From the NCBI RefSeq assembly GCF_009827405.1, contig NZ_WTYY01000002.1, forward strand, positions 310,001 to 374,000: a stretch of 64,000 nt of DNA, read 5' to 3'. Shown piece after piece: positions 1 to 64,000 of this stretch. Each line of letters opens with the position of its first letter. Position 1 is the stretch's first letter. The notes under the pieces are model-generated. The model was not told the DNA's origin. It did no database searches and saw only the letters and a program-made list of their open reading frames with translations. Source of the DNA: Alteraurantiacibacter aestuarii. GTDB taxonomy: Bacteria > Pseudomonadota > Alphaproteobacteria > Sphingomonadales > Sphingomonadaceae. The position numbers were made by a program, and so were the translations under genes.

Positions 1-555
1 GGCGATTCGCTGCTGCTGGATTGTGAGGCGGACGCGGTCCAGGATTTGGCCAAGCGGCTTTCCATGTACCGCCTGCGGCGCAAGATCTCGATTTCCCGCG
101 CGGATGAGCTGGGCGTGTACTGGCAGGCCGAAATGGGCGATGGCGGCGCGCCCGATCCGCGCCATGCAGGGCTTGGCCAGCGCTGGATCGCCGTGGCGCA
201 GGACGATGACGAGTCTGCCGACGATGCCTGGCTGAAACACCGGCTGCGCTGCGGCGTGGCGGAAGGCCTGGAGGAACTGGGCGATGTGCTGTGGCTGGAA
301 ACCAATGCCGCCGACCTGCACGGCGTCAGCTTCACCAAGGGCTGCTATGTCGGGCAGGAAAACACCGCGCGGATGAACTGGCGGCAGAAGGTCAATCGCC
401 GGCTGGTGGTGGTCCCGCTGGAGATGTCAGAAGAAAAGCGCCGCAAGGCAGCCTACCCTGAACTGGGGCTGGCGGTGGATCACCTGCGGGTGGACGATAT
501 CCCCGCGGAGCTGGCGCCTGAATGGATGAGCCTTACACCGCCTGGCGACGACTAG
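1..555 (+). CDS. ygfZ: YgfZ/GcvT-type folate-binding protein (3' part)
   Basis: This is the C-terminal part of a gene that begins before the window; the frame is open from base 1. The translated part carries KGCYVGQE, the signature of the YgfZ/CAF17 branch of the GcvT-like folate-binding family. Family members bind tetrahydrofolate and support assembly or repair of certain iron-sulfur enzymes, such as MiaB-type radical SAM proteins. About 185 residues are visible, fitting the last half to two thirds of a normal 250-300 aa protein. The start codon and N-terminal folate-binding half lie outside the window. The gene converges on the TetR-type gene with only five bases between the stop codons. 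Confidence 0.85.
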   Translation, partial: GDSLLLDCEADAVQDLAKRLSMYRLRRKISISRADELGVYWQAEMGDGGAPDPRHAGLGQRWIAVAQDDDESADDAWLKHRLRCGVAEGLEELGDVLWLETNAADLHGVSFTKGCYVGQENTARMNWRQKVNRRLVVVPLEMSEEKRRKAAYPELGLAVDHLRVDDIPAELAPEWMSLTPPGDD

Positions 556-560
556 GCCGC

Positions 561-1163
561 TCAATCACCGGCGATATCACCGGCCTTCTTGAAGGATGCA
601 GTCATCATTGCGGTTGCCCGATCGCGCGATGTCTGGCGCTTCACGCCCAGCGATTCGGCCAGTTGCTGGCCCATCAGCGCCTCACCCAGCGCCAGCAGCA
701 CCAGCGTATAGGTGGTTTCGTGCATGGTCCGCTCGGCCCCGGGCTCCAGCTCCTGCGGATGCAGTTCGTCCACCAGCTGGTGGATCGTCTCGACAATCGG
801 GTTGAGCGCATCCTCATTGCCCGACAGCAGCATCCAGCTGGCCAGCGCGCCGCCGCCCTCGCGGTCAAACGCATCGAAGGTCAGGTCCACCACTTCGCGC
901 GGCGTGCCGATACCCGCCCGCGTGGCGCGCACCGCATCGCCGATGGTATCGCACACCGATCCGGCCATATGCGCGGCGAGCGCCTTTTGCAGGCCTGCGG
1001 CAGAGCCGAAATGATGCAGCAGATTCGCATGGGTGCGGTCAATGCGCGTGGCCACGGCCTTCAGCGTTACCGCCTGCGGCCCCGCCTCGATCAGCAGGTC
1101 ACGCGCAGCGCCCAGTGCCGCCGCGCGGCTTTCCTCTGGAGAGAGTCTTTTTCTTATTGACAT
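561..1163 (-). CDS. TetR family transcriptional regulator
   Basis: A 200-residue protein with a TetR-type N-terminus: a helix-turn-helix around residues 25-50 (ATRIDRTHANLLHHFGSAAG), followed by a helical ligand-binding region. The start is placed at the ATG followed by SIRKRLSPEE, because the longer reading frame runs into the divergent neighbour and adds a non-family N-terminus. No strong ribosome site is visible. The gene is divergent from a PF10118-like metal-dependent hydrolase with 29 bp between starts, so it most likely represses that hydrolase and itself. The ligand is unknown. The dyad ATTGG-N12-CCAAT in the gap is a possible but weak operator. Confidence 0.82.
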   Translation of the reverse strand: MSIRKRLSPEESRAAALGAARDLLIEAGPQAVTLKAVATRIDRTHANLLHHFGSAAGLQKALAAHMAGSVCDTIGDAVRATRAGIGTPREVVDLTFDAFDREGGGALASWMLLSGNEDALNPIVETIHQLVDELHPQELEPGAERTMHETTYTLVLLALGEALMGQQLAESLGVKRQTSRDRATAMMTASFKKAGDIAGD

Positions 1164-1183
1164 TGGTGTTAATAATTTCCAAT
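1162..1183. promoter_or_regulatory. Possible TetR operator dyad
   Basis: ATTGG and CCAAT are separated by 12 bases in the short divergent gap, and one arm overlaps the TetR start codon. Five-base arms are weak evidence. The position, between a TetR gene and its divergent neighbour, is what makes it worth recording. Confidence 0.25.
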
Positions 1184-1192
1184 TCTGACGCC

Positions 1193-2092
1193 ATGAACGC
1201 ACCCACGAAGTTTGACGTAGATGTGACAGAGGGCACTGGCAAGGCAGGCACATTCCCCGAAGGCCTGGCCATTACCGTGCGCAACCGCCGCTTTGGCCGC
1301 GATGACGCCGCTACGCGCTGGTGGCTGAACGGCGATCCCGTGGCCACGGCCTGGCACACTGCCCTGTCTGCCACCTTCCCCCGCGGGGAGGCGCTGTTCA
1401 TCGAAGCGGTCAAGGCACATCGCGATGGTGTGGACCCCAAGCTGGCGCAGGAAATCCGCGCCTTCGTGAAGCAGGAAATCAACCACACGCGTGAACATCT
1501 GGCCTTCAATCGCGGCGCTGAGCAGGCGGGCTATGACCTGTCGCGCATCGATGCCAGGGTCGAAAGTCTGATCGGCGATGTATTCGCGCGCAAGCCCATC
1601 GTGTGGCTGGGCATCACCATCGCGCTGGAACATTTCACCGCCATGTTCGCGCATGAATTCCTCACCCATCCCCGGCACTTTGTCGGCGGCGACAGCGAGC
1701 AGGTGGAACTGTGGCGCTGGCATGCGGCAGAGGAAATCGAGCACAAGGGTGTCGCCTATGACGTGTGGCTGCACGCCACCCGAGACTGGAGCCGGTGGAA
1801 ACGGTGGAAGGTGAAGAGCCTGCTGATGGTGCACATCACCCGCAGCTTCATCACCAATCGCAGCAAGGACTGCCTCGATCTGTTGAGACAGGACGGCATC
1901 ACCGGCTGGCGGGCAAAGCTGCGCCTGATGACATATCTGTTCGTCAGGCCCGGCATCCTGCGGCGAATATTCCCTGCATGGCTGGCCTATTTCCTGCCGG
2001 GATTTCATCCGTGGAATCAGGACGACCGGGCACTGATCGCGCTGTATGACAGCGAATATTCGGCAGCGAACCTGTCCGCCGAGCCTGCATAG
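1193..2092 (+). CDS. Metal-dependent hydrolase (PF10118-like)
   Basis: A 299-residue protein resembling the predicted metal-dependent hydrolase family PF10118 (COG3687). Typical features are many His and Glu residues in a helical fold: EINHTREHLAFNR, ALEHFTAMFAHEF and WHAAEEIEHKGVAYDVW, which probably bind a metal pair. The ATG at MNAPTKFDVDV is preferred; the frame continues upstream but into the TetR promoter region. Proteins of this family are often found beside a TetR repressor, as here. The substrate is unknown. A ferritin-like helical carboxylate or histidine site fits the spacing of the H and E motifs, but this is inference. Confidence 0.8.
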   Translation: MNAPTKFDVDVTEGTGKAGTFPEGLAITVRNRRFGRDDAATRWWLNGDPVATAWHTALSATFPRGEALFIEAVKAHRDGVDPKLAQEIRAFVKQEINHTREHLAFNRGAEQAGYDLSRIDARVESLIGDVFARKPIVWLGITIALEHFTAMFAHEFLTHPRHFVGGDSEQVELWRWHAAEEIEHKGVAYDVWLHATRDWSRWKRWKVKSLLMVHITRSFITNRSKDCLDLLRQDGITGWRAKLRLMTYLFVRPGILRRIFPAWLAYFLPGFHPWNQDDRALIALYDSEYSAANLSAEPA

Positions 2093-2143
2093 CTACAGAC
2101 CCGGCGGCAGATAACCTCTGCGGCAAGAAATCAGGCGACCAGT

Positions 2144-2740
2144 TCAGGCCGGTTTACGGTTGGCTTCAGAGCGCATTTGCGCGTCCACATCCGCTTCCCC
2201 GTCACCCGCCCCGCCCGGCTCAACCCGCTCATCCAGATTGAGGGCATAGCGCCGCGCCAGCACCATCTGTCCGCCGCGGCCCAGCGCATGAGTCGGGTGG
2301 ATTTCTCCGGTCTCGCGAAAACCGGCCTTGCGCAAAACCGCGCCGCTGGCCGGATTATCGAGGTAGTGCCCGGCCTGAACGCGCCTGACGCCCAGCATGC
2401 GAGCGATCTGCAGTATCCCGCCCAGCGCCTCTGTCGCATAGCCCCGCTTGCGATAGCCGCGCGCGATCCAGTAGCCGATTTCGGGCACATCCTCGCTGCA
2501 ATCCATGCCGATCTGGCCGATCAGCGGCGCGCCATCGACACCCGGCAGCACAATTGCCAGCCGCACATCCATTGGATCGCGCTGTGCCGCGCAATATGCC
2601 CTGGCGTCGTCCTCTCGGTAAGGCCACGGGGCACGCGCGAGCATGCGCACCAGACCGGCATCATTGATGCCGCGGTAAACCTCGCGCCAATCCTCCGGGA
2701 AAGGCGGCCTCAGGAACAGGCGCTGCGTACGCATGAACAT
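2144..2740 (-). CDS. GNAT family N-acetyltransferase
   Basis: A 198-residue protein of the RimJ/RimL-like GNAT type (Acetyltransf_3). It opens with TQRLFLRPPFPEDW, the usual first strand, and has the acetyl-CoA site GYWIARGYRKRGYATEAL near residues 90-107, then NPASGAVLRKAGF. It would move an acetyl group from acetyl-CoA to an amine, perhaps a protein N-terminus; the substrate cannot be told from sequence. The start is supported by GGAGGAG eight bases upstream. The last 30 or so residues are polar and low in complexity. It follows rplU-rpmA on the same strand but lies beyond their terminator. Confidence 0.85.
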   Translation of the reverse strand: MFMRTQRLFLRPPFPEDWREVYRGINDAGLVRMLARAPWPYREDDARAYCAAQRDPMDVRLAIVLPGVDGAPLIGQIGMDCSEDVPEIGYWIARGYRKRGYATEALGGILQIARMLGVRRVQAGHYLDNPASGAVLRKAGFRETGEIHPTHALGRGGQMVLARRYALNLDERVEPGGAGDGEADVDAQMRSEANRKPA

Positions 2741-2814
2741 CGCGTTTCTCCTCCATCGCCCCCGCCCGCCTGTCCTACCAGCGGTGCGTGACGTGCATGT
2801 TGCGAAGGAGAAAA

Positions 2815-2847
2815 CAAAAAAAGGAGACGGGGCGGCCCCATCTCCTT
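2815..2847 (-). terminator. Intrinsic terminator after rpmA
   Basis: On the minus strand a 12-bp stem with one mismatch (arms 2836-2847 and 2821-2832, three-base loop) is followed by a run of five T and then GTTTT. It lies about 70 bases after the rpmA stop and is a clear rho-independent terminator for the rplU-rpmA transcript. Confidence 0.9.
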
Positions 2848-2918
2848 CGCGAATGCCGGGCTATTTGCCGCCCGACAGGGGCCATCCCGGTGGATGACCC
2901 CTTCCTTGGATCATCCGA

Positions 2919-3188
2919 TTATTCGGCTGCCTGCGCCATGGCGTCGACCGACACATATTTGCGGCCGAGCTTGCCATCGTGGAAACGCACGTGGCCTGCT
3001 TCGAGCGCAAACAGCGTGTGATCCTTGCCCATCCCGACATTCACGCCCGGATAGACCTTGGTGCCACGCTGGCGAATAATAATGTTGCCGCCGATCACTT
3101 CCTGACCGCCGAACTTCTTCACGCCGAGGCGACGACCGGCTGAATCGCGACCATTGCGCGACGAACCGCCAGCTTTTTTATGTGCCAT
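2919..3188 (-). CDS. rpmA: 50S ribosomal protein L27
   Basis: An 89-residue protein with the full L27 pattern: [20 protein letters not shown] at the N-terminus, which reaches the peptidyl-transferase centre, then [15 protein letters not shown] and [13 protein letters not shown]. It lacks the cleaved N-terminal extension found in Firmicutes. It lies 35 bases after rplU on the same strand, the usual rplU-rpmA pair, and is closed by a strong terminator. Confidence 0.98.
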
Positions 3189-3223
3189 CTCGTCTTACTC
3201 CGTATCCACCCGGTAGTCCGGGA

Positions 3224-3682
3224 TTATTCCTTGTCGGCCTTGGCGGCCGGCTTCTTGGCGGGGGCCTTCTTGGCAGCAGGCTTCTTGGCAGCGGCCGGCT
3301 TCTTGGCCGGTGCAGCCTTTGCCTCAGCGGCCTGGGGAGCTTCCTTTGCAGGAGCCTCAGCCTTCTTTGGCGCAGCCTTCTTGCCTTCACCCACGCCCAC
3401 GATGCGCAGCAGGGTCATCTGCTGGCGGTGGCCGTTCTTGCGGCGATAGTTGTGACGGCGACGTTTCTTGAAAACGATCACCTTCTCACTCTTCGCCTGG
3501 GCGATGATCTCTGCCGAGACCTTTACCTTGGCAACATCCGCCATGTCGGCGCCTTCGCCGGCCAGCAGGACATCGCCCAGCTCGATCGTATCCCCGGCCT
3601 CACCAGCCAGTTTCTCGACCGCGATCTTGTCTCCTTCGGCGACGCGATATTGCTTGCCGCCCGTGCGCACAACTGCGAACAT
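3224..3682 (-). CDS. rplU: 50S ribosomal protein L21 with Lys/Ala-rich tail
   Basis: Residues 1 to about 103 are a standard L21: [18 protein letters not shown], then [18 protein letters not shown], which contacts 23S rRNA. A tail of about 50 residues follows, made of Lys, Ala and Pro repeats ([20 protein letters not shown]), giving 152 residues against the usual ~103. Such tails occur in some alphaproteobacterial L21 proteins and are probably disordered and basic. The gene has its own promoter and a hairpin-plus-T-run leader upstream, and is co-transcribed with rpmA. Confidence 0.97.
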
Positions 3683-3739
3683 GGTGCTTGTTCCGTTTCT
3701 TTAGGTGTCTTTGACGCGGGGCCATCCCACTACAACGAC

Positions 3740-3764
3740 AAAAAAGGCGCCCGAGTAGGGCACC
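3740..3764 (-). terminator. Terminator-like hairpin in the rplU leader
   Basis: On the minus strand GGTGCCC and GGGCGCC form a 7-bp stem (one G-T pair) with loop TACTC, followed at once by six T. This has the form of an intrinsic terminator, but it lies in the 5' leader of rplU, a few bases after the predicted transcription start. It may act as an attenuator. Confidence 0.7.
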
Positions 3765-3778
3765 GCAAAGTGAGCCGC

Positions 3779-3807
3779 CCGATATGCCAAGCTCGTGGCG
3801 CTGTCAA
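3779..3807 (-). promoter_or_regulatory. Predicted rplU-rpmA promoter
   Basis: TTGACA (3802-3807), a 17-bp spacer and TATCGG (3779-3784) on the minus strand make a near-ideal housekeeping sigma promoter. It is about 97 bases upstream of the rplU start, with a predicted transcription start near 3772. Confidence 0.7.
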
Positions 3808-3890
3808 CAAGAAGGCACCTATTTTTGCATGGATCGACGGGCTTTTTGCATGGCTGGAAAGTCTCTTGATCCCGCGCTAAGGCAGAATCC

Positions 3891-4427
3891 ATGAGGTCGC
3901 GCAGCATTCCATTCACCGGCAGTATCACTGGCAGGATCATTGGCACTCTGTTCGCGCTGGGTGCCAGCCTGCTTGCGGCAGGCTGCGCTACGCCGCAGGA
4001 ATATCCCAGTCTGGCCGTGCGCGATATGGAGCGATTCTCCGGCAGCATGCTGCCAGCGCCCGTATTCACCCCCGCCCCCACAGCTCCCGCCACGCTGGCG
4101 CAGCTTGCCAGCCTGACAGAGACCGCACGCACCGCCCATGCAGGCTTCCTCACCGCCGTGCAGACCGCACGATCGCGTGTGCAGCCCGCACGCGGCGCAG
4201 CGGTGGGCAGCGAAAGCTGGTCCGTGGCCCAGGTCGCGCTGGCTGATCTGGAATCAAAACGCAGCAATGCGCTGATCGCGCTCGCCGATATTGATCGCTT
4301 GTATGTCGATGCCGCGGTTGAGGGCGGTGAAATTGCGCGCATTGGTGCGGCCCGCGACGATATTTCCGCTCTTGTCGATGAACAGAACCAGCTGATCGCA
4401 GGCCTGGTGGATTCGCTTAATTCATGA
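3891..4427 (+). CDS. Putative lipoprotein upstream of fnrL
   Basis: A 178-residue protein with an N-terminal hydrophobic segment ending in the lipobox LLAAGC, so it should be lipidated and exported. The rest is Ala-rich and helical, with predicted coiled segments (LAQLASLTETARTAHAG; LADLESKRSNALIALADID) and no family that I recognise. The stop overlaps the start of the FnrL gene as ATGA, so the two are probably translated from one message. An envelope role is likely, but nothing in the sequence points to a specific function. Confidence 0.75.
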   Translation: MRSRSIPFTGSITGRIIGTLFALGASLLAAGCATPQEYPSLAVRDMERFSGSMLPAPVFTPAPTAPATLAQLASLTETARTAHAGFLTAVQTARSRVQPARGAAVGSESWSVAQVALADLESKRSNALIALADIDRLYVDAAVEGGEIARIGAARDDISALVDEQNQLIAGLVDSLNS

Positions 4428-5107
4428 ATCTGGCATGCGAGACATGCCCGGTGCGCGACAGGGCAGCGTGCGCAGTCCTGAATGACGGGGCCCGGGACGA
4501 CCTTGCCCGATCGGGACGCACACGCAAGCTAAGGCGCGGGGATATACTTTTCTCCAGGGGCGAGGAGGATGCCGCCTGCGCCATGCTGGTTTCGGGCGCG
4601 CTGAAGATCGCCACCTTCGACACCGAGGGTAACGAGCACATTCTGGCGCTGGTTCATCCCTCCGGCTTCATCGGTGAATTGTTTGCCCCGTTTGCCACCT
4701 ACGATGTGGTGGCGCTGACGGACAGCGAACTGTGCGTGTTTCCGCGCAGCGAGATGTTGCAGGCGCTCGATGAGAATCCCAAACTCGCCAAGGCATTGCT
4801 GCGCAGGACCGAAGAGGAATTGCGACGCAGCCGGAAATTGCTGGAACTGAGCGGCCGCTCCAGCGCGATCGGCCGAGTCGCGAGTCTGATTCGCGGCATG
4901 GCCGATGCTGCCAGCAAGACATCGTGCCATATGGCGCAGAAATTCGACCTGCCGCTGACGCGCGGAGAAATGGCCAATATGCTGGGGTTGACCATCGAAA
5001 CCGTCAGCCGCAGCCTGACCAGGCTGGAGCGCGAAGGGATTCTGCGGCGGAATGGTGTGCGCGGGATCGAATTAATCGACCCCGCGCAGTTGGGACTTAT
5101 GGGCTGA
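4424..5107 (+). CDS. fnrL: Crp/Fnr family regulator, FnrL-type oxygen sensor
   Basis: A 227-residue Crp/Fnr protein. Three N-terminal cysteines (C5, C8, C16) and a fourth at C104 in SELCVFPR match the positions of the four [4Fe-4S] ligands of E. coli FNR, so it should sense oxygen. A cyclic-nucleotide-binding-like beta barrel spans roughly 35-120, and a dimer helix follows. The helix-turn-helix LTRGEMANMLGLTIETVSRS has the E--SR recognition residues that read TTGAT half-sites. A matching FNR box lies 500 bp downstream, in front of the next gene. The start overlaps the lipoprotein stop. Confidence 0.92.
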   Translation: MNLACETCPVRDRAACAVLNDGARDDLARSGRTRKLRRGDILFSRGEEDAACAMLVSGALKIATFDTEGNEHILALVHPSGFIGELFAPFATYDVVALTDSELCVFPRSEMLQALDENPKLAKALLRRTEEELRRSRKLLELSGRSSAIGRVASLIRGMADAASKTSCHMAQKFDLPLTRGEMANMLGLTIETVSRSLTRLEREGILRRNGVRGIELIDPAQLGLMG

Positions 5108-5127
5108 ACCGGTCGTCGCGTGAAAGT

Positions 5128-5562
5128 TCAGCTCACTATAGCGGCAATGGTCACAACCGCCACGCCCCAGATCAGGACCAATACAGGGAGGATCAATACC
5201 TGCACTGATGCCTGAGCTGCTGAATTATGACCGGAAATCGTCGTGATTCCGTCCTGCTGGAAACGCGCCCAGCTCTTCGCCCTGACGGGTGACTGAGGGG
5301 CCAGCTTCGTCCAGATCGTCGGGATTCCGAAACCGGCGATGATGAGGAAGATAATCACTCCCATCGGCAGGATCAGACCGGGATTGCCAAAGCAAAGACC
5401 GGTGACGAGCATGAAAGACAGGTAGCAACCCACGGTGGCGATATAGAGGCCGCGGGGCAGTTCGAAACTGCGATCCACGATGGTGGGCCGGTGCGCGGCA
5501 GGCATCGCGGTATGCACGATGGCATGCTGGGCAATCGTTTCGCGGCTGAGTTTCTCGACCAT
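5128..5562 (-). CDS. Small integral membrane protein, probable FnrL target
   Basis: A 144-residue protein with three likely membrane helices: two in the middle (RGLYIATVGCYLSFMLVTGL and GLILPMGVIIFLIIAGFGIP) and one at the C-terminus (VLILPVLVLIWGVAVVTIAA). No known family was recognised. The start ATG has a good ribosome site (AGGAGTGAGAG). An FNR box (TTGAT-CGCG-GTCAA) lies 55 bases upstream of the start and the gene converges on fnrL. This suggests a membrane component expressed when oxygen is low, but the function is open. Confidence 0.75.
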   Translation of the reverse strand: MVEKLSRETIAQHAIVHTAMPAAHRPTIVDRSFELPRGLYIATVGCYLSFMLVTGLCFGNPGLILPMGVIIFLIIAGFGIPTIWTKLAPQSPVRAKSWARFQQDGITTISGHNSAAQASVQVLILPVLVLIWGVAVVTIAAIVS

Positions 5563-5616
5563 CTCTCACTCCTGTCTCTTCCAAAACAAGAATGATGCAT
5601 TGCCTCGCGAACTACC

Positions 5617-5630
5617 TTGATCGCGGTCAA
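5617..5630. promoter_or_regulatory. FNR box
   Basis: TTGATCGCGGTCAA matches the FNR consensus TTGAT-N4-ATCAA with one mismatch. It lies 55 bases upstream of the membrane-protein gene that faces fnrL, a suitable position for activation at about -40 from a transcription start near 5575-5590. Confidence 0.75.
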
Positions 5631-5640
5631 AACGGTAAAT

Positions 5641-6090
5641 CTATTGCGCCCAGCGCGCCAGATCGTCGTGGTCCTGCTCGCGCGGTTCGATCCAGTGCCA
5701 GCCATCGGCGCGCTTTTCACGCTTCCAGAACCAGCTGTCCGATTTCAGATGATCCATCGCGAAATCGACCGCTTCGATGGCTTCGCGGCGATGCTTCGCG
5801 GCGGCAGAAACCAGCACGATCGGCTCCCCCACGTGCATCACGCCGGAGCGATGGACGATCAGCATGCCCATCAGGTCAAACCGCTCAATCGCGGAATCGG
5901 CCAGTTTCTCCATGCCCGGCAGGGTCAGCCTTTCGTAGTGCAGCAGTTCCAGCGCTTCCACGCCGCTGTCACCGCGCACTTCGCCCACAAAGGTGCACAC
6001 GCCGCCAAGGCCGGGATGGGCATTGGTGAACGGCCCCACGAATTGTCCGGGATTGAACGGCTGGGTCAGCAGCCTGACATCACGCGCCAT
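5641..6090 (-). CDS. moaE: Molybdopterin synthase catalytic subunit MoaE
   Basis: A 149-residue MoaE. It forms molybdopterin from cyclic pyranopterin monophosphate using the thiocarboxylate on MoaD. Visible motifs are GGVCTFVGEVRG, HYERLTLPGMEKLAD, the RSG and GE region (HRSGVMHVGEPIVLV), and the lysine stretch HLKSDSWFWKRE that holds the active-site Lys. It is the last gene of moaA-moaD-moaE on the minus strand, two bases from moaD. Confidence 0.96.
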   Translation of the reverse strand: MARDVRLLTQPFNPGQFVGPFTNAHPGLGGVCTFVGEVRGDSGVEALELLHYERLTLPGMEKLADSAIERFDLMGMLIVHRSGVMHVGEPIVLVSAAAKHRREAIEAVDFAMDHLKSDSWFWKREKRADGWHWIEPREQDHDDLARWAQ

Positions 6091-6092
6091 GG

Positions 6093-6335
6093 TCAGCCGC
6101 CGCTGACAGGGGGCAGCAAGGCGACCTCGTCCCCGTCCACAGCGGACAGGGAGGTCTTGTCGGCCAGCACCTGCCCATTCACCGCGATGCGGGTGCGATC
6201 CTGCTTCACGGCATCGGCCAGCGGCCCCTGCAATTCATCGCACAGGCCCTGCCAGTCGAGCGGTCCCTCGAGCTGCTTGTCACTGACACCGGCCAGATCG
6301 GCCAGCTTGCCCAGGAAAACGAGTGTCACAGCCAT
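6093..6335 (-). CDS. moaD: Molybdopterin synthase sulfur carrier MoaD
   Basis: An 80-residue ubiquitin-like protein ending in PPVSGG. The C-terminal Gly-Gly is adenylated and then thiocarboxylated to supply sulfur to MoaE. VNGQVLADKTSLSAVDGDEV fits the beta-grasp fold. It sits between moaA (16 bases upstream) and moaE, as usual. Confidence 0.95.
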   Translation of the reverse strand: MAVTLVFLGKLADLAGVSDKQLEGPLDWQGLCDELQGPLADAVKQDRTRIAVNGQVLADKTSLSAVDGDEVALLPPVSGG

Positions 6336-6351
6336 CGCGGCCCCCTCAACA

Positions 6352-7356
6352 TCAGCCGCCGGTCATCGACATGTGGCGCGGCTGCGCAGGGCCAGATCCG
6401 GCCTCTATGCGGAAGTGGTGCTTCTCCGGCTTGATCCGCATTGCCTCATCCAGCGCCAGAGCAAGCTGCTCATCGGGCGAATCGGAACGCAGGGCCGCGC
6501 GCAGATCAACCTTCTCCGCGCCGCCAAGGCAGGCAAACAACTCGCCCGTGGCGGTCACGCGGATACGGTTGCAGGTGGCGCAGAAATTATTGGTCAGCGG
6601 AGTGATGAAGCCCAGCCGCCCGCCGCCGGTTTCACGAATGCGGACATAGCGCGCCGGGCCGCCGGTATCGTCCTTCACGTCTTCCAGCGTCCACATCGCC
6701 TCCAGCCGGTCCCGAATGACCGGCAGCGGCAGGTAGTGATCCACACGCTCGCCATCGACCTCGCCCAGCGGCATGACTTCGATCAGCGTCATGTCATGAC
6801 CGTTGGCATGCGCCCATTCGACCAGGAAGGGGATCTCCTCCTCGTTGATGCCCTTGAGTGCCACCGTGTTGATCTTGACCTTCAGGCCCGCTTCCCTGGC
6901 GGCGGCGATGCCTTGCAGCACCTTCACCAGCCGGTCGCGGCGGGAAAGCTGCTCGAACAGCACCGAATCCATCGTATCGAGGCTGACATTGATGCGTTTG
7001 ACGCCCGCTGCGGCAATATCGTCGGCAAATTCTGCCAGCCGCGTGCCATTGGTGGTGAGCGTGAGTTCTTCCAGACCATCGCCCAGCTTGCGGCCCAGCG
7101 CCTGAATCAGCTGGATCACATCGCGGCGGACCAGCGGCTCCCCGCCGGTCAGGCGGATCTTGGTGATGCCGCGATCAATGAAGGCGAGGCCGAGCTTGTG
7201 CAGCTCCTCCAGGCTGAGAACATCCTTCTTGGGCAGGAAGGTCATCATCTCTGGCATGCAATAGGTGCAGCGCAGATCGCAGCGATCCGTCACCGACAGG
7301 CGCAGATAGGAAATCCGGCGGTTGAAGCCATCGACCAGGGGGGTGGAACAACTCAT
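6352..7356 (-). CDS. moaA: GTP 3',8-cyclase MoaA
   Basis: A 334-residue radical SAM enzyme that starts molybdenum cofactor synthesis by converting GTP to 3',8-cyclo-7,8-dihydro-GTP. The first cluster motif is CDLRCTYC (CxxxCxxC) near residue 26. The second cluster lies in the C-terminal FCATCNRIRVTATGELFACL. The protein ends with the functional Gly-Gly (MSMTGG). TGGEPLVRRD is the SAM-binding region. It heads the moaA-D-E run. The upstream gene ends 11 bases before it, so co-transcription with the folB pair is likely. Confidence 0.97.
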   Translation of the reverse strand: MSCSTPLVDGFNRRISYLRLSVTDRCDLRCTYCMPEMMTFLPKKDVLSLEELHKLGLAFIDRGITKIRLTGGEPLVRRDVIQLIQALGRKLGDGLEELTLTTNGTRLAEFADDIAAAGVKRINVSLDTMDSVLFEQLSRRDRLVKVLQGIAAAREAGLKVKINTVALKGINEEEIPFLVEWAHANGHDMTLIEVMPLGEVDGERVDHYLPLPVIRDRLEAMWTLEDVKDDTGGPARYVRIRETGGGRLGFITPLTNNFCATCNRIRVTATGELFACLGGAEKVDLRAALRSDSPDEQLALALDEAMRIKPEKHHFRIEAGSGPAQPRHMSMTGG

Positions 7357-7367
7357 CGCCTGCCTAT

Positions 7368-7739
7368 CTAGTCCACCTGAGCCGCAATTGCATCCACTTG
7401 CAGGATTTGCCCGGTCACACCCGGCGCGCCGGTCAGATAGTCCACCGCCTGGGCAACCGCAGCATCATCGCCGCCGGCAATGGCGTTGACCCGGCCGGGT
7501 GCCGCCTCGCGCGCCAGATCCTGGATCGCGGCGATGCGCCATTGGCTGTGCGTGTGGTCGGCATCGGGGAATATCACCACCGCGGCCAGTTCCTCGCCAT
7601 CGTCCACCGCAATATCCGCCCACATGCCTTGCCGGGCGAACAGATCCCGCACTTGCGGGGCCAGATCGCGGTGGAACAGGGCGGCTGAGTCCAACGGGCT
7701 GGCGGGCCATTGCACAGCGCGCAGATCGAATTCCACCAT
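7368..7739 (-). CDS. FolB-coupled small protein with SDR-like C-terminus
   Basis: A 123-residue protein that I do not assign to a named family. Its last third (VAQAVDYLTGAPGVTGQILQ, followed by VD) reads like the C-terminal end of a short-chain dehydrogenase, where that segment precedes the substrate loop. The nucleotide-binding glycine motif and the catalytic YxxxK are missing, so it is unlikely to be a reductase. Its start codon overlaps the folB stop (TGATG), so the two products are made together. A role next to FolB in pterin metabolism is an inference from coupling only. Confidence 0.65.
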   Translation of the reverse strand: MVEFDLRAVQWPASPLDSAALFHRDLAPQVRDLFARQGMWADIAVDDGEELAAVVIFPDADHTHSQWRIAAIQDLAREAAPGRVNAIAGGDDAAVAQAVDYLTGAPGVTGQILQVDAIAAQVD

Positions 7740-8107
7740 CAGCGGCGATCGCGCGTCAGAGTGATGCCGATCTGCTCATCCGCCTCGCTCAGCGCCAGCT
7801 TGACGATCTTGACGCTCACCTGCTCGACTCGGCTGTCCTGCAGGAACAGCGTTTCGCAAACGTGGTCGGCCACCGCCTCGATCAGCTTGTAATGCGTGTC
7901 ACCCAGCGCTTCCGAACAGGCGAATTTCAGGTCCATGTAATTCTTCGACGCATCGAGCGGGGTATCCGCGTCATAATGGTCTGCCACCTTGAATTTCACC
8001 TGCACGGTGAACTTCAGCGGCTGCGGCTGGCCGGTCTCTTCGGAATAGATGCCCGTATGGATATCATGCACGAAGTCGGCGAGTTCGAGGATGAGGCTAT
8101 CTGCCAT
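7739..8107 (-). CDS. folB: Dihydroneopterin aldolase family protein
   Basis: A 122-residue FolB-like protein. The start at the ATG before ADSLILELADF fits the family length; the longer frame upstream runs into the divergent promoter region. It has HTGIYSEETGQPQPLKF (Glu of the active site), then NYMDL (Tyr), LIEAVADHVCETLF (second Glu) and VKIVKLALSEADEQIGITL, where the family usually has a Lys-Pro. Here the Lys is present but the Pro is Leu. It would cleave 7,8-dihydroneopterin in folate synthesis. It lies upstream of the small SDR-like protein and the moa genes. Confidence 0.82.
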   Translation of the reverse strand: MADSLILELADFVHDIHTGIYSEETGQPQPLKFTVQVKFKVADHYDADTPLDASKNYMDLKFACSEALGDTHYKLIEAVADHVCETLFLQDSRVEQVSVKIVKLALSEADEQIGITLTRDRR

Positions 8108-8234
8108 GCGCGCCCCACTGGCACCACCCCGGCCAATTGGCAAGAAAGCATGGCCTTCACCGCCATTAGCCGGTGTTGACTGACAGCCGCGGATATGACC
8201 AATTTGCCGCCAGAGATCGAGGGGAGAAGTGATT

Positions 8235-8990
8235 ATGGCAACGCTACCTGCAAGCACTGGTTCGCGCTGGGTCAAATGGATCGGCGCATTCGCATTGGGC
8301 GGTGCAATACTTGCGGTGCTGATCGCCGTGACCTCGCTCACCCTCGCTCGCTATGACATGATCGACAAGCTGAGCGGCTTCATCGGTTTCATGATGCTGC
8401 TCAACCCGGCGCGCGCGCTGGCGGTGATCGCCGCCATCGGCCTGCTGCTGGCTTTCGTGCGCAAGACCGGCCCCAAGTGGCAATCCGCCACTGCGCTGGT
8501 GCTTTCGGGCGGCCTGCTGGTGGTGATCTATTACGCCGTGATCCTGCCCGCCGGGGAAGCCCCGCCGCTGCATGACATCACCACCGATGTGGACGATCCG
8601 CCGCAGTTCCAGACGCTGGAACTGCGCGCCGACAATCTGATTCCGTTCCAGAGCGAGGAAGAATGGCGCGCCGCGCACCGCACCGGATATCCCGATATCG
8701 GCCCGGTGGTGATCGACAAGAGCCCCAGCGAAGTGCTCGCCAATGCCCGCGCGCTGGCAGAAGGCAATGGCTGGGACATCGCCAGCATCGATATTCCTGC
8801 AGGCCACATGGAGGCCACCGCCTATGCCGGCTACCTGCGCTTCAGGGATGACGTGATCGTGGAGGTCACCCCCATCGACGATGGCAGCACCCGCGTGGAC
8901 ATGCGCTCCGTCAGCCGCGTTGGCCTGTCCGATCTTGGCTATAACGCCAAGCGGATCGAAGCCTTCCTGGCCGAATTGCAGACGCTCTAG
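8235..8990 (+). CDS. DUF1499 membrane protein
   Basis: A 251-residue protein with three N-terminal membrane helices (about 15-35, 45-65, 80-100) and a soluble C-terminal DUF1499 domain, recognisable from the YPDIGPVVID stretch, GWDIASIDIPAGHMEATAYA and DDVIVEVTPIDDGSTRVDMR. The ATG is preferred to the nearby GTG because GGGGAG lies eight bases before it. The role of DUF1499 is unknown. The gene converges on the methyltransferase gene, with the two stop codons overlapping by four bases. Confidence 0.85.
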   Translation: MATLPASTGSRWVKWIGAFALGGAILAVLIAVTSLTLARYDMIDKLSGFIGFMMLLNPARALAVIAAIGLLLAFVRKTGPKWQSATALVLSGGLLVVIYYAVILPAGEAPPLHDITTDVDDPPQFQTLELRADNLIPFQSEEEWRAAHRTGYPDIGPVVIDKSPSEVLANARALAEGNGWDIASIDIPAGHMEATAYAGYLRFRDDVIVEVTPIDDGSTRVDMRSVSRVGLSDLGYNAKRIEAFLAELQTL

Positions 8991-9901
8991 CCGTCGTTTT
9001 TCCAGCGGGCAAAGATGGCGGTGGGCAGCAGCCTGCCGTTGTCCTGCCCGCCCGCACCCTCTTCGCGCACAGCCAGTTCGCCGTGTTCCACCGTGCCCGG
9101 AAGACCGGCAAAGGCTTCTGCCAGCAGCCCGCCAATGGCCAGCGATGACATGCGCACGGCATAGACGGTGAGGAAGCAGAAGCGGCTGTCCGCATCCAGC
9201 AGCTGGCGGCATTCGCCGATCAGACCGGGCAGGCCTTCCTCCAGCCGCCAGACCTCACCATTGGGGCCGCGTCCGAATTTGGGCGGATCGAGGATGATCC
9301 CGTCATATCGCTTCTCTCGCCGCACTTCGCGCGCGGTGAACTTGCCTGCATCGTCGATCAGCCAGCGGATCGGCCGGTCCGTCATCCCGGAAAGCGCCGC
9401 ATTCTCTCGCGCCTGGGCGACCGACTTCTTGCTCGCATCGACATGGGTCACGGGGCCGCACTGGCTCAGCGCCAGCGATCCGGCACCGGTATAGCCAAAC
9501 AGGTTGAGCGTGCTGGCATCATCGCGGCCCGCCAGCTGCGCGCGCATCCATTCCCACACCGGGGCCATATCGGGGAAGAAACCCAGGTGGCGGAAGGGCG
9601 TGCACTGGGCGGTGAAGCGCACCTCCTGCCAGGACAGCGGCCAGCCTTCGCCGGGCACGCTCTTGCTGAAATGCCAGCGGCCGCCGCCGTCTTCATCCGA
9701 TCCGGGCACGAATTCGCCATGCGCCTGCCATTCCGGCCCGTCTTCATCGAGCCGCGGCTGCCACATCGCCTGCGGTTCGGGACGGATGAAGCGGAACGGA
9801 CCATAGCGTTCCAGCTTGCGCCCGTTGCCGCTGTCCACCAGGCCATAATCGGCCCAGGCAGCGCCTTCCATCAGTATCGGCTGGTCAAGGAGATCGGCCA
9901 T
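8987..9901 (-). CDS. Class I SAM-dependent methyltransferase, RlmI/RlmK-like
   Basis: A 304-residue protein of the PF10672 type. LNLFGYTGAGSLALSQCG is the SAM-binding motif I, followed by HVDASKKSVAQARENAALSG, and LDPPKFGRGPNGEVW is the DPP[KR]-type motif found in RNA cytosine and guanine methyltransferases such as RlmI. The N-terminal PUA domain of RlmI is absent. An rRNA substrate is likely, but the exact base is not shown. It follows thrC on the same strand with nine bases between them. Confidence 0.85.
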   Translation of the reverse strand: MADLLDQPILMEGAAWADYGLVDSGNGRKLERYGPFRFIRPEPQAMWQPRLDEDGPEWQAHGEFVPGSDEDGGGRWHFSKSVPGEGWPLSWQEVRFTAQCTPFRHLGFFPDMAPVWEWMRAQLAGRDDASTLNLFGYTGAGSLALSQCGPVTHVDASKKSVAQARENAALSGMTDRPIRWLIDDAGKFTAREVRREKRYDGIILDPPKFGRGPNGEVWRLEEGLPGLIGECRQLLDADSRFCFLTVYAVRMSSLAIGGLLAEAFAGLPGTVEHGELAVREEGAGGQDNGRLLPTAIFARWKNDG

Positions 9902-9910
9902 CAGCGCCTC

Positions 9911-11311
9911 CTATGAACTCGGCGTCGCACGCTCCGCCACGAAGCTGGCAACGGCATCATAATCACCCGGCAGTTCAACCACGGCTTCCTGCCGGTCAAA
10001 CAGATTGCCGATGCGAGAGGGCAGGTGCGGACGCATGCCCGTGGCCCGTTCCACCGCATCGGGGAACTTGGCCGGATGGGCCGTGGCCAGCGTGACGATC
10101 GGCACGCTGGGATCAATGCCGCAGTTGCGCGCGCCGTGCAGGCCGATGGCGGTATGCGGGTCGATCACCTCGCCGCAGTTCTCCGCCGCCCATGCCATCG
10201 CCCGGACCATGTCATCACCGTCCGCGCGCACGGAGGTGAACAGCGCCGCTGCCCCTTCGCGCTGGGCATTGGTCAGTTGCATGGCCTTGCTCGCTTCAAA
10301 CCCGCGCATCTGCTCGGCCAGCGCCTTGCCATCGCGCCCGCCGCAATCGAACAGCAGCCGCTCGAAGTTGGAGGAGACCTGGATATCCATGCTGGGCGCG
10401 GCGGTGGGAGTAACCGTTCCGGCCGAGTAATCGCCCGTGGTCAGGGCGCGGTAGAGGATATCGTTAATGTTGGTGGCCACGATCAGCCGCTCTATCGGCA
10501 GGCCCATCTGCGCCGCGACATAGCCGGCGAACACATCGCCGAAATTGCCCGTGGGCACGCTGAAGGCAACCTTGCGATCGGGCGCGCCAAGCTGGAGCGC
10601 GGCGGCGAAATAATACACCACCTGCGCCATCAGCCGCGCCCAGTTGATGGAATTGACCGCACTGATGCGAAAACGCCCGGTCATGGCATCATCCACGAAC
10701 ATGCGCTTCACCATCGCCTGGGCATCATCGAAGCTGCCTTCGATGGCGATATTGTGCACATTGGGCGCGCGCACGGTGGTCATCTGCCGGCGCTGCACGT
10801 CACTGACGCGGCCCTTGGGATGGAGCATGAAGATATCCACCCGCTCCCGCCCGGCGACCGCATCAATGGCGGCGGAACCGGTGTCGCCGCTGGTCGCGCC
10901 AACGATGGTCAGGTGGTCCTGATTCTTCTGCAGGAAATGTTCGAACAGGCGGCCCAGCAATTGCAGCGCCACATCCTTGAACGCCAGCGTGGGCCCGTGA
11001 AACAGCTCCAGCAGCCAGTGCTGCTGGTCAAACTGCGTCAGCGGGGTCACCGCCTCATGTGCGAAGCGGCCATAGGCGCGCGTGCACAGGTCGCGCAGCT
11101 CATCCTCTGTCAGGCTGGGCGTGACGAAGGGCAGCATCACCCGCACCGCCAGCTCAACATAGGACAGGCCGCGCATATCGGCGATCTGCGCCGCAGTGAA
11201 GCGCGGCCATTCCCGCGGGACATACAGCCCGCCATCGGAGGCGAGGCCGGCCAGCGTCACCCCTTCGAAATCGAGCGCCTGTGCGCTGCCTCTGGTCGAA
11301 ATATATTCCAT
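9911..11311 (-). CDS. thrC: Threonine synthase
   Basis: A 466-residue PLP enzyme that makes threonine from O-phosphohomoserine. It begins with YISTRGSAQALDFEGV and has GPTLAFKDVALQLLGR, which holds the PLP lysine, and ATSGDTGSAAIDA, the phosphate-binding loop. This is the longer form (about 465 aa) common in proteobacteria. It is the last gene of the aa3 oxidase run, 13 bases after SURF1; the oxidase-thrC link is common in alphaproteobacteria. Confidence 0.97.
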   Translation of the reverse strand: MEYISTRGSAQALDFEGVTLAGLASDGGLYVPREWPRFTAAQIADMRGLSYVELAVRVMLPFVTPSLTEDELRDLCTRAYGRFAHEAVTPLTQFDQQHWLLELFHGPTLAFKDVALQLLGRLFEHFLQKNQDHLTIVGATSGDTGSAAIDAVAGRERVDIFMLHPKGRVSDVQRRQMTTVRAPNVHNIAIEGSFDDAQAMVKRMFVDDAMTGRFRISAVNSINWARLMAQVVYYFAAALQLGAPDRKVAFSVPTGNFGDVFAGYVAAQMGLPIERLIVATNINDILYRALTTGDYSAGTVTPTAAPSMDIQVSSNFERLLFDCGGRDGKALAEQMRGFEASKAMQLTNAQREGAAALFTSVRADGDDMVRAMAWAAENCGEVIDPHTAIGLHGARNCGIDPSVPIVTLATAHPAKFPDAVERATGMRPHLPSRIGNLFDRQEAVVELPGDYDAVASFVAERATPSS

Positions 11312-11324
11312 TGCGAAAGCGCGG

Positions 11325-11939
11325 TTAGCGCCAGCGGCGGCGCAAGGCCAGTATATAGATGACCAGCGCGGTCAGCGCGAAGAAGAACCACTGCCCGGCA
11401 TAGGCCAGATGGTTGTTGGGCAGGTCGGCAGGATCGGGCGTGGCATTGGGCTCAAGCCCTTCCAGTGGCGGGTCCGCCACGATGCGCCAGCCCCGCTCTC
11501 CACCGCGCGCCACGATCCCCTCTACCTGGCCCTGCGTCCATTCGGCCAGTTCGGGATCCCGCGACCATCCAAGGACAAGATCGACCTCCTCTGGCAAAAC
11601 AGCCGAGGCGGAAGGAGCGCCAGCTTGCGATCCCGTATCCGGACTGCCGGTGGTGCAGGTGACGATATGGGCCCAGCCCGCGACGCCGCGCGCGTTGCGC
11701 CCCGAAATGCTCGAAGCGTCACGGCCCTGATCGCAATAGAAGCTTGCCCTGCGAAACAGGGCATCAGGATCGCCGAAATTGCCGAGTACCACCTCGTCAT
11801 CGGCAATCTGCGCCTGATAACGGGCGATCAGCGCTTCTTTCTCATCCAGCCGCCCCAGCTGCCAGAAGCCCAGCGCGATCATGGTGGCGACGGCGGCCAG
11901 CACAATGATGGTGGGAATGATCGGAATCTTGCGCGTCAT
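11325..11939 (-). CDS. surf1: SURF1 family cytochrome oxidase assembly protein
   Basis: A 204-residue SURF1/Shy1 homologue. It has one membrane helix at each end (IIPTIIVLAAVATMIALGFW and FFFALTALVIYILAL) with a periplasmic domain between. GFWQLGRLDEKEALIARY is the usual first motif. SURF1 helps insert haem a into subunit I of aa3 oxidase. Here it overlaps the DUF983 gene by four bases and precedes thrC. Confidence 0.92.
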   Translation of the reverse strand: MTRKIPIIPTIIVLAAVATMIALGFWQLGRLDEKEALIARYQAQIADDEVVLGNFGDPDALFRRASFYCDQGRDASSISGRNARGVAGWAHIVTCTTGSPDTGSQAGAPSASAVLPEEVDLVLGWSRDPELAEWTQGQVEGIVARGGERGWRIVADPPLEGLEPNATPDPADLPNNHLAYAGQWFFFALTALVIYILALRRRWR

Positions 11940-12355
11940 GACAAGTCACTTCCATCATGGCGCTGTGCACGGGCATGTTCATGCCGGTGTTCAGCCGCAT
12001 TGCTGCGAAATTCGCGCACCAGCAGCGCCCCCTTGGACAGCCTGAGGCCCGCAACCACCCCGCCCACGATCAACGGCAGCCACAGGACCACGTGCAGCCA
12101 CCACGGCGGATCGAAGGTCAGTTGCAGCCAAATGGCCAGCCCGACGACTATTGCCCCGACGATCAGCGTCAGGAAGGCCGCTGGCCCGTCCCCCACGTTG
12201 AAGCGGGAATAGTCAAGGCCGCAGCCTGTGCAGCGCGGGGCAAATTTGATCGCCCCGTCGAACATCGTCCTGGCTCCGCAGCGCGGGCACAAACCGAAAA
12301 GGGCAGCCTCACCTAAAGCGGGCTGCCCTTTGCGAGTGTCTGGAAGGTCAGTCAC
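11936..12355 (-). CDS. DUF983 family protein
   Basis: A 139-residue protein with a zinc-ribbon-like N-terminus, CPRCGARTMF and CTGCGLDY (two CxxC pairs), followed by two membrane helices and a basic C-terminus. DUF983 genes lie between ctaE and SURF1 in many alphaproteobacteria, so a role in oxidase assembly or haem and copper supply is likely but unproven. The GTG start is chosen because it lies just after the ctaE stop; the longer frame would overlap ctaE by about 100 bases. Confidence 0.85.
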   Translation of the reverse strand: MTDLPDTRKGQPALGEAALFGLCPRCGARTMFDGAIKFAPRCTGCGLDYSRFNVGDGPAAFLTLIVGAIVVGLAIWLQLTFDPPWWLHVVLWLPLIVGGVVAGLRLSKGALLVREFRSNAAEHRHEHARAQRHDGSDLS

Positions 12356-12359
12356 GAGA

Positions 12360-13220
12360 TCAATGGATCTCTGCGCCCCAACCGCCCCAGACGTAGACGA
12401 CGATGAACAGGAACAGCCACACCACGTCAACGAAGTGCCAGTACCAGGCTGCGGCCTCAAAGCCGAAGTGCTGGCGCGGGGTGAAGTGGCCCAGATAGGT
12501 GCGGCGCAGGCAGACGATCAGGAAGATCGTGCCGACCAGCACATGGAAGCCGTGGAAGCCGGTGGCCATGTAGAAGGCCGAGCCATAGGTGTTGGTGCCG
12601 AAGGGGAACGGCGCGTGGCTGTATTCATAGGCCTGGATGCTGGTAAACAGGATGCCCAGGGCAATGGTCAGCCACAGGCCCTTCTTCAGCCCGTCACGGT
12701 CGCCGTGGATCAGCGAGTGGTGCGCCCAGGTGACCGTGGTGCCGGAGCACAGCAGGATCAGCGTGTTGAGCAGCGGCAGGTCGAATGCGTCGAGGACGTG
12801 CAGGCCTTCCGGCGGGAACTTGGCCAGCATGGCCGCGCCTTCTTCGCCAATCAGGTTGCGCGTCACACCGTCAATTACTTCCAGCGGCGCGGGGAACAGG
12901 GCGAAATCGAACCAGCTCCAGAACCAGCCGACGAAGAACATCACTTCCGAAGCGATGAACAGGATCATCCCATAGCGCAGGTGCAGCTGCACAACCGGCG
13001 TGTGATCGCCAGCCTGCGCTTCCTTCACGATATTGGAGAACCAGGAAAAGAAAGTGGCAATCAGGCCGGCGACACCAATGCCCAGCACCAGATGCCAGCT
13101 GGCCATGTCATGCATGAACAGCACCATGCCGCTGGTAAAGATCAGCGCAGAAGCTGCACCGATCAGAGGCCAGATATCGGGAGCGAGAATGTGATAATCG
13201 TGGTTCTTGGCGCCAGCCAT
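12360..13220 (-). CDS. ctaE: Cytochrome c oxidase subunit III
   Basis: A 286-residue membrane protein, seven helices by the family pattern. The start AGAKNHDYHILAPDIWPL is typical of alphaproteobacterial subunit III. Characteristic stretches include FIASEVMFFVGWFWSWFDFA, TTVTWAHHSLIHGDR and ATGFHGFHVLVGTIFL, and the end WHFVDVVWLFLFIVVYVWG. Subunit III binds subunit I and stabilises turnover. The ATG before AGAKNH is preferred over a much longer open frame with a non-family N-terminus. Confidence 0.97.
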   Translation of the reverse strand: MAGAKNHDYHILAPDIWPLIGAASALIFTSGMVLFMHDMASWHLVLGIGVAGLIATFFSWFSNIVKEAQAGDHTPVVQLHLRYGMILFIASEVMFFVGWFWSWFDFALFPAPLEVIDGVTRNLIGEEGAAMLAKFPPEGLHVLDAFDLPLLNTLILLCSGTTVTWAHHSLIHGDRDGLKKGLWLTIALGILFTSIQAYEYSHAPFPFGTNTYGSAFYMATGFHGFHVLVGTIFLIVCLRRTYLGHFTPRQHFGFEAAAWYWHFVDVVWLFLFIVVYVWGGWGAEIH

Positions 13221-13288
13221 GATGTCAGTCCTGATTAGTCGTTTCGTGAAGGCCCTTAAAGCGCGGAAGCCGCAGGGTCCAGAGCCTA

Positions 13289-13855
13289 TCAGTCGGTTAT
13301 TGCACGGTGGAATGTGTAAGACAGGGTAATCTGTTCCACACCTTCCATGTTCGGATCGTCCAGAGCCTTTGGATCGACGTAGTAAAGCACCGGCATACGG
13401 ACCTCCTGGCCCGGTTGCAGGGTCTGCTCCGTGAAACAGAAGCACTGGATCTTGTTGAAATAGATTCCGGCCTGCTCAGGCTCCACATTGAAGGTGGCCG
13501 TGCCGGTGATCGGTTCGCTGGAATTGTTGCGCGCGGTGTAGGTTGCCATGTCGCGCTGGCCGATGGTGATTGTATCGGTCACCTGAACCGGTTCGAATGT
13601 CCACGGCATATCGCTGGCGGTATTGGCATCGAAGCGGATCGAATAGGTCTTTCCGCCCGCGCTTTGCGCCATGCGTGCGGCCAGGTCCGCTTCGGCCTCA
13701 GTCGCCACCTGTGTGGTGCCGGCAAAACCGGTGACGCGGCAGAAAAGATTATACAGCGGCACCGCGGCAAAACCCAGGCCCAGCATGGCCAGCGCCATGC
13801 CGAACGCCATCAGCATGGTGCGGCGATTGCGGTTATCGAGCGCGCCCGCAGCCAT
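13289..13855 (-). CDS. ctaG: Cytochrome c oxidase assembly protein CtaG/Cox11
   Basis: A 188-residue Cox11 homologue with one N-terminal membrane helix, then a periplasmic beta domain. IQCFCFTEQTLQPGQEV holds the CFCF copper-binding motif, and MPVLYYVDP follows. It delivers copper to CuB of subunit I. Its ATG overlaps the stop of the 41-residue gene (TGATG). Confidence 0.96.
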   Translation of the reverse strand: MAAGALDNRNRRTMLMAFGMALAMLGLGFAAVPLYNLFCRVTGFAGTTQVATEAEADLAARMAQSAGGKTYSIRFDANTASDMPWTFEPVQVTDTITIGQRDMATYTARNNSSEPITGTATFNVEPEQAGIYFNKIQCFCFTEQTLQPGQEVRMPVLYYVDPKALDDPNMEGVEQITLSYTFHRAITD

Positions 13856-13980
13856 CAGTCACCCATCCTCACGATCGTGATCGCATAGAAAAGCGCGACG
13901 AAGCCAAACAGCACCAGTGCGAACACCAGATTGCGGGCCTTGCGCCGGCGGGTGAATTCTTCCTGTTCCTGCGGGGTCAT
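13855..13980 (-). CDS. 41-aa single-helix protein of the aa3 operon (CoxF-like)
   Basis: A short protein of 41 residues: an acidic-basic N-terminus ([17 protein letters not shown]) and one membrane helix ([20 protein letters not shown]). Small genes of this kind lie between ctaB and ctaG in many alphaproteobacteria and are sometimes called CoxF or an oxidase assembly protein. It overlaps ctaB by ATGA and ctaG by TGATG, so expression is coupled on both sides. That, with the conserved place in the operon, supports it as real. Confidence 0.85.
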
Positions 13981-14885
13981 GAGAGGATCATCCTGTCTGC
14001 CACCAAAGCGGTGAAAAGCGCGAAAAGATACAGCACCGAATAGGCGAACAGCCGCTTTTCGGGCTTCATGGTATCGCCGGGAACCGAGGTGCGAAAGCCC
14101 ACGGGCACGGACAGTGCCAGAAACAGGCCGGAAAGTGCCAGCGCCGCAATTCCGTAGATCGCGCCGGTGCCGCCAATTGCCCACGGCGTCAGGCTGATCA
14201 GCAGCAGGCCGATGGAATAGGCGAAGATCTGCCTGCGCGTGCTCTTCTCGCCCGCGACCACCGGCATCATCGGAATGCCGACCTTGGCGTAATCCGTCTG
14301 CACGAACAGCGCCAGCGCCCAGAAATGCGGTGGGGTCCAGATGAAGATGATGGCAAACAGCAGCAGGGGCATGGCGGTGATATCGCCCGTCACCGCGACC
14401 CAGCCGATCAGCGGAGGAAAGGCCCCTGCCCCGCCGCCAATGACGATATTCTGCGGCGTGCGCGGCTTGAGCCACATGGTGTAGACCACGGCGTAATAAA
14501 CGATCGACACGGCCAGGATGATCGCCGCCAGCCAGTGGATCGCCAGCCCCATCACACCCACGGACGTGCAGGACAGCAGCAGGCCGAAATCGCGCGCATC
14601 CTCGCGCCGCATCCTGCCTTGCGGAATCGGGCGCTTGGCGGTGCGCTTCATCCCGGCATCGAGATCGGCCTCCCACCACTGGTTGAGCGTGGCCGCGCCG
14701 CCAGCACCCAGCGCAATGCACAGGATTGCGGTGAAGCCGAGAACCGGGTGGATATGGCCGGGAGCTGCCAGCAGGCCGGCAAGCCCGGTAAACACCACCA
14801 GGCTCATCACGCGCGGCTTGGTCAGGGCGAAGAAATCGCGCCATTCGGCAGGCATGGTCTGAACAGGGGCGGCGGTTATGGCCAT
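13977..14885 (-). CDS. ctaB: Protohaem IX farnesyltransferase (haem o synthase)
   Basis: A 302-residue UbiA-family prenyltransferase with about nine membrane helices. [19 protein letters not shown] is the first Asp-rich motif with the typical [33 protein letters not shown] and [13 protein letters not shown] are further signatures. It farnesylates haem b to haem o, the precursor of haem a for CtaD. It lies between ctaD and ctaG in the usual order. Confidence 0.97.
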
Positions 14886-14934
14886 GGCGATTGTCTTTTA
14901 CGGCTCCAACTCAACGGGAGGTCATTTGCAAGCA

Positions 14935-14962
14935 GGGGCGCGGTCGTTCCCGTCCGCGCCCC
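14935..14962 (-). other. GC-rich hairpin between ctaD and ctaB
   Basis: A perfect nine-base inverted repeat (GGGGCGCGG and CCGCGCCCC) with a ten-base loop lies in the 119-bp gap between ctaD and ctaB. It has no T-run on the minus strand, so it is more likely an RNA processing or stability element, or a partial terminator that lowers expression of the assembly genes relative to the subunit genes. Confidence 0.55.
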
Positions 14963-15004
14963 CACCCCTTTTCTTGTACCCCGAACGCGCCGGGGACACT
15001 GCGA

Positions 15005-16717
15005 TCAGGCCTTGGCCGGAGCCTGGCTGATGTGATCGTTGGAGGAATGGTGGTCCTCGATCACGGGCAGCGTTTCGAACTGGTGGAACGGCGGCGGGCT
15101 GGACAGCGACCACTCAAGCGTGGTGGCGCCTTCGCCCCAGTAATTGGCTTCCGCCTTCTTGCCCGCGATCAGCGCATAAGCGGTGTTCACGAAGAAGATC
15201 AGCATGCTGCCCGCCATCACGTAATAGCCCAGGCTGGAAATGTGGTTCCAGTATTCGAAGGCCGGCGTGTAGTCCGGATAGCGGCGCGCCATGCCCTGCA
15301 GGCCCAGGAAGTGCTGCGGGAAGAAGATGATGTTCACACCGATGAAGAAGATCCAGAAGTGCAGGTGGGCGAGGAATTCGGAATGCATCCGGCCGCTCAT
15401 TTTCGGGAACCAGTAATACCAGCCCGCGAACAGCGAGAACACCGCACCCATCGACAGCACATAGTGGAAATGCGCCACCACGTAATAGGTATCGTGCAGG
15501 TTGTCGTCGATGCCGCCATTGGCCAGCACAACGCCGGTCACGCCGCCAACGGTGAACAGGAAGATGAAGCCCATCGCCCACACCATCGGTGATTTGAATT
15601 CAATCGATCCGCCCCACATGGTGGCGATCCAGCTGAAGATCTTGATGCCGGTGGGCACCGCGATGACCATGGTTGCGGCGGTGAAATACATCTTCGTATT
15701 CACGTCCAGGCCCACGGTATACATGTGGTGCGCCCATACGATGAAGCCGACCACGCCGATGGCGACCATGGCATAGGCCATGCCCAGATAGCCGAACACC
15801 GGCTTCTTGGAGAAGGTCGCCACGATCTGGCTGATCATGCCGAAGCCCGGCAGGATCATGATGTACACTTCGGGGTGCCCGAAGAACCAGAACAGATGCT
15901 GGTACAGGATCGGATCACCGCCACCGGCCGGATCGAAGAAGGTTGTGCCAAAGTTGCGATCGGTCAGCAGCATGGTGATGGCAGCGGCCAGAACCGGCAG
16001 CGCCAGCAGCAGCAGGAAGGCAGTGACCAGCACCGACCACACGAACAGCGGCATCTTGTGCAGCGTCATGCCGGGGGCACGCATGTTGAAGATGGTGGTG
16101 ATGAAATTGGTCGCGCCAAGGATCGAGCCTGCGCCCGCAAGGTGGAGCGAGAAGATCGCGAAATCGACTGCCGGCCCGACAGAGCCGCTGGTCGACAGCG
16201 GAGCATAGACGGTCCAGCCCGTGCCCGCGCCATTGCCGACGCCGCCCGGCACGAAGGCCGAGAACATCAGCGAGCAGAAGCCGGCAACCGTCAGCCAGAA
16301 GGAGATGTTGTTCATGCGCGGGAAGGCCATGTCCGGCGCGCCGATCATCAGCGGCACGAACCAGTTGCCAAAACCGCCGATCATGGCCGGCATGACCATG
16401 AAGAACACCATGATCAGGCCGTGTGCGGTAATCAGCACGTTCCACATGTGCCCATTGGCATCGAAGCTGGCTTCGCCGCCCATGAACTCGACCCACCAGC
16501 CCAGCACCTGGATGCCCGGCTGCGCCAGTTCGGCACGCATGATGCCCGATACAATGCCGCCGATGATGCCCGCGAAGATCGCGAAGATCAGGTACAGCGT
16601 GCCGATGTCCTTGTGATTGGTGGACATGAACCAGCGCGCGAAAAAGCCTGGCTTGTGATCCGCATCATGTGCGTGATCGTCGTGGTGGGCATCAAAGCCT
16701 TCAGCAGTCGTGGCCAT
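15005..16717 (-). CDS. ctaD: Cytochrome c oxidase subunit I
   Basis: A 570-residue haem-copper oxidase subunit I with twelve predicted membrane helices. [18 protein letters not shown] holds the CuB His and its cross-linked Tyr, [19 protein letters not shown] holds the paired His and K-channel region, and [12 protein letters not shown] holds the haem ligands. LADRNFG-type sequence ([19 protein letters not shown]) is also present. This is an A-type aa3 oxidase. It lies 54 bases after ctaC. Confidence 0.98.
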
Positions 16718-16771
16718 ATTCGTCTCGGACCTTGGTCTATCGTGTCAAACTTACAAATTCGAATGGCGAAA

Positions 16772-17827
16772 TCAGGATTGCGCCTGAGCCGCGTCGGCTG
16801 CGGCAATCTCTTCCGCCGGAACAGCAACTTCTGCTTCGGGCGCCGGAGCTGCCGCCGGTTCAGCCGGTACGGCCGCAACCGCGCCGGGGAGTGTACCGCC
16901 CTGGCTCAGCACCCATGCTTCATATTCAGCCACGGGACGCGCTTCGATGGCGATCGGCATATAGCCATGACGCGCACCGCACAGTTCCATGCACTGGCCA
17001 TAATAGATGCCCGGCTCGTCGATCTGCAGCATCTTTTCATTGATGCGCCCCGGGACGGCATCCATCTTGAACCACAGCGAGGGGACGCCAAAGGCATGGA
17101 TCACGTCCTTGCCGAAGGTCTGGATACGGATCGGCACGCCAACCGGCACAACCATGCGATTATCCACCGCCAGCTGGTGCGGTTCACCGGAAGACAGCGC
17201 ATCTTCATCGCTCAGCATGTTGGAAATGACTTCGAAGCCGCCATTGTCCACATATTCATAGCCCCAGTACCACTGGTAGCCATTGGCCTTGATGGTCAGC
17301 GCATCTTCGGGCGGGCTCTGATACTGGCGAGCCAGCAGGGTGATGGACGGAACGGCGATCACCAGCAGGATGATGACCGGGATCACCGTCCAGATAATCT
17401 CGATCAGCGTGTTGTGGCTGGTCTTGGATGCCACCGGATTACGCGACCTGCGATAGCGCGCCACCACCCACAGCAGCAGGCCCAGCACGAACAGGCTGAT
17501 CACGGTGATGACCGGCATCAGGATCGCATCGTGCATCCACAGCGCATAATCGCCATTGGCGGTGTGCTGAGGCTGGAAAGTCATCGATGCCAGCATGTCT
17601 TCATTGGCCGAAACCGGCTGTCCGACGATCATGTCTGCACCGTAATGTTCAAACGCTGGAGCCGCATCGGCAACAACCGCACCCTCAACCGCTGCATCGG
17701 CGGCAACTGCCTCGACAGCCTCGGTCTCCTGCGCGAATCCGGTAACCGGGGCAGTAAGGAATGACACGGCCGCGGCCATAATTACCATGATATGCAGCCG
17801 CTTGCGGGCGATCTCGCCGAAATTCAT
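16772..17827 (-). CDS. ctaC: Cytochrome c oxidase subunit II
   Basis: A 351-residue subunit II. It has a signal peptide (about 1-32), an Ala-rich spacer, two membrane helices, and a cupredoxin domain with the CuA site: H in KDVIHAFGVPSLWFK, and GQCMELCGARHGYMPI with the CxxxC, His and Met ligands. The C-terminus is an Ala/Pro/Glu-rich tail of about 45 residues. It takes electrons from cytochrome c. It is the first gene of the cluster, with a good promoter 75 bases upstream. Confidence 0.97.
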   Translation of the reverse strand: MNFGEIARKRLHIMVIMAAAVSFLTAPVTGFAQETEAVEAVAADAAVEGAVVADAAPAFEHYGADMIVGQPVSANEDMLASMTFQPQHTANGDYALWMHDAILMPVITVISLFVLGLLLWVVARYRRSRNPVASKTSHNTLIEIIWTVIPVIILLVIAVPSITLLARQYQSPPEDALTIKANGYQWYWGYEYVDNGGFEVISNMLSDEDALSSGEPHQLAVDNRMVVPVGVPIRIQTFGKDVIHAFGVPSLWFKMDAVPGRINEKMLQIDEPGIYYGQCMELCGARHGYMPIAIEARPVAEYEAWVLSQGGTLPGAVAAVPAEPAAAPAPEAEVAVPAEEIAAADAAQAQS

Positions 17828-17901
17828 CTGTCCAACGCTTTCCGTTCTGTTGCGGGCGCAATAGGCCCAAATAGCCCCGAGAAAAGGCCTTATCGGGCGG
17901 G

Positions 17902-17930
17902 CCTATACGCCCGCTTGCCCCATGCCTCAA
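17902..17930 (-). promoter_or_regulatory. Predicted ctaC promoter
   Basis: TTGAGG (17925-17930), a 17-bp spacer and TATAGG (17902-17907) on the minus strand form a good housekeeping promoter for the aa3 operon. It gives a leader of about 67 bases. Confidence 0.6.
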
Positions 17931-18016
17931 GCGCTTCTAGGGAGATTTTTCACGAACTACCATGCAGGCTTTGGTCCTGTATGCTGATGATCCACCGAAA
18001 GGCGCATTCACAAATT

Positions 18017-18604
18017 ATGACCGAAGAAGAGGTCCTTGCCGAATTTCGCAGCTGCCACGCCTTGCTGGAGGGGCACTTCAAACTCTCCTCTGGCCGCCAT
18101 TCCGCGCATTACCTGCAATGCGCCCGCGTGCTGATGAACCCCGAGCGTGCCGGGCGGCTGGCGCTGGCGCTGGTGCAGTCGATCCCGCGCGAGATTCGCC
18201 AGAAGATCGACCTGGTGGTCTCACCCGCAATGGGCGGACTGATCATCGGCCATGAGGTAGGCCGGGCGCTGGGCAAGGACGCGATTTTTGTGGAAAGACC
18301 CACCGGCACGTTCGAACTGCGGCGCGGATTCGCCATTCCCGAAGGCGCAAAAGTGCTGATGGTCGAAGATGTCGTGACCACCGGCCTTTCGAGTCGCGAA
18401 GCCATGGAATGCGTGCGGGCCGAGGGCGGTGACGTGATTGCCGAGGCGGCGCTGGTGGACCGGTCTGCGGGCTCTGTTGATCTGGGCGTGCCGTTCTTCC
18501 CGCTGGTGGCGATCAACTTCCCCACATATGCCGAGGATGAGGTTCCAGCCGATCTGGCCAAGGTGGCAATCACCAAGCCCGGCAGCCGCGACCTGAAGAA
18601 GTGA
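18017..18604 (+). CDS. pyrE: Orotate phosphoribosyltransferase
   Basis: A 195-residue PyrE that joins orotate and PRPP to give OMP. The PRPP-binding motif is [20 protein letters not shown] near residues 110-130. [14 protein letters not shown] is a typical orotate-site sequence. The ATG before TEEEVLAEF is chosen by family length; a longer in-frame start at 17981 is possible. The stop overlaps the pdxJ start (GTGA). It begins a run of overlapping plus-strand genes to ruvX. Confidence 0.95.
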
Positions 18605-19356
18605 CACAGGTGCTTCGCCCCGGCCGGCTCAGATTGGGCGTGAACATCGATCACGTCGCCACCATTCGCAATGCGCGCGGCGGAGACCATCCCGATCCCG
18701 TGCGCGCGGCGGAAATCGTCGCCCGCGTGGGCGGCGATGGCATTACCGCCCATCTGCGCGAGGATCGCAGGCACATTCGCGACGATGACCTGCGCCGAAT
18801 ACAGGCCGCCACCAACCTGCCGCTCAACCTGGAAATGGCCGCGACCGAGGAAATGCTCGCCATCGCCCTGGCGCACATGCCCCACGCCGCCTGCATCGTT
18901 CCCGAAAAGCGCGAGGAGCGCACGACCGAGGGCGGCCTGGATGCCGCCGGCCTGCACAACCAGCTGGCCCCGATTGTCAGCCGCCTTGCCGATGCCGGCA
19001 TTCGCGTCAGCCTGTTTATCGAGGCGAGCGAGCGCCAGCTGGAGGCCGCCATGCGGCTGGGCGCACCAGTGGTGGAGTTTCACACCGGCGAATACGCCCA
19101 TGCCCATCTGGACGGCGACGGCGAGAAGCTCTCCGCCGAACTGAAGCGCCTGACCGATATGGCCGCGCTGGCCGCCAAGAACGGGATTGAGCCGCATGCC
19201 GGCCACGGCCTGACCTATGAGAACGTCCAGCCGATTGCCGCAATCCCGCAACTGGCCGAGCTCAATATCGGCCATTATCTTGTGGGTGAGGCGGTGTTCG
19301 TTGGGCTTGAGGCAGCCGTTCGCCGCATGCGCGACCTGATGGATGATGCGCGGTGA
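18601..19356 (+). CDS. pdxJ: Pyridoxine 5'-phosphate synthase
   Basis: A 251-residue PdxJ, which condenses 3-amino-2-oxopropyl phosphate with deoxyxylulose phosphate in vitamin B6 synthesis. The family signature [15 protein letters not shown] lies near residue 14, with [25 protein letters not shown] and [10 protein letters not shown] following. GTG is the start and overlaps the pyrE stop. pdxJ beside acpS is an order shared by many proteobacteria. Confidence 0.97.
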
Positions 19357-19366
19357 GGATCGATCT

Positions 19367-19768
19367 GTGATCATCGGAATGGGATCGGACCTCTGCAACA
19401 TAGAGCGTATCGCCAATTCGCTGGAGCGTTATGGCGAACGGTTCGAGGCGCGCGTCTTCACCGATATAGAGCGCGCCAAGGCCGCGCGCCGTCCGCACAC
19501 GCGCGCGGGCACCTATGCCAAGCGCTTCGCCGCCAAGGAGGCTTTCAGCAAGGCCGTGGGAACCGGTTTCAAGCGCGGCGTGTTCATGAAGGATATCGGC
19601 GTGGTCAATGCTCCATCAGGAGCGCCGACCCTGCACCTTGAAGGCGGCGCGGCGGCGCGGCTGATCGAACTGACGCCCGCAGGTCACACGGTCACCATAC
19701 ACCTGACCCTGACCGACGATCATCCGTGGGCGCAGGCCTTTGTCATTCTGGAGGCGCACAGCCTGTGA
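19367..19768 (+). CDS. acpS: Holo-[acyl-carrier-protein] synthase
   Basis: A 133-residue AcpS, which transfers phosphopantetheine from CoA to acyl carrier protein. [14 protein letters not shown] carries the metal-binding Asp, and [18 protein letters not shown] is the second signature. The GTG at 19367 is preferred over the upstream ATG because GAGGA lies seven bases before it and it gives the usual N-terminus. The stop overlaps the lepB GTG. Confidence 0.95.
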
Positions 19769-20652
19769 ATACCCAATCGGACACTGGCTCCCCCCCGGCG
19801 GAGAAGACCGATGAACCCGGCCGCATCAACTGGCTGGCGGAGATCCGTGGCCTGTTGCTGATGCTGCTGGGCGTACTGGCCTTCCACACCTTCATCGCCA
19901 AGCCGTTCTACATCCCGTCCTCCAGCATGATGCCCAACCTGCTGGTGGGTGACCGGCTGATCGTGTCCAAATATCCCTATGGCTGGAGTTGGGTGTCCGC
20001 CAGCTTCCACATCTTCCCGCGCGATGACTGGCGCATTGCCCCGTCCACACCCGAATATGGCGATATCGTGATCGTGGTGCCGCCGGGCAGTTCGGAGGAT
20101 TACATCAAGCGGGTGATCGGCCTGCCGGGTGACACCATCGCCATGGTCGACGGGCAAATCATCCTCAACGGCGAGCCGGTGCCGCAGGACATGGAGCCGC
20201 CTGTCCGCCTGCCCGCCGAGCACCAGAATATGTGCGACGGCATACCCTGCATGCGCGATTTCGAGGAATATCGCGTGCGGCTGGAGGATGGCAGCGTAGT
20301 GTTCGAGCCGCCGACTTACCGCGAAACATTGCCCAATGGCGCAACCTACCTCATCATCGATCACCGCGAAGGCATCTACGACAATTTCGAGGAGCTGGTG
20401 GTGCCCGATGGCCATGTGTTCCTGATGGGTGACAACCGCGACCATTCGGCTGACAGCCGCGTCTATGTGGGCGGCGGGCTGGCGGGCCCGGTTCCCATCG
20501 CCGATGTGGGCGGACGGGCGGAGTTCATCAGCTTCAGCCTGGACGGGCGGGCGAGCCTTAATCCCTTGACATGGTTCACCTCTCTCAGGCCTGATCGCGC
20601 ATGGTCCAGCCTGCGACCTGCGCTGGACGTGGGAGAAGCGAGTCATGAGTAG
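19765..20652 (+). CDS. lepB: Signal peptidase I
   Basis: A 295-residue type I signal peptidase. One membrane helix (about 27-47) is followed by the catalytic serine in [11 protein letters not shown] and the catalytic lysine in [11 protein letters not shown], then [11 protein letters not shown], the box E motif. It cleaves exported preproteins at the inner membrane. GTG at 19765 overlaps the acpS stop and has GGAGG ten bases upstream. The end overlaps the next gene by eight bases. Confidence 0.96.
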
Positions 20653-21757
20653 CGATCCACAGGGCGCAGAGCCGAATATCGGCGCCAGCCCGACGCGCAT
20701 CAGCAACCCCGAACTGCGCCATGAAGCCAGCCGCGCTGCGGTGTGGATCGGCATGGTCGGCCTGGCTGTGTTGACCGTTTACATATCGCAAAGCCTGCTG
20801 GTGATTTTCGGCGCGATGGTGTTCGCCGCGATGATCGACGGCGGCGTCCGCCTGCTGGGACGGGGCCTCAAGATCGGGCGCAGCTGGCGCATCGCCATCG
20901 TGCTGGTGTCCAGCGTCGCCTTCCTGATCTGGCTCGGCTGGTTTGCCGGATCGCAGATTTCGCAGGAGGCCGCGCAGTTTCCGGCCATTGTCGAAACGCA
21001 GATGATCCAGCTGTTCGAATGGCTGGACACGCAGGGTTTCGCCATCGACATTTCAGACGTGCAGGGCCTGATCGGTCAGGCCATCAGCGGTTTTGGCACC
21101 GTCACCCGCGCACTGGGCGGCATATTGGGCGGCCTCACCACGCTGGTGGTGGTGGCCATCATCGGCATTTACGTGGTGATCGAGCCGCGGCTGTATGAAC
21201 GCGGCGTGGCATGGATGATGCCGGCTGAGAAGCGCCATGAATTCTACATCACCGTCAGCATCATGGCCTATACCATGCGGCGGCTGATGTTCGGCCGCCT
21301 TGTCGGCATGGTGGTGGAAGGTATCTTCACCTGGGCGATGCTGGCGCTCTATGGCGTGCCGATGGCCGCGCTGCTGGGCATACTGACCGGCCTGCTGGCC
21401 TTCATTCCCAATATCGGCGCGGTAATTTCCGGCGTGCTGATGGTGCTGGTGGGCTTTTCCGGCGGCACGGAGATGGGGCTTTATACGATCTTCGTCTATT
21501 TCCTGATCCAGAATATCGATGGCTATGTGATCATCCCGATGATCGCCAAGAAGACTGTGGACCTGGCGCCTGCTCTGGTACTGGCGGCGCAGCTGATCAT
21601 GGGCATATTGTTCGGCATATTGGGCCTGTTCCTGGCCGATCCGCTGCTGGCGATGATCAAGGTGGCGCTGGAACGCCGGGCGCAGCAGAACGAGGATGGC
21701 GATCAGGCGGTGATCCGCGCAAAGGAAGAAGCCGTGGCGGCGCTGGGCGATGCGTAG
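20645..21757 (+). CDS. AI-2E family transporter (PerM-like permease)
   Basis: A 370-residue membrane protein of the AI-2E/PerM family with seven or eight predicted helices. Typical stretches are LLVIFGAMVFAAMIDGGVRLL near the N-terminus, AALLGILTGLLAFIPNIGAV and IQNIDGYVIIPMIAKKTVDL. Members export small signals or sodium and other ions; the substrate cannot be told here. The ATG overlaps lepB by eight bases, and the stop overlaps the DUF3089 gene. Confidence 0.9.
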   Translation: MSSDPQGAEPNIGASPTRISNPELRHEASRAAVWIGMVGLAVLTVYISQSLLVIFGAMVFAAMIDGGVRLLGRGLKIGRSWRIAIVLVSSVAFLIWLGWFAGSQISQEAAQFPAIVETQMIQLFEWLDTQGFAIDISDVQGLIGQAISGFGTVTRALGGILGGLTTLVVVAIIGIYVVIEPRLYERGVAWMMPAEKRHEFYITVSIMAYTMRRLMFGRLVGMVVEGIFTWAMLALYGVPMAALLGILTGLLAFIPNIGAVISGVLMVLVGFSGGTEMGLYTIFVYFLIQNIDGYVIIPMIAKKTVDLAPALVLAAQLIMGILFGILGLFLADPLLAMIKVALERRAQQNEDGDQAVIRAKEEAVAALGDA

Positions 21758-22889
21758 GTTCCTCTACACCATAGTCATCCTGATCCTGGTGGTGGCGGTC
21801 ACGCTGTTCGTGCTGCGGATTTACAGCAAGGAGCTGACCCAGCTTACCCTGGTCCCGCGCACGGAATTCGTCCCGCAGGATGCGCTGGCGGACAATGCCT
21901 ATACCAATCCGGACATGTGGTTCTCCCGTCCCGGCATGGGTGCGCCCAATGATCCGGCGCGCTGGCAACCGCAGGAGGCCGAAGGGTCTGTGCCGCCGCC
22001 TGCGGTCAATGACACGCCCCTACCGCGCTTTGCGGTTTTCTTCGTCCACCCCACCAGCTTTACCGACAACCGGGTGTGGAATGCTCCGCTCGACGATGAG
22101 CCATCGCAGGACCTTGCCCGGCTGCTGGTGCGCGGTCTGGGCAGCGCTTTCAATCAGGCGAGCGAAATCTGGGCACCGCGTTATCGCCAGGCCACTTTCG
22201 GCGCGTTTCTTTCCGACAGCGACGAAGCAAAGCAGGCGGTGGATGCCGCTTACCGCGACGTGGACCTGGCCTTCACCTATTTCCTCTCCAGCATTGATGC
22301 GGATATGCCGATCGTGTTGGCCGGGCACAGTCAGGGATCGCAGCATATCCTGCGGCTACTGAGGGAGCGCATTGCCGGCACGCCGCTGCAACAGCGCATC
22401 GCCATGGCATATCCCATCGGCTGGCCAATATCGGTGGAACACGATCTGCCCGCCCTGCCCCTGCCTGCCTGCGCCACGGCCCAGCAGGCCGGCTGCATCG
22501 TCAGCTGGGCCAGTTTTGCCGAACCGGCGGACCCCGGGATCATGTTCTCGCAATATGCGGGCAGCACCGGCTTTGATGGAGAGCTGCGCGGCGACAGCCC
22601 GATATTGTGCACCAATCCGCTATCCGGCGCGCCCGGCGGCAGCGAGCCTGCAGGGGCCAATCTGGGTACGCTGGTTCCCAGCGATGATCTGGGCAGTGGC
22701 GAACTGGTGACAGGTGCCGTGCCCGCGCGCTGCGACGATGCCGGTTTTCTGCTGATCGGCGATCCGCCGGAAATGGGCACCTACGTGCTGCCGTTCAACA
22801 ATTACCACGTCTATGACATCCCGCTGTTCTGGCGGTCCCTGCAACAGGATGTGGTGCGCCGCGTGGCAGCGTGGGAGCAGGGAAGCTGA
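21750..22889 (+). CDS. DUF3089 family alpha/beta hydrolase
   Basis: A 379-residue protein with an N-terminal membrane anchor (about 4-24) and a DUF3089 domain. The nucleophile elbow is VLAGHSQGSQHI near residue 195, and FVHPTSFTDNRVWNAP is typical of DUF3089. It is probably an anchored esterase or lipase facing the periplasm. The substrate is unknown. It overlaps both the permease and ruvX. Confidence 0.88.
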   Translation: MRRFLYTIVILILVVAVTLFVLRIYSKELTQLTLVPRTEFVPQDALADNAYTNPDMWFSRPGMGAPNDPARWQPQEAEGSVPPPAVNDTPLPRFAVFFVHPTSFTDNRVWNAPLDDEPSQDLARLLVRGLGSAFNQASEIWAPRYRQATFGAFLSDSDEAKQAVDAAYRDVDLAFTYFLSSIDADMPIVLAGHSQGSQHILRLLRERIAGTPLQQRIAMAYPIGWPISVEHDLPALPLPACATAQQAGCIVSWASFAEPADPGIMFSQYAGSTGFDGELRGDSPILCTNPLSGAPGGSEPAGANLGTLVPSDDLGSGELVTGAVPARCDDAGFLLIGDPPEMGTYVLPFNNYHVYDIPLFWRSLQQDVVRRVAAWEQGS

Positions 22890-23353
22890 TTACCGAAAGC
22901 GCAGCGGAGTTTCGCGATGCACTGCCAGAAGGCGGCGCGCTGCTGGGGCTGGATCTTGGCACCAAGACCATAGGCACCGCCTTTTGCGACGCGCAGTGGA
23001 GCTTCGCCACGGCGGGCAAGACGCTGGCCAAGGGCAAGTTCACCAAGGACAAGGCCGCGCTGGAAGTGCTGATTGGCCAGCGCAATGTGAAAGGCATCGT
23101 CATCGGCCTGCCGCTCAACATGGATGGCAGCGCGGGGCCGCGTGCGCAGGCCAGCCGCGCCTTTGCCCGCAACCTGGCGGTGCTGGAGCTGCCGGTGCTG
23201 CTGTGGGACGAGCGCTGGTCCACCACCAGCGCCGAACGGGCGATGATCTCGCAGGATTTCAGCCGCGCCAAACGCGCCGAGAAGATCGACAGCCACGCCG
23301 CCGCGATCATCCTGCAAGGGGCGATAGACCGGCTGGCCGGGGGTATTCTGTAG
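22886..23353 (+). CDS. ruvX: Putative Holliday junction resolvase RuvX/YqgF
   Basis: About 155 residues of the YqgF/RuvX RNase H-like family, which also acts in 16S rRNA 5' end maturation. LLGLDLGTKTIGTAFCD carries the first Asp, GIVIGLPLNMDGSAGPRAQ and LWDERWSTTSAERAM the other acidic residues, and DSHAAAIILQGAIDRL the last. The start is uncertain. A GTG at 22871 gives 160 residues but has no ribosome site. A CTG at 22886 overlaps the previous stop as CTGA, has GGAG eight bases upstream and gives the usual ITES N-terminus. Confidence 0.9.
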   Translation: MITESAAEFRDALPEGGALLGLDLGTKTIGTAFCDAQWSFATAGKTLAKGKFTKDKAALEVLIGQRNVKGIVIGLPLNMDGSAGPRAQASRAFARNLAVLELPVLLWDERWSTTSAERAMISQDFSRAKRAEKIDSHAAAIILQGAIDRLAGGIL

Positions 23354-23366
23354 GCCGCAGCAGTAT

Positions 23367-24269
23367 CTAGGCCGCAGTAGCCAGGGCGGCGCGGCGATTG
23401 GTCGCCTCGCCCGCAATCAGGCGGCTGCCATTGCCTTCTGCCCTTCGCCACAGCGCGTCGCGCTCCGCCACCGGCAGAATGCCTGCCTGCGCTTCCAGCG
23501 CCGTCAGCCGCATCCGTTCGCTGGGATGGTGGCGGGCAAAGTTCTCCGCCAGATCGCGCGCGTCATCGCCGCCCAGACCAACCGCCACGCGCAGGAATAT
23601 CTCGCTGCCGCCGGGACTGATGACGCCTGCAATCTCATCCTTCTCGACATCGAAGCGATACTGGTCGAGCCAACCCTGCGCGCCGCCCGAGTGCATGATG
23701 TTGAGCGAGACGGAGAGGCTTTGAGGCGGCAATTGCGAATGCACATCACGGTGCGCGCGGTAATGCATCAGCTTGCCCGGATCGAGGGTCGATCGTTCGA
23801 CAAAACGCAGCCCGGCCTTTTCTCCGATCACGCCCTCCACCGCCTCATAATCATATTCGTAATAGTCGGACGCATAGCCCGGCCCGAAATAGCCGAGGGT
23901 GAGGAAATCGAAATTGTGATCGTGCGGCAATTCATAGCTGAAGGCAGAATGGCCCGATGCGCGGAACACGTAGTCCTGCTGCGAGGGCCAGAAATTGGCC
24001 CGCAGGAAGAATTCGCGGCCCAGCGGTGAAAGCATCACCACCTGCGCGCCGTAGGAGCTGGCGTCTTCCTCACCGCCTGCAGAATCCTTGAGTTCGGCCA
24101 GCATGATGTCGGCCAGGAACTGGCGATCATTGCCCAGACGGCGCAGCCAGCGCGCGGCGGACAGCAGCGATTCCTCCTCCTGCGGGTGGAAACCATCGCT
24201 CTTCAACGCCTCTACGCAATCACCCAGCGAGCTGGTTGCATCGTCGCGGTAGTCGATCACTCTTGGCAT
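23367..24269 (-). CDS. Unrecognised cupin-like protein of the peptide cassette (protein C)
   Basis: A 300-residue protein not assigned to a named family. Residues 105-195 look like a cupin or double-stranded beta-helix core: a metal-type motif ELPHDHNFDF (H116, H118, D121) and later LDPGKLMHYRAHRDVH (H169, H173, H177), followed by the strand SLSVSLNIM. Helical segments lie at about 33-65 and at the C-terminus (DLAENFARHHPSERMRLTAL), the latter like a HEAT repeat. Its ATG overlaps the stop of protein B (TAATG). A non-haem metal enzyme acting on the upstream peptide is the best inference. It converges on ruvX. Confidence 0.7.
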   Translation of the reverse strand: MPRVIDYRDDATSSLGDCVEALKSDGFHPQEEESLLSAARWLRRLGNDRQFLADIMLAELKDSAGGEEDASSYGAQVVMLSPLGREFFLRANFWPSQQDYVFRASGHSAFSYELPHDHNFDFLTLGYFGPGYASDYYEYDYEAVEGVIGEKAGLRFVERSTLDPGKLMHYRAHRDVHSQLPPQSLSVSLNIMHSGGAQGWLDQYRFDVEKDEIAGVISPGGSEIFLRVAVGLGGDDARDLAENFARHHPSERMRLTALEAQAGILPVAERDALWRRAEGNGSRLIAGEATNRRAALATAA

Positions 24270-25222
24270 TATTGTGTCTCCAGTTCGCGCAATTGCGGAT
24301 GGGTTTCCAGCAGCTGGGCGCGCAGCGCGCCGGCCGGATCGGACAGGCCATCCTCCATGTCGCGGGCAATTTGGCAAAGCAGGGTGAAGCCCTGCGCGGT
24401 GTCCAGCGCCAGACATTCACGAACCGCCTGCCAGCGCAGGCTTTCGTCATGCTCATCGCGCGCAAGGCGACTTAGGACAGGCGGCGCCTTTGTACATTCC
24501 ATGCGGCCGAGCAGCGTGACCATCATCTCCTTGCGACTGGTGGCCAGACTGCCCGATGACTGGTGCAGCAGGCGGCCGGTCTCCCGGCAATATTCGCGCC
24601 CCGGCTGCGGCGGTGCGCCCACCTGCAACAGGCGCAATGTGACCAGCCTTGTCTCGACCGTTTCGGCAATCAGCATCTCGCTGGAACAGTCGAATGCCAG
24701 GCGCACACCGGCGCGCAGGGTGATGGGTTCCTCACTGAAGCTCACCAGTTCGCGCGGGCCGTGAATGCGCAGGATGCGCGCACTGGCCGATCCGGCCAGC
24801 GTGGCATCATAGCGCAAGGCATCGCTGAAGGTGGCACAGGGATACTCAAACGTGCCCGGTTCGCGGGCCTGAAGGAGCATTTGCGCGCGCCCGGTCTTGC
24901 CCAGCAGAATGGTGGATGCGCGACCATCATACCCATTGCGGAAGGGCGGATGGCCCAGCCAGTTGCCGGACAGAGCGGCGCAGAAATGGCTCACAAGCGC
25001 GCTCATCAGCTGCTCAGCCGCGCCCTGGCCGGTGAAGATGTCTTCGAGAAGCGGGCAATCCTCCAGCGCCGCGCCTGTGCCGAAATTTTCGAATTCGGCC
25101 AGTGCCTGGGCCACGCCTTTTTCGGCGCGCCAGTCATCACAGGCCACTTTCATCGCGGCCTGGGCCTGACGCTGCGGGGCTCTGTTGCCCCGCAGCGCCG
25201 CGATGCTGGGATCAATACGCAT
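24269..25222 (-). CDS. Unrecognised HEAT-like protein of the peptide cassette (protein B)
   Basis: A 317-residue protein with no named family recognised. The middle (about 100-210) is rich in beta strands and ends in ITLRAGVRLAFDCSSE and VTLRLLQVG, a cupin-like pattern but without clear His ligands. The last 90 residues resemble HEAT repeats (APPVLSRLARDEHDESLRWQ, then LLCQIARDMEDGLSDPAGA). The order, beta core then helical repeats, mirrors protein C and suggests an ancient pair with B as a scaffold or peptide-binding partner. It starts 18 bases after the 53-codon peptide gene and is coupled to C. Confidence 0.7.
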   Translation of the reverse strand: MRIDPSIAALRGNRAPQRQAQAAMKVACDDWRAEKGVAQALAEFENFGTGAALEDCPLLEDIFTGQGAAEQLMSALVSHFCAALSGNWLGHPPFRNGYDGRASTILLGKTGRAQMLLQAREPGTFEYPCATFSDALRYDATLAGSASARILRIHGPRELVSFSEEPITLRAGVRLAFDCSSEMLIAETVETRLVTLRLLQVGAPPQPGREYCRETGRLLHQSSGSLATSRKEMMVTLLGRMECTKAPPVLSRLARDEHDESLRWQAVRECLALDTAQGFTLLCQIARDMEDGLSDPAGALRAQLLETHPQLRELETQ

Positions 25223-25240
25223 CGCTGCGACCCTGGCGCC

Positions 25241-25402
25241 TCAGAACAGACCGCCGCCGGGAGGCGACGATTCGTAAACGATGGTGGCGATGACAACGAT
25301 CGTATCGTCATGGCCGGGGTTGGGAGTGCGCATGGAACCGAACATTCCGGTGATGGTGTTGAGATCAGGCAGGCTCGCCAGATCGATCTTGGGCAGTTTC
25401 AT
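25241..25402 (-). CDS. 53-aa peptide, candidate precursor of a modified peptide
   Basis: A 53-residue open frame with a strong ribosome site (ACGGAGA, eight bases before ATG). It begins MKLPKIDLASLPDLNTITGM, which looks like an amphipathic leader, continues through FGSMRTPNPGHDD, a beta-branched hydrophobic stretch TIVVIATIVY, and ends ESSPPGGGLF. There is no Cys, and there are several Thr, Ser, Asp and Tyr that could be modified. It is followed by B and C on the same strand with only 18 bases between. A RiPP-like precursor fits size and context, but no known class matched; a small regulatory or structural peptide is the alternative. Confidence 0.7.
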   Translation of the reverse strand: MKLPKIDLASLPDLNTITGMFGSMRTPNPGHDDTIVVIATIVYESSPPGGGLF

Positions 25403-25410
25403 ATTTTTTT

Positions 25411-25428
25411 CTCCGTCTGCCGGCGGAG
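25411..25428 (-). promoter_or_regulatory. Hairpin covering the peptide-gene ribosome site
   Basis: On the minus strand CTCCG and CGGAG pair across an eight-base loop. The second arm is part of the ribosome site ACGGAGA of the 53-codon gene, so the hairpin would limit translation. A weak promoter-like pair (TTGTCC, 16 bp, TAGGCA) lies about 45-70 bases upstream of the start codon. Confidence 0.4.
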
Positions 25429-25504
25429 CCCCGCGCCCCGCCTGCCTATGGAGTGGCGGGAAGCGGACAAGGAGTTAAATTAAATGATTGTAATAGATTG
25501 AAAA

Positions 25505-26290
25505 TCAATGACTTGCGCGAGTGATAATCAGGACCAGGCCGTCCGATTCATGACCGTGGTATGGCAAAGCAAAGCGCAAGGCGTCGGCGCGCGCGCGATC
25601 GAGAATCTGCGGTGGGATATGCGGATCATGCAGAATCACGTCGGCACTGCCGAGCAGGCGGGCCTGCCGCAGGGTCAGCTCCTCCGGGTCATCGCTGGCA
25701 ATGGTGATTTCGATGCGGCCTGCCTCGCCGGCATTCGCCGCCCCGTGCAGCCAGTCCTCGATACGGCCTGCCGCCCCTGCCCGCAGCGGATCGAGCGGGC
25801 CACCTGCGGTCAGCGCATTGTCGAGCGCCTGGCGCCTGTCACCCATGCGCGGCCAGCGCTGTTTGATCCGGTCGCGCAGGGAATTGAGCGCGCTGGCCAG
25901 ATCGCCCAGATCGGACGGCAGCAGCCCTTCCAGCCGCAGCCGCAATTGCTTGGCAAGTCCCGCCGATGCGCCCGATGTGCCGATGGCCACGATCACCGGA
26001 TCGCGTTCCAGCAGGCTGGGCGTGGTGAAATCGCACAGGTCCGGTCGGTCCACCACATTGACCAGTAACCCGGCGCAGCGCGCGCGAATGGCATCGCCCT
26101 CGCACGCGGACTGACTTTCATGCGCGATGAAGGCCAGCCGGGCGCCTTTGTCGATGCCTTCCTGCAGATCGCCGATCACCAGCCCCCCGGCCCGTTCGAC
26201 AAGCCGCTGCTTGGGTTCGGCCATCGGCCCGTCTCCCAATACGATAACCGGCTGTCCGGTCAGGCGGTGGAAGAGCGGGAGCGATCGCAT
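25505..26290 (-). CDS. CysG-like siroheme synthase with truncated SUMT domain
   Basis: A 261-residue protein. Residues 1 to about 150 match precorrin-2 dehydrogenase/sirohydrochlorin ferrochelatase: VIVLGDGPMAEPKQRLVERA, then VNVVDRPDLCDFTTPSLLER and AIGTSGASAGLAKQLRLRLE. After a linker, about 60 residues match only the start of the SUMT methyltransferase domain (EELTLRQARLLGSADVILHD). The remaining ~180 residues of SUMT are missing and the following DNA does not encode them. It can probably still oxidise and chelate precorrin-2, so methylation must come from another enzyme. It follows lysA's cluster on the same strand and is upstream of the peptide cassette. Confidence 0.85.
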   Translation of the reverse strand: MRSLPLFHRLTGQPVIVLGDGPMAEPKQRLVERAGGLVIGDLQEGIDKGARLAFIAHESQSACEGDAIRARCAGLLVNVVDRPDLCDFTTPSLLERDPVIVAIGTSGASAGLAKQLRLRLEGLLPSDLGDLASALNSLRDRIKQRWPRMGDRRQALDNALTAGGPLDPLRAGAAGRIEDWLHGAANAGEAGRIEITIASDDPEELTLRQARLLGSADVILHDPHIPPQILDRARADALRFALPYHGHESDGLVLIITRASH

Positions 26291-26304
26291 GGCCTGTTCC
26301 TATC

Positions 26305-27567
26305 TCAGTCGAGCCATTCGGGCACGCGCTCGGCAGCGTAGATATCTTCTGGCAGGATACGGTCTGCCACGCTGGCCACGCGGTCCCCATCCACCATCAC
26401 CTCGGCCACGAAGCCGCGCGAATTGTAGGATGATGCCATGGTCGCGCCATAGGCTCCGGCGGTGCGGAATACCGCCAGGTCGCCCGCTTCCAGCGCATCC
26501 ATCTCACGCCCCATAGCGAAAGTGTCGCCGGTTTCGCAGATCGGGCCGACGATATTGGCGGTCATCCGCTGGCCGGTGGGCTCCACCGCGTCAAAATCAT
26601 GCCAGGCGCCATAAAGCGCGGGCCGCGCCAGATCGTTCATCGCCGCATCGACAATCACGAACGGATCGCGGTTGGCATTGCGCTTCACGCGGATCACTTC
26701 GGTCAGCAAAACACCGGCATTGCCCGCAATCACGCGGCCCGGTTCGAACATCAGCGTCACGTCCCAGCCCTTGGTCGCGCGGGCAACCATGGCGCCATAT
26801 TCGGCCGGGCTGGGCATCACTTCGCCCGCCTTGTAAGGCACGCCCAGTCCACCGCCCAGATCGACATGGGTCACCGTGAAGCCAGCGGCGCGAATGTCCG
26901 CCATCAGCGCGCCCACCTTGGCAAATGCCTCCTCCAGCGGAGCAAGATCGGAGAGCTGGCTGCCGATATGCACCGCAAGTCCGCGCATATCGAGGCCGGG
27001 AAGCGCAGACAGCCGCGCATACATGCCGGCAGCCTGATCAATCGGCACGCCGAACTTGTTGTCGCTCTTGCCGGTGGAAATCTTCTCATGCGTTCCGGCG
27101 TCGATATCGGGATTGACCCGCAGCGCGCAATGGGCGGTGCGGCCTGCGGCATCGGCGATGCGGGCCAGCTCCACGCCTTCTTCCTCGCTCTCGATGTTGA
27201 ACTGGCCGATTCCCACATCGAGGCCCTGCATCATTTCCCGGGTGGTCTTGCCAACACCGGAAAACACTATGTCCGATGCGGGCATGCCAGCGGCCAGCGC
27301 GCGCGCCAGCTCTCCACCCGATACCACGTCAGCGCCAAACCCCTCGCGCTGCATCACGCGCAGCACGGCAAGGTTGGGGTTGCTCTTCACCGCAAAGGCC
27401 AGATGGATCTTGCCCAGCGGCGTCAACGCTTCGCGAAACACCCGTGCGTGGCGTTCAAGCGTGGCGCGCGAATAGACATAGACGGGCGTGCCAAATTCCT
27501 CGGCAATGCGCGACATAGGCACGTCTTCGGCGTGCAGCTCGCCGTTCTTCAGCTGGAAATGGTCCAT
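26305..27567 (-). CDS. lysA: Diaminopimelate decarboxylase
   Basis: A 420-residue PLP enzyme for the last step of lysine synthesis. It has HLAFAVKSNPNLAVLRV with the PLP lysine, VHIGSQLSDLAPLEEA, HVDLGGGLGVPY, and FEPGRVIAGNAGVLLTEV. GPICETGDTFAMGR is the C-terminal substrate site. It lies 12 bases after the small lipoprotein gene in the order argH-lipoprotein-lysA, common in proteobacteria. Confidence 0.97.
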   Translation of the reverse strand: MDHFQLKNGELHAEDVPMSRIAEEFGTPVYVYSRATLERHARVFREALTPLGKIHLAFAVKSNPNLAVLRVMQREGFGADVVSGGELARALAAGMPASDIVFSGVGKTTREMMQGLDVGIGQFNIESEEEGVELARIADAAGRTAHCALRVNPDIDAGTHEKISTGKSDNKFGVPIDQAAGMYARLSALPGLDMRGLAVHIGSQLSDLAPLEEAFAKVGALMADIRAAGFTVTHVDLGGGLGVPYKAGEVMPSPAEYGAMVARATKGWDVTLMFEPGRVIAGNAGVLLTEVIRVKRNANRDPFVIVDAAMNDLARPALYGAWHDFDAVEPTGQRMTANIVGPICETGDTFAMGREMDALEAGDLAVFRTAGAYGATMASSYNSRGFVAEVMVDGDRVASVADRILPEDIYAAERVPEWLD

Positions 27568-27579
27568 ATTTAAAACAGT

Positions 27580-27815
27580 CTAACCTTCGGGCGGGAGATC
27601 AAAGGGATCGTCCTCGCGTTCTTCGGATTCGCGGCGCAATTCCACGCTGCGTTCGGGCACGGCCTGCGGGCTGGTTTCAAGCAGCTCGGACGATGTCAGC
27701 GGATCTGTCGCACCGTGCGGAGCAGGCGGCAGCGATGCGCCCTCCAGCGGTTCCAGTTCGCCCATCTGGCCACAGGAACACAGCATCAGCGCCAGGGCCG
27801 CTATGGCCGGTTTCT

Positions 27816-27819
<4 letters not shown>
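27580..27819 (-). CDS. Small lipoprotein between argH and lysA (LptM-like)
   Basis: A 79-residue protein with a short signal peptide and lipobox (LALMLCSC), then an acidic Pro- and Glu-rich region. Small lipoproteins with PF13627-type attachment sites sit just upstream of lysA in many proteobacteria; the E. coli counterpart LptM helps assemble LptD. Sequence similarity is limited to the N-terminus, so the function is inferred from place only. It overlaps the argH stop by four bases. Confidence 0.75.
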
Positions 27820-29192
<1,373 letters not shown>

Positions 29193-29211
29193 GCTGTTGG
29201 AGGCACTACCC

Positions 29212-29805
29212 TTGCTCAAGACGAAAAAATTCCCTGCATTCCTGGCCTGCCTGATGGCTGCCGCTCTGGCGGGTTGCGATACCGGGGAGGCAGACCCCGC
29301 GCAAGGCGGCGAAGAAGTCTCTTCGGAAACCGGAGTCGAGGAATTCACCGGCACGCTGGACCGCACCTTTGCCGGAGAGGCGATTCCGGCGGTGATGCTG
29401 AGCGACCCGGCAGGCATCACGATGGAGCTGGCCGATAGCGGCGACAGGCCCATCCTGCTCAATTTGTGGGCCACCTGGTGCGCGCCCTGCGTGGTGGAAA
29501 TGCCGCTGCTGGATGCGCTTGCGGGCGAGCTGGGCGAAGACGTGCGCGTGCTGACGGTGAGCGAGGACCTGTCCGGAGCCGACGCCGTGGTGCCGTTTTT
29601 CGAGGAGCGGGGCTTTACCAACCTGCCGCGATGGATGGACCCTAACAACGATCTGGCGATTGCCTTTGGCGGCGGCGCGGTGCTGCCGCTGACGGTGCTG
29701 TATAATGCAGACGGCAAGGAAGTGTGGCGCGTGATCGGCTCCTATGACTGGGGCAGCGAGGAAGCGCGCGTGCTGGTGCAGGAGGCTTTGGCCGATGACG
29801 GGTAA
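29212..29805 (+). CDS. TlpA-like thioredoxin-fold lipoprotein
   Basis: A 197-residue lipoprotein: TTG start with GGAGG eight bases upstream, signal ending ALAGC, and a thioredoxin fold with the redox motif [10 protein letters not shown]. The PxWMD and [16 protein letters not shown] segment holds the cis-Pro. It should reduce disulfides in the periplasm, for example apo-cytochromes or copper sites. An ATG at 29191 is in frame but would overlap the argH start. It overlaps the next gene by 11 bases, so the two form an operon. Confidence 0.88.
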
Positions 29806-30580
29806 ACCCCAAGACTCGCAGTTCTGCCGTGACATACAGCGGCGGCGCTTTCTTGGCGCCTTTGCCACCGGGATTGGTGGGACAATGCTGGCGGGCTGTG
29901 GGTCAAGCGCATGCGCGCAGGCAGCAGTGGCGGCGGCCTGCCGGGTAACGCCCACAGAGATTCGCGGGCCATACCCCGCAGATGGCGTGGGCGGGCGCGA
30001 CGCACGGATCAACGTGCTCGACCTCGCCGATGTCCTGCGCAGTGACATTCGCCCCAGCTTTGCCGGGCTGGAAGGTGAGGCTGGCGGCGTTCCGATGCAG
30101 ATCGAGCTGGAGCTGACCCGTTCGGACGATGATTGCGCAGTGCTGGCACGCCGCGCGATCTATCTGTGGCAATGCGATGCAGGGGGCGAATATTCGCTCT
30201 ATACAAGGCGCGACGTGAACTATCTGCGCGGGCTACAACCCACCGACACGGCGGGCACAGCGCGTTTCAGTTCCATTGTACCGGGCTGTTACGGCGGGCG
30301 CGCACCGCATCTGCATGTCGAGATTTTCAGCGATGTGGAAGCAGCGATGGGCGGCGTTGCGCCGCTTCTGGTATCGCAGCTGGGCTTGCCGACCGGACCG
30401 TGCGAGGAGGTGTATGGCGACCGCGCGCTTTACGGTGACAGCGCCGCCAATCTCGCCCGCTGGCCTGCCGAGCGCGACTGGGCATTCAGGGGCGATGACC
30501 GCAGCCACATGATGCTGGCGATGGAGGGCGATGCACAGTCCGGATTTACTGCCCGGGCGCGGATTGCCCTTTCGGCCTGA
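29795..30580 (+). CDS. Tat-exported intradiol ring-cleavage dioxygenase-like protein
   Basis: A 261-residue protein. RRRFLGAFATGIGGTMLAGC is a twin-arginine signal that also ends in a lipobox, so it is probably folded in the cytoplasm, exported by Tat and lipid-anchored. The rest matches the intradiol dioxygenase core: YLWQCDAGGEYSLYTRRDVN with a Tyr, GLQPTDTAGTARFSSIVPGC, and YGGRAPHLHVEIF with Tyr and the HxH iron ligands. Exported members of this family act on unknown aromatic compounds. GGAGG lies nine bases before the ATG. It converges on the FAD monooxygenase, overlapping by 35 bases. Confidence 0.85.
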   Translation: MTGKPQDSQFCRDIQRRRFLGAFATGIGGTMLAGCGSSACAQAAVAAACRVTPTEIRGPYPADGVGGRDARINVLDLADVLRSDIRPSFAGLEGEAGGVPMQIELELTRSDDDCAVLARRAIYLWQCDAGGEYSLYTRRDVNYLRGLQPTDTAGTARFSSIVPGCYGGRAPHLHVEIFSDVEAAMGGVAPLLVSQLGLPTGPCEEVYGDRALYGDSAANLARWPAERDWAFRGDDRSHMMLAMEGDAQSGFTARARIALSA

Positions 30581-31793
30581 GTGCTTCGTAATCGGGAAAG
30601 GCAAGGCCCAGCCTGCCCAGCGGTGATCCGGCCATGCCTGCCACCAGCATCGCCTTTATCGCCGGGCCTGGCGCAATGCGCGATGCCGGTGCCAGCAGCA
30701 GGTCGCGCAAGGCTGCCGGTGCACCTTTGTGCGACTGATAGAGCGGGGTGAAAGCCGCTGTCAGCCTTTGATACAGCCGCACATGCGCCTGCCGCAGGGC
30801 AATCGCGCCATGCAGGCGCGCTTGCAGGTCACCCTCCCCCGCCAGCCCCAGAGCCAAAGCCCAGGCATCCAGCAGCGCCATGTTGGCACCCTGCCCCAGC
30901 TGCGGGCTGGCCGAATGCCAGGCATCACCGATATGGATCAGCCGCGCTTCCACCGGCGTAGCGAAGGTGCGGTGCGCATAGCGGGCAAATGTCATCTGAT
31001 CGGCGCTGGCGATCTGCGGCAGGATCGTCTCGCACTGTGGCCACAGGCCGCGCACCTCATCCTTCCAGCATTGCAGTCCATTGGCCTGCCACGCGGCATG
31101 ATCCTGCTGTTGCAGGGACCAGAAGAAGGAGAACTCCCGCCGCCCGCCGCTGTGGCGCACACCGGTGGGCAATATCCCAACCATGCGGTGCGCTGCTTCA
31201 TATCGCTGTTCCAGCAAGGTGAGGTCAAATGCGCCGTCCTCCGGCCATTCCAACGTGGTCCACAGCGCGCCAAAGGGTAGATACTGGCCTTGCGAGGGTG
31301 TCAGCGGGGACCCGACGCCCAGACAATCAACCAGCAGATCATGGCTGGCGGGCGCATCGCGATTGGCAAATCGAATGATCCGCTGGCCCGTGCCTTCCTC
31401 GCTGGTGCAGATCTCATGATCGGTCAGCACGGGGATCTTTTCCGCCAGCACGGCAGAATGAAGGAGATCGAACAGGCTGGCGCGGTGGATGCCGAGGCCG
31501 AAAACGCCGGGCACGGAAAGATCGGCATAATCCGCCTCCAGCACCGCTTCCCCTTCGCGGTTCAGCCCGTGCAGGCGCTGGATCGGCGCACCCCTGGCAA
31601 CGGCGGTCTGCGCCAGGCCCAGCCGCGCGAGCACGGCCAGGCCGGTGGGCTGGATCATCAGGCCGGAGCCGACCGGGCGCGGCCGGGCAAAGCGATCGTA
31701 CAGAGTGACGCGGTGCCCCTGCCTGTGCAGCAATAAAGCCGAAGCGAGTCCGGCAATTCCGCAGCCGGCGATGGCGATATCGAGGCGGTTCAT
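30546..31793 (-). CDS. FAD-dependent monooxygenase (PHBH/UbiH-like)
   Basis: A 415-residue flavoprotein. The N-terminal dinucleotide fold IAGCGIAGLASALLLHRQGH has the GxGxxG motif, and GDAWHSASPQLGQGANMALL is the second FAD motif of aromatic hydroxylases. A substrate cannot be assigned. Its 3' end overlaps the dioxygenase gene on the other strand by 35 bases, which limits any terminator between them. The start ATG is followed by NRLDIAIAG as expected. Confidence 0.88.
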   Translation of the reverse strand: MNRLDIAIAGCGIAGLASALLLHRQGHRVTLYDRFARPRPVGSGLMIQPTGLAVLARLGLAQTAVARGAPIQRLHGLNREGEAVLEADYADLSVPGVFGLGIHRASLFDLLHSAVLAEKIPVLTDHEICTSEEGTGQRIIRFANRDAPASHDLLVDCLGVGSPLTPSQGQYLPFGALWTTLEWPEDGAFDLTLLEQRYEAAHRMVGILPTGVRHSGGRREFSFFWSLQQQDHAAWQANGLQCWKDEVRGLWPQCETILPQIASADQMTFARYAHRTFATPVEARLIHIGDAWHSASPQLGQGANMALLDAWALALGLAGEGDLQARLHGAIALRQAHVRLYQRLTAAFTPLYQSHKGAPAALRDLLLAPASRIAPGPAIKAMLVAGMAGSPLGRLGLAFPDYEALRPKGQSAPGQ

Positions 31794-31889
31794 CGCGCTG
31801 GCCTAACAGCGGAGCGAAGAAACTTCCAACACTGGGTCTTCCCAGCGCCGCAAGCTTGCGCTAGGGGCCGCGTCGCTATTGCGATAGTG

Positions 31890-31965
31890 GGGCGATTAGC
31901 TCAGTTGGTAGAGCATCTCGTTTACACCGAGAGGGTCGGCGGTTCGAGCCCGTCATCGCCCACCA
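31890..31965 (+). tRNA. tRNA-Val (anticodon UAC)
   Basis: A complete 76-base tRNA with encoded CCA. The acceptor stem pairs GGGCGAT with ATCGCCC, the D arm is GCTC-AGTTGGTA-GAGC, the anticodon stem TCTCG/CGAGA encloses the loop TTTACAC (anticodon TAC, valine), and the T arm has TTCGAGC. It stands alone between a FAD monooxygenase and a regulator. Confidence 0.97.
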
Positions 31966-32075
31966 TTTTCGACCAGGCAAAGCCATCTGGCGGATGGTTT
32001 TCAGATCGGAAATTCCCACTGCAAATGAAGCCGGAATAACGGCCCGCGGCTCTGCTGCCCCTGCGATCAGGGCGT

Positions 32076-33074
32076 TCACACCAGTTGCGCGGCGTTCTTG
32101 CCCATTTCATCAAAATAACGGGCCATGCCATCGGTTGCCTTGTCGCTCAGCGCGATGAAGGCGCGGCGGCGATCGGTGTCATCCTCCACCCTCTCCAGCA
32201 GTCCGGAATCGGTCATCTGGCTGATCCAGCGCAGCGCGGTGGTGGGCGGCACGCCCGATGCAATGCACAAGGAAGTGACCGAAACACGGTTATGTTCAAC
32301 CCGCGCGGCGGTGAGATCGAGCAGCATGTCCCACGCGGGATCGGCAAACAGGTCCCCATCGAAGAAGCGCGCCCGCAGCTGCCGCTGATGGATGATCCGG
32401 CGCACCAGCCGGGGATCGGGCAATGGCGGGCGGGTGGAACGCACCAGCCGGTCGCTCGACGATTGCTTGTCACCGGTTGATTGCGGGCCGCCCGCCTGCT
32501 CGTCAAACCGAAAAGCCCGTGTGGGACTGCGGACACTGCGTCCAGATTCTGCAGGCTCTCCCATCCGTTCCAGCTTCTCGGAAATCTGGTTCACCTGCTC
32601 CGTCAGGCGCAACAGGGTAAGCCGGTCTTCATCGGACAATTCGCGCAGGCGCAGATTGGGAATGCGAGCCAGCATCTGCCCCAGCGCGATCACCCGTTCG
32701 GCCCGCCGCGGACTGACGAGGATTTGCGGATCGGACTGCGAACAACAGGCAAACACATCCTCCAGCCCGTCCACGCTGGTGGAAATCACCAGGCGCGCAC
32801 CAGAGCGCGCGGCGCGCGTATCGAGGCGGGAAAGCGCGGCCAGTCCCTGTGCACCGGGCAGCGGGCAATCGATCAGGATCGCTTCCCCCAGGCTGCGGGG
32901 ATCGCCTTCGAGCAATTGCGCCAGAGAACCGCATTCGCGCATTCCCAGTCCGGCGGATTCGACATCGGCGCAAATCTCGTCCCGCAGGCGGTCATCATCG
33001 GCAAACACCGAAACAGCAAACGGCAGGCCAACCGCATCGGCCACGGCACCATAGGCAAAATTGACCTGACCCAT
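32076..33074 (-). CDS. Receiver-like plus winged-helix regulator
   Basis: A 332-residue protein. Residues about 18-125 resemble a response-regulator receiver fold (VSVFADDDRLRDEICADVES, then AILIDCPLPGAQGLAAL and RLVISTSVDG). A coiled segment (LTLLRLTEQVNQISEKLERM) and a polar linker follow, then a MarR-type winged helix near 240-325 (LCIASGVPPTTALRWISQM and LLERVEDDTDRRRAFIALS). The usual lysine of the receiver is not obvious, so phosphorylation is doubtful. GGGAG precedes the ATG. It lies upstream of no operon partner; purA is next on the same strand. Target genes are unknown. Confidence 0.8.
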   Translation of the reverse strand: MGQVNFAYGAVADAVGLPFAVSVFADDDRLRDEICADVESAGLGMRECGSLAQLLEGDPRSLGEAILIDCPLPGAQGLAALSRLDTRAARSGARLVISTSVDGLEDVFACCSQSDPQILVSPRRAERVIALGQMLARIPNLRLRELSDEDRLTLLRLTEQVNQISEKLERMGEPAESGRSVRSPTRAFRFDEQAGGPQSTGDKQSSSDRLVRSTRPPLPDPRLVRRIIHQRQLRARFFDGDLFADPAWDMLLDLTAARVEHNRVSVTSLCIASGVPPTTALRWISQMTDSGLLERVEDDTDRRRAFIALSDKATDGMARYFDEMGKNAAQLV

Positions 33075-33167
33075 CGAAGAACTCCCTGATTCGTATTGGA
33101 ACAGGATGAGAACAAATGGGGATCGTGTCAAGAATTGTGTGGTCGGTAGCGGGACCGGTCGGCGTGA

Positions 33168-34457
33168 TCAGTCCGCGAAAGGATCGCGCACCAGTATGGT
33201 GTCGTCGCGCTGGGGGCTGGTGGACACGCTGGCCACCGGGCAATCGATCAGTTCCTCGATCCGGCGAATGTACTTGATCGCCTGCGCGGGAAGGTCAGCC
33301 CAGCTGCGCGCACCCACGGTGGTGCCTTCCCAGCCCTCGATCTCCTCATACACCGGCTGCACGCGGGCCTGATCGGCGGCGTGGGCGGGCAGGTAATCGA
33401 GCATCTGGCCATCGAGCATGTAGCCGGTGCATATCTTGATCGTCTCAAACCCGTCGAGCACGTCGATCTTGGTCAGCGCAATGCCGGTGACGCCGGAAAT
33501 GGCGCAGGTCTGGCGCACCAGCACCGCATCGAACCAGCCGCAGCGGCGCTTGCGGGCGGTAACGGTGCCGAATTCATGGCCCTTTTCGCCCAGTGTCTGG
33601 CCGACTTCATCCTCCAGTTCGGTGGGGAACGGGCCGGAGCCGACGCGGGTGGTGTAGGCTTTGACGATCCCCAGCACGAAGCCTGCGGAGCTGGGGCCAA
33701 GGCCCGATCCGCTGGCCACGGTGCCGCTGACCGTGTTGGAGGAGGTGACGAAGGGATAGGTGCCGTGATCGACATCGAGCAGCACACCCTGCGCGCCCTC
33801 GAACAGGATCTTCGCCCCGGCCCGCTTGACCTCGTTCAACCGCTTCCACACCGGCTGGGCGTATTGCATCACGAACGGCGCAATCCCGCGCAGCTTTTCC
33901 AGCAGGGCGGCGCGATCGATCGGCGGCTCGCCAAAGCCGGCGCGCAGCGCATCGTGATGCGCGCACAGACGGTCCAGCTGGGGTTCCAGTTCGTGCAGGT
34001 GGGCAAGGTCGCACACGCGGATGGCGCGGCGGCCCACCTTGTCTTCATAGGCCGGGCCGATGCCGCGTCCGGTGGTGCCGATCTTGCCCTTGCCGGCGGC
34101 AGCTTCGCGCATCACGTCCAGCTCACCATGTACGGGCAGGATCAGCGGGCAATTGTCGGCAATACCGAAGTTCTCCGGCGTGATCGCAACGCCCTGCCCT
34201 TCCAGCCGGGTAATCTCGTCCTTCAGCGCCCACGGATCGAGCACCACGCCATTGCCGATCAGCGACAATGTGCCGGTGACGATGCCCGAAGGCAGCAGGC
34301 TGAGCTTGTAGGTGGTGTTGCCGACAACCAGCGTATGGCCGGCATTGTGCCCGCCCTGGAACCTGACGACGACATCGGCGCGAGACGCCAGCCAGTCGAC
34401 AATCTTGCCTTTGCCTTCATCGCCCCACTGGGCGCCGATCACGGTTACGTTGGCCAT
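33168..34457 (-). CDS. purA: Adenylosuccinate synthetase
   Basis: A 429-residue PurA, which joins IMP and aspartate using [17 protein letters not shown] is the P-loop and GHNAGHTLV the catalytic His region. [14 protein letters not shown] and the C-terminal RPDLPAQ-like ...[16 protein letters not shown] complete the signature. It has a good promoter (TTGACA-N16-TAGGCC) about 100 bases upstream and a leader with two hairpins. Confidence 0.97.
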
Positions 34458-34469
34458 GGGTACACTCCT

Positions 34470-34503
34470 CCACCCTGCCAGGTGGATCCGAAGGCGTCCT
34501 TCG
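34470..34503 (-). promoter_or_regulatory. Structured purA leader (two hairpins)
   Basis: On the minus strand CGAAGG-ACG-CCTTCG (34489-34503) is followed by CCACC-TGGCAG-GGTGG (34470-34485), and then the AGGAG ribosome site of purA. The second hairpin ends close to the ribosome site, so leader folding could affect purA translation. Confidence 0.45.
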
Positions 34504-34559
34504 ACAGGACTCGACGCCGGGATGAGACAGGCCGGAGCAGCGCTCCGATTGCGTTGCGC

Positions 34560-34587
34560 GGCCTAGCGTGGCGGTATGCAATGTCAA
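34560..34587 (-). promoter_or_regulatory. Predicted purA promoter
   Basis: TTGACA (34582-34587), 16 bp, then TAGGCC (34560-34565) on the minus strand. The -35 is perfect and the -10 resembles those of serC and ctaC in this window. Confidence 0.55.
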
Positions 34588-34680
34588 CCGCAGATGGTGG
34601 AAACGGGCGCCATCGCGCCCCGGTCATGCACAATTCATGTGCCCGCCAGCATTGCACGCATGTTGAACAGGAGCGACCCC

Positions 34681-35553
34681 GTGCGAAAACTTGCCCTGAC
34701 GCTGATTGCCGCCGCACTGGTGGTGCCGGCCATGCCGCCGCTGTCCGCCGCCATCAACGCGCAGAGCCGGGATGCCACCATGCAGACGCTGGCCTATGGC
34801 AGCGACGATGCGCAGACGCTGGATTACTGGCCCGGCGCATCGCTGGATGCTCCGCTGGTGGTGTTCGTCCACGGCGGCGGGTGGAAGCGCGGGGACAAGA
34901 CCATGATGCGCCGCTCCGCCAAGCTGGAGCATTGGCAGGCGCTGGGTTACGCCGTCGCCTCCATCGATTACCGCCTTGTGCCGGATTTCACCGTGGAGCA
35001 GCAGGGCGCCGATGTTGCCGCCGCGCTCGCCTTCCTGCGCCAGCGCGCCGCGACGCTGCACTTCGATACAGGGCGTATCGCACTGATCGGCCACAGTGCG
35101 GGCGCGCACCTGGTGGCGCTGGTGGGCACTGATCCGCAATATTTTCGCGGTGCAGGCCTGCCGATGGATGCGGTGGCCGGGATCATCCCGCTGGACGGGG
35201 CGGCCTATGATGTGCCCGACCAGATGGACGAGAATGCGCGGCTGATGGGCAATACCTATCGCCAGGCGTTCGGCACCGATCCGGCACGCCAGCGGGCCTT
35301 GTCGCCCACGCTGCACGCCGCCGCGCCCAATGCTCCGGAATTCCTGATCCTGCATGTTCAGCGCGAGGACGGTACGCGCCAGAGCGGGGAGCTGGGTGCG
35401 GCCCTGCGCCGCGCCGGAACGCCCGCCACGGTACAGGGATTTTCCGGCCGGGGCCTGCGCGGGCACCGGGCCATCAATCGCGATCTGGGAGAGGCGGATT
35501 ACCCGGCAACCGCGGTAGTGGATGCATTCCTGGCGCGGATATTCGCCCGCTGA
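34681..35553 (+). CDS. Exported alpha/beta hydrolase (esterase/lipase, BD-FAE-like)
   Basis: A 290-residue protein with a cleavable signal peptide ([20 protein letters not shown]). The catalytic fold shows [12 protein letters not shown] (oxyanion motif HGGGW) and [13 protein letters not shown] (nucleophile serine), and the C-terminus has the likely His in RGLRGHRAI. It is probably a secreted esterase. GTG is chosen because AGGAG lies eight bases upstream and it makes a clean signal peptide; an ATG 21 bases earlier is possible. It is followed by trhO after 64 bases. Confidence 0.88.
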
Positions 35554-35617
35554 TCAGCGCGCGGCTGCACCCCGGCGGCTTTGCTTTTGCTGCGGCCATG
35601 CTAAAGGCGCTGCCATC

Positions 35618-36568
35618 ATGACCAGCTTGCCGATCTGCGTTGCCGCACTTTACCAGTTCACGCGCTTTACCGATTGCGCGGCGGTGCAGGCACCGCTGCA
35701 GCAGGTCTGCGATACGCAGGGCATCAAGGGCACCATCCTGATCGCGGAGGAAGGCATCAACGGCACCATCGCCGGAACCGATGATGCCATTGCCGCGGTG
35801 CTGGGTCACATCCGCGCCCTGCCCGGCTGCGCCGATATCGGAATCAAGTTCTCGCGCGCGGCAGAGATTCCCTTCATCCGGATGAAAGTGCGGCTGAAGA
35901 AGGAGATCGTGACGCTGGGCCAGCCCGGTGTCGATCCGGTGGGCGACGTGGGCACCTATGTCGATCCGCAGGACTGGAACGCGCTGATCGCAGACCCGGA
36001 CACGATCGTGATCGACACGCGCAACGATTATGAGGTTTCGATCGGCCAGTTCGAAGGCGCGATTGATCCCAGGACCACCAGTTTCCGCGATTTCCCCGCA
36101 TGGTTCCGCGCCCGCCGGGCAGAGCTGCTGGGCCGCACCAACAAGCCCAGGGTGGCGATGTATTGCACCGGCGGCATTCGCTGCGAAAAGTCGACCGCCT
36201 TCCTGCGCTCCGAAGGGATCGAGGACGTCTATCACCTGAAGGGCGGCATCCTCTCCTACCTCGAACATATCCCCGAGGAGGAAAGCCGCTGGCGCGGTGA
36301 GTGCTTCGTGTTCGACGAACGCGTCAGCGTGGGTCACGGCCTGCAGCAGGGCGATTACACGCTGTGCCGCGCCTGCCGCCACCCTCTGGATGAGGAGGAC
36401 CGGGCTTCGGAATTCTATGAAAACGGCGTGTCCTGCCCGCATTGCCACGCTCAGCGCACGCCGCAGCAGCGCAGCCGCTATGCCGAACGCCAGAAGCAGA
36501 TGCGGCTGGCAAGGAAGCGCGGCCAGGCGCATGTCGGTGCAAGGCTGGCCGGTACGGATGACCGATAG
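35618..36568 (+). CDS. trhO: tRNA uridine 34 hydroxylase TrhO (rhodanese-like)
   Basis: A 316-residue YceA/TrhO protein. N-terminal [16 protein letters not shown] and [11 protein letters not shown] are the typical ACP-like region; the rhodanese domain ends in [14 protein letters not shown] with the active-site Cys. The tail has a zinc-type CRACRHPL and CPHCHA. TrhO hydroxylates U34 of certain tRNAs in an oxygen-dependent way. Its stop overlaps the GST start by 11 bases. Confidence 0.93.
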
Positions 36569-37169
36569 GCCGGTCTTCTACAGCTTTCGCCGCTGCCCCT
36601 ATGCCATGCGCGCACGATTGGCATTGCAGAACAGCGGCATAGCGATCGAACACCGGGAGATCGTGCTGCGCGACAAGCCTGCGCATATGCTGGAAATCTC
36701 TCCCAAGGGCACGGTGCCGGTGCTGTTGTTGCCGGATGGACGCGTGCTGGAGGAAAGCCTCGATATCATGCGCTGGGCACTGGCGCTGAGCGACCCCGAA
36801 GGATGGCTGAGCGGCACTGACGATGCACTGATCGCCGCCAATGACGGGCCGTTCAAGCAGCACCTCGACCGCTACAAATATCCCTCGCGCTTTGATGGCG
36901 CCGATCCGCTGGAACACCGCGCGGGAGGCCTGGCGATCCTGCAAGATCTGGAGCAGCGGCTGGCGCAGCAGCCATTCCTGTGCGGACCAACCCGCAGCTT
37001 CACCGATGCGGCCATCGCGCCCTTCGTGCGGCAATTCGCACATACTGACCGGGACTGGTTTGTTGCACAGCAATTGCCAGCCTTGCAGGCCTGGCTGGAG
37101 AGCTATCTGGCATCGGACCTGTTCACCGCGATCATGGCAAAGCACCCGATTTGGGTGCCGACCGACTAA
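36558..37169 (+). CDS. Glutathione S-transferase
   Basis: A 203-residue GST-fold protein. The N-terminal thioredoxin-like domain has [19 protein letters not shown] with a glutaredoxin-like CPYA, and [18 protein letters not shown], where the cis-Pro binds glutathione. The C-terminal helical domain has [14 protein letters not shown]. The substrate is unknown. It is co-transcribed with trhO and overlaps its end. Confidence 0.9.
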
Positions 37170-37183
37170 TCTGGCCGACTGAT

Positions 37184-38296
37184 CTACAGCGCGACCGGCT
37201 CTTCGCCCTGCAACACGTGGGAGCAGCCCAGCTTTGCCGGATCATCCTGTTCCGAAAGCGCCGCCAGCGTGCGCCAGCCTTCGCCGCGCAACTGCGCCGC
37301 AGCGCCGCGATCATGGCCCAGCGGCAGGAACACCTTGGCGCCGAGGTCCTCATTACCCTTCACCGCCTCGACCAGTTCTTCGGGGTAGAGCGAGAAGCCG
37401 GTGGCAGGCTCGTTACTGCCGCCGATCATGTAGGTGCCGCCGCGGCCCAGCGCACCGCGCACGCCATCGGCAAAGATCGTGAAGCCGAACCAGCTCTGAT
37501 ATTCAAAGCCGTGGCGTTCTGACGGATCGAGCGTCAGCCGCGCCTTGCCCGCCACGCGTGCGGCAATCTGGCGCAGGCCTTCCAGCCGGGTGGCCAGCGC
37601 CCCGCCGGCATCGAAGGCGGCGAGTTTCTCGGCGGCTTCCTCGAACGGTCCGCTGGCGAACAGCAGCGGGATATACGCCTCGCCGCCCGCTTCCTTCAGC
37701 CCGCCTGCATCCTTGGCATCCAGCTCGCGGCGCACGGCATCGCGCTGCTCGGGATCGAGCGGACAGGTATCCTGTGCCAGCGTATCCACCAGATCCGGCA
37801 GGGTGAAATCGACAGAGATGCCGGTGGCACCGGCAGCTTCGAGAGCGGCAATCGCCAGCTCTACCATTTCGCCTGCCGCAGCCGCGCTGTCACTGCCGAT
37901 CAGCTCCGCGCCGATCTGCAGGTTTTCGCGCCGCGGCTCCAGCTGGTCCCCGGCGATGCGCACCACCTGCCCAGCATAGCACAGGCGCAGCGGGCGCGGC
38001 GTGGTGGCAAGGCTGGTGGCGGAAATGCGCCCGACCTGTGCGGTAATGTCCGATCGCAGCGCCAGCGTGCGCAGGCTCTTGGGATCGACGAAGCGGAACA
38101 TGTGCCGCGTCAGCAGGCCATCGGTGCGACGGGCCATGCTCTTTTCAAATTCGATAAGCGGAGGGCGCACACGGTCAAAACCGTGCGCGCCCATCACCGC
38201 CATTGCAGCATATTCGATACGGGCTGCCGCTGCCGCGCTTTGCGGCAGGCGGTCTTCCAGCCCTTCGGGCAGCAGGTCCGATGTAGGATCGTTCAT
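37184..38296 (-). CDS. hisZ: ATP phosphoribosyltransferase regulatory subunit HisZ
   Basis: A 370-residue class II aminoacyl-tRNA synthetase-like protein. ALRSDITAQVGRISAT and RLCYAGQVVR are the motif-2 region, and GRGGTYMIGGSNEPATGFSL motif 3. HisZ works with the short form of HisG in histidine synthesis; hisG is not in this window. It lies 28 bases after serA on the same strand, so the serC-serA-hisZ run probably shares one message. Confidence 0.92.
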   Translation of the reverse strand: MNDPTSDLLPEGLEDRLPQSAAAAARIEYAAMAVMGAHGFDRVRPPLIEFEKSMARRTDGLLTRHMFRFVDPKSLRTLALRSDITAQVGRISATSLATTPRPLRLCYAGQVVRIAGDQLEPRRENLQIGAELIGSDSAAAAGEMVELAIAALEAAGATGISVDFTLPDLVDTLAQDTCPLDPEQRDAVRRELDAKDAGGLKEAGGEAYIPLLFASGPFEEAAEKLAAFDAGGALATRLEGLRQIAARVAGKARLTLDPSERHGFEYQSWFGFTIFADGVRGALGRGGTYMIGGSNEPATGFSLYPEELVEAVKGNEDLGAKVFLPLGHDRGAAAQLRGEGWRTLAALSEQDDPAKLGCSHVLQGEEPVAL

Positions 38297-38324
38297 CACC
38301 CGCAAGCCCCTAGCGCCTTCCACG

Positions 38325-39908
38325 TCAGAAAGACAACGCCTTCACGACCTTCACGCCTTCGATTTTGCTGGCCTTGTCGATCACATCGGCAGGGATGCGC
38401 TGGTCAACCGAAAGCAGCAGCACAGCTTCCCCGCCCGCTTCGCGGCGACCAAGGTGGAAGGTGCCGATGTTGATTCCGGCCTCACCCATCAGCGAGCCCA
38501 TACGGCCGATGAAGCCGGGCGCATCCTGGTTGACGACATAGAGCATGTGGCCATCCAGATCGGCTTCGATCCCGATACCGAAGATCTCCACCAGACGCGG
38601 TGCGTTTTCGCCGAACAGCGTACCGGCAACCGAACGCGGTCCCTGGCTGGTGGCCACGGTCACGCGCAGTAGCGTGTGGTACACGCCCTCGTGCTCGTAA
38701 CGGACGGAACGGACCTGCAAGCCGCGCTCCTTCGCCAGGTAAGGCGCGTTGACCATGTTCACCGTGTCCGAATAGTGGCGCATGAAGCCGGCCAGAACCG
38801 CACCTTCGATCGGCTTGCCGTTGAGTTCGGCAGCAGCGCCCGAACGCTCGATGGTGATTTCGGTCAGATTGCCGTGAGCCAGCTGGCTGACCAGCGAGCC
38901 GAGCTTTTCCGCCAGCGCCATGTACGGCTTCAGCTTGGGCGCTTCCTCGGCGCTGAGCGAAGGCATGTTGAGCGCATTGGTAACGCCGCCGGTGAGCAGG
39001 AAGTCGCTCATCTGTTCGGCCACCTGCAAGGCCACGTTGACCTGCGCTTCAGTGGTCGATGCACCCAGATGCGGGGTGCAGATGAAATTGGGCGTGCCGA
39101 ACAGCGGGCTTTCCTTGGCCGGTTCCACTGCAAACACGTCCAGCGCGGCGCCTGCCACATGGCCGCTGTCGAGCGCTTCCTTCAGAGCGACCTCATCGAT
39201 CAGCCCGCCGCGCGCGCAATTGACGATGCGCACGCCCTTCTTGGCCTTGGCCAGACGATCACGGTTGAGGATGTTGCGCGTCTCATCGGTCAGCGGCGTG
39301 TGCAGGGTGATGAAATCGGCCCGTTCCAGCAGCTGTTCCAGATCGACCTTCTCCACGCCCATTTCCACGGCGCGTTCGGGCGTCAGGAAGGGATCGTAGG
39401 CGACAACCTTCATCTTCAGGCCCAGCGCGCGCGATGCGACGATGGAGCCGATATTGCCGGCGCCGATCAGGCCCAGCACCTTGCCGGTGACTTCCACGCC
39501 CATGAAGCCGTTCTTCGGCCACAGCCCCTGCTGCGTCTGCGCATTGGCTTCCGGAATTTGCCGGGCCAGTGCGAACATCAGGGCGATGGCGTGTTCGGCA
39601 GTGGTGATGGAATTGCCGAACGGCGTGTTCATCACCACCACGCCCTTTGAACTGGCGTAGGGGATGTCGACATTGTCCACGCCAATGCCGGCGCGGCCGA
39701 TGACCTTCAGATTGGTGGCCGCATCGAGGATCTCTGCCGTCACCTTGGTGGAAGACCGAATGGCGAGGCCATCGTACTGGCCGATGATGGCGATCAGTTC
39801 TTCGGGCGTCTTGCCGGTGATGACGTCCACATCGCAGCCGCGATCTTCAAAGATCTTGGCGGCATTGGGGTCCATCTTGTCGGCAATGAGTACTTTGGGC
39901 TTGGTCAT
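38325..39908 (-). CDS. serA: D-3-phosphoglycerate dehydrogenase
   Basis: A 527-residue type 1 SerA. It has the NAD-binding fold VLGLIGAGNIGSIVASRALG, VNCARGGLIDEVALKEAL, and the catalytic HLGASTTEAQVNVA. A C-terminal intervening domain and an ACT domain (RMGSLMGEAGINIGTFHLGR) follow. It oxidises 3-phosphoglycerate to start serine synthesis. GGGAG precedes the ATG. It lies 111 bases after serC. Confidence 0.97.
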   Translation of the reverse strand: MTKPKVLIADKMDPNAAKIFEDRGCDVDVITGKTPEELIAIIGQYDGLAIRSSTKVTAEILDAATNLKVIGRAGIGVDNVDIPYASSKGVVVMNTPFGNSITTAEHAIALMFALARQIPEANAQTQQGLWPKNGFMGVEVTGKVLGLIGAGNIGSIVASRALGLKMKVVAYDPFLTPERAVEMGVEKVDLEQLLERADFITLHTPLTDETRNILNRDRLAKAKKGVRIVNCARGGLIDEVALKEALDSGHVAGAALDVFAVEPAKESPLFGTPNFICTPHLGASTTEAQVNVALQVAEQMSDFLLTGGVTNALNMPSLSAEEAPKLKPYMALAEKLGSLVSQLAHGNLTEITIERSGAAAELNGKPIEGAVLAGFMRHYSDTVNMVNAPYLAKERGLQVRSVRYEHEGVYHTLLRVTVATSQGPRSVAGTLFGENAPRLVEIFGIGIEADLDGHMLYVVNQDAPGFIGRMGSLMGEAGINIGTFHLGRREAGGEAVLLLSVDQRIPADVIDKASKIEGVKVVKALSF

Positions 39909-39984
39909 GGGAATTCTCCCGTAAAATGAGAACAGGCGCGCGAAAGGGGGATGTGTGGCGTCGCCGTTTGAAAAAGGGGATAGC

Positions 39985-40006
39985 GGGCCCCGCACGAAGC
40001 GGGGCC
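39985..40006 (-). other. GC-rich hairpin between serC and serA
   Basis: GGCCCCGC (39986-39993) and GCGGGGCC (39999-40006) form a perfect eight-base stem with a five-base loop. Downstream on the minus strand, about six bases on, is CCCCTTTTT. It could be a weak terminator or a processing site setting serA below serC. Confidence 0.5.
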
Positions 40007-40019
40007 ACGCCGGTCAGCT

Positions 40020-41180
40020 TTACAGCGTGCCGTTCTTCAGGGCTTCATAAGCCCATTCGATCCACGGCAGCAGGCGCTTGATATCCTCGGCTTCCACCGA
40101 ACCACCGCACCAGATGCGCAGCGACGGCGGAGCATCGCGGTAGCCGTTGAAATCATAGCCGATGTCCATTGCTTCAAGCTTGGAAGCGATGGTCTTGGGC
40201 ACAGCTGCCTGCTCTTCAGCGGAGAGGTTGTCATACCACTCGCCCTGGAAGACCATGCACACACCGGTGTTGGTGCGCTGGGCGGGATCGGGAACCATGT
40301 TGCGCAGCCAGGGCGTGCTCTCGATCCAGTCGGTCACGATCTTGGCATTGGCATCGGCACGTTCGAACATCGCCTTGCGGCCACCGATCGACCTGGCCCA
40401 TTCCAGCGCCATGATGTAATCTTCGGTCGCCAGCATGGAGGGGGTGTTGATCGTGGCGCCTTCGAAGATGCCGGTGTTGATCTTGTTACCCTTCTTCAGG
40501 CGGAACAGCTTGGGAAGCGGCCATTCGGGATCATAGCTTTCGATCCGCTCAACCGCCTTGGGGCTGAGGATCAGCATGCCGTGCTGCGCTTCTGAGCCCA
40601 GCACCTTCTGCCAGCTGTAGGTGGTGGCATCGAGCTTGGCCCAATCCATCTCCATCGCGAACACGGCGCTGGTGGCATCGTTGATGGTGATGCCTTCGCG
40701 GCCCGGCGCAAGCCAATCCGTATTGGGGATCTTCGCGCCCGAAGTGGTGCCGTTCCAGGTGAAAACGACATCGTTTTCCTGGGGGATCTGCGCAAGATCG
40801 GGAATATGGCCGTAATCGGCGTCCAGCACCTGCAGGTTGGGCAGCTTGAGCTGCTTGACCGCATCCTGAATCCACACGTTGCCGAAGCTTTCCCATGCGG
40901 CCACAGTTGTCGGGCGGTTGCCCAGCATGGACCACATCGCGCATTCCAGCGCGCCGGTATCGGAGCCGGGCATGATGCCGACCAGATAATCATCGGGAAC
41001 GCCGAGCAATTCCTTGCTCAGGTCGATGGCATATTTCAGCCGGCCCTTGGCATATTTGGAGCGATGCGAACGTCCCAGGCTCTTGATATCGAGCTTGTCG
41101 AGCGACCAGCCGGGAAATTTGCAGGTGGGTCCGGATGAAAAAAACGGGCGCTCCGGACGAAGCGTAGGTTCGGTACTCAT
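40020..41180 (-). CDS. serC: Phosphoserine aminotransferase
   Basis: A 386-residue SerC of the longer alphaproteobacterial type. FFSSGPTCKFPGW at the start, MPGSDTGALECAMWSMLG and TWNGTTSGAKIPN are typical; SWQKVLGSEAQHGMLILSP contains the PLP lysine. It converts 3-phosphohydroxypyruvate to phosphoserine. A strong ribosome site (AAGGAGAG) lies within a hairpin just upstream, and a promoter lies about 60-85 bases upstream. Confidence 0.96.
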   Translation of the reverse strand: MSTEPTLRPERPFFSSGPTCKFPGWSLDKLDIKSLGRSHRSKYAKGRLKYAIDLSKELLGVPDDYLVGIMPGSDTGALECAMWSMLGNRPTTVAAWESFGNVWIQDAVKQLKLPNLQVLDADYGHIPDLAQIPQENDVVFTWNGTTSGAKIPNTDWLAPGREGITINDATSAVFAMEMDWAKLDATTYSWQKVLGSEAQHGMLILSPKAVERIESYDPEWPLPKLFRLKKGNKINTGIFEGATINTPSMLATEDYIMALEWARSIGGRKAMFERADANAKIVTDWIESTPWLRNMVPDPAQRTNTGVCMVFQGEWYDNLSAEEQAAVPKTIASKLEAMDIGYDFNGYRDAPPSLRIWCGGSVEAEDIKRLLPWIEWAYEALKNGTL

Positions 41181-41242
41181 TTGTATTCTCTCCTTGCAGA
41201 GAGCTCGCGCGGCGTTGGGACCGCGTGGCCCGTCGGCGGCCC
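41181..41242 (-). promoter_or_regulatory. serC leader RNA candidate
   Basis: The 62-base leader folds into two hairpins on the minus strand. The first pairs GGGCCGC (41236-41242) with GCGGTCCC (41217-41224), with one bulged base. The second pairs CTCTC (41199-41203) with GAGAG (41188-41192), whose arm is part of the ribosome site AAGGAGAG. This layout, a conserved stem then a stem that covers the ribosome site, fits the alphaproteobacterial serC leader motif (Rfam RF00517), but I matched it from memory only. Confidence 0.55.
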
Positions 41243-41266
41243 TAGGCGGATGCCGATCTGAGTCAA
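41239..41266 (-). promoter_or_regulatory. Predicted serC promoter
   Basis: TTGACT (41261-41266), 16 bp, TAGGGC (41239-41244) on the minus strand. The transcript would start just before the first leader hairpin. Confidence 0.5.
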
Positions 41267-41313
41267 GCGCGATTATGATTTCTGCACCGCTGCGCGCGCT
41301 CGCCATCCGGAAA

Positions 41314-41328
41314 TTAGGAAAATATTAA
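41314..41328. promoter_or_regulatory. Possible CtrA box before the extensin-like gene
   Basis: TTAG-N7-TTAA matches the CtrA consensus TTAA-N7-TTAA with one mismatch and lies 25 bases before the ATG of the extensin-like gene. A single one-mismatch match is weak evidence. Confidence 0.25.
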
Positions 41329-41353
41329 CCACAGGTCCGCCAGAAACATCAGT

Positions 41354-42034
41354 ATGACCCGCTTTGCCATCATCGCCATGTCGGCTGCACTGCTATCCGG
41401 ATGCTCGGTCGTGCCCGAATCACGCGGGCAACAGCGCGCTGCGCCCCGCGCGCAGCAAAGCGTTACCGTTGCCACCGCCGCCCGCCCGCAGGAGAGCCAG
41501 TGCCTGACCCGGCTTGGCCAGGCAGGTGTGCAGTTCTCCCCCCTTCCCGATCGCTATACTGGTGAGGGGTGCAGCAACATCGGCACTGTCCAGCTGACCG
41601 CGCTGCGCAGCGATATCACCACCATGGCGGTCAGCAATATCGGCCCCGTGCAATGCGATGTGGGCAATGTCTTTGCCAGCTGGGCACGCTTCGGCGTGGA
41701 CCGCGCCGCCCGCCAGCTGCTGGGATCGCCGCTGCAACGCATAGAGACCATGGGCAGCTATTCCTGCCGCAATGTTGCCGGTTCCGCGCGCCGATCCGCC
41801 CATGCCACCGCCGGAGCCATCGATGTGGCCGCCTTCATCCTGGCCGATGGCCGCCGCATCAGCGTGGCCGATGACTGGAACAATGGCTCTTCGGCAGAGC
41901 GGGAGTTCCTGCGGGTGGTGCAAGGCAGCGCGTGCCGCCGCTTTGCGACCGTGCTCGGCCCTGAATACAACGCCGCCCACCGCGATCATTTCCACGTCGA
42001 AGGGGTGATGGAGGGCAGTTCGTTCTGCCGTTGA
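41354..42034 (+). CDS. Extensin-like family lipoprotein
   Basis: A 226-residue protein with lipobox ALLSGC. The C-terminal two thirds match the extensin-like C-terminal domain PF06904: a stretch with SCRNVAGSARRSAHATAGAI and RDHFHVEG, with His and Asp residues like those of metal-dependent peptidoglycan peptidases. It is common in alphaproteobacteria. A cell-wall role is probable. Four or more Cys residues in pairs suggest disulfides. Confidence 0.87.
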   Translation: MTRFAIIAMSAALLSGCSVVPESRGQQRAAPRAQQSVTVATAARPQESQCLTRLGQAGVQFSPLPDRYTGEGCSNIGTVQLTALRSDITTMAVSNIGPVQCDVGNVFASWARFGVDRAARQLLGSPLQRIETMGSYSCRNVAGSARRSAHATAGAIDVAAFILADGRRISVADDWNNGSSAEREFLRVVQGSACRRFATVLGPEYNAAHRDHFHVEGVMEGSSFCR

Positions 42035-42074
42035 TCTGGCCCGTGCCTATGGCCGCCGAGGGCTGAGGACAGAG

Positions 42075-42752
42075 CTATTCGCCAGCCAGCCGCGCACGCG
42101 GGGCCCGCTCACCTTCGTCGAATGTCTGGTAGGTGGCACTACCGTCCACGTCGTAATTGGCTTCCAGACGCAGGCGCACCACTTCGGCGGCATGCTGCGC
42201 GCCGAGCTTTTCCATCATGTTGGCGCGGTGGATTTCCACTGTACGCGGACTGATTTCCAGCGCCCGGGCAATCGCCTTGTTGGAACATCCCTCGCTCAGC
42301 CATTCCAGCACTTCACGCTCTCGCTTGCTCAGCGTGCCGATCCGCTGGCGGGCTTCCACCAGCCGGCGGCGTGCTTCGGCATGGCGGCCCGCATCGACCA
42401 TCACATGCGTGGCCATGCGGCTGAACTCCTCCTCGTTCAGGGGCAGGCGCAGATAATCGAGCGCACCGGCCCTGATCGCCTGCACCACCTCATCCACATC
42501 GGGCGCGTGAGAGGCGGCGACCACCGGCAACCAGACACCGGCATCGCTGAGCCGTTCGAGCAGGCTGTCCACCCCGCTGGTGAGGATACTGTCGCAGGCG
42601 ATGATCACGCCTTTCGTGGGCGACATCATCAGCAATTCGGCGATATCCGAATAGACCTCTGCATGATGGCCGAGCGAAAAGGCCAGGCGTGAATGTTCCG
42701 CGCGAAGACGGCTGTCGCCGCCCAGGATGTGAAGTGTGAGTCGTTTTTCCAT
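42075..42752 (-). CDS. LuxR/FixJ-type regulator with a degenerate receiver
   Basis: A 225-residue protein. The C-terminal LuxR helix-turn-helix is clear: LSKREREVLEWLSEGCSNKA and ALEISPRTVEIHRANMMEKL. The N-terminal half aligns with a FixJ-type receiver, with an Asp at the phosphoacceptor place (IIACDSILTSGVDSL). The acidic pair near the start is reduced (HILGGDSRL) and the conserved Lys is Leu (YLRLPLNEEEF). Phosphorylation is therefore doubtful. It is divergent from nothing; its upstream region holds two inverted repeats. Target genes are unknown. Confidence 0.85.
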   Translation of the reverse strand: MEKRLTLHILGGDSRLRAEHSRLAFSLGHHAEVYSDIAELLMMSPTKGVIIACDSILTSGVDSLLERLSDAGVWLPVVAASHAPDVDEVVQAIRAGALDYLRLPLNEEEFSRMATHVMVDAGRHAEARRRLVEARQRIGTLSKREREVLEWLSEGCSNKAIARALEISPRTVEIHRANMMEKLGAQHAAEVVRLRLEANYDVDGSATYQTFDEGERAPRARLAGE

Positions 42753-42858
42753 GGCTCAGATATGTGCAGCCATTGGCGGGGCCTGGCACGAAAGGTCTGA
42801 ACCATAACCAAGCAAATATACCTGCCGGGCGACTGTTTTTCGGGAGAATTGCACGATT

Positions 42859-42886
42859 GAATTCCATCCATTGTGGAGCGGAATTC
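42859..42886. promoter_or_regulatory. Inverted repeat upstream of the LuxR-type gene (I)
   Basis: GAATTCC and GGAATTC are separated by 14 bases that themselves contain TCCA-TTG-TGGA. It can form an imperfect hairpin or act as a protein site. It lies about 110-135 bases upstream of the regulator's start. Confidence 0.4.
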
Positions 42887-42926
42887 GGTATTATCCCGGA
42901 AAGGAAGTCTACTTATGATGTTTTCC

Positions 42927-42944
42927 CTAGGTAGAGACACCTAG
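42927..42944. promoter_or_regulatory. Inverted repeat CTAGGT-N6-ACCTAG
   Basis: A perfect six-base dyad with a six-base spacer lies between the Anbu gene end and the LuxR-type gene. CTAG is rare in GC-rich genomes, and here it occurs twice in 18 bases, which favours a real protein-binding site. Confidence 0.45.
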
Positions 42945-42957
42945 TTGTTGAGGCAAT

Positions 42958-43719
42958 TCAACGAGTTGCCTTGTCCGTGTCCTGCTGGAAGCTGTAATCC
43001 GGCAGGGAGTGGAACGCACTGCGCAAGGCTTCGCTCCAGCTCGATGAGATGGCATCGAAATAAGGATCGGTCTGGTCAATCCGGCGCATATGCAGCGGCT
43101 CGAAATTGTCACGCTCGATCACCATCAGGTCCAGCGGCAGGCCGACCGAGAGATTGGCCTTGAGCGTGGAATCGAAGCTGACCATCAGCAGCTTCACCGC
43201 ATCTTCAAAGCTCATCGAGCGGTCATAGGCGCGGATCAGGATCGGGCGGCCATACTTGGTTTCGCCAATCTGGAAGAACGGCGTGTCGAAGCTGGCTTCG
43301 ATGAAATTGCCTTCCGGGTAGATCATGAACAGGCGCGGCTCCATCCCGGCAATCTGCCCGGCGAGGATGATCGAGGCGGTAAAGCGCCCCTTGCCGTTCT
43401 GGCCGTTTTCGGACTGGGTGGCGTGCACGGTTTCGCGCAGCAGCTTGCCGATCTCCACAGCCACCTGGAACATGGTGGGCAGTTCCAGCAGCGAGTTCTG
43501 CCTCTCTCCCGGTGCCTTGGTGCGCTCCTCCAGCCGGCTGATCACCGCCTGGGTGGTGGCCAGATTGCCCGCCGTCATCAGCGACAGGATGCGCTCTCCC
43601 GGCACCGTCCAGTGGGTCATCTTGCGGAAGATCGAGATATTGTCGACGCCCGAATTGGTGCGCGTATCGCTCATCAGGACCAGGCCCTTGTCGAGCACCA
43701 TGCCAACGCAATAAGTCAT
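42958..43719 (-). CDS. Anbu proteasome-like peptidase
   Basis: A 253-residue protein of the Anbu (ancestral beta-subunit) type, related to HslV and proteasome beta subunits. After removal of Met, Thr1 (TYCVGMVLDKG) would be the nucleophile, Asp17 (SDTRTNSGVDN) and Lys32 (IFRKMTHW) the other catalytic residues. Anbu rings have been solved in other bacteria but the physiological target is not settled. It is the last gene of the run ATP-grasp, alpha-E, transglutaminase, Anbu, the known Anbu cluster. Confidence 0.93.
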   Translation of the reverse strand: MTYCVGMVLDKGLVLMSDTRTNSGVDNISIFRKMTHWTVPGERILSLMTAGNLATTQAVISRLEERTKAPGERQNSLLELPTMFQVAVEIGKLLRETVHATQSENGQNGKGRFTASIILAGQIAGMEPRLFMIYPEGNFIEASFDTPFFQIGETKYGRPILIRAYDRSMSFEDAVKLLMVSFDSTLKANLSVGLPLDLMVIERDNFEPLHMRRIDQTDPYFDAISSSWSEALRSAFHSLPDYSFQQDTDKATR

Positions 43720-43769
43720 TTGAGTACCTGTACTTTCAAGAATTCAACGGCAGACAATTGTCCGGACCG

Positions 43770-44585
43770 TCATTGTTGGACCATCTGCTGTTCGACCGAA
43801 AGGTCGACAGTCAGGTCCTTGGTCGATGCACCATAGCTGGTGCCCGTTATGGGTGCCGCATCGCGGTAGTCACGGCCCGTGGCGACACGCACATAGCGCT
43901 CATCCGGGCTGATACCGTTCGAAACATCGAAACCGACCCAGCCAAGCCCCTCCACATGGGCTTCCGCCCAGGCGTGGGTTGCCTCCTGCTGGATCCGGTC
44001 ATTCATCATCAGATAGCCACTGACATAACGCGCCGGAATGCCCAATGCGCGCGCCGCACCAATGAAGATCTGTGCGTGGTCCTGGCAAACGCCGCCGCCA
44101 TCGGCCAGCGCCTGTTCCGCGGTGGTGTCCACATGGGTCACGCCAATTTCATATTTCACCGCTTCGATCGTGGCGGCCGAAAGACTGTGCAGCATGGCCA
44201 GCTTGTCATCATCATTACGGCGAACGGCAGCGATCAGCGCATTCAGCTTTGGCCCTGGCCGCGTGCGCTTGGTCTGCGCCAGAAACGACCACAGCGGCAG
44301 GAAGCCCGAATGGGTACCCAGAACGCCCGCACTGTCATTGGTGTCCACCGTGCCCTGACATCTGACGACCACTTCCTGCGTTCCGGGAAGGACCGAGATC
44401 AGCGAGGTGTGATTGAAGTTCTGGTCATCATATTCCAGTTCCAGCACCGCGCCTTCAAAGCTCATCGTCCAGTCGACAATGATCTGCCCCTGCGTTGCCT
44501 TGGGCGTCAGCCGCAGGCGCTGCAACGCGTGCTTTACCGGCTGGTCGAACACGTAATGGGTCGTGTGATTGATGGCTAAGCGCAT
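43770..44585 (-). CDS. Transglutaminase-like cysteine protease of the Anbu cluster
   Basis: A 271-residue protein. The N-terminal beta domain (YVFDQPVKHALQRLRLTP) precedes a transglutaminase-like core with Cys (GGGVCQDHAQIFIGAAR), His (ATHAWAEAHV) and Asp (GWVGFDVSNG). Proteins of this type (COG1305) occur with alpha-E and ATP-grasp genes and may cleave or form isopeptide bonds. It lies 16 bases after the alpha-E gene and 50 bases before Anbu. Confidence 0.9.
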   Translation of the reverse strand: MRLAINHTTHYVFDQPVKHALQRLRLTPKATQGQIIVDWTMSFEGAVLELEYDDQNFNHTSLISVLPGTQEVVVRCQGTVDTNDSAGVLGTHSGFLPLWSFLAQTKRTRPGPKLNALIAAVRRNDDDKLAMLHSLSAATIEAVKYEIGVTHVDTTAEQALADGGGVCQDHAQIFIGAARALGIPARYVSGYLMMNDRIQQEATHAWAEAHVEGLGWVGFDVSNGISPDERYVRVATGRDYRDAAPITGTSYGASTKDLTVDLSVEQQMVQQ

Positions 44586-44601
44586 GATTGTGGACCCCGG
44601 A

Positions 44602-45546
44602 TCAATCGGCAAACAGGTAATCTTCGGCAATCGCGGTGGCGATAGCCTGGTTGCCAACGATGAAATTGACGAGGAATTCATGCAGCCCGGTATCGAAGAT
44701 GGTGTCGATGGTCGCCGCGGCCAGCTTGTTCTTCGCCTCCTGCATCAGGGTGTTCGCCCTGCTCTCCTGACCGTGCATTTCTGCGAGAGCCTGAAGATTG
44801 TCGGACAGCGCCTCGTAACAAAAGGGGAAGCTGCGCGGGAAACGGCCATCCAGGATCAGCAGTTCGGCAATGCCGCGCGCATCCATTCTGCCGGCGTTGA
44901 GCGAGCGATGCGCGCGCCGACCGGACAGTGACCGCAGCACATTGTCCCACTGGCCCGAATCCAGCGTGGAGCCGACATAGGAATAGGACGGCAGCAGCAG
45001 GTAATATTTGACGTCGAGGATACGGGCGGTGTTGTCCGCCCGTTCAAGATAGGTGCCGGACCGCGCGAAATGATAGATGTCATTGCGATACATCGAGCCA
45101 TAGGTGGCACCGCGCACCAGAGTGGCCTCGCGCCGGATCTGCCGCAGCACTTCGCCCAGCGCAGCATCGCGCACTGGCCGGGCCATCGCGCCCTTCAGCG
45201 TCATCCATCCTTCATTCACCGCTTCCCACACTTCTGCGGTGATGGACGTTCGCGATGCGCGCGCGTTGTTGCGCGCACTTTCCACCATCTTCAGCACGCT
45301 TTCGGCGTTGTCGGCATCGCGCAGCACGAAATTGCACACCTGCGGCCCGGTATAGACATCATGCGCCGCTTCATACGCCTTGCGCAGGCCCAGCGTGACG
45401 ATGACGGAACGCCATTCATCTTCCGCCCCATCGGCCCCGCGGGTCAACGCCATGCGGGCGCCGGCCTCCAGCAGGCGGGCGGTGTTCTCCGCCCGTTCGA
45501 GATAGCGGTACATCCAGAATATGGAGCTGGCGGTCCGGCCTAACAT
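44602..45546 (-). CDS. Alpha-E domain protein (DUF403)
   Basis: A 314-residue all-helical protein with the alpha-E N-terminus LGRTASSIFWMYRYLERAEN, and the later repeat SGTYLERADNTARILDVKYY. Alpha-E proteins occur with the circularly permuted ATP-grasp and Anbu and are thought to help make a small peptide tag or conjugate. Here it lies between those two. It is 16 bases after the ATP-grasp gene. Confidence 0.92.
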   Translation of the reverse strand: MLGRTASSIFWMYRYLERAENTARLLEAGARMALTRGADGAEDEWRSVIVTLGLRKAYEAAHDVYTGPQVCNFVLRDADNAESVLKMVESARNNARASRTSITAEVWEAVNEGWMTLKGAMARPVRDAALGEVLRQIRREATLVRGATYGSMYRNDIYHFARSGTYLERADNTARILDVKYYLLLPSYSYVGSTLDSGQWDNVLRSLSGRRAHRSLNAGRMDARGIAELLILDGRFPRSFPFCYEALSDNLQALAEMHGQESRANTLMQEAKNKLAAATIDTIFDTGLHEFLVNFIVGNQAIATAIAEDYLFAD

Positions 45547-45562
45547 GTGAGTGCTCCTGCCA

Positions 45563-46993
45563 TCAGTCGTCCAGTACCCAGGTATCCTTGGTGCCGCCGC
45601 CCTGACTTGAATTGACGACCAGCGAGCCCTTCTTCAGCGCTACGCGGGTCAGGCCGCCGGGCGTGATATCCACCCCGTTGGGCGACACCAGCACGAACGG
45701 ACGCAGATCCACATGGCGCGGCGCGAGGCCGGCCTTGGTGAAGATCGGCACGGTGGACAGCGCCAGCGTCGGCTGGGCGATATAGTTTTCCGGCCTCGCC
45801 TGAAGCTTCTTGGTGAAATCCGCCAGCTCTCGCTTGGAAGAGGTCGGCCCGATCAGCATGCCATAGCCGCCGGAACCGTGAACTTCCTTCACCACCAGAT
45901 CGGCAATATTGTCCAGCACATAGGCGAGGCTGTCCGCTTCCGCGCAGCGCCAGGTCGGCACATTGGGCAGCAGCGGCTTTTCACCGGTATAAAACTCCAC
46001 GATCTCCGGCATGAAGCTGTAGATCGCCTTGTCATCGGCAACACCCGTTCCCGGCGCGTTGGCGATGGTAATCCCGCCGGAGCGATAGACATCCATGATG
46101 CCGGGCACACCAAGCATGCTGCCGGGATTGAAAGTCAGCGGATCGAGGAAATCGTCATCGACGCGGCGATAGAGCACGTCGATCGGCTTGTAGCCCGACG
46201 TGGTACGCATCTGCACGCGCCCGCCAATCACCCGCAGATCGCTCGCTTCCACCAGTTCAGCCGTCATCTGATCGGCCAGGAAGGCATGCTCGAAATAGGC
46301 CGAGTTATAGATGCCCGGCGTCAGCACCGCGATCACCGGCTTGTCCGTCGTGGCGCTGGGCGCACAGGCGGCCAGACTTTTCGCCAGTCGGCGCGGGTAA
46401 TCGGATACGCGCTGGACCGGAATGCGGGAAAACAGCTCAGGGAACATCGCAATCATCGTCTCGCGATTTTCCAGCATGTAGGACACGCCGCTGGGCGTGC
46501 GGGCATTGTCTTCGAGCACCATGAATTCATCAGGTCCGGTGCGGACCAGATCGATGCCGACGATGTGCGTGTACACGCCGCCGGGCGGATTGAAGCCGAC
46601 CATTTCGGGAAGCCATGCTTCGTTATTGCTGAACAGGCGCTGCGGCAGGCGGCCCGAACGGATGATCTCCTGCCGGTGGTAAAGATCATGCATGAAGGCG
46701 TTGAGCGCGCGCACCCGCTGTTCGATCCCGCGAGACAGGCGGCGCCATTCGCTGCCGGTCACGATGCGCGGCACCATGTCGAAGGGGATCAGGCGTTCTT
46801 CGCCATCGCCCTCTCCATAAACGTTGAAAGTAATACCGCTGCGGCGGAAGAAATTCTCGGCTTCGGCATTCTTGCGGCGCATGGCCGCGGGTTCCTGCTG
46901 GTCAAGCCAGTTCGCATAATCGCGGTATGCCGGACGGACCGTGCCGTCTGGCTCAAACATTTCGTCGAAATTCGGAACGTCTGGATTACTCAT
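45563..46993 (-). CDS. Circularly permuted type 2 ATP-grasp protein (DUF404/DUF407)
   Basis: A 476-residue protein. LEDNARTPSGVSYMLENRE and VVKEVHGSGGYGMLIGP are signatures of the circularly permuted ATP-grasp family, which joins an amine and a carboxylate. Other markers are VLTPGIYNSAYFEHAFLA and the Gly-rich end NSSQGGGTKDTWVLDD. It is the first gene of the Anbu cluster. The ATG before SNPDVPNF has AGGTG upstream and is the best fit. Confidence 0.93.
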   Translation of the reverse strand: MSNPDVPNFDEMFEPDGTVRPAYRDYANWLDQQEPAAMRRKNAEAENFFRRSGITFNVYGEGDGEERLIPFDMVPRIVTGSEWRRLSRGIEQRVRALNAFMHDLYHRQEIIRSGRLPQRLFSNNEAWLPEMVGFNPPGGVYTHIVGIDLVRTGPDEFMVLEDNARTPSGVSYMLENRETMIAMFPELFSRIPVQRVSDYPRRLAKSLAACAPSATTDKPVIAVLTPGIYNSAYFEHAFLADQMTAELVEASDLRVIGGRVQMRTTSGYKPIDVLYRRVDDDFLDPLTFNPGSMLGVPGIMDVYRSGGITIANAPGTGVADDKAIYSFMPEIVEFYTGEKPLLPNVPTWRCAEADSLAYVLDNIADLVVKEVHGSGGYGMLIGPTSSKRELADFTKKLQARPENYIAQPTLALSTVPIFTKAGLAPRHVDLRPFVLVSPNGVDITPGGLTRVALKKGSLVVNSSQGGGTKDTWVLDD

Positions 46994-47071
46994 AAACACC
47001 TTTTGCCGCACTGCAACACTACACGTTTAAATGCTTGCGCCAAGCGCCGTCTTGAAAAAATGCCGTCAGGA

Positions 47072-47866
47072 TCAGGCGGCATCGAGTTCCTCGGCAACAG
47101 CCAGGATGGCCTCTGCCGAATTGGAGAAGCCCATGTGCGTACAGCGCAAGGCGCGGGTCCGGTCTCGCTCTCCGGCACAGCCGCATGCGCTGCGCGCTGC
47201 AACCACCCCGTCTCGCGGGCTCCAGAAAGCCACCGTCTCCACCGGGGGCTTGGCGGCGATATTTGCCGCGACCGGCGGACTCTCTACCGAATGGCCGGTA
47301 ATCAGCTGGTAGATGCGCCAGACATTGTTGGAATAGGGCGTGTGGCTGAACGGCGCGCCCATCGTCACCACCTTGGCCACATGCTGCGGATGGCGCTTGG
47401 CAATCTCCCGCGCGAAAATTCCGCCAAGGCTCCAGCCCACCAGAACCACCTTCTGGCCATAGCGATCATGCACATCGCACACCCGGCGGGAGAGGATTTC
47501 GAAATTCTCCTCCGTCGGGCCGAAGTTGAAACCCATGCCCCAGCGCTTCACCACATGACCGGCAGCTTCCAGCTGGCGCGCCATATAGCGCATGCGCAAC
47601 GGGTGGGTGGCAAAGCCGGGCAGAAGGATCACGATTTTGCGCTGGCTGGCCACGGGAACCTGCAAAGGCGCGCGCAAGTGGCGCAGCACCGGCTCAACAA
47701 AGGCCGTACTCTCCCCCAGCATCAGCACGCGGGAGGGGTGCGCGGCATTGTGCGGCGGCTGCTGGCGCAACAGTTCGACCCGGCGCGAGACCGCATGGGC
47801 GAGCATCCCCGCCCTTTCGGACAGGCCCTGTGCAACAGGAAAATGTTTCAGTTTTGCGGCGCCCAT
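47072..47866 (-). CDS. Alpha/beta hydrolase upstream of the Anbu cluster
   Basis: A 264-residue hydrolase. VVLVGWSLGGIFAREIAKRH has the nucleophile motif GWSLG, VILLPGFATHPLRMRYMARQ the oxyanion region, and CTHMGFSNSAEAI the likely His. It resembles an esterase or PGAP1-like triacylglycerol lipase. AAGGA precedes the ATG. It is on the same strand as the Anbu cluster, 78 bases upstream, so it could be part of the same transcript. The substrate is unknown. Confidence 0.85.
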   Translation of the reverse strand: MGAAKLKHFPVAQGLSERAGMLAHAVSRRVELLRQQPPHNAAHPSRVLMLGESTAFVEPVLRHLRAPLQVPVASQRKIVILLPGFATHPLRMRYMARQLEAAGHVVKRWGMGFNFGPTEENFEILSRRVCDVHDRYGQKVVLVGWSLGGIFAREIAKRHPQHVAKVVTMGAPFSHTPYSNNVWRIYQLITGHSVESPPVAANIAAKPPVETVAFWSPRDGVVAARSACGCAGERDRTRALRCTHMGFSNSAEAILAVAEELDAA

Positions 47867-47937
47867 AGCTTCCTTGTAACACAACTGACTTGTTGGGCCA
47901 GCAATGGTTGAAGCCGGACATATTTCCGCAACAGGCG

Positions 47938-48471
47938 TCAGCAATCGCCGACGCGCTGATTCTCGACGACGAACTGCATTTCCAGCAGCCCGCCCGGAAT
48001 GGCTGGCCCGCGTTGTTCAATGTCGAGCTGCATGCGCGAGCTTTCGGCGCTGCCCGTGCCCGTCATCTCCACCGTGCTGGAACTGCCGCCGGCGCCGGGA
48101 CATTGCAATCTGGCGTGCAGGCGCGTGGCCCCGGCATCGAAACTCTCCACCGCGCAATCACCCTCCTGGATGTCGCGCAGCAGGGCCACAAAGCCCTCGT
48201 CGGCATCGGCGCCGGTCAGGCAGATCGTGCCTTCCTGCGGTTCCAGCACGTCCATCATCGTACGCATGCGCTGCGCTTCCTGCGGACTGGCGGAAGGCAG
48301 GTCAAACGACGTGAGCCGGGAGGTGGTGCGATAGAGGCCGGGCAGCGGCTTCACCATGTTGCCCGCGCTGGCGAGCATATCCTCCTGACTGGGCGGTTCG
48401 CTGGAACAGCCCGCCAGCACCTGACCGGTCAATAACAGGACAAGGGCCGCAGCCCTGCGGGTCAGGAACAT
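47938..48471 (-). CDS. DUF3617 lipoprotein (second copy)
   Basis: A 177-residue lipoprotein (lipobox VLAGC) with a DUF3617 domain: LPGLYRTTSRLTSFDLP, GTICLTGADADEGFVALL, and a late CxVESF and C-terminal VVENQRVGDC. Conserved cysteines suggest disulfides. It overlaps the preceding paralogue by ten bases and probably arose by tandem duplication. Function unknown. Confidence 0.82.
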   Translation of the reverse strand: MFLTRRAAALVLLLTGQVLAGCSSEPPSQEDMLASAGNMVKPLPGLYRTTSRLTSFDLPSASPQEAQRMRTMMDVLEPQEGTICLTGADADEGFVALLRDIQEGDCAVESFDAGATRLHARLQCPGAGGSSSTVEMTGTGSAESSRMQLDIEQRGPAIPGGLLEMQFVVENQRVGDC

Positions 48472-48995
48472 TCTCCGATCCGCTCGGAAACCACGCGCAT
48501 GCGGATGGTACCCGGACCCATGCCGGGCATGTCAGCCGAAAAGCTCATCACCATGTCCGCGCCATTGCCATCCATCGTTCCGGTCAGGCTGACATCGCCG
48601 GTAATGCCCTGGCCCGTGGGACAGTTCATCGCCGCGTCGATGGTGCCGCCGGACATGTCAAAACGCTCCACGTTGCAGTCGCTCTCGGCCATGTTGGCCA
48701 GCATCTGCTCACGCGAACTGGCCGCGTCTTCCGCGGTCAGGCAATAGGTCGTCTCTTCCGCCGCGCCCTCGGCAAAGGCGGAACGCATCATGCCCGCCAT
48801 TTCCTCCGGCATTCCGGGCACGTCGAGTTCCAGCAGTTCCTGGGTGGAGCGGTACTGGCCCGGCTGCGGCGTTTCGGCATCGGCCAGCTGGCTGGCCATT
48901 TCGTCCGCGGTGACATCATCGCCATCGGCATCGCCGCCACAGGCAGTCAGGGCAAGGGCCGCGGCCAGCGGCAGGACATACAAGGATTTGCGCAT
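48462..48995 (-). CDS. DUF3617 lipoprotein (first copy)
   Basis: A 177-residue lipoprotein (lipobox ALTAC) with the same layout as its neighbour: QPGQYRSTQELLELDVPG, TTYCLTAEDAASSREQML, DCNVERFDMSGGT, and the end RVVSERIGEC. GGGGGA precedes the ATG. It is divergent from uvrB. The pair of DUF3617 proteins may act together in the periplasm, but no function is known. Confidence 0.84.
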   Translation of the reverse strand: MRKSLYVLPLAAALALTACGGDADGDDVTADEMASQLADAETPQPGQYRSTQELLELDVPGMPEEMAGMMRSAFAEGAAEETTYCLTAEDAASSREQMLANMAESDCNVERFDMSGGTIDAAMNCPTGQGITGDVSLTGTMDGNGADMVMSFSADMPGMGPGTIRMRVVSERIGECS

Positions 48996-49066
48996 TGGAA
49001 TTCCCCCAAGGATAGCGGGCAGGGAATCCCTCCCCGCCAATATACCGGCAAACTAACAAGCCTGAT

Positions 49067-49112
49067 GCCATATGCCAATCAGCCAATGAGCCAATACGCC
49101 GATTGCCAATGA
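49067..49112. repeat. Tandem GCCAAT octamers upstream of uvrB
   Basis: GCCAAT occurs at 49074, 49082, 49090 and 49105, with a variant GCCGAT at 49098 and GCCATA at 49067, so the spacing is seven or eight bases throughout. The block lies in the 149-bp gap between a DUF3617 gene and uvrB. It could be a slipped simple repeat or a cluster of protein sites. Confidence 0.7.
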
Positions 49113-49144
49113 GATTGCGCGTTGGCGCGCTCTTCCCCATATGA

Positions 49145-51337
49145 ATGCACATGGCCGAACTCGTAATCCGCCGCGGACTGGAAGAGCCTGATACGTCAGC
49201 CTCCTTCACCCCGCATAAACCGCAGCGCCCGGAAAAATCGCTTCCGGGCAAGGCGTTCAAGCTCGTCTCCGATTATGAGGCGGCGGGCGATCAGCCAACC
49301 GCCATTGCCGATCTGGTGGCGGCGGCGAAGGAAGGCGAGCAGACGCAGGTGCTGCTGGGCGTTACCGGCAGCGGCAAGACCTTCACCATGGCCAGGATGA
49401 TCGAGGAATTGCAGCGCCCCGCACTGGTGCTGGCGCCCAACAAGATCCTGGCCGCGCAGCTGTATGGTGAGTTCAAGAGCTTCTTCCCTGAAAACGCGGT
49501 GGAATATTTCGTCTCCTATTACGATTACTACCAGCCCGAAGCCTATGTCCCGCGCTCCGACACTTACATCGAGAAAGAGTCGAGCGTGAACGAGGCAATC
49601 GACCGGATGCGCCATTCGGCTACCCGCTCGCTGCTCGAACGGGACGACGTGCTGATCGTGGCCTCTGTATCGTGCATCTACGGCATCGGTTCGGTCGAGA
49701 CCTATTCGGCCATGATCTTCGACATCAAGCGGGGCGAAACGGCCGACCAGCGCGAACTGATCCGCAAGCTGGTTTCGCTGCAATACAAGCGCAATGACGC
49801 CGCCTTCACCCGCGGCACTTTCCGCGTGCGGGGTGACAATCTGGAACTCTATCCCAGCCATCTGGAAGACACCGCCTGGCGGATCAGCTTCTTTGGTGAC
49901 GAGATCGAGGAGATCAGCGAATTCGATCCCCTGACAGGAACCAGGGGCACGGCGCTGGATGCGGTGCGCGTCTATGCCAATTCGCACTATGTCACGCCCG
50001 GCCCGACCATGAAGCAGGCGACGCAGGCAATCCGCTTCGAACTGGAGGAGCGGCTGAAGGAGCTGGAGGCGGAGGGCAAGCTGCTGGAACACCAGCGGCT
50101 GGAACAACGCACCAACTTCGACCTGGAGATGATCGCCGCCACCGGCAGCTGCAACGGGATCGAGAATTACAGCCGCTTCCTGACCGGGCGCCTGCCGGGC
50201 GAGCCGCCGCCCACCTTGTTCGAATATCTGCCCGAAAACGCGCTGCTGTTCGTGGATGAAAGCCACCAGACGGTGCCGCAGATCGGCGCCATGTCCAAGG
50301 GCGATCACCGGCGCAAGATCACGCTGGCCGAATATGGCTTTCGTCTGCCCAGCTGCATCGACAACCGCCCGCTGCGCTTCAACGAATGGGATGCGATGCG
50401 CCCGCAGACCGTGGCCGTTTCCGCCACTCCCGGCACGTGGGAGCTGGAGCAGACCGGCGGCGTGTTTGCCGAACAGGTGATCCGCCCCACCGGCCTGATC
50501 GATCCGCCGGTGGAAATCCGCCCGGTGGAAGATCAGGTGCAGGATTGCATCGAGCAATGTCGCCAGGTGGCGCAGAACGGCTATCGCACGCTGGTTACCA
50601 CGCTGACCAAGCGCATGGCCGAGGACCTGACCGAGTTCATGCACGAAGCGGGGCTGCGCGTGCGCTACATGCATTCCGATGTCGAGACGCTGGAGAGGAT
50701 CGAGCTGATCCGCGACCTGCGGCTGGGCGTGTATGACGTGCTGGTGGGCATCAACCTGCTGCGCGAAGGGCTGGACATTCCCGAATGCGGGCTGGTGTGC
50801 ATTCTGGACGCGGACAAGGAAGGCTTCCTGCGCAGCGAAACCTCGCTGATCCAGACCATCGGCCGCGCCGCGCGCAACGTGGATGGCAAGGTGATCCTGT
50901 ATGCAGACCGGATCACCGGCAGCATGGAACGCGCCATGGCGGAGACCGATCGGCGGCGCGAGAAGCAGCGCGAATATAACGAAGCGCACGGCATCACCCC
51001 CACCACCATCAAGCGCGGCATTCAGGATATCGTGGCGCACACCGCCAGCCGTGACAGCGTGCTGGTGGAGATCGAGGACGATGCGGTCAACAACCTCGTC
51101 GGCCACAATCTGCGCAGCTATATCGAGGATCTGGAAAAGCGCATGCGCAATGCCGCCGCCGATCTGGAGTTCGAGGAAGCAGGCCGCCTGCGCGACGAAA
51201 TCCGCCGGCTGGAAGCAGGCGAACTGGGCATTCCCGATGGCGACAAGAAGGCGCCGATGGTCGGGCGATCCAACGAAGGCAAACCCGGCACGCGCAAGAT
51301 GCGCTACGGCAAGACGCAGAGGAAATTCGGCAAGTGA
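49145..51337 (+). CDS. uvrB: Excinuclease ABC subunit B
   Basis: A 730-residue UvrB. Walker A is [16 protein letters not shown], and the damage-binding beta-hairpin contains [20 protein letters not shown]. The DEAD-like box is [14 protein letters not shown], and the C-terminal UVR domain ends in [17 protein letters not shown], which binds UvrC. It is about 55 residues longer than the E. coli form, mainly at the two ends. No SOS-type box (GTTC-N7-GTTC) is seen upstream. Its stop overlaps the next gene as GTGA. Confidence 0.97.
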
Positions 51338-51915
51338 GACTGCTGATCGCGGCGATCTGTATCCTGCCGCTTGCCGCCTGCGACAGGCCGGAGCCTGCGC
51401 CGGTGCAGCGCATTGCGCTGGCCAATGTGCGGACCAGCTCTCCGCAGGTGATGCTGGAATCGCCGGACACGTCGACTGCCGCATGGGTGGTCAATCAAAG
51501 CGGGCAGGCGATCCATTTTGGCGAGGCAGACCAGGATCCGCTGATCACACTGGATTGCCGCCTGCAGCAAAGCCCGCCGCAGCTGGCGATCATCCGTCAT
51601 GCACCTGCCCGGCCCGGCCTTTCCGCGCTGTTTCCGGTGATCGGCAATGGCATGCGCTCGCGCTTTCTGGTCGATGCCAAATTGACCGATGGCGAGTGGC
51701 GCTGGGAAGCGACATTGCCCGCCGATGATCCGCAGCTGGACGTGTTCACCGGCCCGCGCGACATCACCGCCACCCTGCCCGGTGGCGGGATGCTGGAAAT
51801 CGCGGGCAGCCGCATTCCGGGAGAATTCGTGACCTGGTGCCGCGCAGGCGGACAGGTGATGCAGGCGCAGGATGACGAGCAGGCGCAGGCCTCTACCGAA
51901 GAGGCTGCCGAGTAG
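51334..51915 (+). CDS. Putative lipoprotein coupled to uvrB
   Basis: A 193-residue protein with a short signal peptide and lipobox (LPLAAC). The rest is a single beta-rich domain with no family that I recognise; two cysteines (LDCRL and WCRAG) could form a disulfide. GTG overlaps the uvrB stop, so the two are translated together. A link to DNA repair is not implied; envelope lipoproteins often trail other genes in this region. Confidence 0.7.
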
Positions 51916-51919
51916 CCGG

Positions 51920-53959
51920 TCAGCCAGCCTCGGCCAGTTCCACCAGCATGTCTGGCGTCAGCAATTGCGGCAGCTGTTGGGGCGGCCCATTGACCGGATA
52001 CCACAGGTAGAGCGGCACACCGGCAGCGCCCTGCTCGGTCAGGAAGCGGGTGATCGCCTCATCGCGCACGGTCCAGTCGCCGCGCATGGTGACCACGCCC
52101 GCCGCTTCGAACGCGTCGCGCACCTCGTCGCGCTCTATCGCCACGCCCTCGTTCACCTTGCAGGTCAGGCACCAGTCGGCGGTGAACCACAGGAACACCG
52201 GCTGGCCCGATGCGCGCGCTTCGGCGAGGGCCGCCTCGCTGTAATTGATCGGTGAATGAATCGATTCTGCCTGTCCCGCAGTGGCAGGCGTAAAGCTTGC
52301 CGGCAGGGCAAAGGCGCCAAACAGGGCAAAGGGCGCGGCTATCAGGCCAAAGGCGGGCCACGCCAGCTTGCCCGCACGCTGCAATCTGCCGGTCACCATC
52401 AGCGCGATCACCAGTCCCACTGTCATCACCAGCGCCACCAGCGCAAAGCCCTGCCCGCCCAGTCGCGTGGCCAGCCAGATCAGCGCCAGCGCGGTCAGCC
52501 CCATCGGGATCGCCATCGCCTTGCGGAAACGGTCCATCCACGGTCCCGGCCTTGGCAGGCGGTTCCTCAGCGCCGGGACGAAGCCGAGCAGCAGGAACGG
52601 CAGCGCCAGACCAAGGCCCAGCGCGGCAAACAGCAGCAGCGCCTGCGCGGTCGGCAGCAGCAGTGCCGCACCCAGCGCCGCCGCCATGAATGGCCCGGTG
52701 CAAGGTGTCGCCACGAAAGCGGCCAGCAGGCCGGTGGCAAAGGAGGAGCCCGGCCCGCCTGTGCGCGTTACGGAGAGTGAGGGCAGTTCGAACAGGCCCG
52801 CGAAATTCGCCGTGATCAGCACCGCCAGCACCAGCAGCGCGACGACCACGCCGGGTTCCTGCAACTGAAATGCCCAGCCGATCTGTTCCCCGCCCGCCCG
52901 CAGCGCCAGCAGCAGGCCGCCCAGCGCAAGGCAGGCCAGCACCACACCGGCGCTATAGGCCAGCGCCTCGCGCCGCGCGCCCGCCGCGCTCTCGCCGGCG
53001 CGGGCAAGCGTCATCGCCTTCAGGCTCAGGATCGGGAACACGCAGGGCATCAGGTTGAGGATCAGCCCGCCTGCCAGCGCGGCAAGGATCAGCCATGCCA
53101 GAGAGGTGGGCTGTTCGGTCCCGTCCAGCGCTTCTCCGCCGGTAGACACCTCACCCGGCTCCGCCTCGAACCGCAGGCCGTCACGCGCGCCGCCCAGCGC
53201 GATGATACCGCTTACCGCCTGAGCCTCATGCCGCAGGCCGCCGCGCGGAATTTCCACGATCAGCGCATCGCCATCGCGGTAGAAACGCTGCGGCGCGTTG
53301 TAATCGACCAGTTGCTCCTGCGCGATGAACACATGCGGGCTGGCAATTTCCATCGCCGCCGGAAGGGGGATCGACAGGCGCAGTGCCTCGGCGGTGAATT
53401 GCAGGCTGGCCTTGCGGTCCAGCAGCGGCGCGATGGCCGCGCGCCAGCTATCGAAGCGCGGGTGGACCTCTACACCCTCACCAACGGATATCGCGGTGGA
53501 AAGCGTGGCCTGCTGCGGCACGCACAGGCTCTCGCTGCACGTCAGCCAGCGCGCGAACACGGTGACCCGATAGGCGCCCGGCGCGGTTCCGTCCGGCACC
53601 GCCAGCGGCACCAGCACGGCGTGCTCGCCTTCGAAGATGTGGTTCATGATCCCCTGGATCACATAGGTCTGGGGCACCGGATATTGCGTCTCACCCACGC
53701 TCCAGCCTGCGGGCAGCTGCCATTCCAGCACCATGCCCTGCCCCGCGTCGCCGGGATTGCGCCAATAGCCGTGCCAGCCCTCATTGGGCAGGAACACCAG
53801 CGCCAGATCGCCCGATGCGCCCGGTGCGATGGCGCGTTCGGCCACCAGCCGCGCGCTGCCGCGGTCCATCATGTCCGGCGGATTGCCCTGCGCCCACGCG
53901 GCGTTGGGAAGCGCGAGGCTGAGCGCCACTGCCACCAGCAGATACCGGAAAAGGTCCAT
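51920..53959 (-). CDS. Thiol:disulfide interchange protein DsbD/ScsB type
   Basis: A 679-residue reductase in three parts: a signal peptide and periplasmic alpha-type domain (WLTCSESLCVPQQ, with a CxxxxC), a membrane part with the redox cysteines in LNLMPCVFPILSLKAM and FVATPCTGPFMAAALG, and a C-terminal thioredoxin domain with FTADWCLTCKVNE. It carries electrons from cytoplasmic thioredoxin to periplasmic partners. The start at MDLFRYLL is chosen because it gives the signal peptide; an ATG five codons upstream is also possible. It is divergent from the UbiH-type gene. Confidence 0.92.
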   Translation of the reverse strand: MDLFRYLLVAVALSLALPNAAWAQGNPPDMMDRGSARLVAERAIAPGASGDLALVFLPNEGWHGYWRNPGDAGQGMVLEWQLPAGWSVGETQYPVPQTYVIQGIMNHIFEGEHAVLVPLAVPDGTAPGAYRVTVFARWLTCSESLCVPQQATLSTAISVGEGVEVHPRFDSWRAAIAPLLDRKASLQFTAEALRLSIPLPAAMEIASPHVFIAQEQLVDYNAPQRFYRDGDALIVEIPRGGLRHEAQAVSGIIALGGARDGLRFEAEPGEVSTGGEALDGTEQPTSLAWLILAALAGGLILNLMPCVFPILSLKAMTLARAGESAAGARREALAYSAGVVLACLALGGLLLALRAGGEQIGWAFQLQEPGVVVALLVLAVLITANFAGLFELPSLSVTRTGGPGSSFATGLLAAFVATPCTGPFMAAALGAALLLPTAQALLLFAALGLGLALPFLLLGFVPALRNRLPRPGPWMDRFRKAMAIPMGLTALALIWLATRLGGQGFALVALVMTVGLVIALMVTGRLQRAGKLAWPAFGLIAAPFALFGAFALPASFTPATAGQAESIHSPINYSEAALAEARASGQPVFLWFTADWCLTCKVNEGVAIERDEVRDAFEAAGVVTMRGDWTVRDEAITRFLTEQGAAGVPLYLWYPVNGPPQQLPQLLTPDMLVELAEAG

Positions 53960-54002
53960 GAGACTTGCGCGCATCGTGGGAGACGATCTAGGAGCAGCAG
54001 CC

Positions 54003-55217
54003 ATGACGGACAAGCGCGAACTCCTGATCCTTGGTGGCGGCCTGGTGGGCATGACACTGGCCCTTGCCGCCGCGCGGCAGGGAATGTCCAGCCACGTGGT
54101 GGACCGGGCAGACCCGGCGGAACTGACGGCGGAGGGCTTTGACGGGCGCGCCTCGGCCATTTCCACCGCCAGCTGGAACCTGTTCACCAATATCGGCATT
54201 GCCGACGCGCTGGAACCATTCGGCTGCCCGATCGCCAGCATTGCGGTGACAGATGGCATGAAGCCCGGCAGGCTGGATTTCCAGCCGGAACCGCATGAAG
54301 GATCGCTGGGCCGGATGTTCGCCAACCAGCAGTTGCGCCTCGCCCTGTTCGAAGCGGCGGCGAAGGAGCCGCTGATCTCCTGGCATTCCAGGGCCAATGT
54401 CGTGTCCCGCACGCGCGGCGAGCACGGCGTTTCCGCCATGCTGGAAGACGGCACGAAGCTGGAAGCCAGCCTGATGGTCGCAGCCGAGGGGCGCCAGTCG
54501 CCCACGCGCGATGAGGCAGGCATCGCAATCGCCAAATGGGATTATTCGCACCGCGCGATGATCGCCAGCCTGACGCATGAAAAACCTCACGGCAATGTGG
54601 CGTGGGAGATTTTCTACCCCGCCGGTCCGTTTGCCCTGCTGCCATTGCTAGACGATGATCAGGGCCGCCATCGCAGCGCGCTGGTGTGGACCGTTTCGGA
54701 AGACGATGCAGCGGGTGTTCTGGCCTTGTCAGACCGCGCCTTCACCGCCGAAGTGGCCAAGCGCATGCATGGCGTTTTCGGTGCTATCGAAAAGCACGGC
54801 AAGGTGATGTCCTATCCGCTGGGCTTCCATCACACCGCGCGCATCACCGCGCAGCGTCTGGCGCTGGTGGGCGACAGCGCGCATGGCATTCACCCCATTG
54901 CCGGACAGGGCCTGAACCTGGGCCTGCGCGATGTCGGCACGCTTGTGGAAGTGCTGGCAGAAGGCATGCGGCTGGGGCTGGACCCGGGCGATGCGCAATT
55001 GCTCACCCGGTATGAAAACTGGCGCGGGCTGGACAGCTTCACCGTGGCGCTGGCCACCGATGGGCTGACGCGCCTGTTCGGCATTCCCGGCAAGGCCCCC
55101 AGCATCATCCGCCGCATGGGCATGGCCGCTGTGCAGCGCACACCCGCGCTCAAGCGCTGGTTCATGGATGAGGCACGCGGCGTGAGCGGGAAAATGCCGG
55201 AATTGCTCAAGGGCTAG
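54003..55217 (+). CDS. UbiH/UbiF/Coq6-type FAD-dependent hydroxylase
   Basis: A 404-residue ubiquinone-ring hydroxylase type protein. The FAD-binding N-terminus is ILGGGLVGMTLALAAARQGM, and GDSAHGIHPIAGQGLNLGLR is the UbiH-family signature (GD.AH..HP..GQG.N). It inserts oxygen into the ubiquinone ring; which position cannot be told. GGAG lies six bases before the ATG. Confidence 0.93.
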   Translation: MTDKRELLILGGGLVGMTLALAAARQGMSSHVVDRADPAELTAEGFDGRASAISTASWNLFTNIGIADALEPFGCPIASIAVTDGMKPGRLDFQPEPHEGSLGRMFANQQLRLALFEAAAKEPLISWHSRANVVSRTRGEHGVSAMLEDGTKLEASLMVAAEGRQSPTRDEAGIAIAKWDYSHRAMIASLTHEKPHGNVAWEIFYPAGPFALLPLLDDDQGRHRSALVWTVSEDDAAGVLALSDRAFTAEVAKRMHGVFGAIEKHGKVMSYPLGFHHTARITAQRLALVGDSAHGIHPIAGQGLNLGLRDVGTLVEVLAEGMRLGLDPGDAQLLTRYENWRGLDSFTVALATDGLTRLFGIPGKAPSIIRRMGMAAVQRTPALKRWFMDEARGVSGKMPELLKG

Positions 55218-55254
55218 GTAAAGCGGGACTGGCCCGCCTACCTACCTGGCCGGG

Positions 55255-56181
55255 TTAGTTTGCGGGGCTGGGCTGGGCCACGCGGTCGCCCGAAGCATCA
55301 CGCAGGTCCCTCGGCTCCAGAATGGCGGCGGTTTCCAGCGCTTCAAGCGCGCGCTGGGCGGCGGCATAAAGCTCCGCATCGGCGATCCACCGTTCCGCCA
55401 GTGCTGCATTGGGCATGTTGCGAATCTCGGTGATGGCGAATTCTATCCGCCCGCTCTCCAGATTGGTGCGCGCCCGTTCCAGCCGGTTCTCCGCCACGGG
55501 CGAAGGCGTATCATCGGTGCGGATCACAAACAGCTGGGACAGTTCATGGCCAATGCGCGAGAGCAGGCCCATATCGTCCGGTACATCAACCAGATCGGGC
55601 GCGATGCCATCCAGCCGGGCAACCAGTTGTTCCAGCGTCACCGGATTGGCCGCGGCATCGATCACCGTCTGCACCGCATTGGGCCGGGCATCGCCAAAGC
55701 GCAGCCGCAGCTGATCTTCCAGATAGCCCAGCGGCTGGCCGCGTTCGATCGCGCGGCGCGCGGCAAAGGCAATCAGCAGGCCTTCCGCGCGTGCGGCATT
55801 GCCGGCGGCGGCTTGCGATTGCAGGTCCAGCCTGGTCAGCCGCTGTTCCATCGCCGCCACGCGCTGGTCTATGCCGCCGGTCTGCACCTCCACCTGCTGC
55901 ACACGCTCAACCGCAGCGCGCGCTTCCTGCACGACTTCCTCTGCCGGTTCGGATGAGGTGGGAGTGGGAGACGCGCCCAACAGCGCGGGATCAACCACGA
56001 TCTGCTGATCATCGCTGCGCAGGCGGAACAATTCGCCCAGCGTCATGCCATCGCCGCGCGTCATGATGAATGTGGCCAGCACGCCCAGCAGGAAAGCGGC
56101 CAGCACGGCCAGCACGATTGCGCGCGTGGAAAGCCTGCGCGATTGCGCAGTCTGACGGGGATATGAGTAGCCTTCTTCCAT
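55255..56181 (-). CDS. Mitofilin-like inner-membrane protein (Mic60-type)
   Basis: A 308-residue protein with one N-terminal membrane helix (about 20-40), a coiled region (about 85-125, VQEARAAVERVQQVEVQTGG), and a helical C-terminus with repeats like LERARTNLESGRIEFAITEI. In alphaproteobacteria a Mic60 (mitofilin) homologue lies between hemD and hemY, and this one follows hemD in the same way. The mitofilin signature itself could not be proved by eye. AAGGA five bases before the ATG supports this start; an upstream GTG directly after the hemD stop is possible. Confidence 0.65.
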   Translation of the reverse strand: MEEGYSYPRQTAQSRRLSTRAIVLAVLAAFLLGVLATFIMTRGDGMTLGELFRLRSDDQQIVVDPALLGASPTPTSSEPAEEVVQEARAAVERVQQVEVQTGGIDQRVAAMEQRLTRLDLQSQAAAGNAARAEGLLIAFAARRAIERGQPLGYLEDQLRLRFGDARPNAVQTVIDAAANPVTLEQLVARLDGIAPDLVDVPDDMGLLSRIGHELSQLFVIRTDDTPSPVAENRLERARTNLESGRIEFAITEIRNMPNAALAERWIADAELYAAAQRALEALETAAILEPRDLRDASGDRVAQPSPAN

Positions 56182-56238
56182 AACGTCCTTAGCGACCCTG
56201 GCCGGGCGCCTTTGCAGCGCCTCATTCAGGAAGCGCAC

Positions 56239-56919
56239 CTAATGGCACATGTCTGCCGCCAAGGCCAACAGCGCCTGATCCGTGGGTTGTGGAGCAGTGC
56301 CGATCCGCGCCCAGCCTTCGCCCGCCGCATCGGCAATGCGCGGCCCCAGCGCGGCGATGGCGATTGCGCCCAGGTCCAGATTCAGCCGTTCGCATTCGGC
56401 GCGCAAGTGCCGGGCGCTGCCTGCTGAATGCAGCAGCACCAGCGCGCCCTCTGCCAGTTGCGCCTGCATCGGATCGGGCATGGCCACGTCCTGCGCCGCG
56501 TAGGCGATGCGCGTTTCCATGCTCACCTGTTCGGGCAATTGCAGCGGCACATGGTCGCGCCCGGCAATACGCAGCAGGCGCACCCTGCCGGCCGGAATCC
56601 GGGACAGCAGTTCCTGCAACCCGCCCTGCCCGGCCAGTTGCACGGTGAAGCCGGCGCTTTTGGCCACGGCAGCCGTGCTGCGCCCCACCGCGAATACGGG
56701 CTTGCCCCGCAAGGCGCGCAGGCTCTCTCCGCCGTGACGAATGGCGTTGGCGCTGCCGATCAGCAGCGCATCGATGGTGGCCGGATCGGGTGCCTCCCAC
56801 GCCAGCGGCTCTATGCGTGAAAGCGGGTACGGGGTGATCTCCAGTCCCATCTCGGCGCCCGTCTGGCAGGTTGCCTGCGCGCCCGGCTGGGGACGGATCG
56901 AGAGGATCGCCGTGCTCAT
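56239..56919 (-). CDS. hemD: Uroporphyrinogen-III synthase
   Basis: A 226-residue HemD, a weakly conserved enzyme that closes hydroxymethylbilane to uroporphyrinogen III. The family pattern is seen in LSIRPQPGAQAT, LLIGSANAIRHGGESLRALR, VFAVGRSTAAVAKSAGFTV and IAIAALGPRIADAAGEGW. The place after hemC supports the call. The start overlaps the hemC stop. Confidence 0.92.
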   Translation of the reverse strand: MSTAILSIRPQPGAQATCQTGAEMGLEITPYPLSRIEPLAWEAPDPATIDALLIGSANAIRHGGESLRALRGKPVFAVGRSTAAVAKSAGFTVQLAGQGGLQELLSRIPAGRVRLLRIAGRDHVPLQLPEQVSMETRIAYAAQDVAMPDPMQAQLAEGALVLLHSAGSARHLRAECERLNLDLGAIAIAALGPRIADAAGEGWARIGTAPQPTDQALLALAADMCH

Positions 56920-57845
56920 CAGCTGGCAGCAAAGCAATCGGTTATGGCCGCGCTCGCCCGCGAAAGCAGCTCCTGCGCGAGGAGTGCGGGAGCCTGCGCG
57001 TCACCGGCGGCAAAGCGCGCTTCTGCTTCCACCCGCTCTGCCCCGTCGGGACTGAACAGCGCCGCGCGCATGTGCAGTTCCTGCCCTTTCAGATTGCACA
57101 ATACCGCGATCGACGAATGGCACGTCCCGCCCAGCGCCAGCAGCAGCGCCCGCTCTGCCATCACCTCAGCACGGCTGGGCGCGTGGTCGAGTGCCGCCAA
57201 TGCCGCCAGCGCCGCCGCGTCATTCGTGCGGCATTCCACCGCGATGGCCCCTTGTGCCGGGGCCGGCAGCCAATGTTCCACATCCAGTGAGTGGCCGGTG
57301 GTGCCCTGCCCCAGCCGGTCCAGCCCCGCAGCCGCCAGGAAGGTGGCATCCACCTCGCCCGCAGCCAGCTTGGCCAGACGGGTGGCGACATTGCCGCGCA
57401 GGCTCACCACAGTGCAATCGGGCCGCATGTGCAAGGCCTGCGCCGCACGGCGCGGGGCACTGGTGCCGATCACCGCCCCGGGGCGCAATGCGGCGAGCGA
57501 TTCTGCGCCGATCAGCCTGTCGGCCTTGTCCGCGCGCGGCAAGATGGCGGCGATGGTCAGTTCAGCGGGGCGGATCGTTTCCACGTCTTTCAGCGAATGG
57601 ACCGCAGCATCAATTGTGCCTTCGGCCAGCCACTGGTCCAGTTCCTTGGTCCACAGCGCCTTGCCGCCGATATCGGCCAGCGGGCGGTCCTGCACCTTGT
57701 CTCCGCTGGCGGTAACGGGAACCAGCTGCACCGCGCTCAATTCCCAGCCATGCGCTTCGCACAGCCGGTTGCGGGTCTCCTCCGCCTGCACCATTGCCAG
57801 CGGCGAGCGCCGCGTTCCGAGCCGTATCTTGATGTTCTGGGTCAT
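56919..57845 (-). CDS. hemC: Hydroxymethylbilane synthase
   Basis: A 308-residue HemC. KIRLGTRRSPLAMVQAEET, then VHSLKDVET, IGTSAPRRAAQAL and LRGNVATRLAKL are typical, and GGTCHSSIAVL holds the Cys that carries the dipyrromethane cofactor. It polymerises four porphobilinogen units. Its stop overlaps the hemD start, giving hemC-hemD-mitofilin. It is divergent from tsaD with 48 bases between. Confidence 0.96.
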   Translation of the reverse strand: MTQNIKIRLGTRRSPLAMVQAEETRNRLCEAHGWELSAVQLVPVTASGDKVQDRPLADIGGKALWTKELDQWLAEGTIDAAVHSLKDVETIRPAELTIAAILPRADKADRLIGAESLAALRPGAVIGTSAPRRAAQALHMRPDCTVVSLRGNVATRLAKLAAGEVDATFLAAAGLDRLGQGTTGHSLDVEHWLPAPAQGAIAVECRTNDAAALAALAALDHAPSRAEVMAERALLLALGGTCHSSIAVLCNLKGQELHMRAALFSPDGAERVEAEARFAAGDAQAPALLAQELLSRASAAITDCFAAS

Positions 57846-57893
57846 ATGGGTTGCTTGCCCTAATGGGCATTTACGTCCAGTGGAAGCGCCGCG

Positions 57894-58943
57894 ATGGTGC
57901 TTGTACTTGGAATTGAAAGTTCGTGCGACGAAACCGCCGCCGCCCTCGTTGAAGCCGGGGCGGATGGGCACAGGCGTATCCTCGCCCAGATCATCGCCAG
58001 TCAGGAGGCGGAACACGCCCCTTATGGCGGCGTGGTCCCCGAAATTGCCGCACGCGCCCATGCAGAGCGGCTGACCCCGATTATCGACAAGGTGCTGCGC
58101 GAAGCGGGCAAATCGCTGGACGATTGTGACGCCATTGCCGCCACCGCCGGTCCCGGTCTGATCGGCGGGGTCATGGTTGGTCTGGTCACAGCCAAGGCGC
58201 TGGCGATGGCGAGCGACAGGCCGCTGCTGGCGATCAATCACCTTGAAGGCCATGCGCTCAGCCCGCGCCTGGCCGATCCCGCGCTGGAATTTCCCTATGC
58301 CCTGCTGCTGGTATCGGGCGGCCATTGCCAGATATTGCGGGTGGACGGCGTGGGCCGGTATCGCCGCTGCGCCACCACCATTGATGATGCGCTGGGTGAA
58401 GCGTTCGACAAGACCGCCAAGATCCTGGGTCTTGGCTATCCCGGCGGTCCGGCGGTGGAAAAACTGGCTGCAACCGGCGATCCCTTCGCCGTGCCGCTGC
58501 CGCGCCCGCTGGTGGGCAGCGGGGAGCCGCATTTCTCCTTCGCCGGGCTGAAAAGCGCGGTCATGCGCGCTGCCGAAAGCGGTGCCTATGCCGCAGAAGA
58601 TATCGCCGCCAGCTTCCAGCAGGCCGCGGTCGAATGTCTGGTGGACCGGCTGAAGATCGCGCTGGCCGATATGGGCGAGGTCAGTGCGCTGGTGGTGGCA
58701 GGCGGTGTCGCCGCCAACCGCACAATTCGTGCCGCGCTGGAGCAGCTGGCCAGCGCGCATGGCCTTTCATTCACCGCCCCGCCATTGATGCTGTGTACAG
58801 ACAACGCGGCAATGATCGCGTGGGCAGGAATAGAGCGGCTGGCGCTTGGCATTGGGGGCGATCCGCTTGATATATCCGCCCGTCCGCGCTGGCCACTCGA
58901 TCCACAGGCAGAGCCGGTGCGCGGCGCAGGAGTGAAGGCATGA
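57894..58943 (+). CDS. tsaD: tRNA N6-threonylcarbamoyladenosine synthase subunit TsaD
   Basis: A 349-residue TsaD/Kae1/Ygj[16 protein letters not shown] is the ASKHA-type nucleotide site, [10 protein letters not shown] and LEGHALSPR hold the metal-binding His residues, and [20 protein letters not shown] is the third motif. It adds threonylcarbamoyl to A37 of ANN-decoding tRNAs. Its stop overlaps the gpsA ATG. Confidence 0.97.
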
Positions 58944-59938
58944 GCAAGGCGTTGACAATCGGCGTGGTGGGAGCCGGTGCATGGGGCACCGCGCTGGCGC
59001 AGATGCTCGCCAGCGATGGCCGCGACGTGCTGCTGTGGGCGCTGGAAGATGGGCTGGCGGATACGATCAACACCAGCCGCTGCAATGATCTTTACCTCCC
59101 CTCGGCCGTGCTGGCCCCCGGCATTCAGGCAACCGACGATCTGGCGCGCATCGCCGCGCTCGACATCGCGCTGATTGTCACCCCGGCGCAGCATCTGGGC
59201 AGTGTGATGCGCGCAATGCCCGCATTGCCGCGCGATCTGGTGCTGTGTTCCAAGGGTATCGAGGCGGGATCGGGCCGGATGATGCATGATGTGGCGCATG
59301 ATATCGCGCCCGCCAGCGACATTGCCGTGCTGTCCGGCCCCACCTTTGCGCATGAGGTGGCCGCCGGCCTGCCCACCGCCGTCACTCTTGCCTGCGGCGG
59401 CGGGGCGCAGCAGTGGGAACGGCTGTCCCCAGTCATCGCCCGGCCCACTTTCCGGCCCTATTATTCGGAAGACCTTGTCGGCGCGGAAGTCGGCGGATCG
59501 GTCAAGAACGTGCTCGCCATTGCCTGCGGCGTGGTGGAGGGACTGCGCCTTGGCCAGAACGCCCGCGCCGCGCTGATCAGCCGCGGCTATGCCGAAATGC
59601 TGCGTTTTGGCGAGGCGCTGGGTGCCAGCCGCGACACGCTGGCGGGCCTGTGCGGCCTGGGAGACATGGTGCTCACTTGCTCCTCCACTTCCAGCCGCAA
59701 TTTCTCGCTCGGCAAGGCGTTGGGCGAAGGGCAGAGCGCCGCCTCGCTGATGGCCGACCGGCGCACCGTGGCCGAAGGCGCGCACACCGCGCCCGTGCTG
59801 CGCGATCTGGCGGTAAGACTGAACGTGGCCATGCCCATCGTCGATGCCGTGTGCCGCCTGCTGGATGGCGGATCGGCGGGTGCGGTTGTGCAGGATCTTC
59901 TCACCCGCCCGCTCAAGGCTGAAGGCACCGATCCTTGA
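58940..59938 (+). CDS. gpsA: NAD(P)-dependent glycerol-3-phosphate dehydrogenase
   Basis: A 332-residue Gps[19 protein letters not shown] is the NAD site, [19 protein letters not shown] the catalytic Lys and His region, and [20 protein letters not shown] the C-terminal motif. It makes glycerol-3-phosphate for lipids. It overlaps tsaD (ATGA) and the flippase (TTGA). Confidence 0.97.
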
Positions 59939-61485
59939 GCGAGGCCGCTGCAGACAAGCCCGGCGGCGATATCGCCGCATTGGCCAAGGGCGGACGGACC
60001 AATTTCCTGGGCTTCCTGCTGCGGCTGGCTGCGCGCCTGCCCTTCCTGTTCATCGCCGGACAGCTCTACGGGGCCGAAGCGGTGGGGCGCTTTGCGTCTG
60101 CCCTGATCCTGGTCGAACTGGTGGCGCTGGTCAGCTCCATCGGGGAGAAACGCGGCCTGGCCCAGCGGCTGGTGGATGGCGAGGAAGACCAGGCGCAACT
60201 GATTGCCGACAGCATGCTGGTGGCGCTGGTGTTCTCAATCATCGGCGCGGCCATCCTCTATGCATTCCCCGCCCCGCTGTTCCCCAGCGGCGAATATACA
60301 GATCTGGACAGGTTGATCGTGCTGGCGATCCCCGGCTTTGCGCTGACCGAGATCGTTCTGGCGGCGCAGGCGTATAAATTCGATATCGCCACCACCGTGC
60401 GCGCCCGCGCCGTGGTGGAGCCGTGGAGCATATCCATCCTTGCCGGTGTGTTCTTCTTTATCCCGCAGATCAGCGAATCTGGTCTGGCGATGGCCTATCT
60501 CGCCTCCATCTATGCCGGGCTTGCGGCGGCGTTGCGGCCGTTCTTCCGTACCTATGGCCTGCCCGGATCGTGGGTGCCGAACCCGCTGCGCATCGCCCGG
60601 ATGATCATGCGCGCGCTGCCGCTGGCGGTGGCCGATGCGATCGAATGGGGGACAAGGCGGCTCGATATCTTCATCCTTGGCCTGTTTGCCGGACCGATTG
60701 CGGTGGGCATTTATTACATGGCCCAGCAGGTCGCCAGCCTTCCGCAAAAGCTCAAGACCAGTTTTGAACCGATCCTTGGCCCGGTGATCACCGCCAAGCT
60801 GAAGGAAAAGGATTACGCCGCCATCGCCCGGCAGGTGTGCCAGGTGGGCTTCTGGATCGTGGCCGCGCAGGCCGGCATCGCACTGGCGCTGGGCATTCCG
60901 GGGGAGGCGCTGATGGGCCTGTTCGGCAATGGCGGGGAATTCGTGCCGGGCACTGGCGCGCTGGCCTTCCTGCTGGCGGCAGAAGTTGTGGCGGCAACCG
61001 CCGTGGTGGCAGAAGCGGCGCTGATCTATGTCGCGCGGGTCAGGAACCTGTGGGTCTCCATCGGCACTATCGTGTTGCAGGGCCTGCTGACCGTGGGGGC
61101 CATGCTGCTGATCGACCAGCTCGATTTCGGCAGTGCCGCGCGGGCGGATTACTTCCGTGCAGCCGCGGCGGCAGCGGCCCTGATGCTGGCGCTGGCAGCG
61201 GCCTCGGTCATCAAGGCAGTAATGCTCAGCCGCATCTTGCAACATCCGATCAACAACTGGCGCTGGCCGCTGGTGTGGGCAACAGCCGCCGCAGTGGCGG
61301 TGGGCCAGGTGGTGATCATGCTGCCCGAATGGGCGGAGCTGGCATTCGGCATCCCTGCAATACTGGGTGTTTACGGCTGGATCATCTGGACACGCGGTTT
61401 CGGACCGGAAGACCGGGTGCTGTTCCGCCGCAGGAAAAGCGATGACGATAATCAGGCGCTGGCCGCAGAAAAGACCGATACTTGA
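59935..61485 (+). CDS. Polysaccharide/lipid flippase (MVF/MATE-type)
   Basis: A 516-residue membrane protein with about 12-14 predicted helices and a polar N-terminus. Helix-rich repeats such as FLGFLLRLAARLPFLFIAGQ and AGPIAVGIYYMAQQVASLPQ fit the lipopolysaccharide flippase group (Polysacc_synt). TTG is the start and overlaps the gpsA stop. It probably flips a lipid-linked sugar, possibly an exopolysaccharide repeat, but no glycosyltransferases are near. Confidence 0.85.
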   Translation: MSEAAADKPGGDIAALAKGGRTNFLGFLLRLAARLPFLFIAGQLYGAEAVGRFASALILVELVALVSSIGEKRGLAQRLVDGEEDQAQLIADSMLVALVFSIIGAAILYAFPAPLFPSGEYTDLDRLIVLAIPGFALTEIVLAAQAYKFDIATTVRARAVVEPWSISILAGVFFFIPQISESGLAMAYLASIYAGLAAALRPFFRTYGLPGSWVPNPLRIARMIMRALPLAVADAIEWGTRRLDIFILGLFAGPIAVGIYYMAQQVASLPQKLKTSFEPILGPVITAKLKEKDYAAIARQVCQVGFWIVAAQAGIALALGIPGEALMGLFGNGGEFVPGTGALAFLLAAEVVAATAVVAEAALIYVARVRNLWVSIGTIVLQGLLTVGAMLLIDQLDFGSAARADYFRAAAAAAALMLALAAASVIKAVMLSRILQHPINNWRWPLVWATAAAVAVGQVVIMLPEWAELAFGIPAILGVYGWIIWTRGFGPEDRVLFRRRKSDDDNQALAAEKTDT

Positions 61486-61545
61486 GGGTCGCGGCGCGTC
61501 ACACAGGCTCGACGCGCATGGGCCAGTCAGGCTAGGAGGCAGCGC

Positions 61546-62295
61546 ATGTCCCTGCTTCGCAAACCCCGCATTGCCCTGGCGCTTGGCGCTTTCATGATTT
61601 TCCTGCTGGCGGTGATTGGCGGACGCATGACCGGTGCCGATATCGCCGCCACGCTTTCGCAGCGCGCCGATGCCGCGATCGAACAGGCAGGCGGCGGCGG
61701 TCAGGTGAAAGCGCGCTTCAGTTCTCCCAATGGGCTGCCCAGCCGCCATCCCGTGCTCAGCGGCGGCGAACCGCTGAGCGAAGCGACCCGCGCCCGCATC
61801 GCCCGCGCGGTGGGCAATACCAAGGGTGTGGGCGGCGTGCGCTGGGCCGATGGCAACATGCTGACCGAGGCAGAAGTCCAGGCGGTCAAGCCGCTGCACT
61901 GCCAGGAAGATGTCGATGCCTTGCTGCGCGCGCGCACCATCCGCTTTGAGGAAAGCTCCGCACGGATCGATGCCGCCAGCGCGGAGCTGATCGATGAGGT
62001 AGCCACCGCCCTGCGGCCCTGCCTTGGCAGCATCATCTCGATCACCGGCCATACAGACAGCTCCGGCCCGGAACCGGGCAATCTGGAACTCTCGCAAGTG
62101 CGGGCAGAAGCTGTGCGCAGCGAACTGGTCCGCCGCGGCATTCCCGAAGACGGACTGCGCGTTCGCGGCATCGGCTCACGCGATCCTGTCGAAGGGCTGG
62201 ACCCTGCTGACCCCGCCAACCGGCGCATCGAATTCGCCGTTATCGCGACGGAGCCAATTCGCCCGACCCCGGTCGATACGCCCGGACCGCACTGA
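61546..62295 (+). CDS. OmpA C-terminal domain protein
   Basis: A 249-residue protein with one N-terminal membrane helix or signal anchor, an unassigned middle, and a C-terminal OmpA domain: ISITGHTDSSGPEPGNLELS, then RAEAVRSELVRRGI and RIEFAVIATEP. It should bind peptidoglycan. The mid region has BON-like features (GVGGVRWADGNMLTEAE). GGAGG lies nine bases before the ATG. Confidence 0.87.
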   Translation: MSLLRKPRIALALGAFMIFLLAVIGGRMTGADIAATLSQRADAAIEQAGGGGQVKARFSSPNGLPSRHPVLSGGEPLSEATRARIARAVGNTKGVGGVRWADGNMLTEAEVQAVKPLHCQEDVDALLRARTIRFEESSARIDAASAELIDEVATALRPCLGSIISITGHTDSSGPEPGNLELSQVRAEAVRSELVRRGIPEDGLRVRGIGSRDPVEGLDPADPANRRIEFAVIATEPIRPTPVDTPGPH

Positions 62296-62371
62296 ACAAA
62301 CCCCGCCGCACATTCTGCTGTCCCAACTGGCGCATTGCCGAATCGCCCCCAGCCACCCTAGAGAACCCATC

Positions 62372-62461
62372 ATGCCCATCTGGCTCGAACTGCTGGTCCT
62401 TCTGCTGGTCGCTTATGCGCTGGGCTTTGGCATTGGCTGGCTGATCTGGGGCCGGGAATAG
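62372..62461 (+). CDS. 29-aa membrane peptide
   Basis: A short open frame of 29 residues: MPIWLELLVLLLVAYALGFG followed by IGWLIWGRE. It is a single membrane helix with a Trp-rich boundary and a charged C-terminus. It lies 17 bases before a membrane protein with helix-hairpin-helix, so the pair may be co-translated. The ribosome site is weak. Conservation across related genomes would settle whether it is real. Confidence 0.55.
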   Translation: MPIWLELLVLLLVAYALGFGIGWLIWGRE

Positions 62462-62478
62462 ATTGAAAGGTTGGGAAG

Positions 62479-63024
62479 ATGGCTGAACTGATACAGGCAA
62501 ACTGGGTTCTGCTGGTGATTGCAGTGATCATCGGGCTGATCGTCGCCTGGTGGATTTTCGTCGCCAATCGCAAGACCAGTGTCGAGCTGGAAAGCAAGGA
62601 AGACGGCGCGCAGACCGCCAAGCGCAATCAGGCGCTGATCGATGCTCCGCCCGCCGTTGCCAGACACGCCACCGTTCAGCCAAAGCCCGCGGCGACGCCA
62701 GAAGTGGCGCCCGTTGCAGCTACTCCAGCGCCCGCCCCTGCTCCCACACCGGCACCGGCACCGGCACCGGCACCGGCAGCCGCCAAGGCAGACGATCTCA
62801 CCCGGATCAAGGGTCTTGGTCCCAAGCTGAACAGCCAGCTGGCCGAAATGGGGATCACCAGCTTTGCCCAGATCGCCGCATGGGACGATGCCGAGATTGA
62901 CCGCGTGGACGCGCAGATGGGCCGCTTTCAGGGCCGCATCCGCCGCGATGACTGGGTGACCCAGGCCCGGCTTCTGGCCGCTGGCGACCTGGTTGCCTAT
63001 GAAAGCCAGTTCGGACGCAACTGA
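62479..63024 (+). CDS. Membrane-anchored helix-hairpin-helix protein
   Basis: A 181-residue protein with an N-terminal membrane helix ([20 protein letters not shown]), a Pro/Ala-rich linker of about 45 residues ([20 protein letters not shown]), and a C-terminal helix-hairpin-helix of the kind [20 protein letters not shown], then [20 protein letters not shown]. Such domains in other membrane proteins bind DNA or act as protein contacts; here the function is unknown. The linker DNA holds a GC hexamer repeat. Confidence 0.85.
62749..62778 (+). repeat. CCGGCA hexamer repeat in the linker
   Basis: Five tandem copies of CCGGCA code for a run of Ala-Pro. Such repeats can slip and change linker length without breaking the frame. 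Confidence 0.85.
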
Positions 63025-63125
63025 CAGCGACAGGCCGGAATTTCCGGCGCGCTTACGCTTATTGCCCAAGTGGATTGGCGAGCCGTTCCAATGTCGCTAA
63101 GGCGGTTGCAAAGGAGACTTGTTTC

Positions 63126-64000
63126 ATGGCCGGAATGGTGCCTTTCGACTGGGCAGACCCCCTCAATCTGGACGACCAGCTTACCGACGAAGAGCGGATG
63201 ATCCGCGAAGCCGCGCACGGCTTTGCGCAAGACGTGCTGCAACCGCGCGTGATCGACGACTTCCGCGACGAGGTGGACGCATCCGAACTGTTCCCCTTGA
63301 TGGGAGAGGCGGGGCTGCTGGGCGTGACTGTGCCCGATGAATATGGCGGCGCGGGTGCCAGCTATGTCGCCTATGGCCTTGTCGCGCGCGAGATTGAGCG
63401 GGTCGATTCGGGTTACCGCTCAATGGCCTCTGTCCAGTCCAGCCTGGTGATGTATCCGATCCACGCTTACGGCTCCGAAGAGCAGAAGCAGAAGTACCTG
63501 CCGCGCCTCGCCAGCGGTGAACTGATCGGCTGCTTTGGCCTGACCGAGCCCGATGCGGGCTCCGACCCTGCCGGCATGCTGACCACCGCCAAGAAGGATG
63601 GCGATGGCTACACCATCAGCGGTTCCAAGACGTGGATTTCCAACTCACCCTTCGCCGATGTGTTCATCGTGTGGGCCAAGTCAGAAGCGCATGGCGGCAA
63701 GATCCGCGGCTTCATTCTGGAAAAGGGCATGGCGGGACTTTCCGCGCCCAAGATCGGCGGCAAGCTTTCGCTACGCGCCAGCACCACCGGCATGATCCAG
63801 ATGGACGAGGTCAAGCTGCCCGCCGATGCCCTGCTGCCCGGCGTGGAGGGGATCAAGGGGCCGTTCGGCTGCCTCAACCGCGCACGTTACGGCATCAGCT
63901 GGGGCGTTCTGGGTGCGGCGGAATTCTGCCTGCATGCCGCGCGCCAGTATGGCCTCGATCGCAAGCAGTTCGGCAAGCCGCTCGCCGCCAACCAGCTGTT
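63126..64000 (+). CDS. gcdH: Acyl-CoA dehydrogenase, glutaryl-CoA dehydrogenase type (5' part)
   Basis: About 291 residues are visible; the gene runs off the window. It matches the GcdH type: [60 protein letters not shown] and [20 protein letters not shown], then [20 protein letters not shown]. The last stretch fits glutaryl-CoA dehydrogenase better than general acyl-CoA dehydrogenases. It oxidatively decarboxylates glutaryl-CoA in lysine and tryptophan breakdown. AAGGAG lies nine bases before the ATG. The catalytic Glu lies beyond the window. Confidence 0.9.

Follow-up and report, generated by a model that had tools for sequence, protein, structure and literature searches.

Organization of the A-B-C locus

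The window (the whole stretch of Alteraurantiacibacter aestuarii DNA analysed, 64,000 nucleotides in length) contains three genes on the minus strand, hereafter A, B and C, which were read and translated directly and together span positions 23367-25402:

25411-25414, minus strand: GGAG, a Shine-Dalgarno-like sequence 5' of the ATG of A (read directly)
25241-25402, minus strand: A, a 53-codon peptide gene, putative precursor (translation; 76 distinct relatives; dN/dS 0.06-0.29)
24269-25222, minus strand: B, a 317-aa predicted cupin and helical-repeat protein, paralogue of C, without a conserved His set (model, Foldseek, hhalign, alignments)
23367-24269, minus strand: C, a 300-aa predicted 3-His cupin and helical-repeat protein, putative maturase (model, Foldseek)

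As the original prediction had it, and as direct reading and translation confirmed, A (translation MKLPKIDLASLPDLNTITGMFGSMRTPNPGHDDTIVVIATIVYESSPPGGGLF) has no Cys and is preceded by a ribosome site, the GGAG lying 8 bases ahead of the start codon; 18 bases separate the stop codon of A from the start of B, and one base is common to the stop of B and the start of C (TAATG). According to Pfam searches, a convergent RuvX gene adjoins C, with a DUF3089 gene and then an AI-2E-type transporter gene (20645-21757, plus strand) beyond it, and a CysG-type siroheme gene and a PLP-decarboxylase gene (lysA-like) lie upstream of A. A scan of six genes flanking the cassette in the window found no dedicated peptide exporter or peptidase, and the HlyD/ABC/Yip1 export set is absent from these six genes. 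The earlier statement that no transporter is adjacent holds for the direct neighbours in the window (the RuvX and CysG-type genes), but not for two distant relatives, in which exporters adjoin the locus. A simple scan of positions 23250-25600 revealed no sigma-70 promoter or terminator, other promoter types being outside its scope.

In searches of Pfam and NCBIfam, the A, B and C sequences of the window stayed below every curated cut-off, as did the B and C proteins of Ferrimonas and Alteromonas in NCBIfam. Up to E 10, neither library gave a match between A, B or C and the maturases of ribosomally synthesized and post-translationally modified peptides (RiPPs; radical SAM, YcaO, LanM/LanB, ATP-grasp, lasso B/C, MNIO), in agreement with the original prediction, which had recognised no maturation family in B or C. 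A phage or defence origin was rejected, with zero PHROGs or PADLOC matches up to E 0.1 for A, B and C.

Conservation and selection in peptide A

Relatives of A were matched by tblastn in 84 of 95 loci, yielding 76 distinct peptides; the two C-locus sets behind these loci overlap in species, and their counts are not summed. Of the 11 loci without a match, three are at a contig end (L076, L091 and L093), one is decayed (L094), and the other seven have a small ORF of A-like build, as judged by eye. Four segments were distinguished in the 76 peptides:

25331-25402, minus strand: aa 1-24 of A, MKLPKIDLASLPDLNTITGMFGSM, N-terminal conserved block, putative leader (mean column entropy 1.23 bits over aa 2-24, 76 peptides)
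25310-25330, minus strand: aa 25-31, variable linker (mean entropy 2.88 bits, 76 peptides)
25271-25309, minus strand: aa 32-44, DDTIVVIATIVYE, C-terminal conserved block, putative core (mean entropy 1.23 bits)
25244-25270, minus strand: aa 45-53, SSPPGGGLF, tail of variable length (mean entropy 2.38 bits)

P12 and G22 are invariant in the 76 peptides, and D33 (74/76), Y43 (72/76) and the acidic residue at position 44 (E or D, 74/76) are nearly so, whereas Cys is present in just five. In peptides of the Erythrobacteraceae type, the C-terminal block is nearly fixed. Selection was estimated on 20 hand-chosen, non-independent pairs of near relatives: the dN/dS ratio of A, computable in 19 aligned pairs, was 0.06-0.29, in the range also obtained for B (0.08-0.30 in 19 pairs) and for C (0.06-0.19 in 20 pairs). 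These values, together with the A-B-C order kept in many genomes, place A beyond chance. A is a real gene: purifying selection and synteny rule out a chance ORF, and an orphan peptide is ruled out by the presence of C close by in 38 of 39 genomes with A. A small ORF directly before an operon, at a distance of 18 bases in the window, might also be a regulatory upstream ORF acting as a translation attenuator for B and C. This is extremely unlikely, however, given that the conservation is at the amino-acid level, with synonymous change, and that the tandem copies of a Ferrimonas locus (L092, see below) each have their own ribosome-site-like sequence.

Distribution and synteny

C was matched in 77 of 246 genomes of the order, of which 76 stand; the match in G156 (E 6.5e-4) was dropped because the C profile does not confirm it. 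Two genomes (G097 and G215) end at a contig edge, and B precedes C on the same strand in all 74 genomes with upstream DNA. The start of B lies 878-1110 bases before that of C in 73 of the 74, the distance of 284 in G187 being explained by a partial C match. The A profile matched before B in 60/74 genomes, the match ending 2-110 bases before B in 59 and, by estimate, overlapping B by 86 in G136. The remaining 14 have an A-like small ORF before B, an assignment that depends on an automatic rule in 10 (a small ORF of A-like build preceded by a ribosome site) and on reading by eye in four (L117, L127, L129 and L167). Applied to 690 control ORFs (open frames of at least 250 aa, some of which are not genes), the rule found a small ORF before 263, with a strongly hydrophobic C-terminal half in 14; this hydrophobicity was reached in seven of the 14 profile-negative cassettes. 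In G1138, the rule gave no small ORF on the B/C strand. The original prediction had proposed to check whether other genomes also carry the peptide in front of B and C, and it was found there by profile or as an A-like ORF; B and C regularly occurring without a small upstream gene, the observation that would have spoken against it, was not encountered in any of the 74. The order A before B before C and the dN/dS values are those of a gene-encoded precursor-like peptide coupled to processing-type genes, as in a RiPP cassette.

The reciprocal test covered 119 genomes of the family, the A and C draws being taken as one set on the basis of equal tallies and of equal handles where listed. A was matched in 39 genomes (E 0.01; four of these matches fall between E 0.002 and 0.01), C in 43 and both in 38, in which the printed coordinates place A and C on one strand, about 0.9-1.2 kb apart. 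G1385 has an orphan A-like ORF adjoining ruvX, with no C or B. Conversely, five genomes with C (G123, G135, G140, G1404 and G1437) gave no A match, but in every one of them a small A-like ORF lies in front of B. In three wider samples, scored on the first few candidates of each genome, C was found in 5/385 genomes of the class and 15/398 of the phylum, both of which include relatives of the window, and in 2/369 genomes of a gammaproteobacterial class. It was also found in 2/60 genomes of one alphaproteobacterial family. On these counts, A-B-C is a common feature of sphingomonads but a rare one in the remaining samples.

In one locus set, a convergent ruvX gene lies within 3 kb after C in 51/65 loci; the other 14 have no ruvX in the DNA at hand, some of these stretches being short. 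No ruvX was found near C in Parasphingopyxis, Sphingosinicella, Ferrimonas or the Alteromonas plasmid. The whole cassette is absent from a congener (G174), in which ruvX and the CysG gene are about 50 bases apart. The gap at this site is about 195 bases in G164, and remains of A and C alone are left in L094. Two genomes (G074 and G145) have second cassettes between two other genes, which we take to be yidC-like and engB-like.

Predicted structures of C and B

The AlphaFold models of C and B have mean pLDDT values of 91.1 and 95.6, respectively, and both models have the double-stranded beta-helix fold of the cupin superfamily, as identified by Foldseek. The best hits of C were 8vni (mercaptosuccinate dioxygenase, E 3.7e-8), 4tlf (5.6e-8) and 6xb9, and 8vni was also the best hit of B (E 7.1e-7); the TM-scores by query length were modest (0.44 for C and 0.40 for B). 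In both models, helices flank the cupin barrel front and back, and those at the C-terminus resemble HEAT repeats. The generic HEAT_2 model was the sole one to match B and C relatives, above its cut-off in the Alteromonas B protein (36.7 vs 27.7 bits) and below it in all other matches. Sequence searches of the PDB with C, and with C and B profiles, gave weak matches, mostly to designed helical proteins.

The predicted metal site of C is as follows:

23739-23924, minus strand: H116 (23922-23924), H118 (23916-23918) and H177 (23739-23741), putative metal ligands by their invariance

These three His residues are invariant in two alignments (39/39 and 25/25 sequences). In the second alignment, of diverse sequences, 23 columns of C are invariant across lineages, including R90, E138, E150, R171, D175, Q179, N190, Q203 and Y204, and others. 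At position 121, relatives carry S, H, A or N, and H169 and H173 also vary. Of the cupin-like metal motifs originally attributed to C, H116, H118 and H177, together with the predicted cupin fold, have been retained, but D121, H169 and H173 have not. C is predicted to be a 3-His metal cupin with a thiol-dioxygenase-like fold.

There was no conserved His set in the alignments of B relatives. Wide profiles of B and C aligned over 260 columns (hhalign, probability 96.6, E 4.8e-10), and on this basis B and C are paralogues, B appearing to be the metal-less one; profiles from narrow alignments matched in the helical part alone (probability 23, E 9e-4). The conservation of H116, H118 and H177 in C, with no such set in B, suggests an active/inactive pair. 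B is thus a paralogue of C and not an unrelated partner.

Relationship to thiol dioxygenases and other oxygenases

C resembles the thiol dioxygenases (mercaptosuccinate, 3-mercaptopropionate, cysteine and cysteamine) in its predicted fold and in its HxH...H arrangement of three His residues, the sequence arrangement of H116, H118 and H177 being that of the 3-His site of the cysteine dioxygenase (CDO) family. An invariant Arg lies 26 residues before the first His of C, the spacing found in cysteine dioxygenase. C differs from these enzymes in its extra helical-repeat C-terminus and in being associated, in the window, with a precursor that has no Cys. The Ser-His-Tyr triad of the thiol dioxygenase family, so named in PMC10966181, is not kept in C by eye, the corresponding residues being S188-N190-M192; this mapping, which sets SVSLNIM of C against the LHIY-type stretch of six proteins hit by CDO_I and uses cysteine-dioxygenase numbering, was made by eye, for a stretch outside the hhalign coverage. 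The hhalign comparison of C with a cysteine dioxygenase profile was in register at HxH but insignificant (probability 1.5, E 0.034), and the link of C to cysteine dioxygenases is at the level of the fold.

These observations bear on whether C might act as a normal thiol dioxygenase, with a thiol in A or in a small molecule as its substrate. The nearest folds are indeed those of thiol dioxygenases, among them the cysteamine and plant cysteine oxidases, which act on peptides and are described as active on N-terminal Cys, and Cys is found in the precursors of some lineages. However, the absence of Cys from A and its rarity in related peptides make thiol oxidation very unlikely, and Pfam CDO_I is unmatched by C up to E 10 and by G000 at E 0.001, in addition to the absence of the triad by eye. 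A plain cysteine dioxygenase was rejected, there being no CDO_I match, a negligible profile match and Cys-poor precursors. Furthermore, loci with and without Cys in the precursor have identical invariant residues in C, whose target is thus probably not a thiol.

The 2-oxoglutarate and JmjC hydroxylases, some of which are used on RiPPs, would offer an analogous O2-dependent chemistry in a cupin-type barrel. Two entries of this kind, 1vrb and NO66, are in the Foldseek list of C, below the best thiol dioxygenases, but the HxD...H triad of these oxygenases is not found in C, in which position 121 varies.

Distant relatives, tandem candidate precursors and exporter genes

In Ferrimonas (L092), five tandem small ORFs precede B and C. 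Three are identical (MKLNNTAELNSQFGVAGASQLQVVGGPICIGIMVVLIK), the fourth differs at its end and the fifth is related. Yip1, HlyD and MacB-type genes lie behind C. The Alteromonas stellipolaris plasmid pASTE61-200 (L140) carries Yip1, HlyD, ABC ATPase and MacB-type permease genes, two unlike small ORFs, B and C, and also a further ABC ATPase gene with an ABC2 permease gene. Its B and C proteins are annotated as hypothetical. The two small ORFs are missing from the plasmid gene table shown, which is incomplete.

The precursors of several lineages have a VGG-x-x-C stretch, in which a VGG end is followed by a Cys-containing hydrophobic stretch, resembling the end of a double-glycine leader; in one alphaproteobacterial family, two genomes carry ELSAIGG with another core behind it. 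Such GG-type ends are confined to some lineages, and the precursors of distant groups have a loose pattern in common, and nothing more. As seen in the L092 and L140 precursors and in the VGG and ELSAIGG ends with their differing cores, precursor cores change by lineage while B and C stay. On the tree, the core-type label changed 10 times, against a shuffled mean of 30.5; because six rows that are not of the Erythrobacteraceae type or were unjudged (L114, L115, L126, L141, L146 and L173) were kept in the default Erythrobacteraceae-type label, this count gives only a rough sign that core type follows the lineages of C. A conserved leader with a variable core had been proposed as a further check: the N-terminal block is conserved and the C-terminal block changes between lineages, but the C-terminal block is itself conserved among peptides of the Erythrobacteraceae type.

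The gene set next to the two gammaproteobacterial loci has a counterpart in the cluster of bawcin, a leaderless bacteriocin, for which HlyD, ABC ATPase, permease and Yip1 genes are described and noted for circular bacteriocins too; the bawcin cluster table contains nothing like B or C (PMC10707071). Like leaderless and circular bacteriocin clusters, the Ferrimonas and Alteromonas cassettes adjoin Yip1, HlyD and MacB-type genes, whereas the window cassette has no such set beside it and the precursors have a conserved N-terminal block. These genes, and the shortness and hydrophobicity of the peptides, could indicate that A is secreted or acts on membranes without being modified, like a leaderless bacteriocin, with B and C as cytoplasmic immunity, sensor or chaperone cupins without enzyme activity. 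We consider this improbable. The conserved N-terminal block disfavours the leaderless class, and the conservation in 25/25 sequences of the three His residues together with R90, E138, E150, R171, D175 and N190 suits catalysis better than binding.

The main rival to a precursor role would make A a lasting part of an A+B+C enzyme acting on another small molecule, in which it would serve as a small subunit, structural or activating, with its hydrophobic strand completing the cupin barrel of B or C. Consistent with this are the single A per B and C and the near-fixed core in loci of the Erythrobacteraceae type, purifying selection on A about as strong as that on B and C, the lack of a local exporter at the window, and a position mostly kept at the ruvX site. 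Several peptides per single B-C pair (five in tandem in Ferrimonas, two dissimilar ones in Alteromonas) nevertheless argue for a precursor rather than a subunit, as do C-terminal blocks of A that are wholly different between lineages, in contrast to the 23 invariant columns of C, and the exporter genes that adjoin both gammaproteobacterial loci. The subunit explanation was therefore judged unlikely, if less so than the preceding one.

Interpretation and proposed mechanism

With moderate confidence, we interpret A-B-C as a compact RiPP-type cassette, with A as the precursor and B and C as its maturation proteins. This interpretation is supported by the gene association, purifying selection on A and two-block conservation, by the several small ORFs per B-C pair in L092 and L140, by the VGG-x-x-C and ELSAIGG ends and the exporter genes at both gammaproteobacterial loci, and by the congener that cleanly lacks all three genes, the B-C paralogy and the cupin folds. 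Against it stand the lack of an exporter or peptidase among the flanking genes scanned in the window; the near-fixed core of the Erythrobacteraceae type and the predominance of the ruvX site (51/65), which are unlike those of a fast-evolving bacteriocin; the loose pattern of distant precursors; the 14/74 assignments made by rule or eye and the genome in which the rule gave no small ORF (G1138); the A-like ORF without B or C in G1385; and an exporter association seen at two loci. The original prediction of a RiPP-like system with a small precursor, a metal enzyme and a partner protein stands with regard to synteny, the conserved N-terminal block and the predicted metal cupin C; the partner protein B is a metal-less paralogue of C.

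In the proposed mechanism, A would be a precursor in which a spacer separates an N-terminal recognition block from a short core rich in Val and Ile. The N-terminal block would bind B and C, with the helical repeats helping in leader binding, and C, with a bound metal (probably Fe(II)), would modify the core. B would be expected to hold or present the peptide, or to complete the enzyme as a B-C heteromer. The modified peptide would then be cleaved, and may be exported where a dedicated HlyD/MacB/Yip1 set is present, as in the two gammaproteobacteria. As a first guess at the reaction, C would use O2 to oxidize the aliphatic core, or the Tyr-acidic end of that core, although this is less likely than not.

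The cassette resembles those of RiPPs in its small putative precursor gene coupled to processing-type proteins, in the conservation of the N-terminal block, in the multiple precursors that accompany one B-C pair in Ferrimonas and Alteromonas, and in the exporter genes of these two relatives. It differs in that no RiPP enzyme model in Pfam or NCBIfam matched A, B or C up to E 10. No paper on the A-B-C system was found in the open-access literature with the terms used. In anatomy, A-B-C looks like a RiPP cassette, and we put it forward as a candidate new RiPP class. The fuller form of this proposal, to which we give slightly less than an even chance, is a class of Val/Ile-rich ribosomal peptides whose non-thiol positions would be modified by two cupins acting as a heteromer, one an active 3-His protein and the other its paralogue without the metal, both fused to helical repeats. 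The class would comprise a conserved sphingomonad branch (perhaps signal or cofactor-like) and a gammaproteobacterial branch with bacteriocin-like export.

Should B and C process A, the chemistry of peptide natural products would gain a further type of maturase in the form of an active/inactive cupin pair, and cluster finders built on known maturases would miss such loci. As a three-gene, 2-kb system, mostly kept at one chromosomal site in the bacterial family, A-B-C is of a directly testable size.

Incomplete cassettes and second copies

The cassette, in which the gene for the putative 53-aa precursor (A) is followed by those for the predicted cupin B and its paralogue C, a predicted three-histidine cupin and putative maturase, was absent from the interval between ruvX and the CysG-type gene in two congeners (G174, L185 1854-1906; G164, L186 4840-5035). 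In Aurantiacibacter zhengii (L094, ~5900-6360), the cassette has decayed, and only the beginning of an A-like frame and the rear part of C remain. In G1385, ruvX is adjoined by an A-like ORF (L187 3762-4106, minus strand), with B and C absent; this ORF is either an orphan or a remnant. Matches in several frames or pieces were observed in some draft genomes, for B at L043 and for C at L090, L159 and L175, and these splits reflect either decay or sequencing error.

B and C were both present in G1138 (L146 5200-5802), where the automatic search for a small A-like ORF preceded by a ribosome site yielded no precursor on their strand. This locus contains a small, divergent ORF, and the end of the upstream gene resembles, as judged by eye, a JmjC-type cupin. 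A plasmid of Vibrio sp. ED002 carries a shorter B/C-like pair (L141 7258-8666), with HxH...H in the second protein and recombinase and restriction genes nearby; no A-like ORF was recognised at this pair.

A second, divergent cassette was found in both G074 (L116 5520-7582) and G145 (L118 5138-7216), flanked by genes that we take to be yidC-like and engB-like. G1389 also has two cassettes (L190 and L191), the precursors of which are unlike each other.
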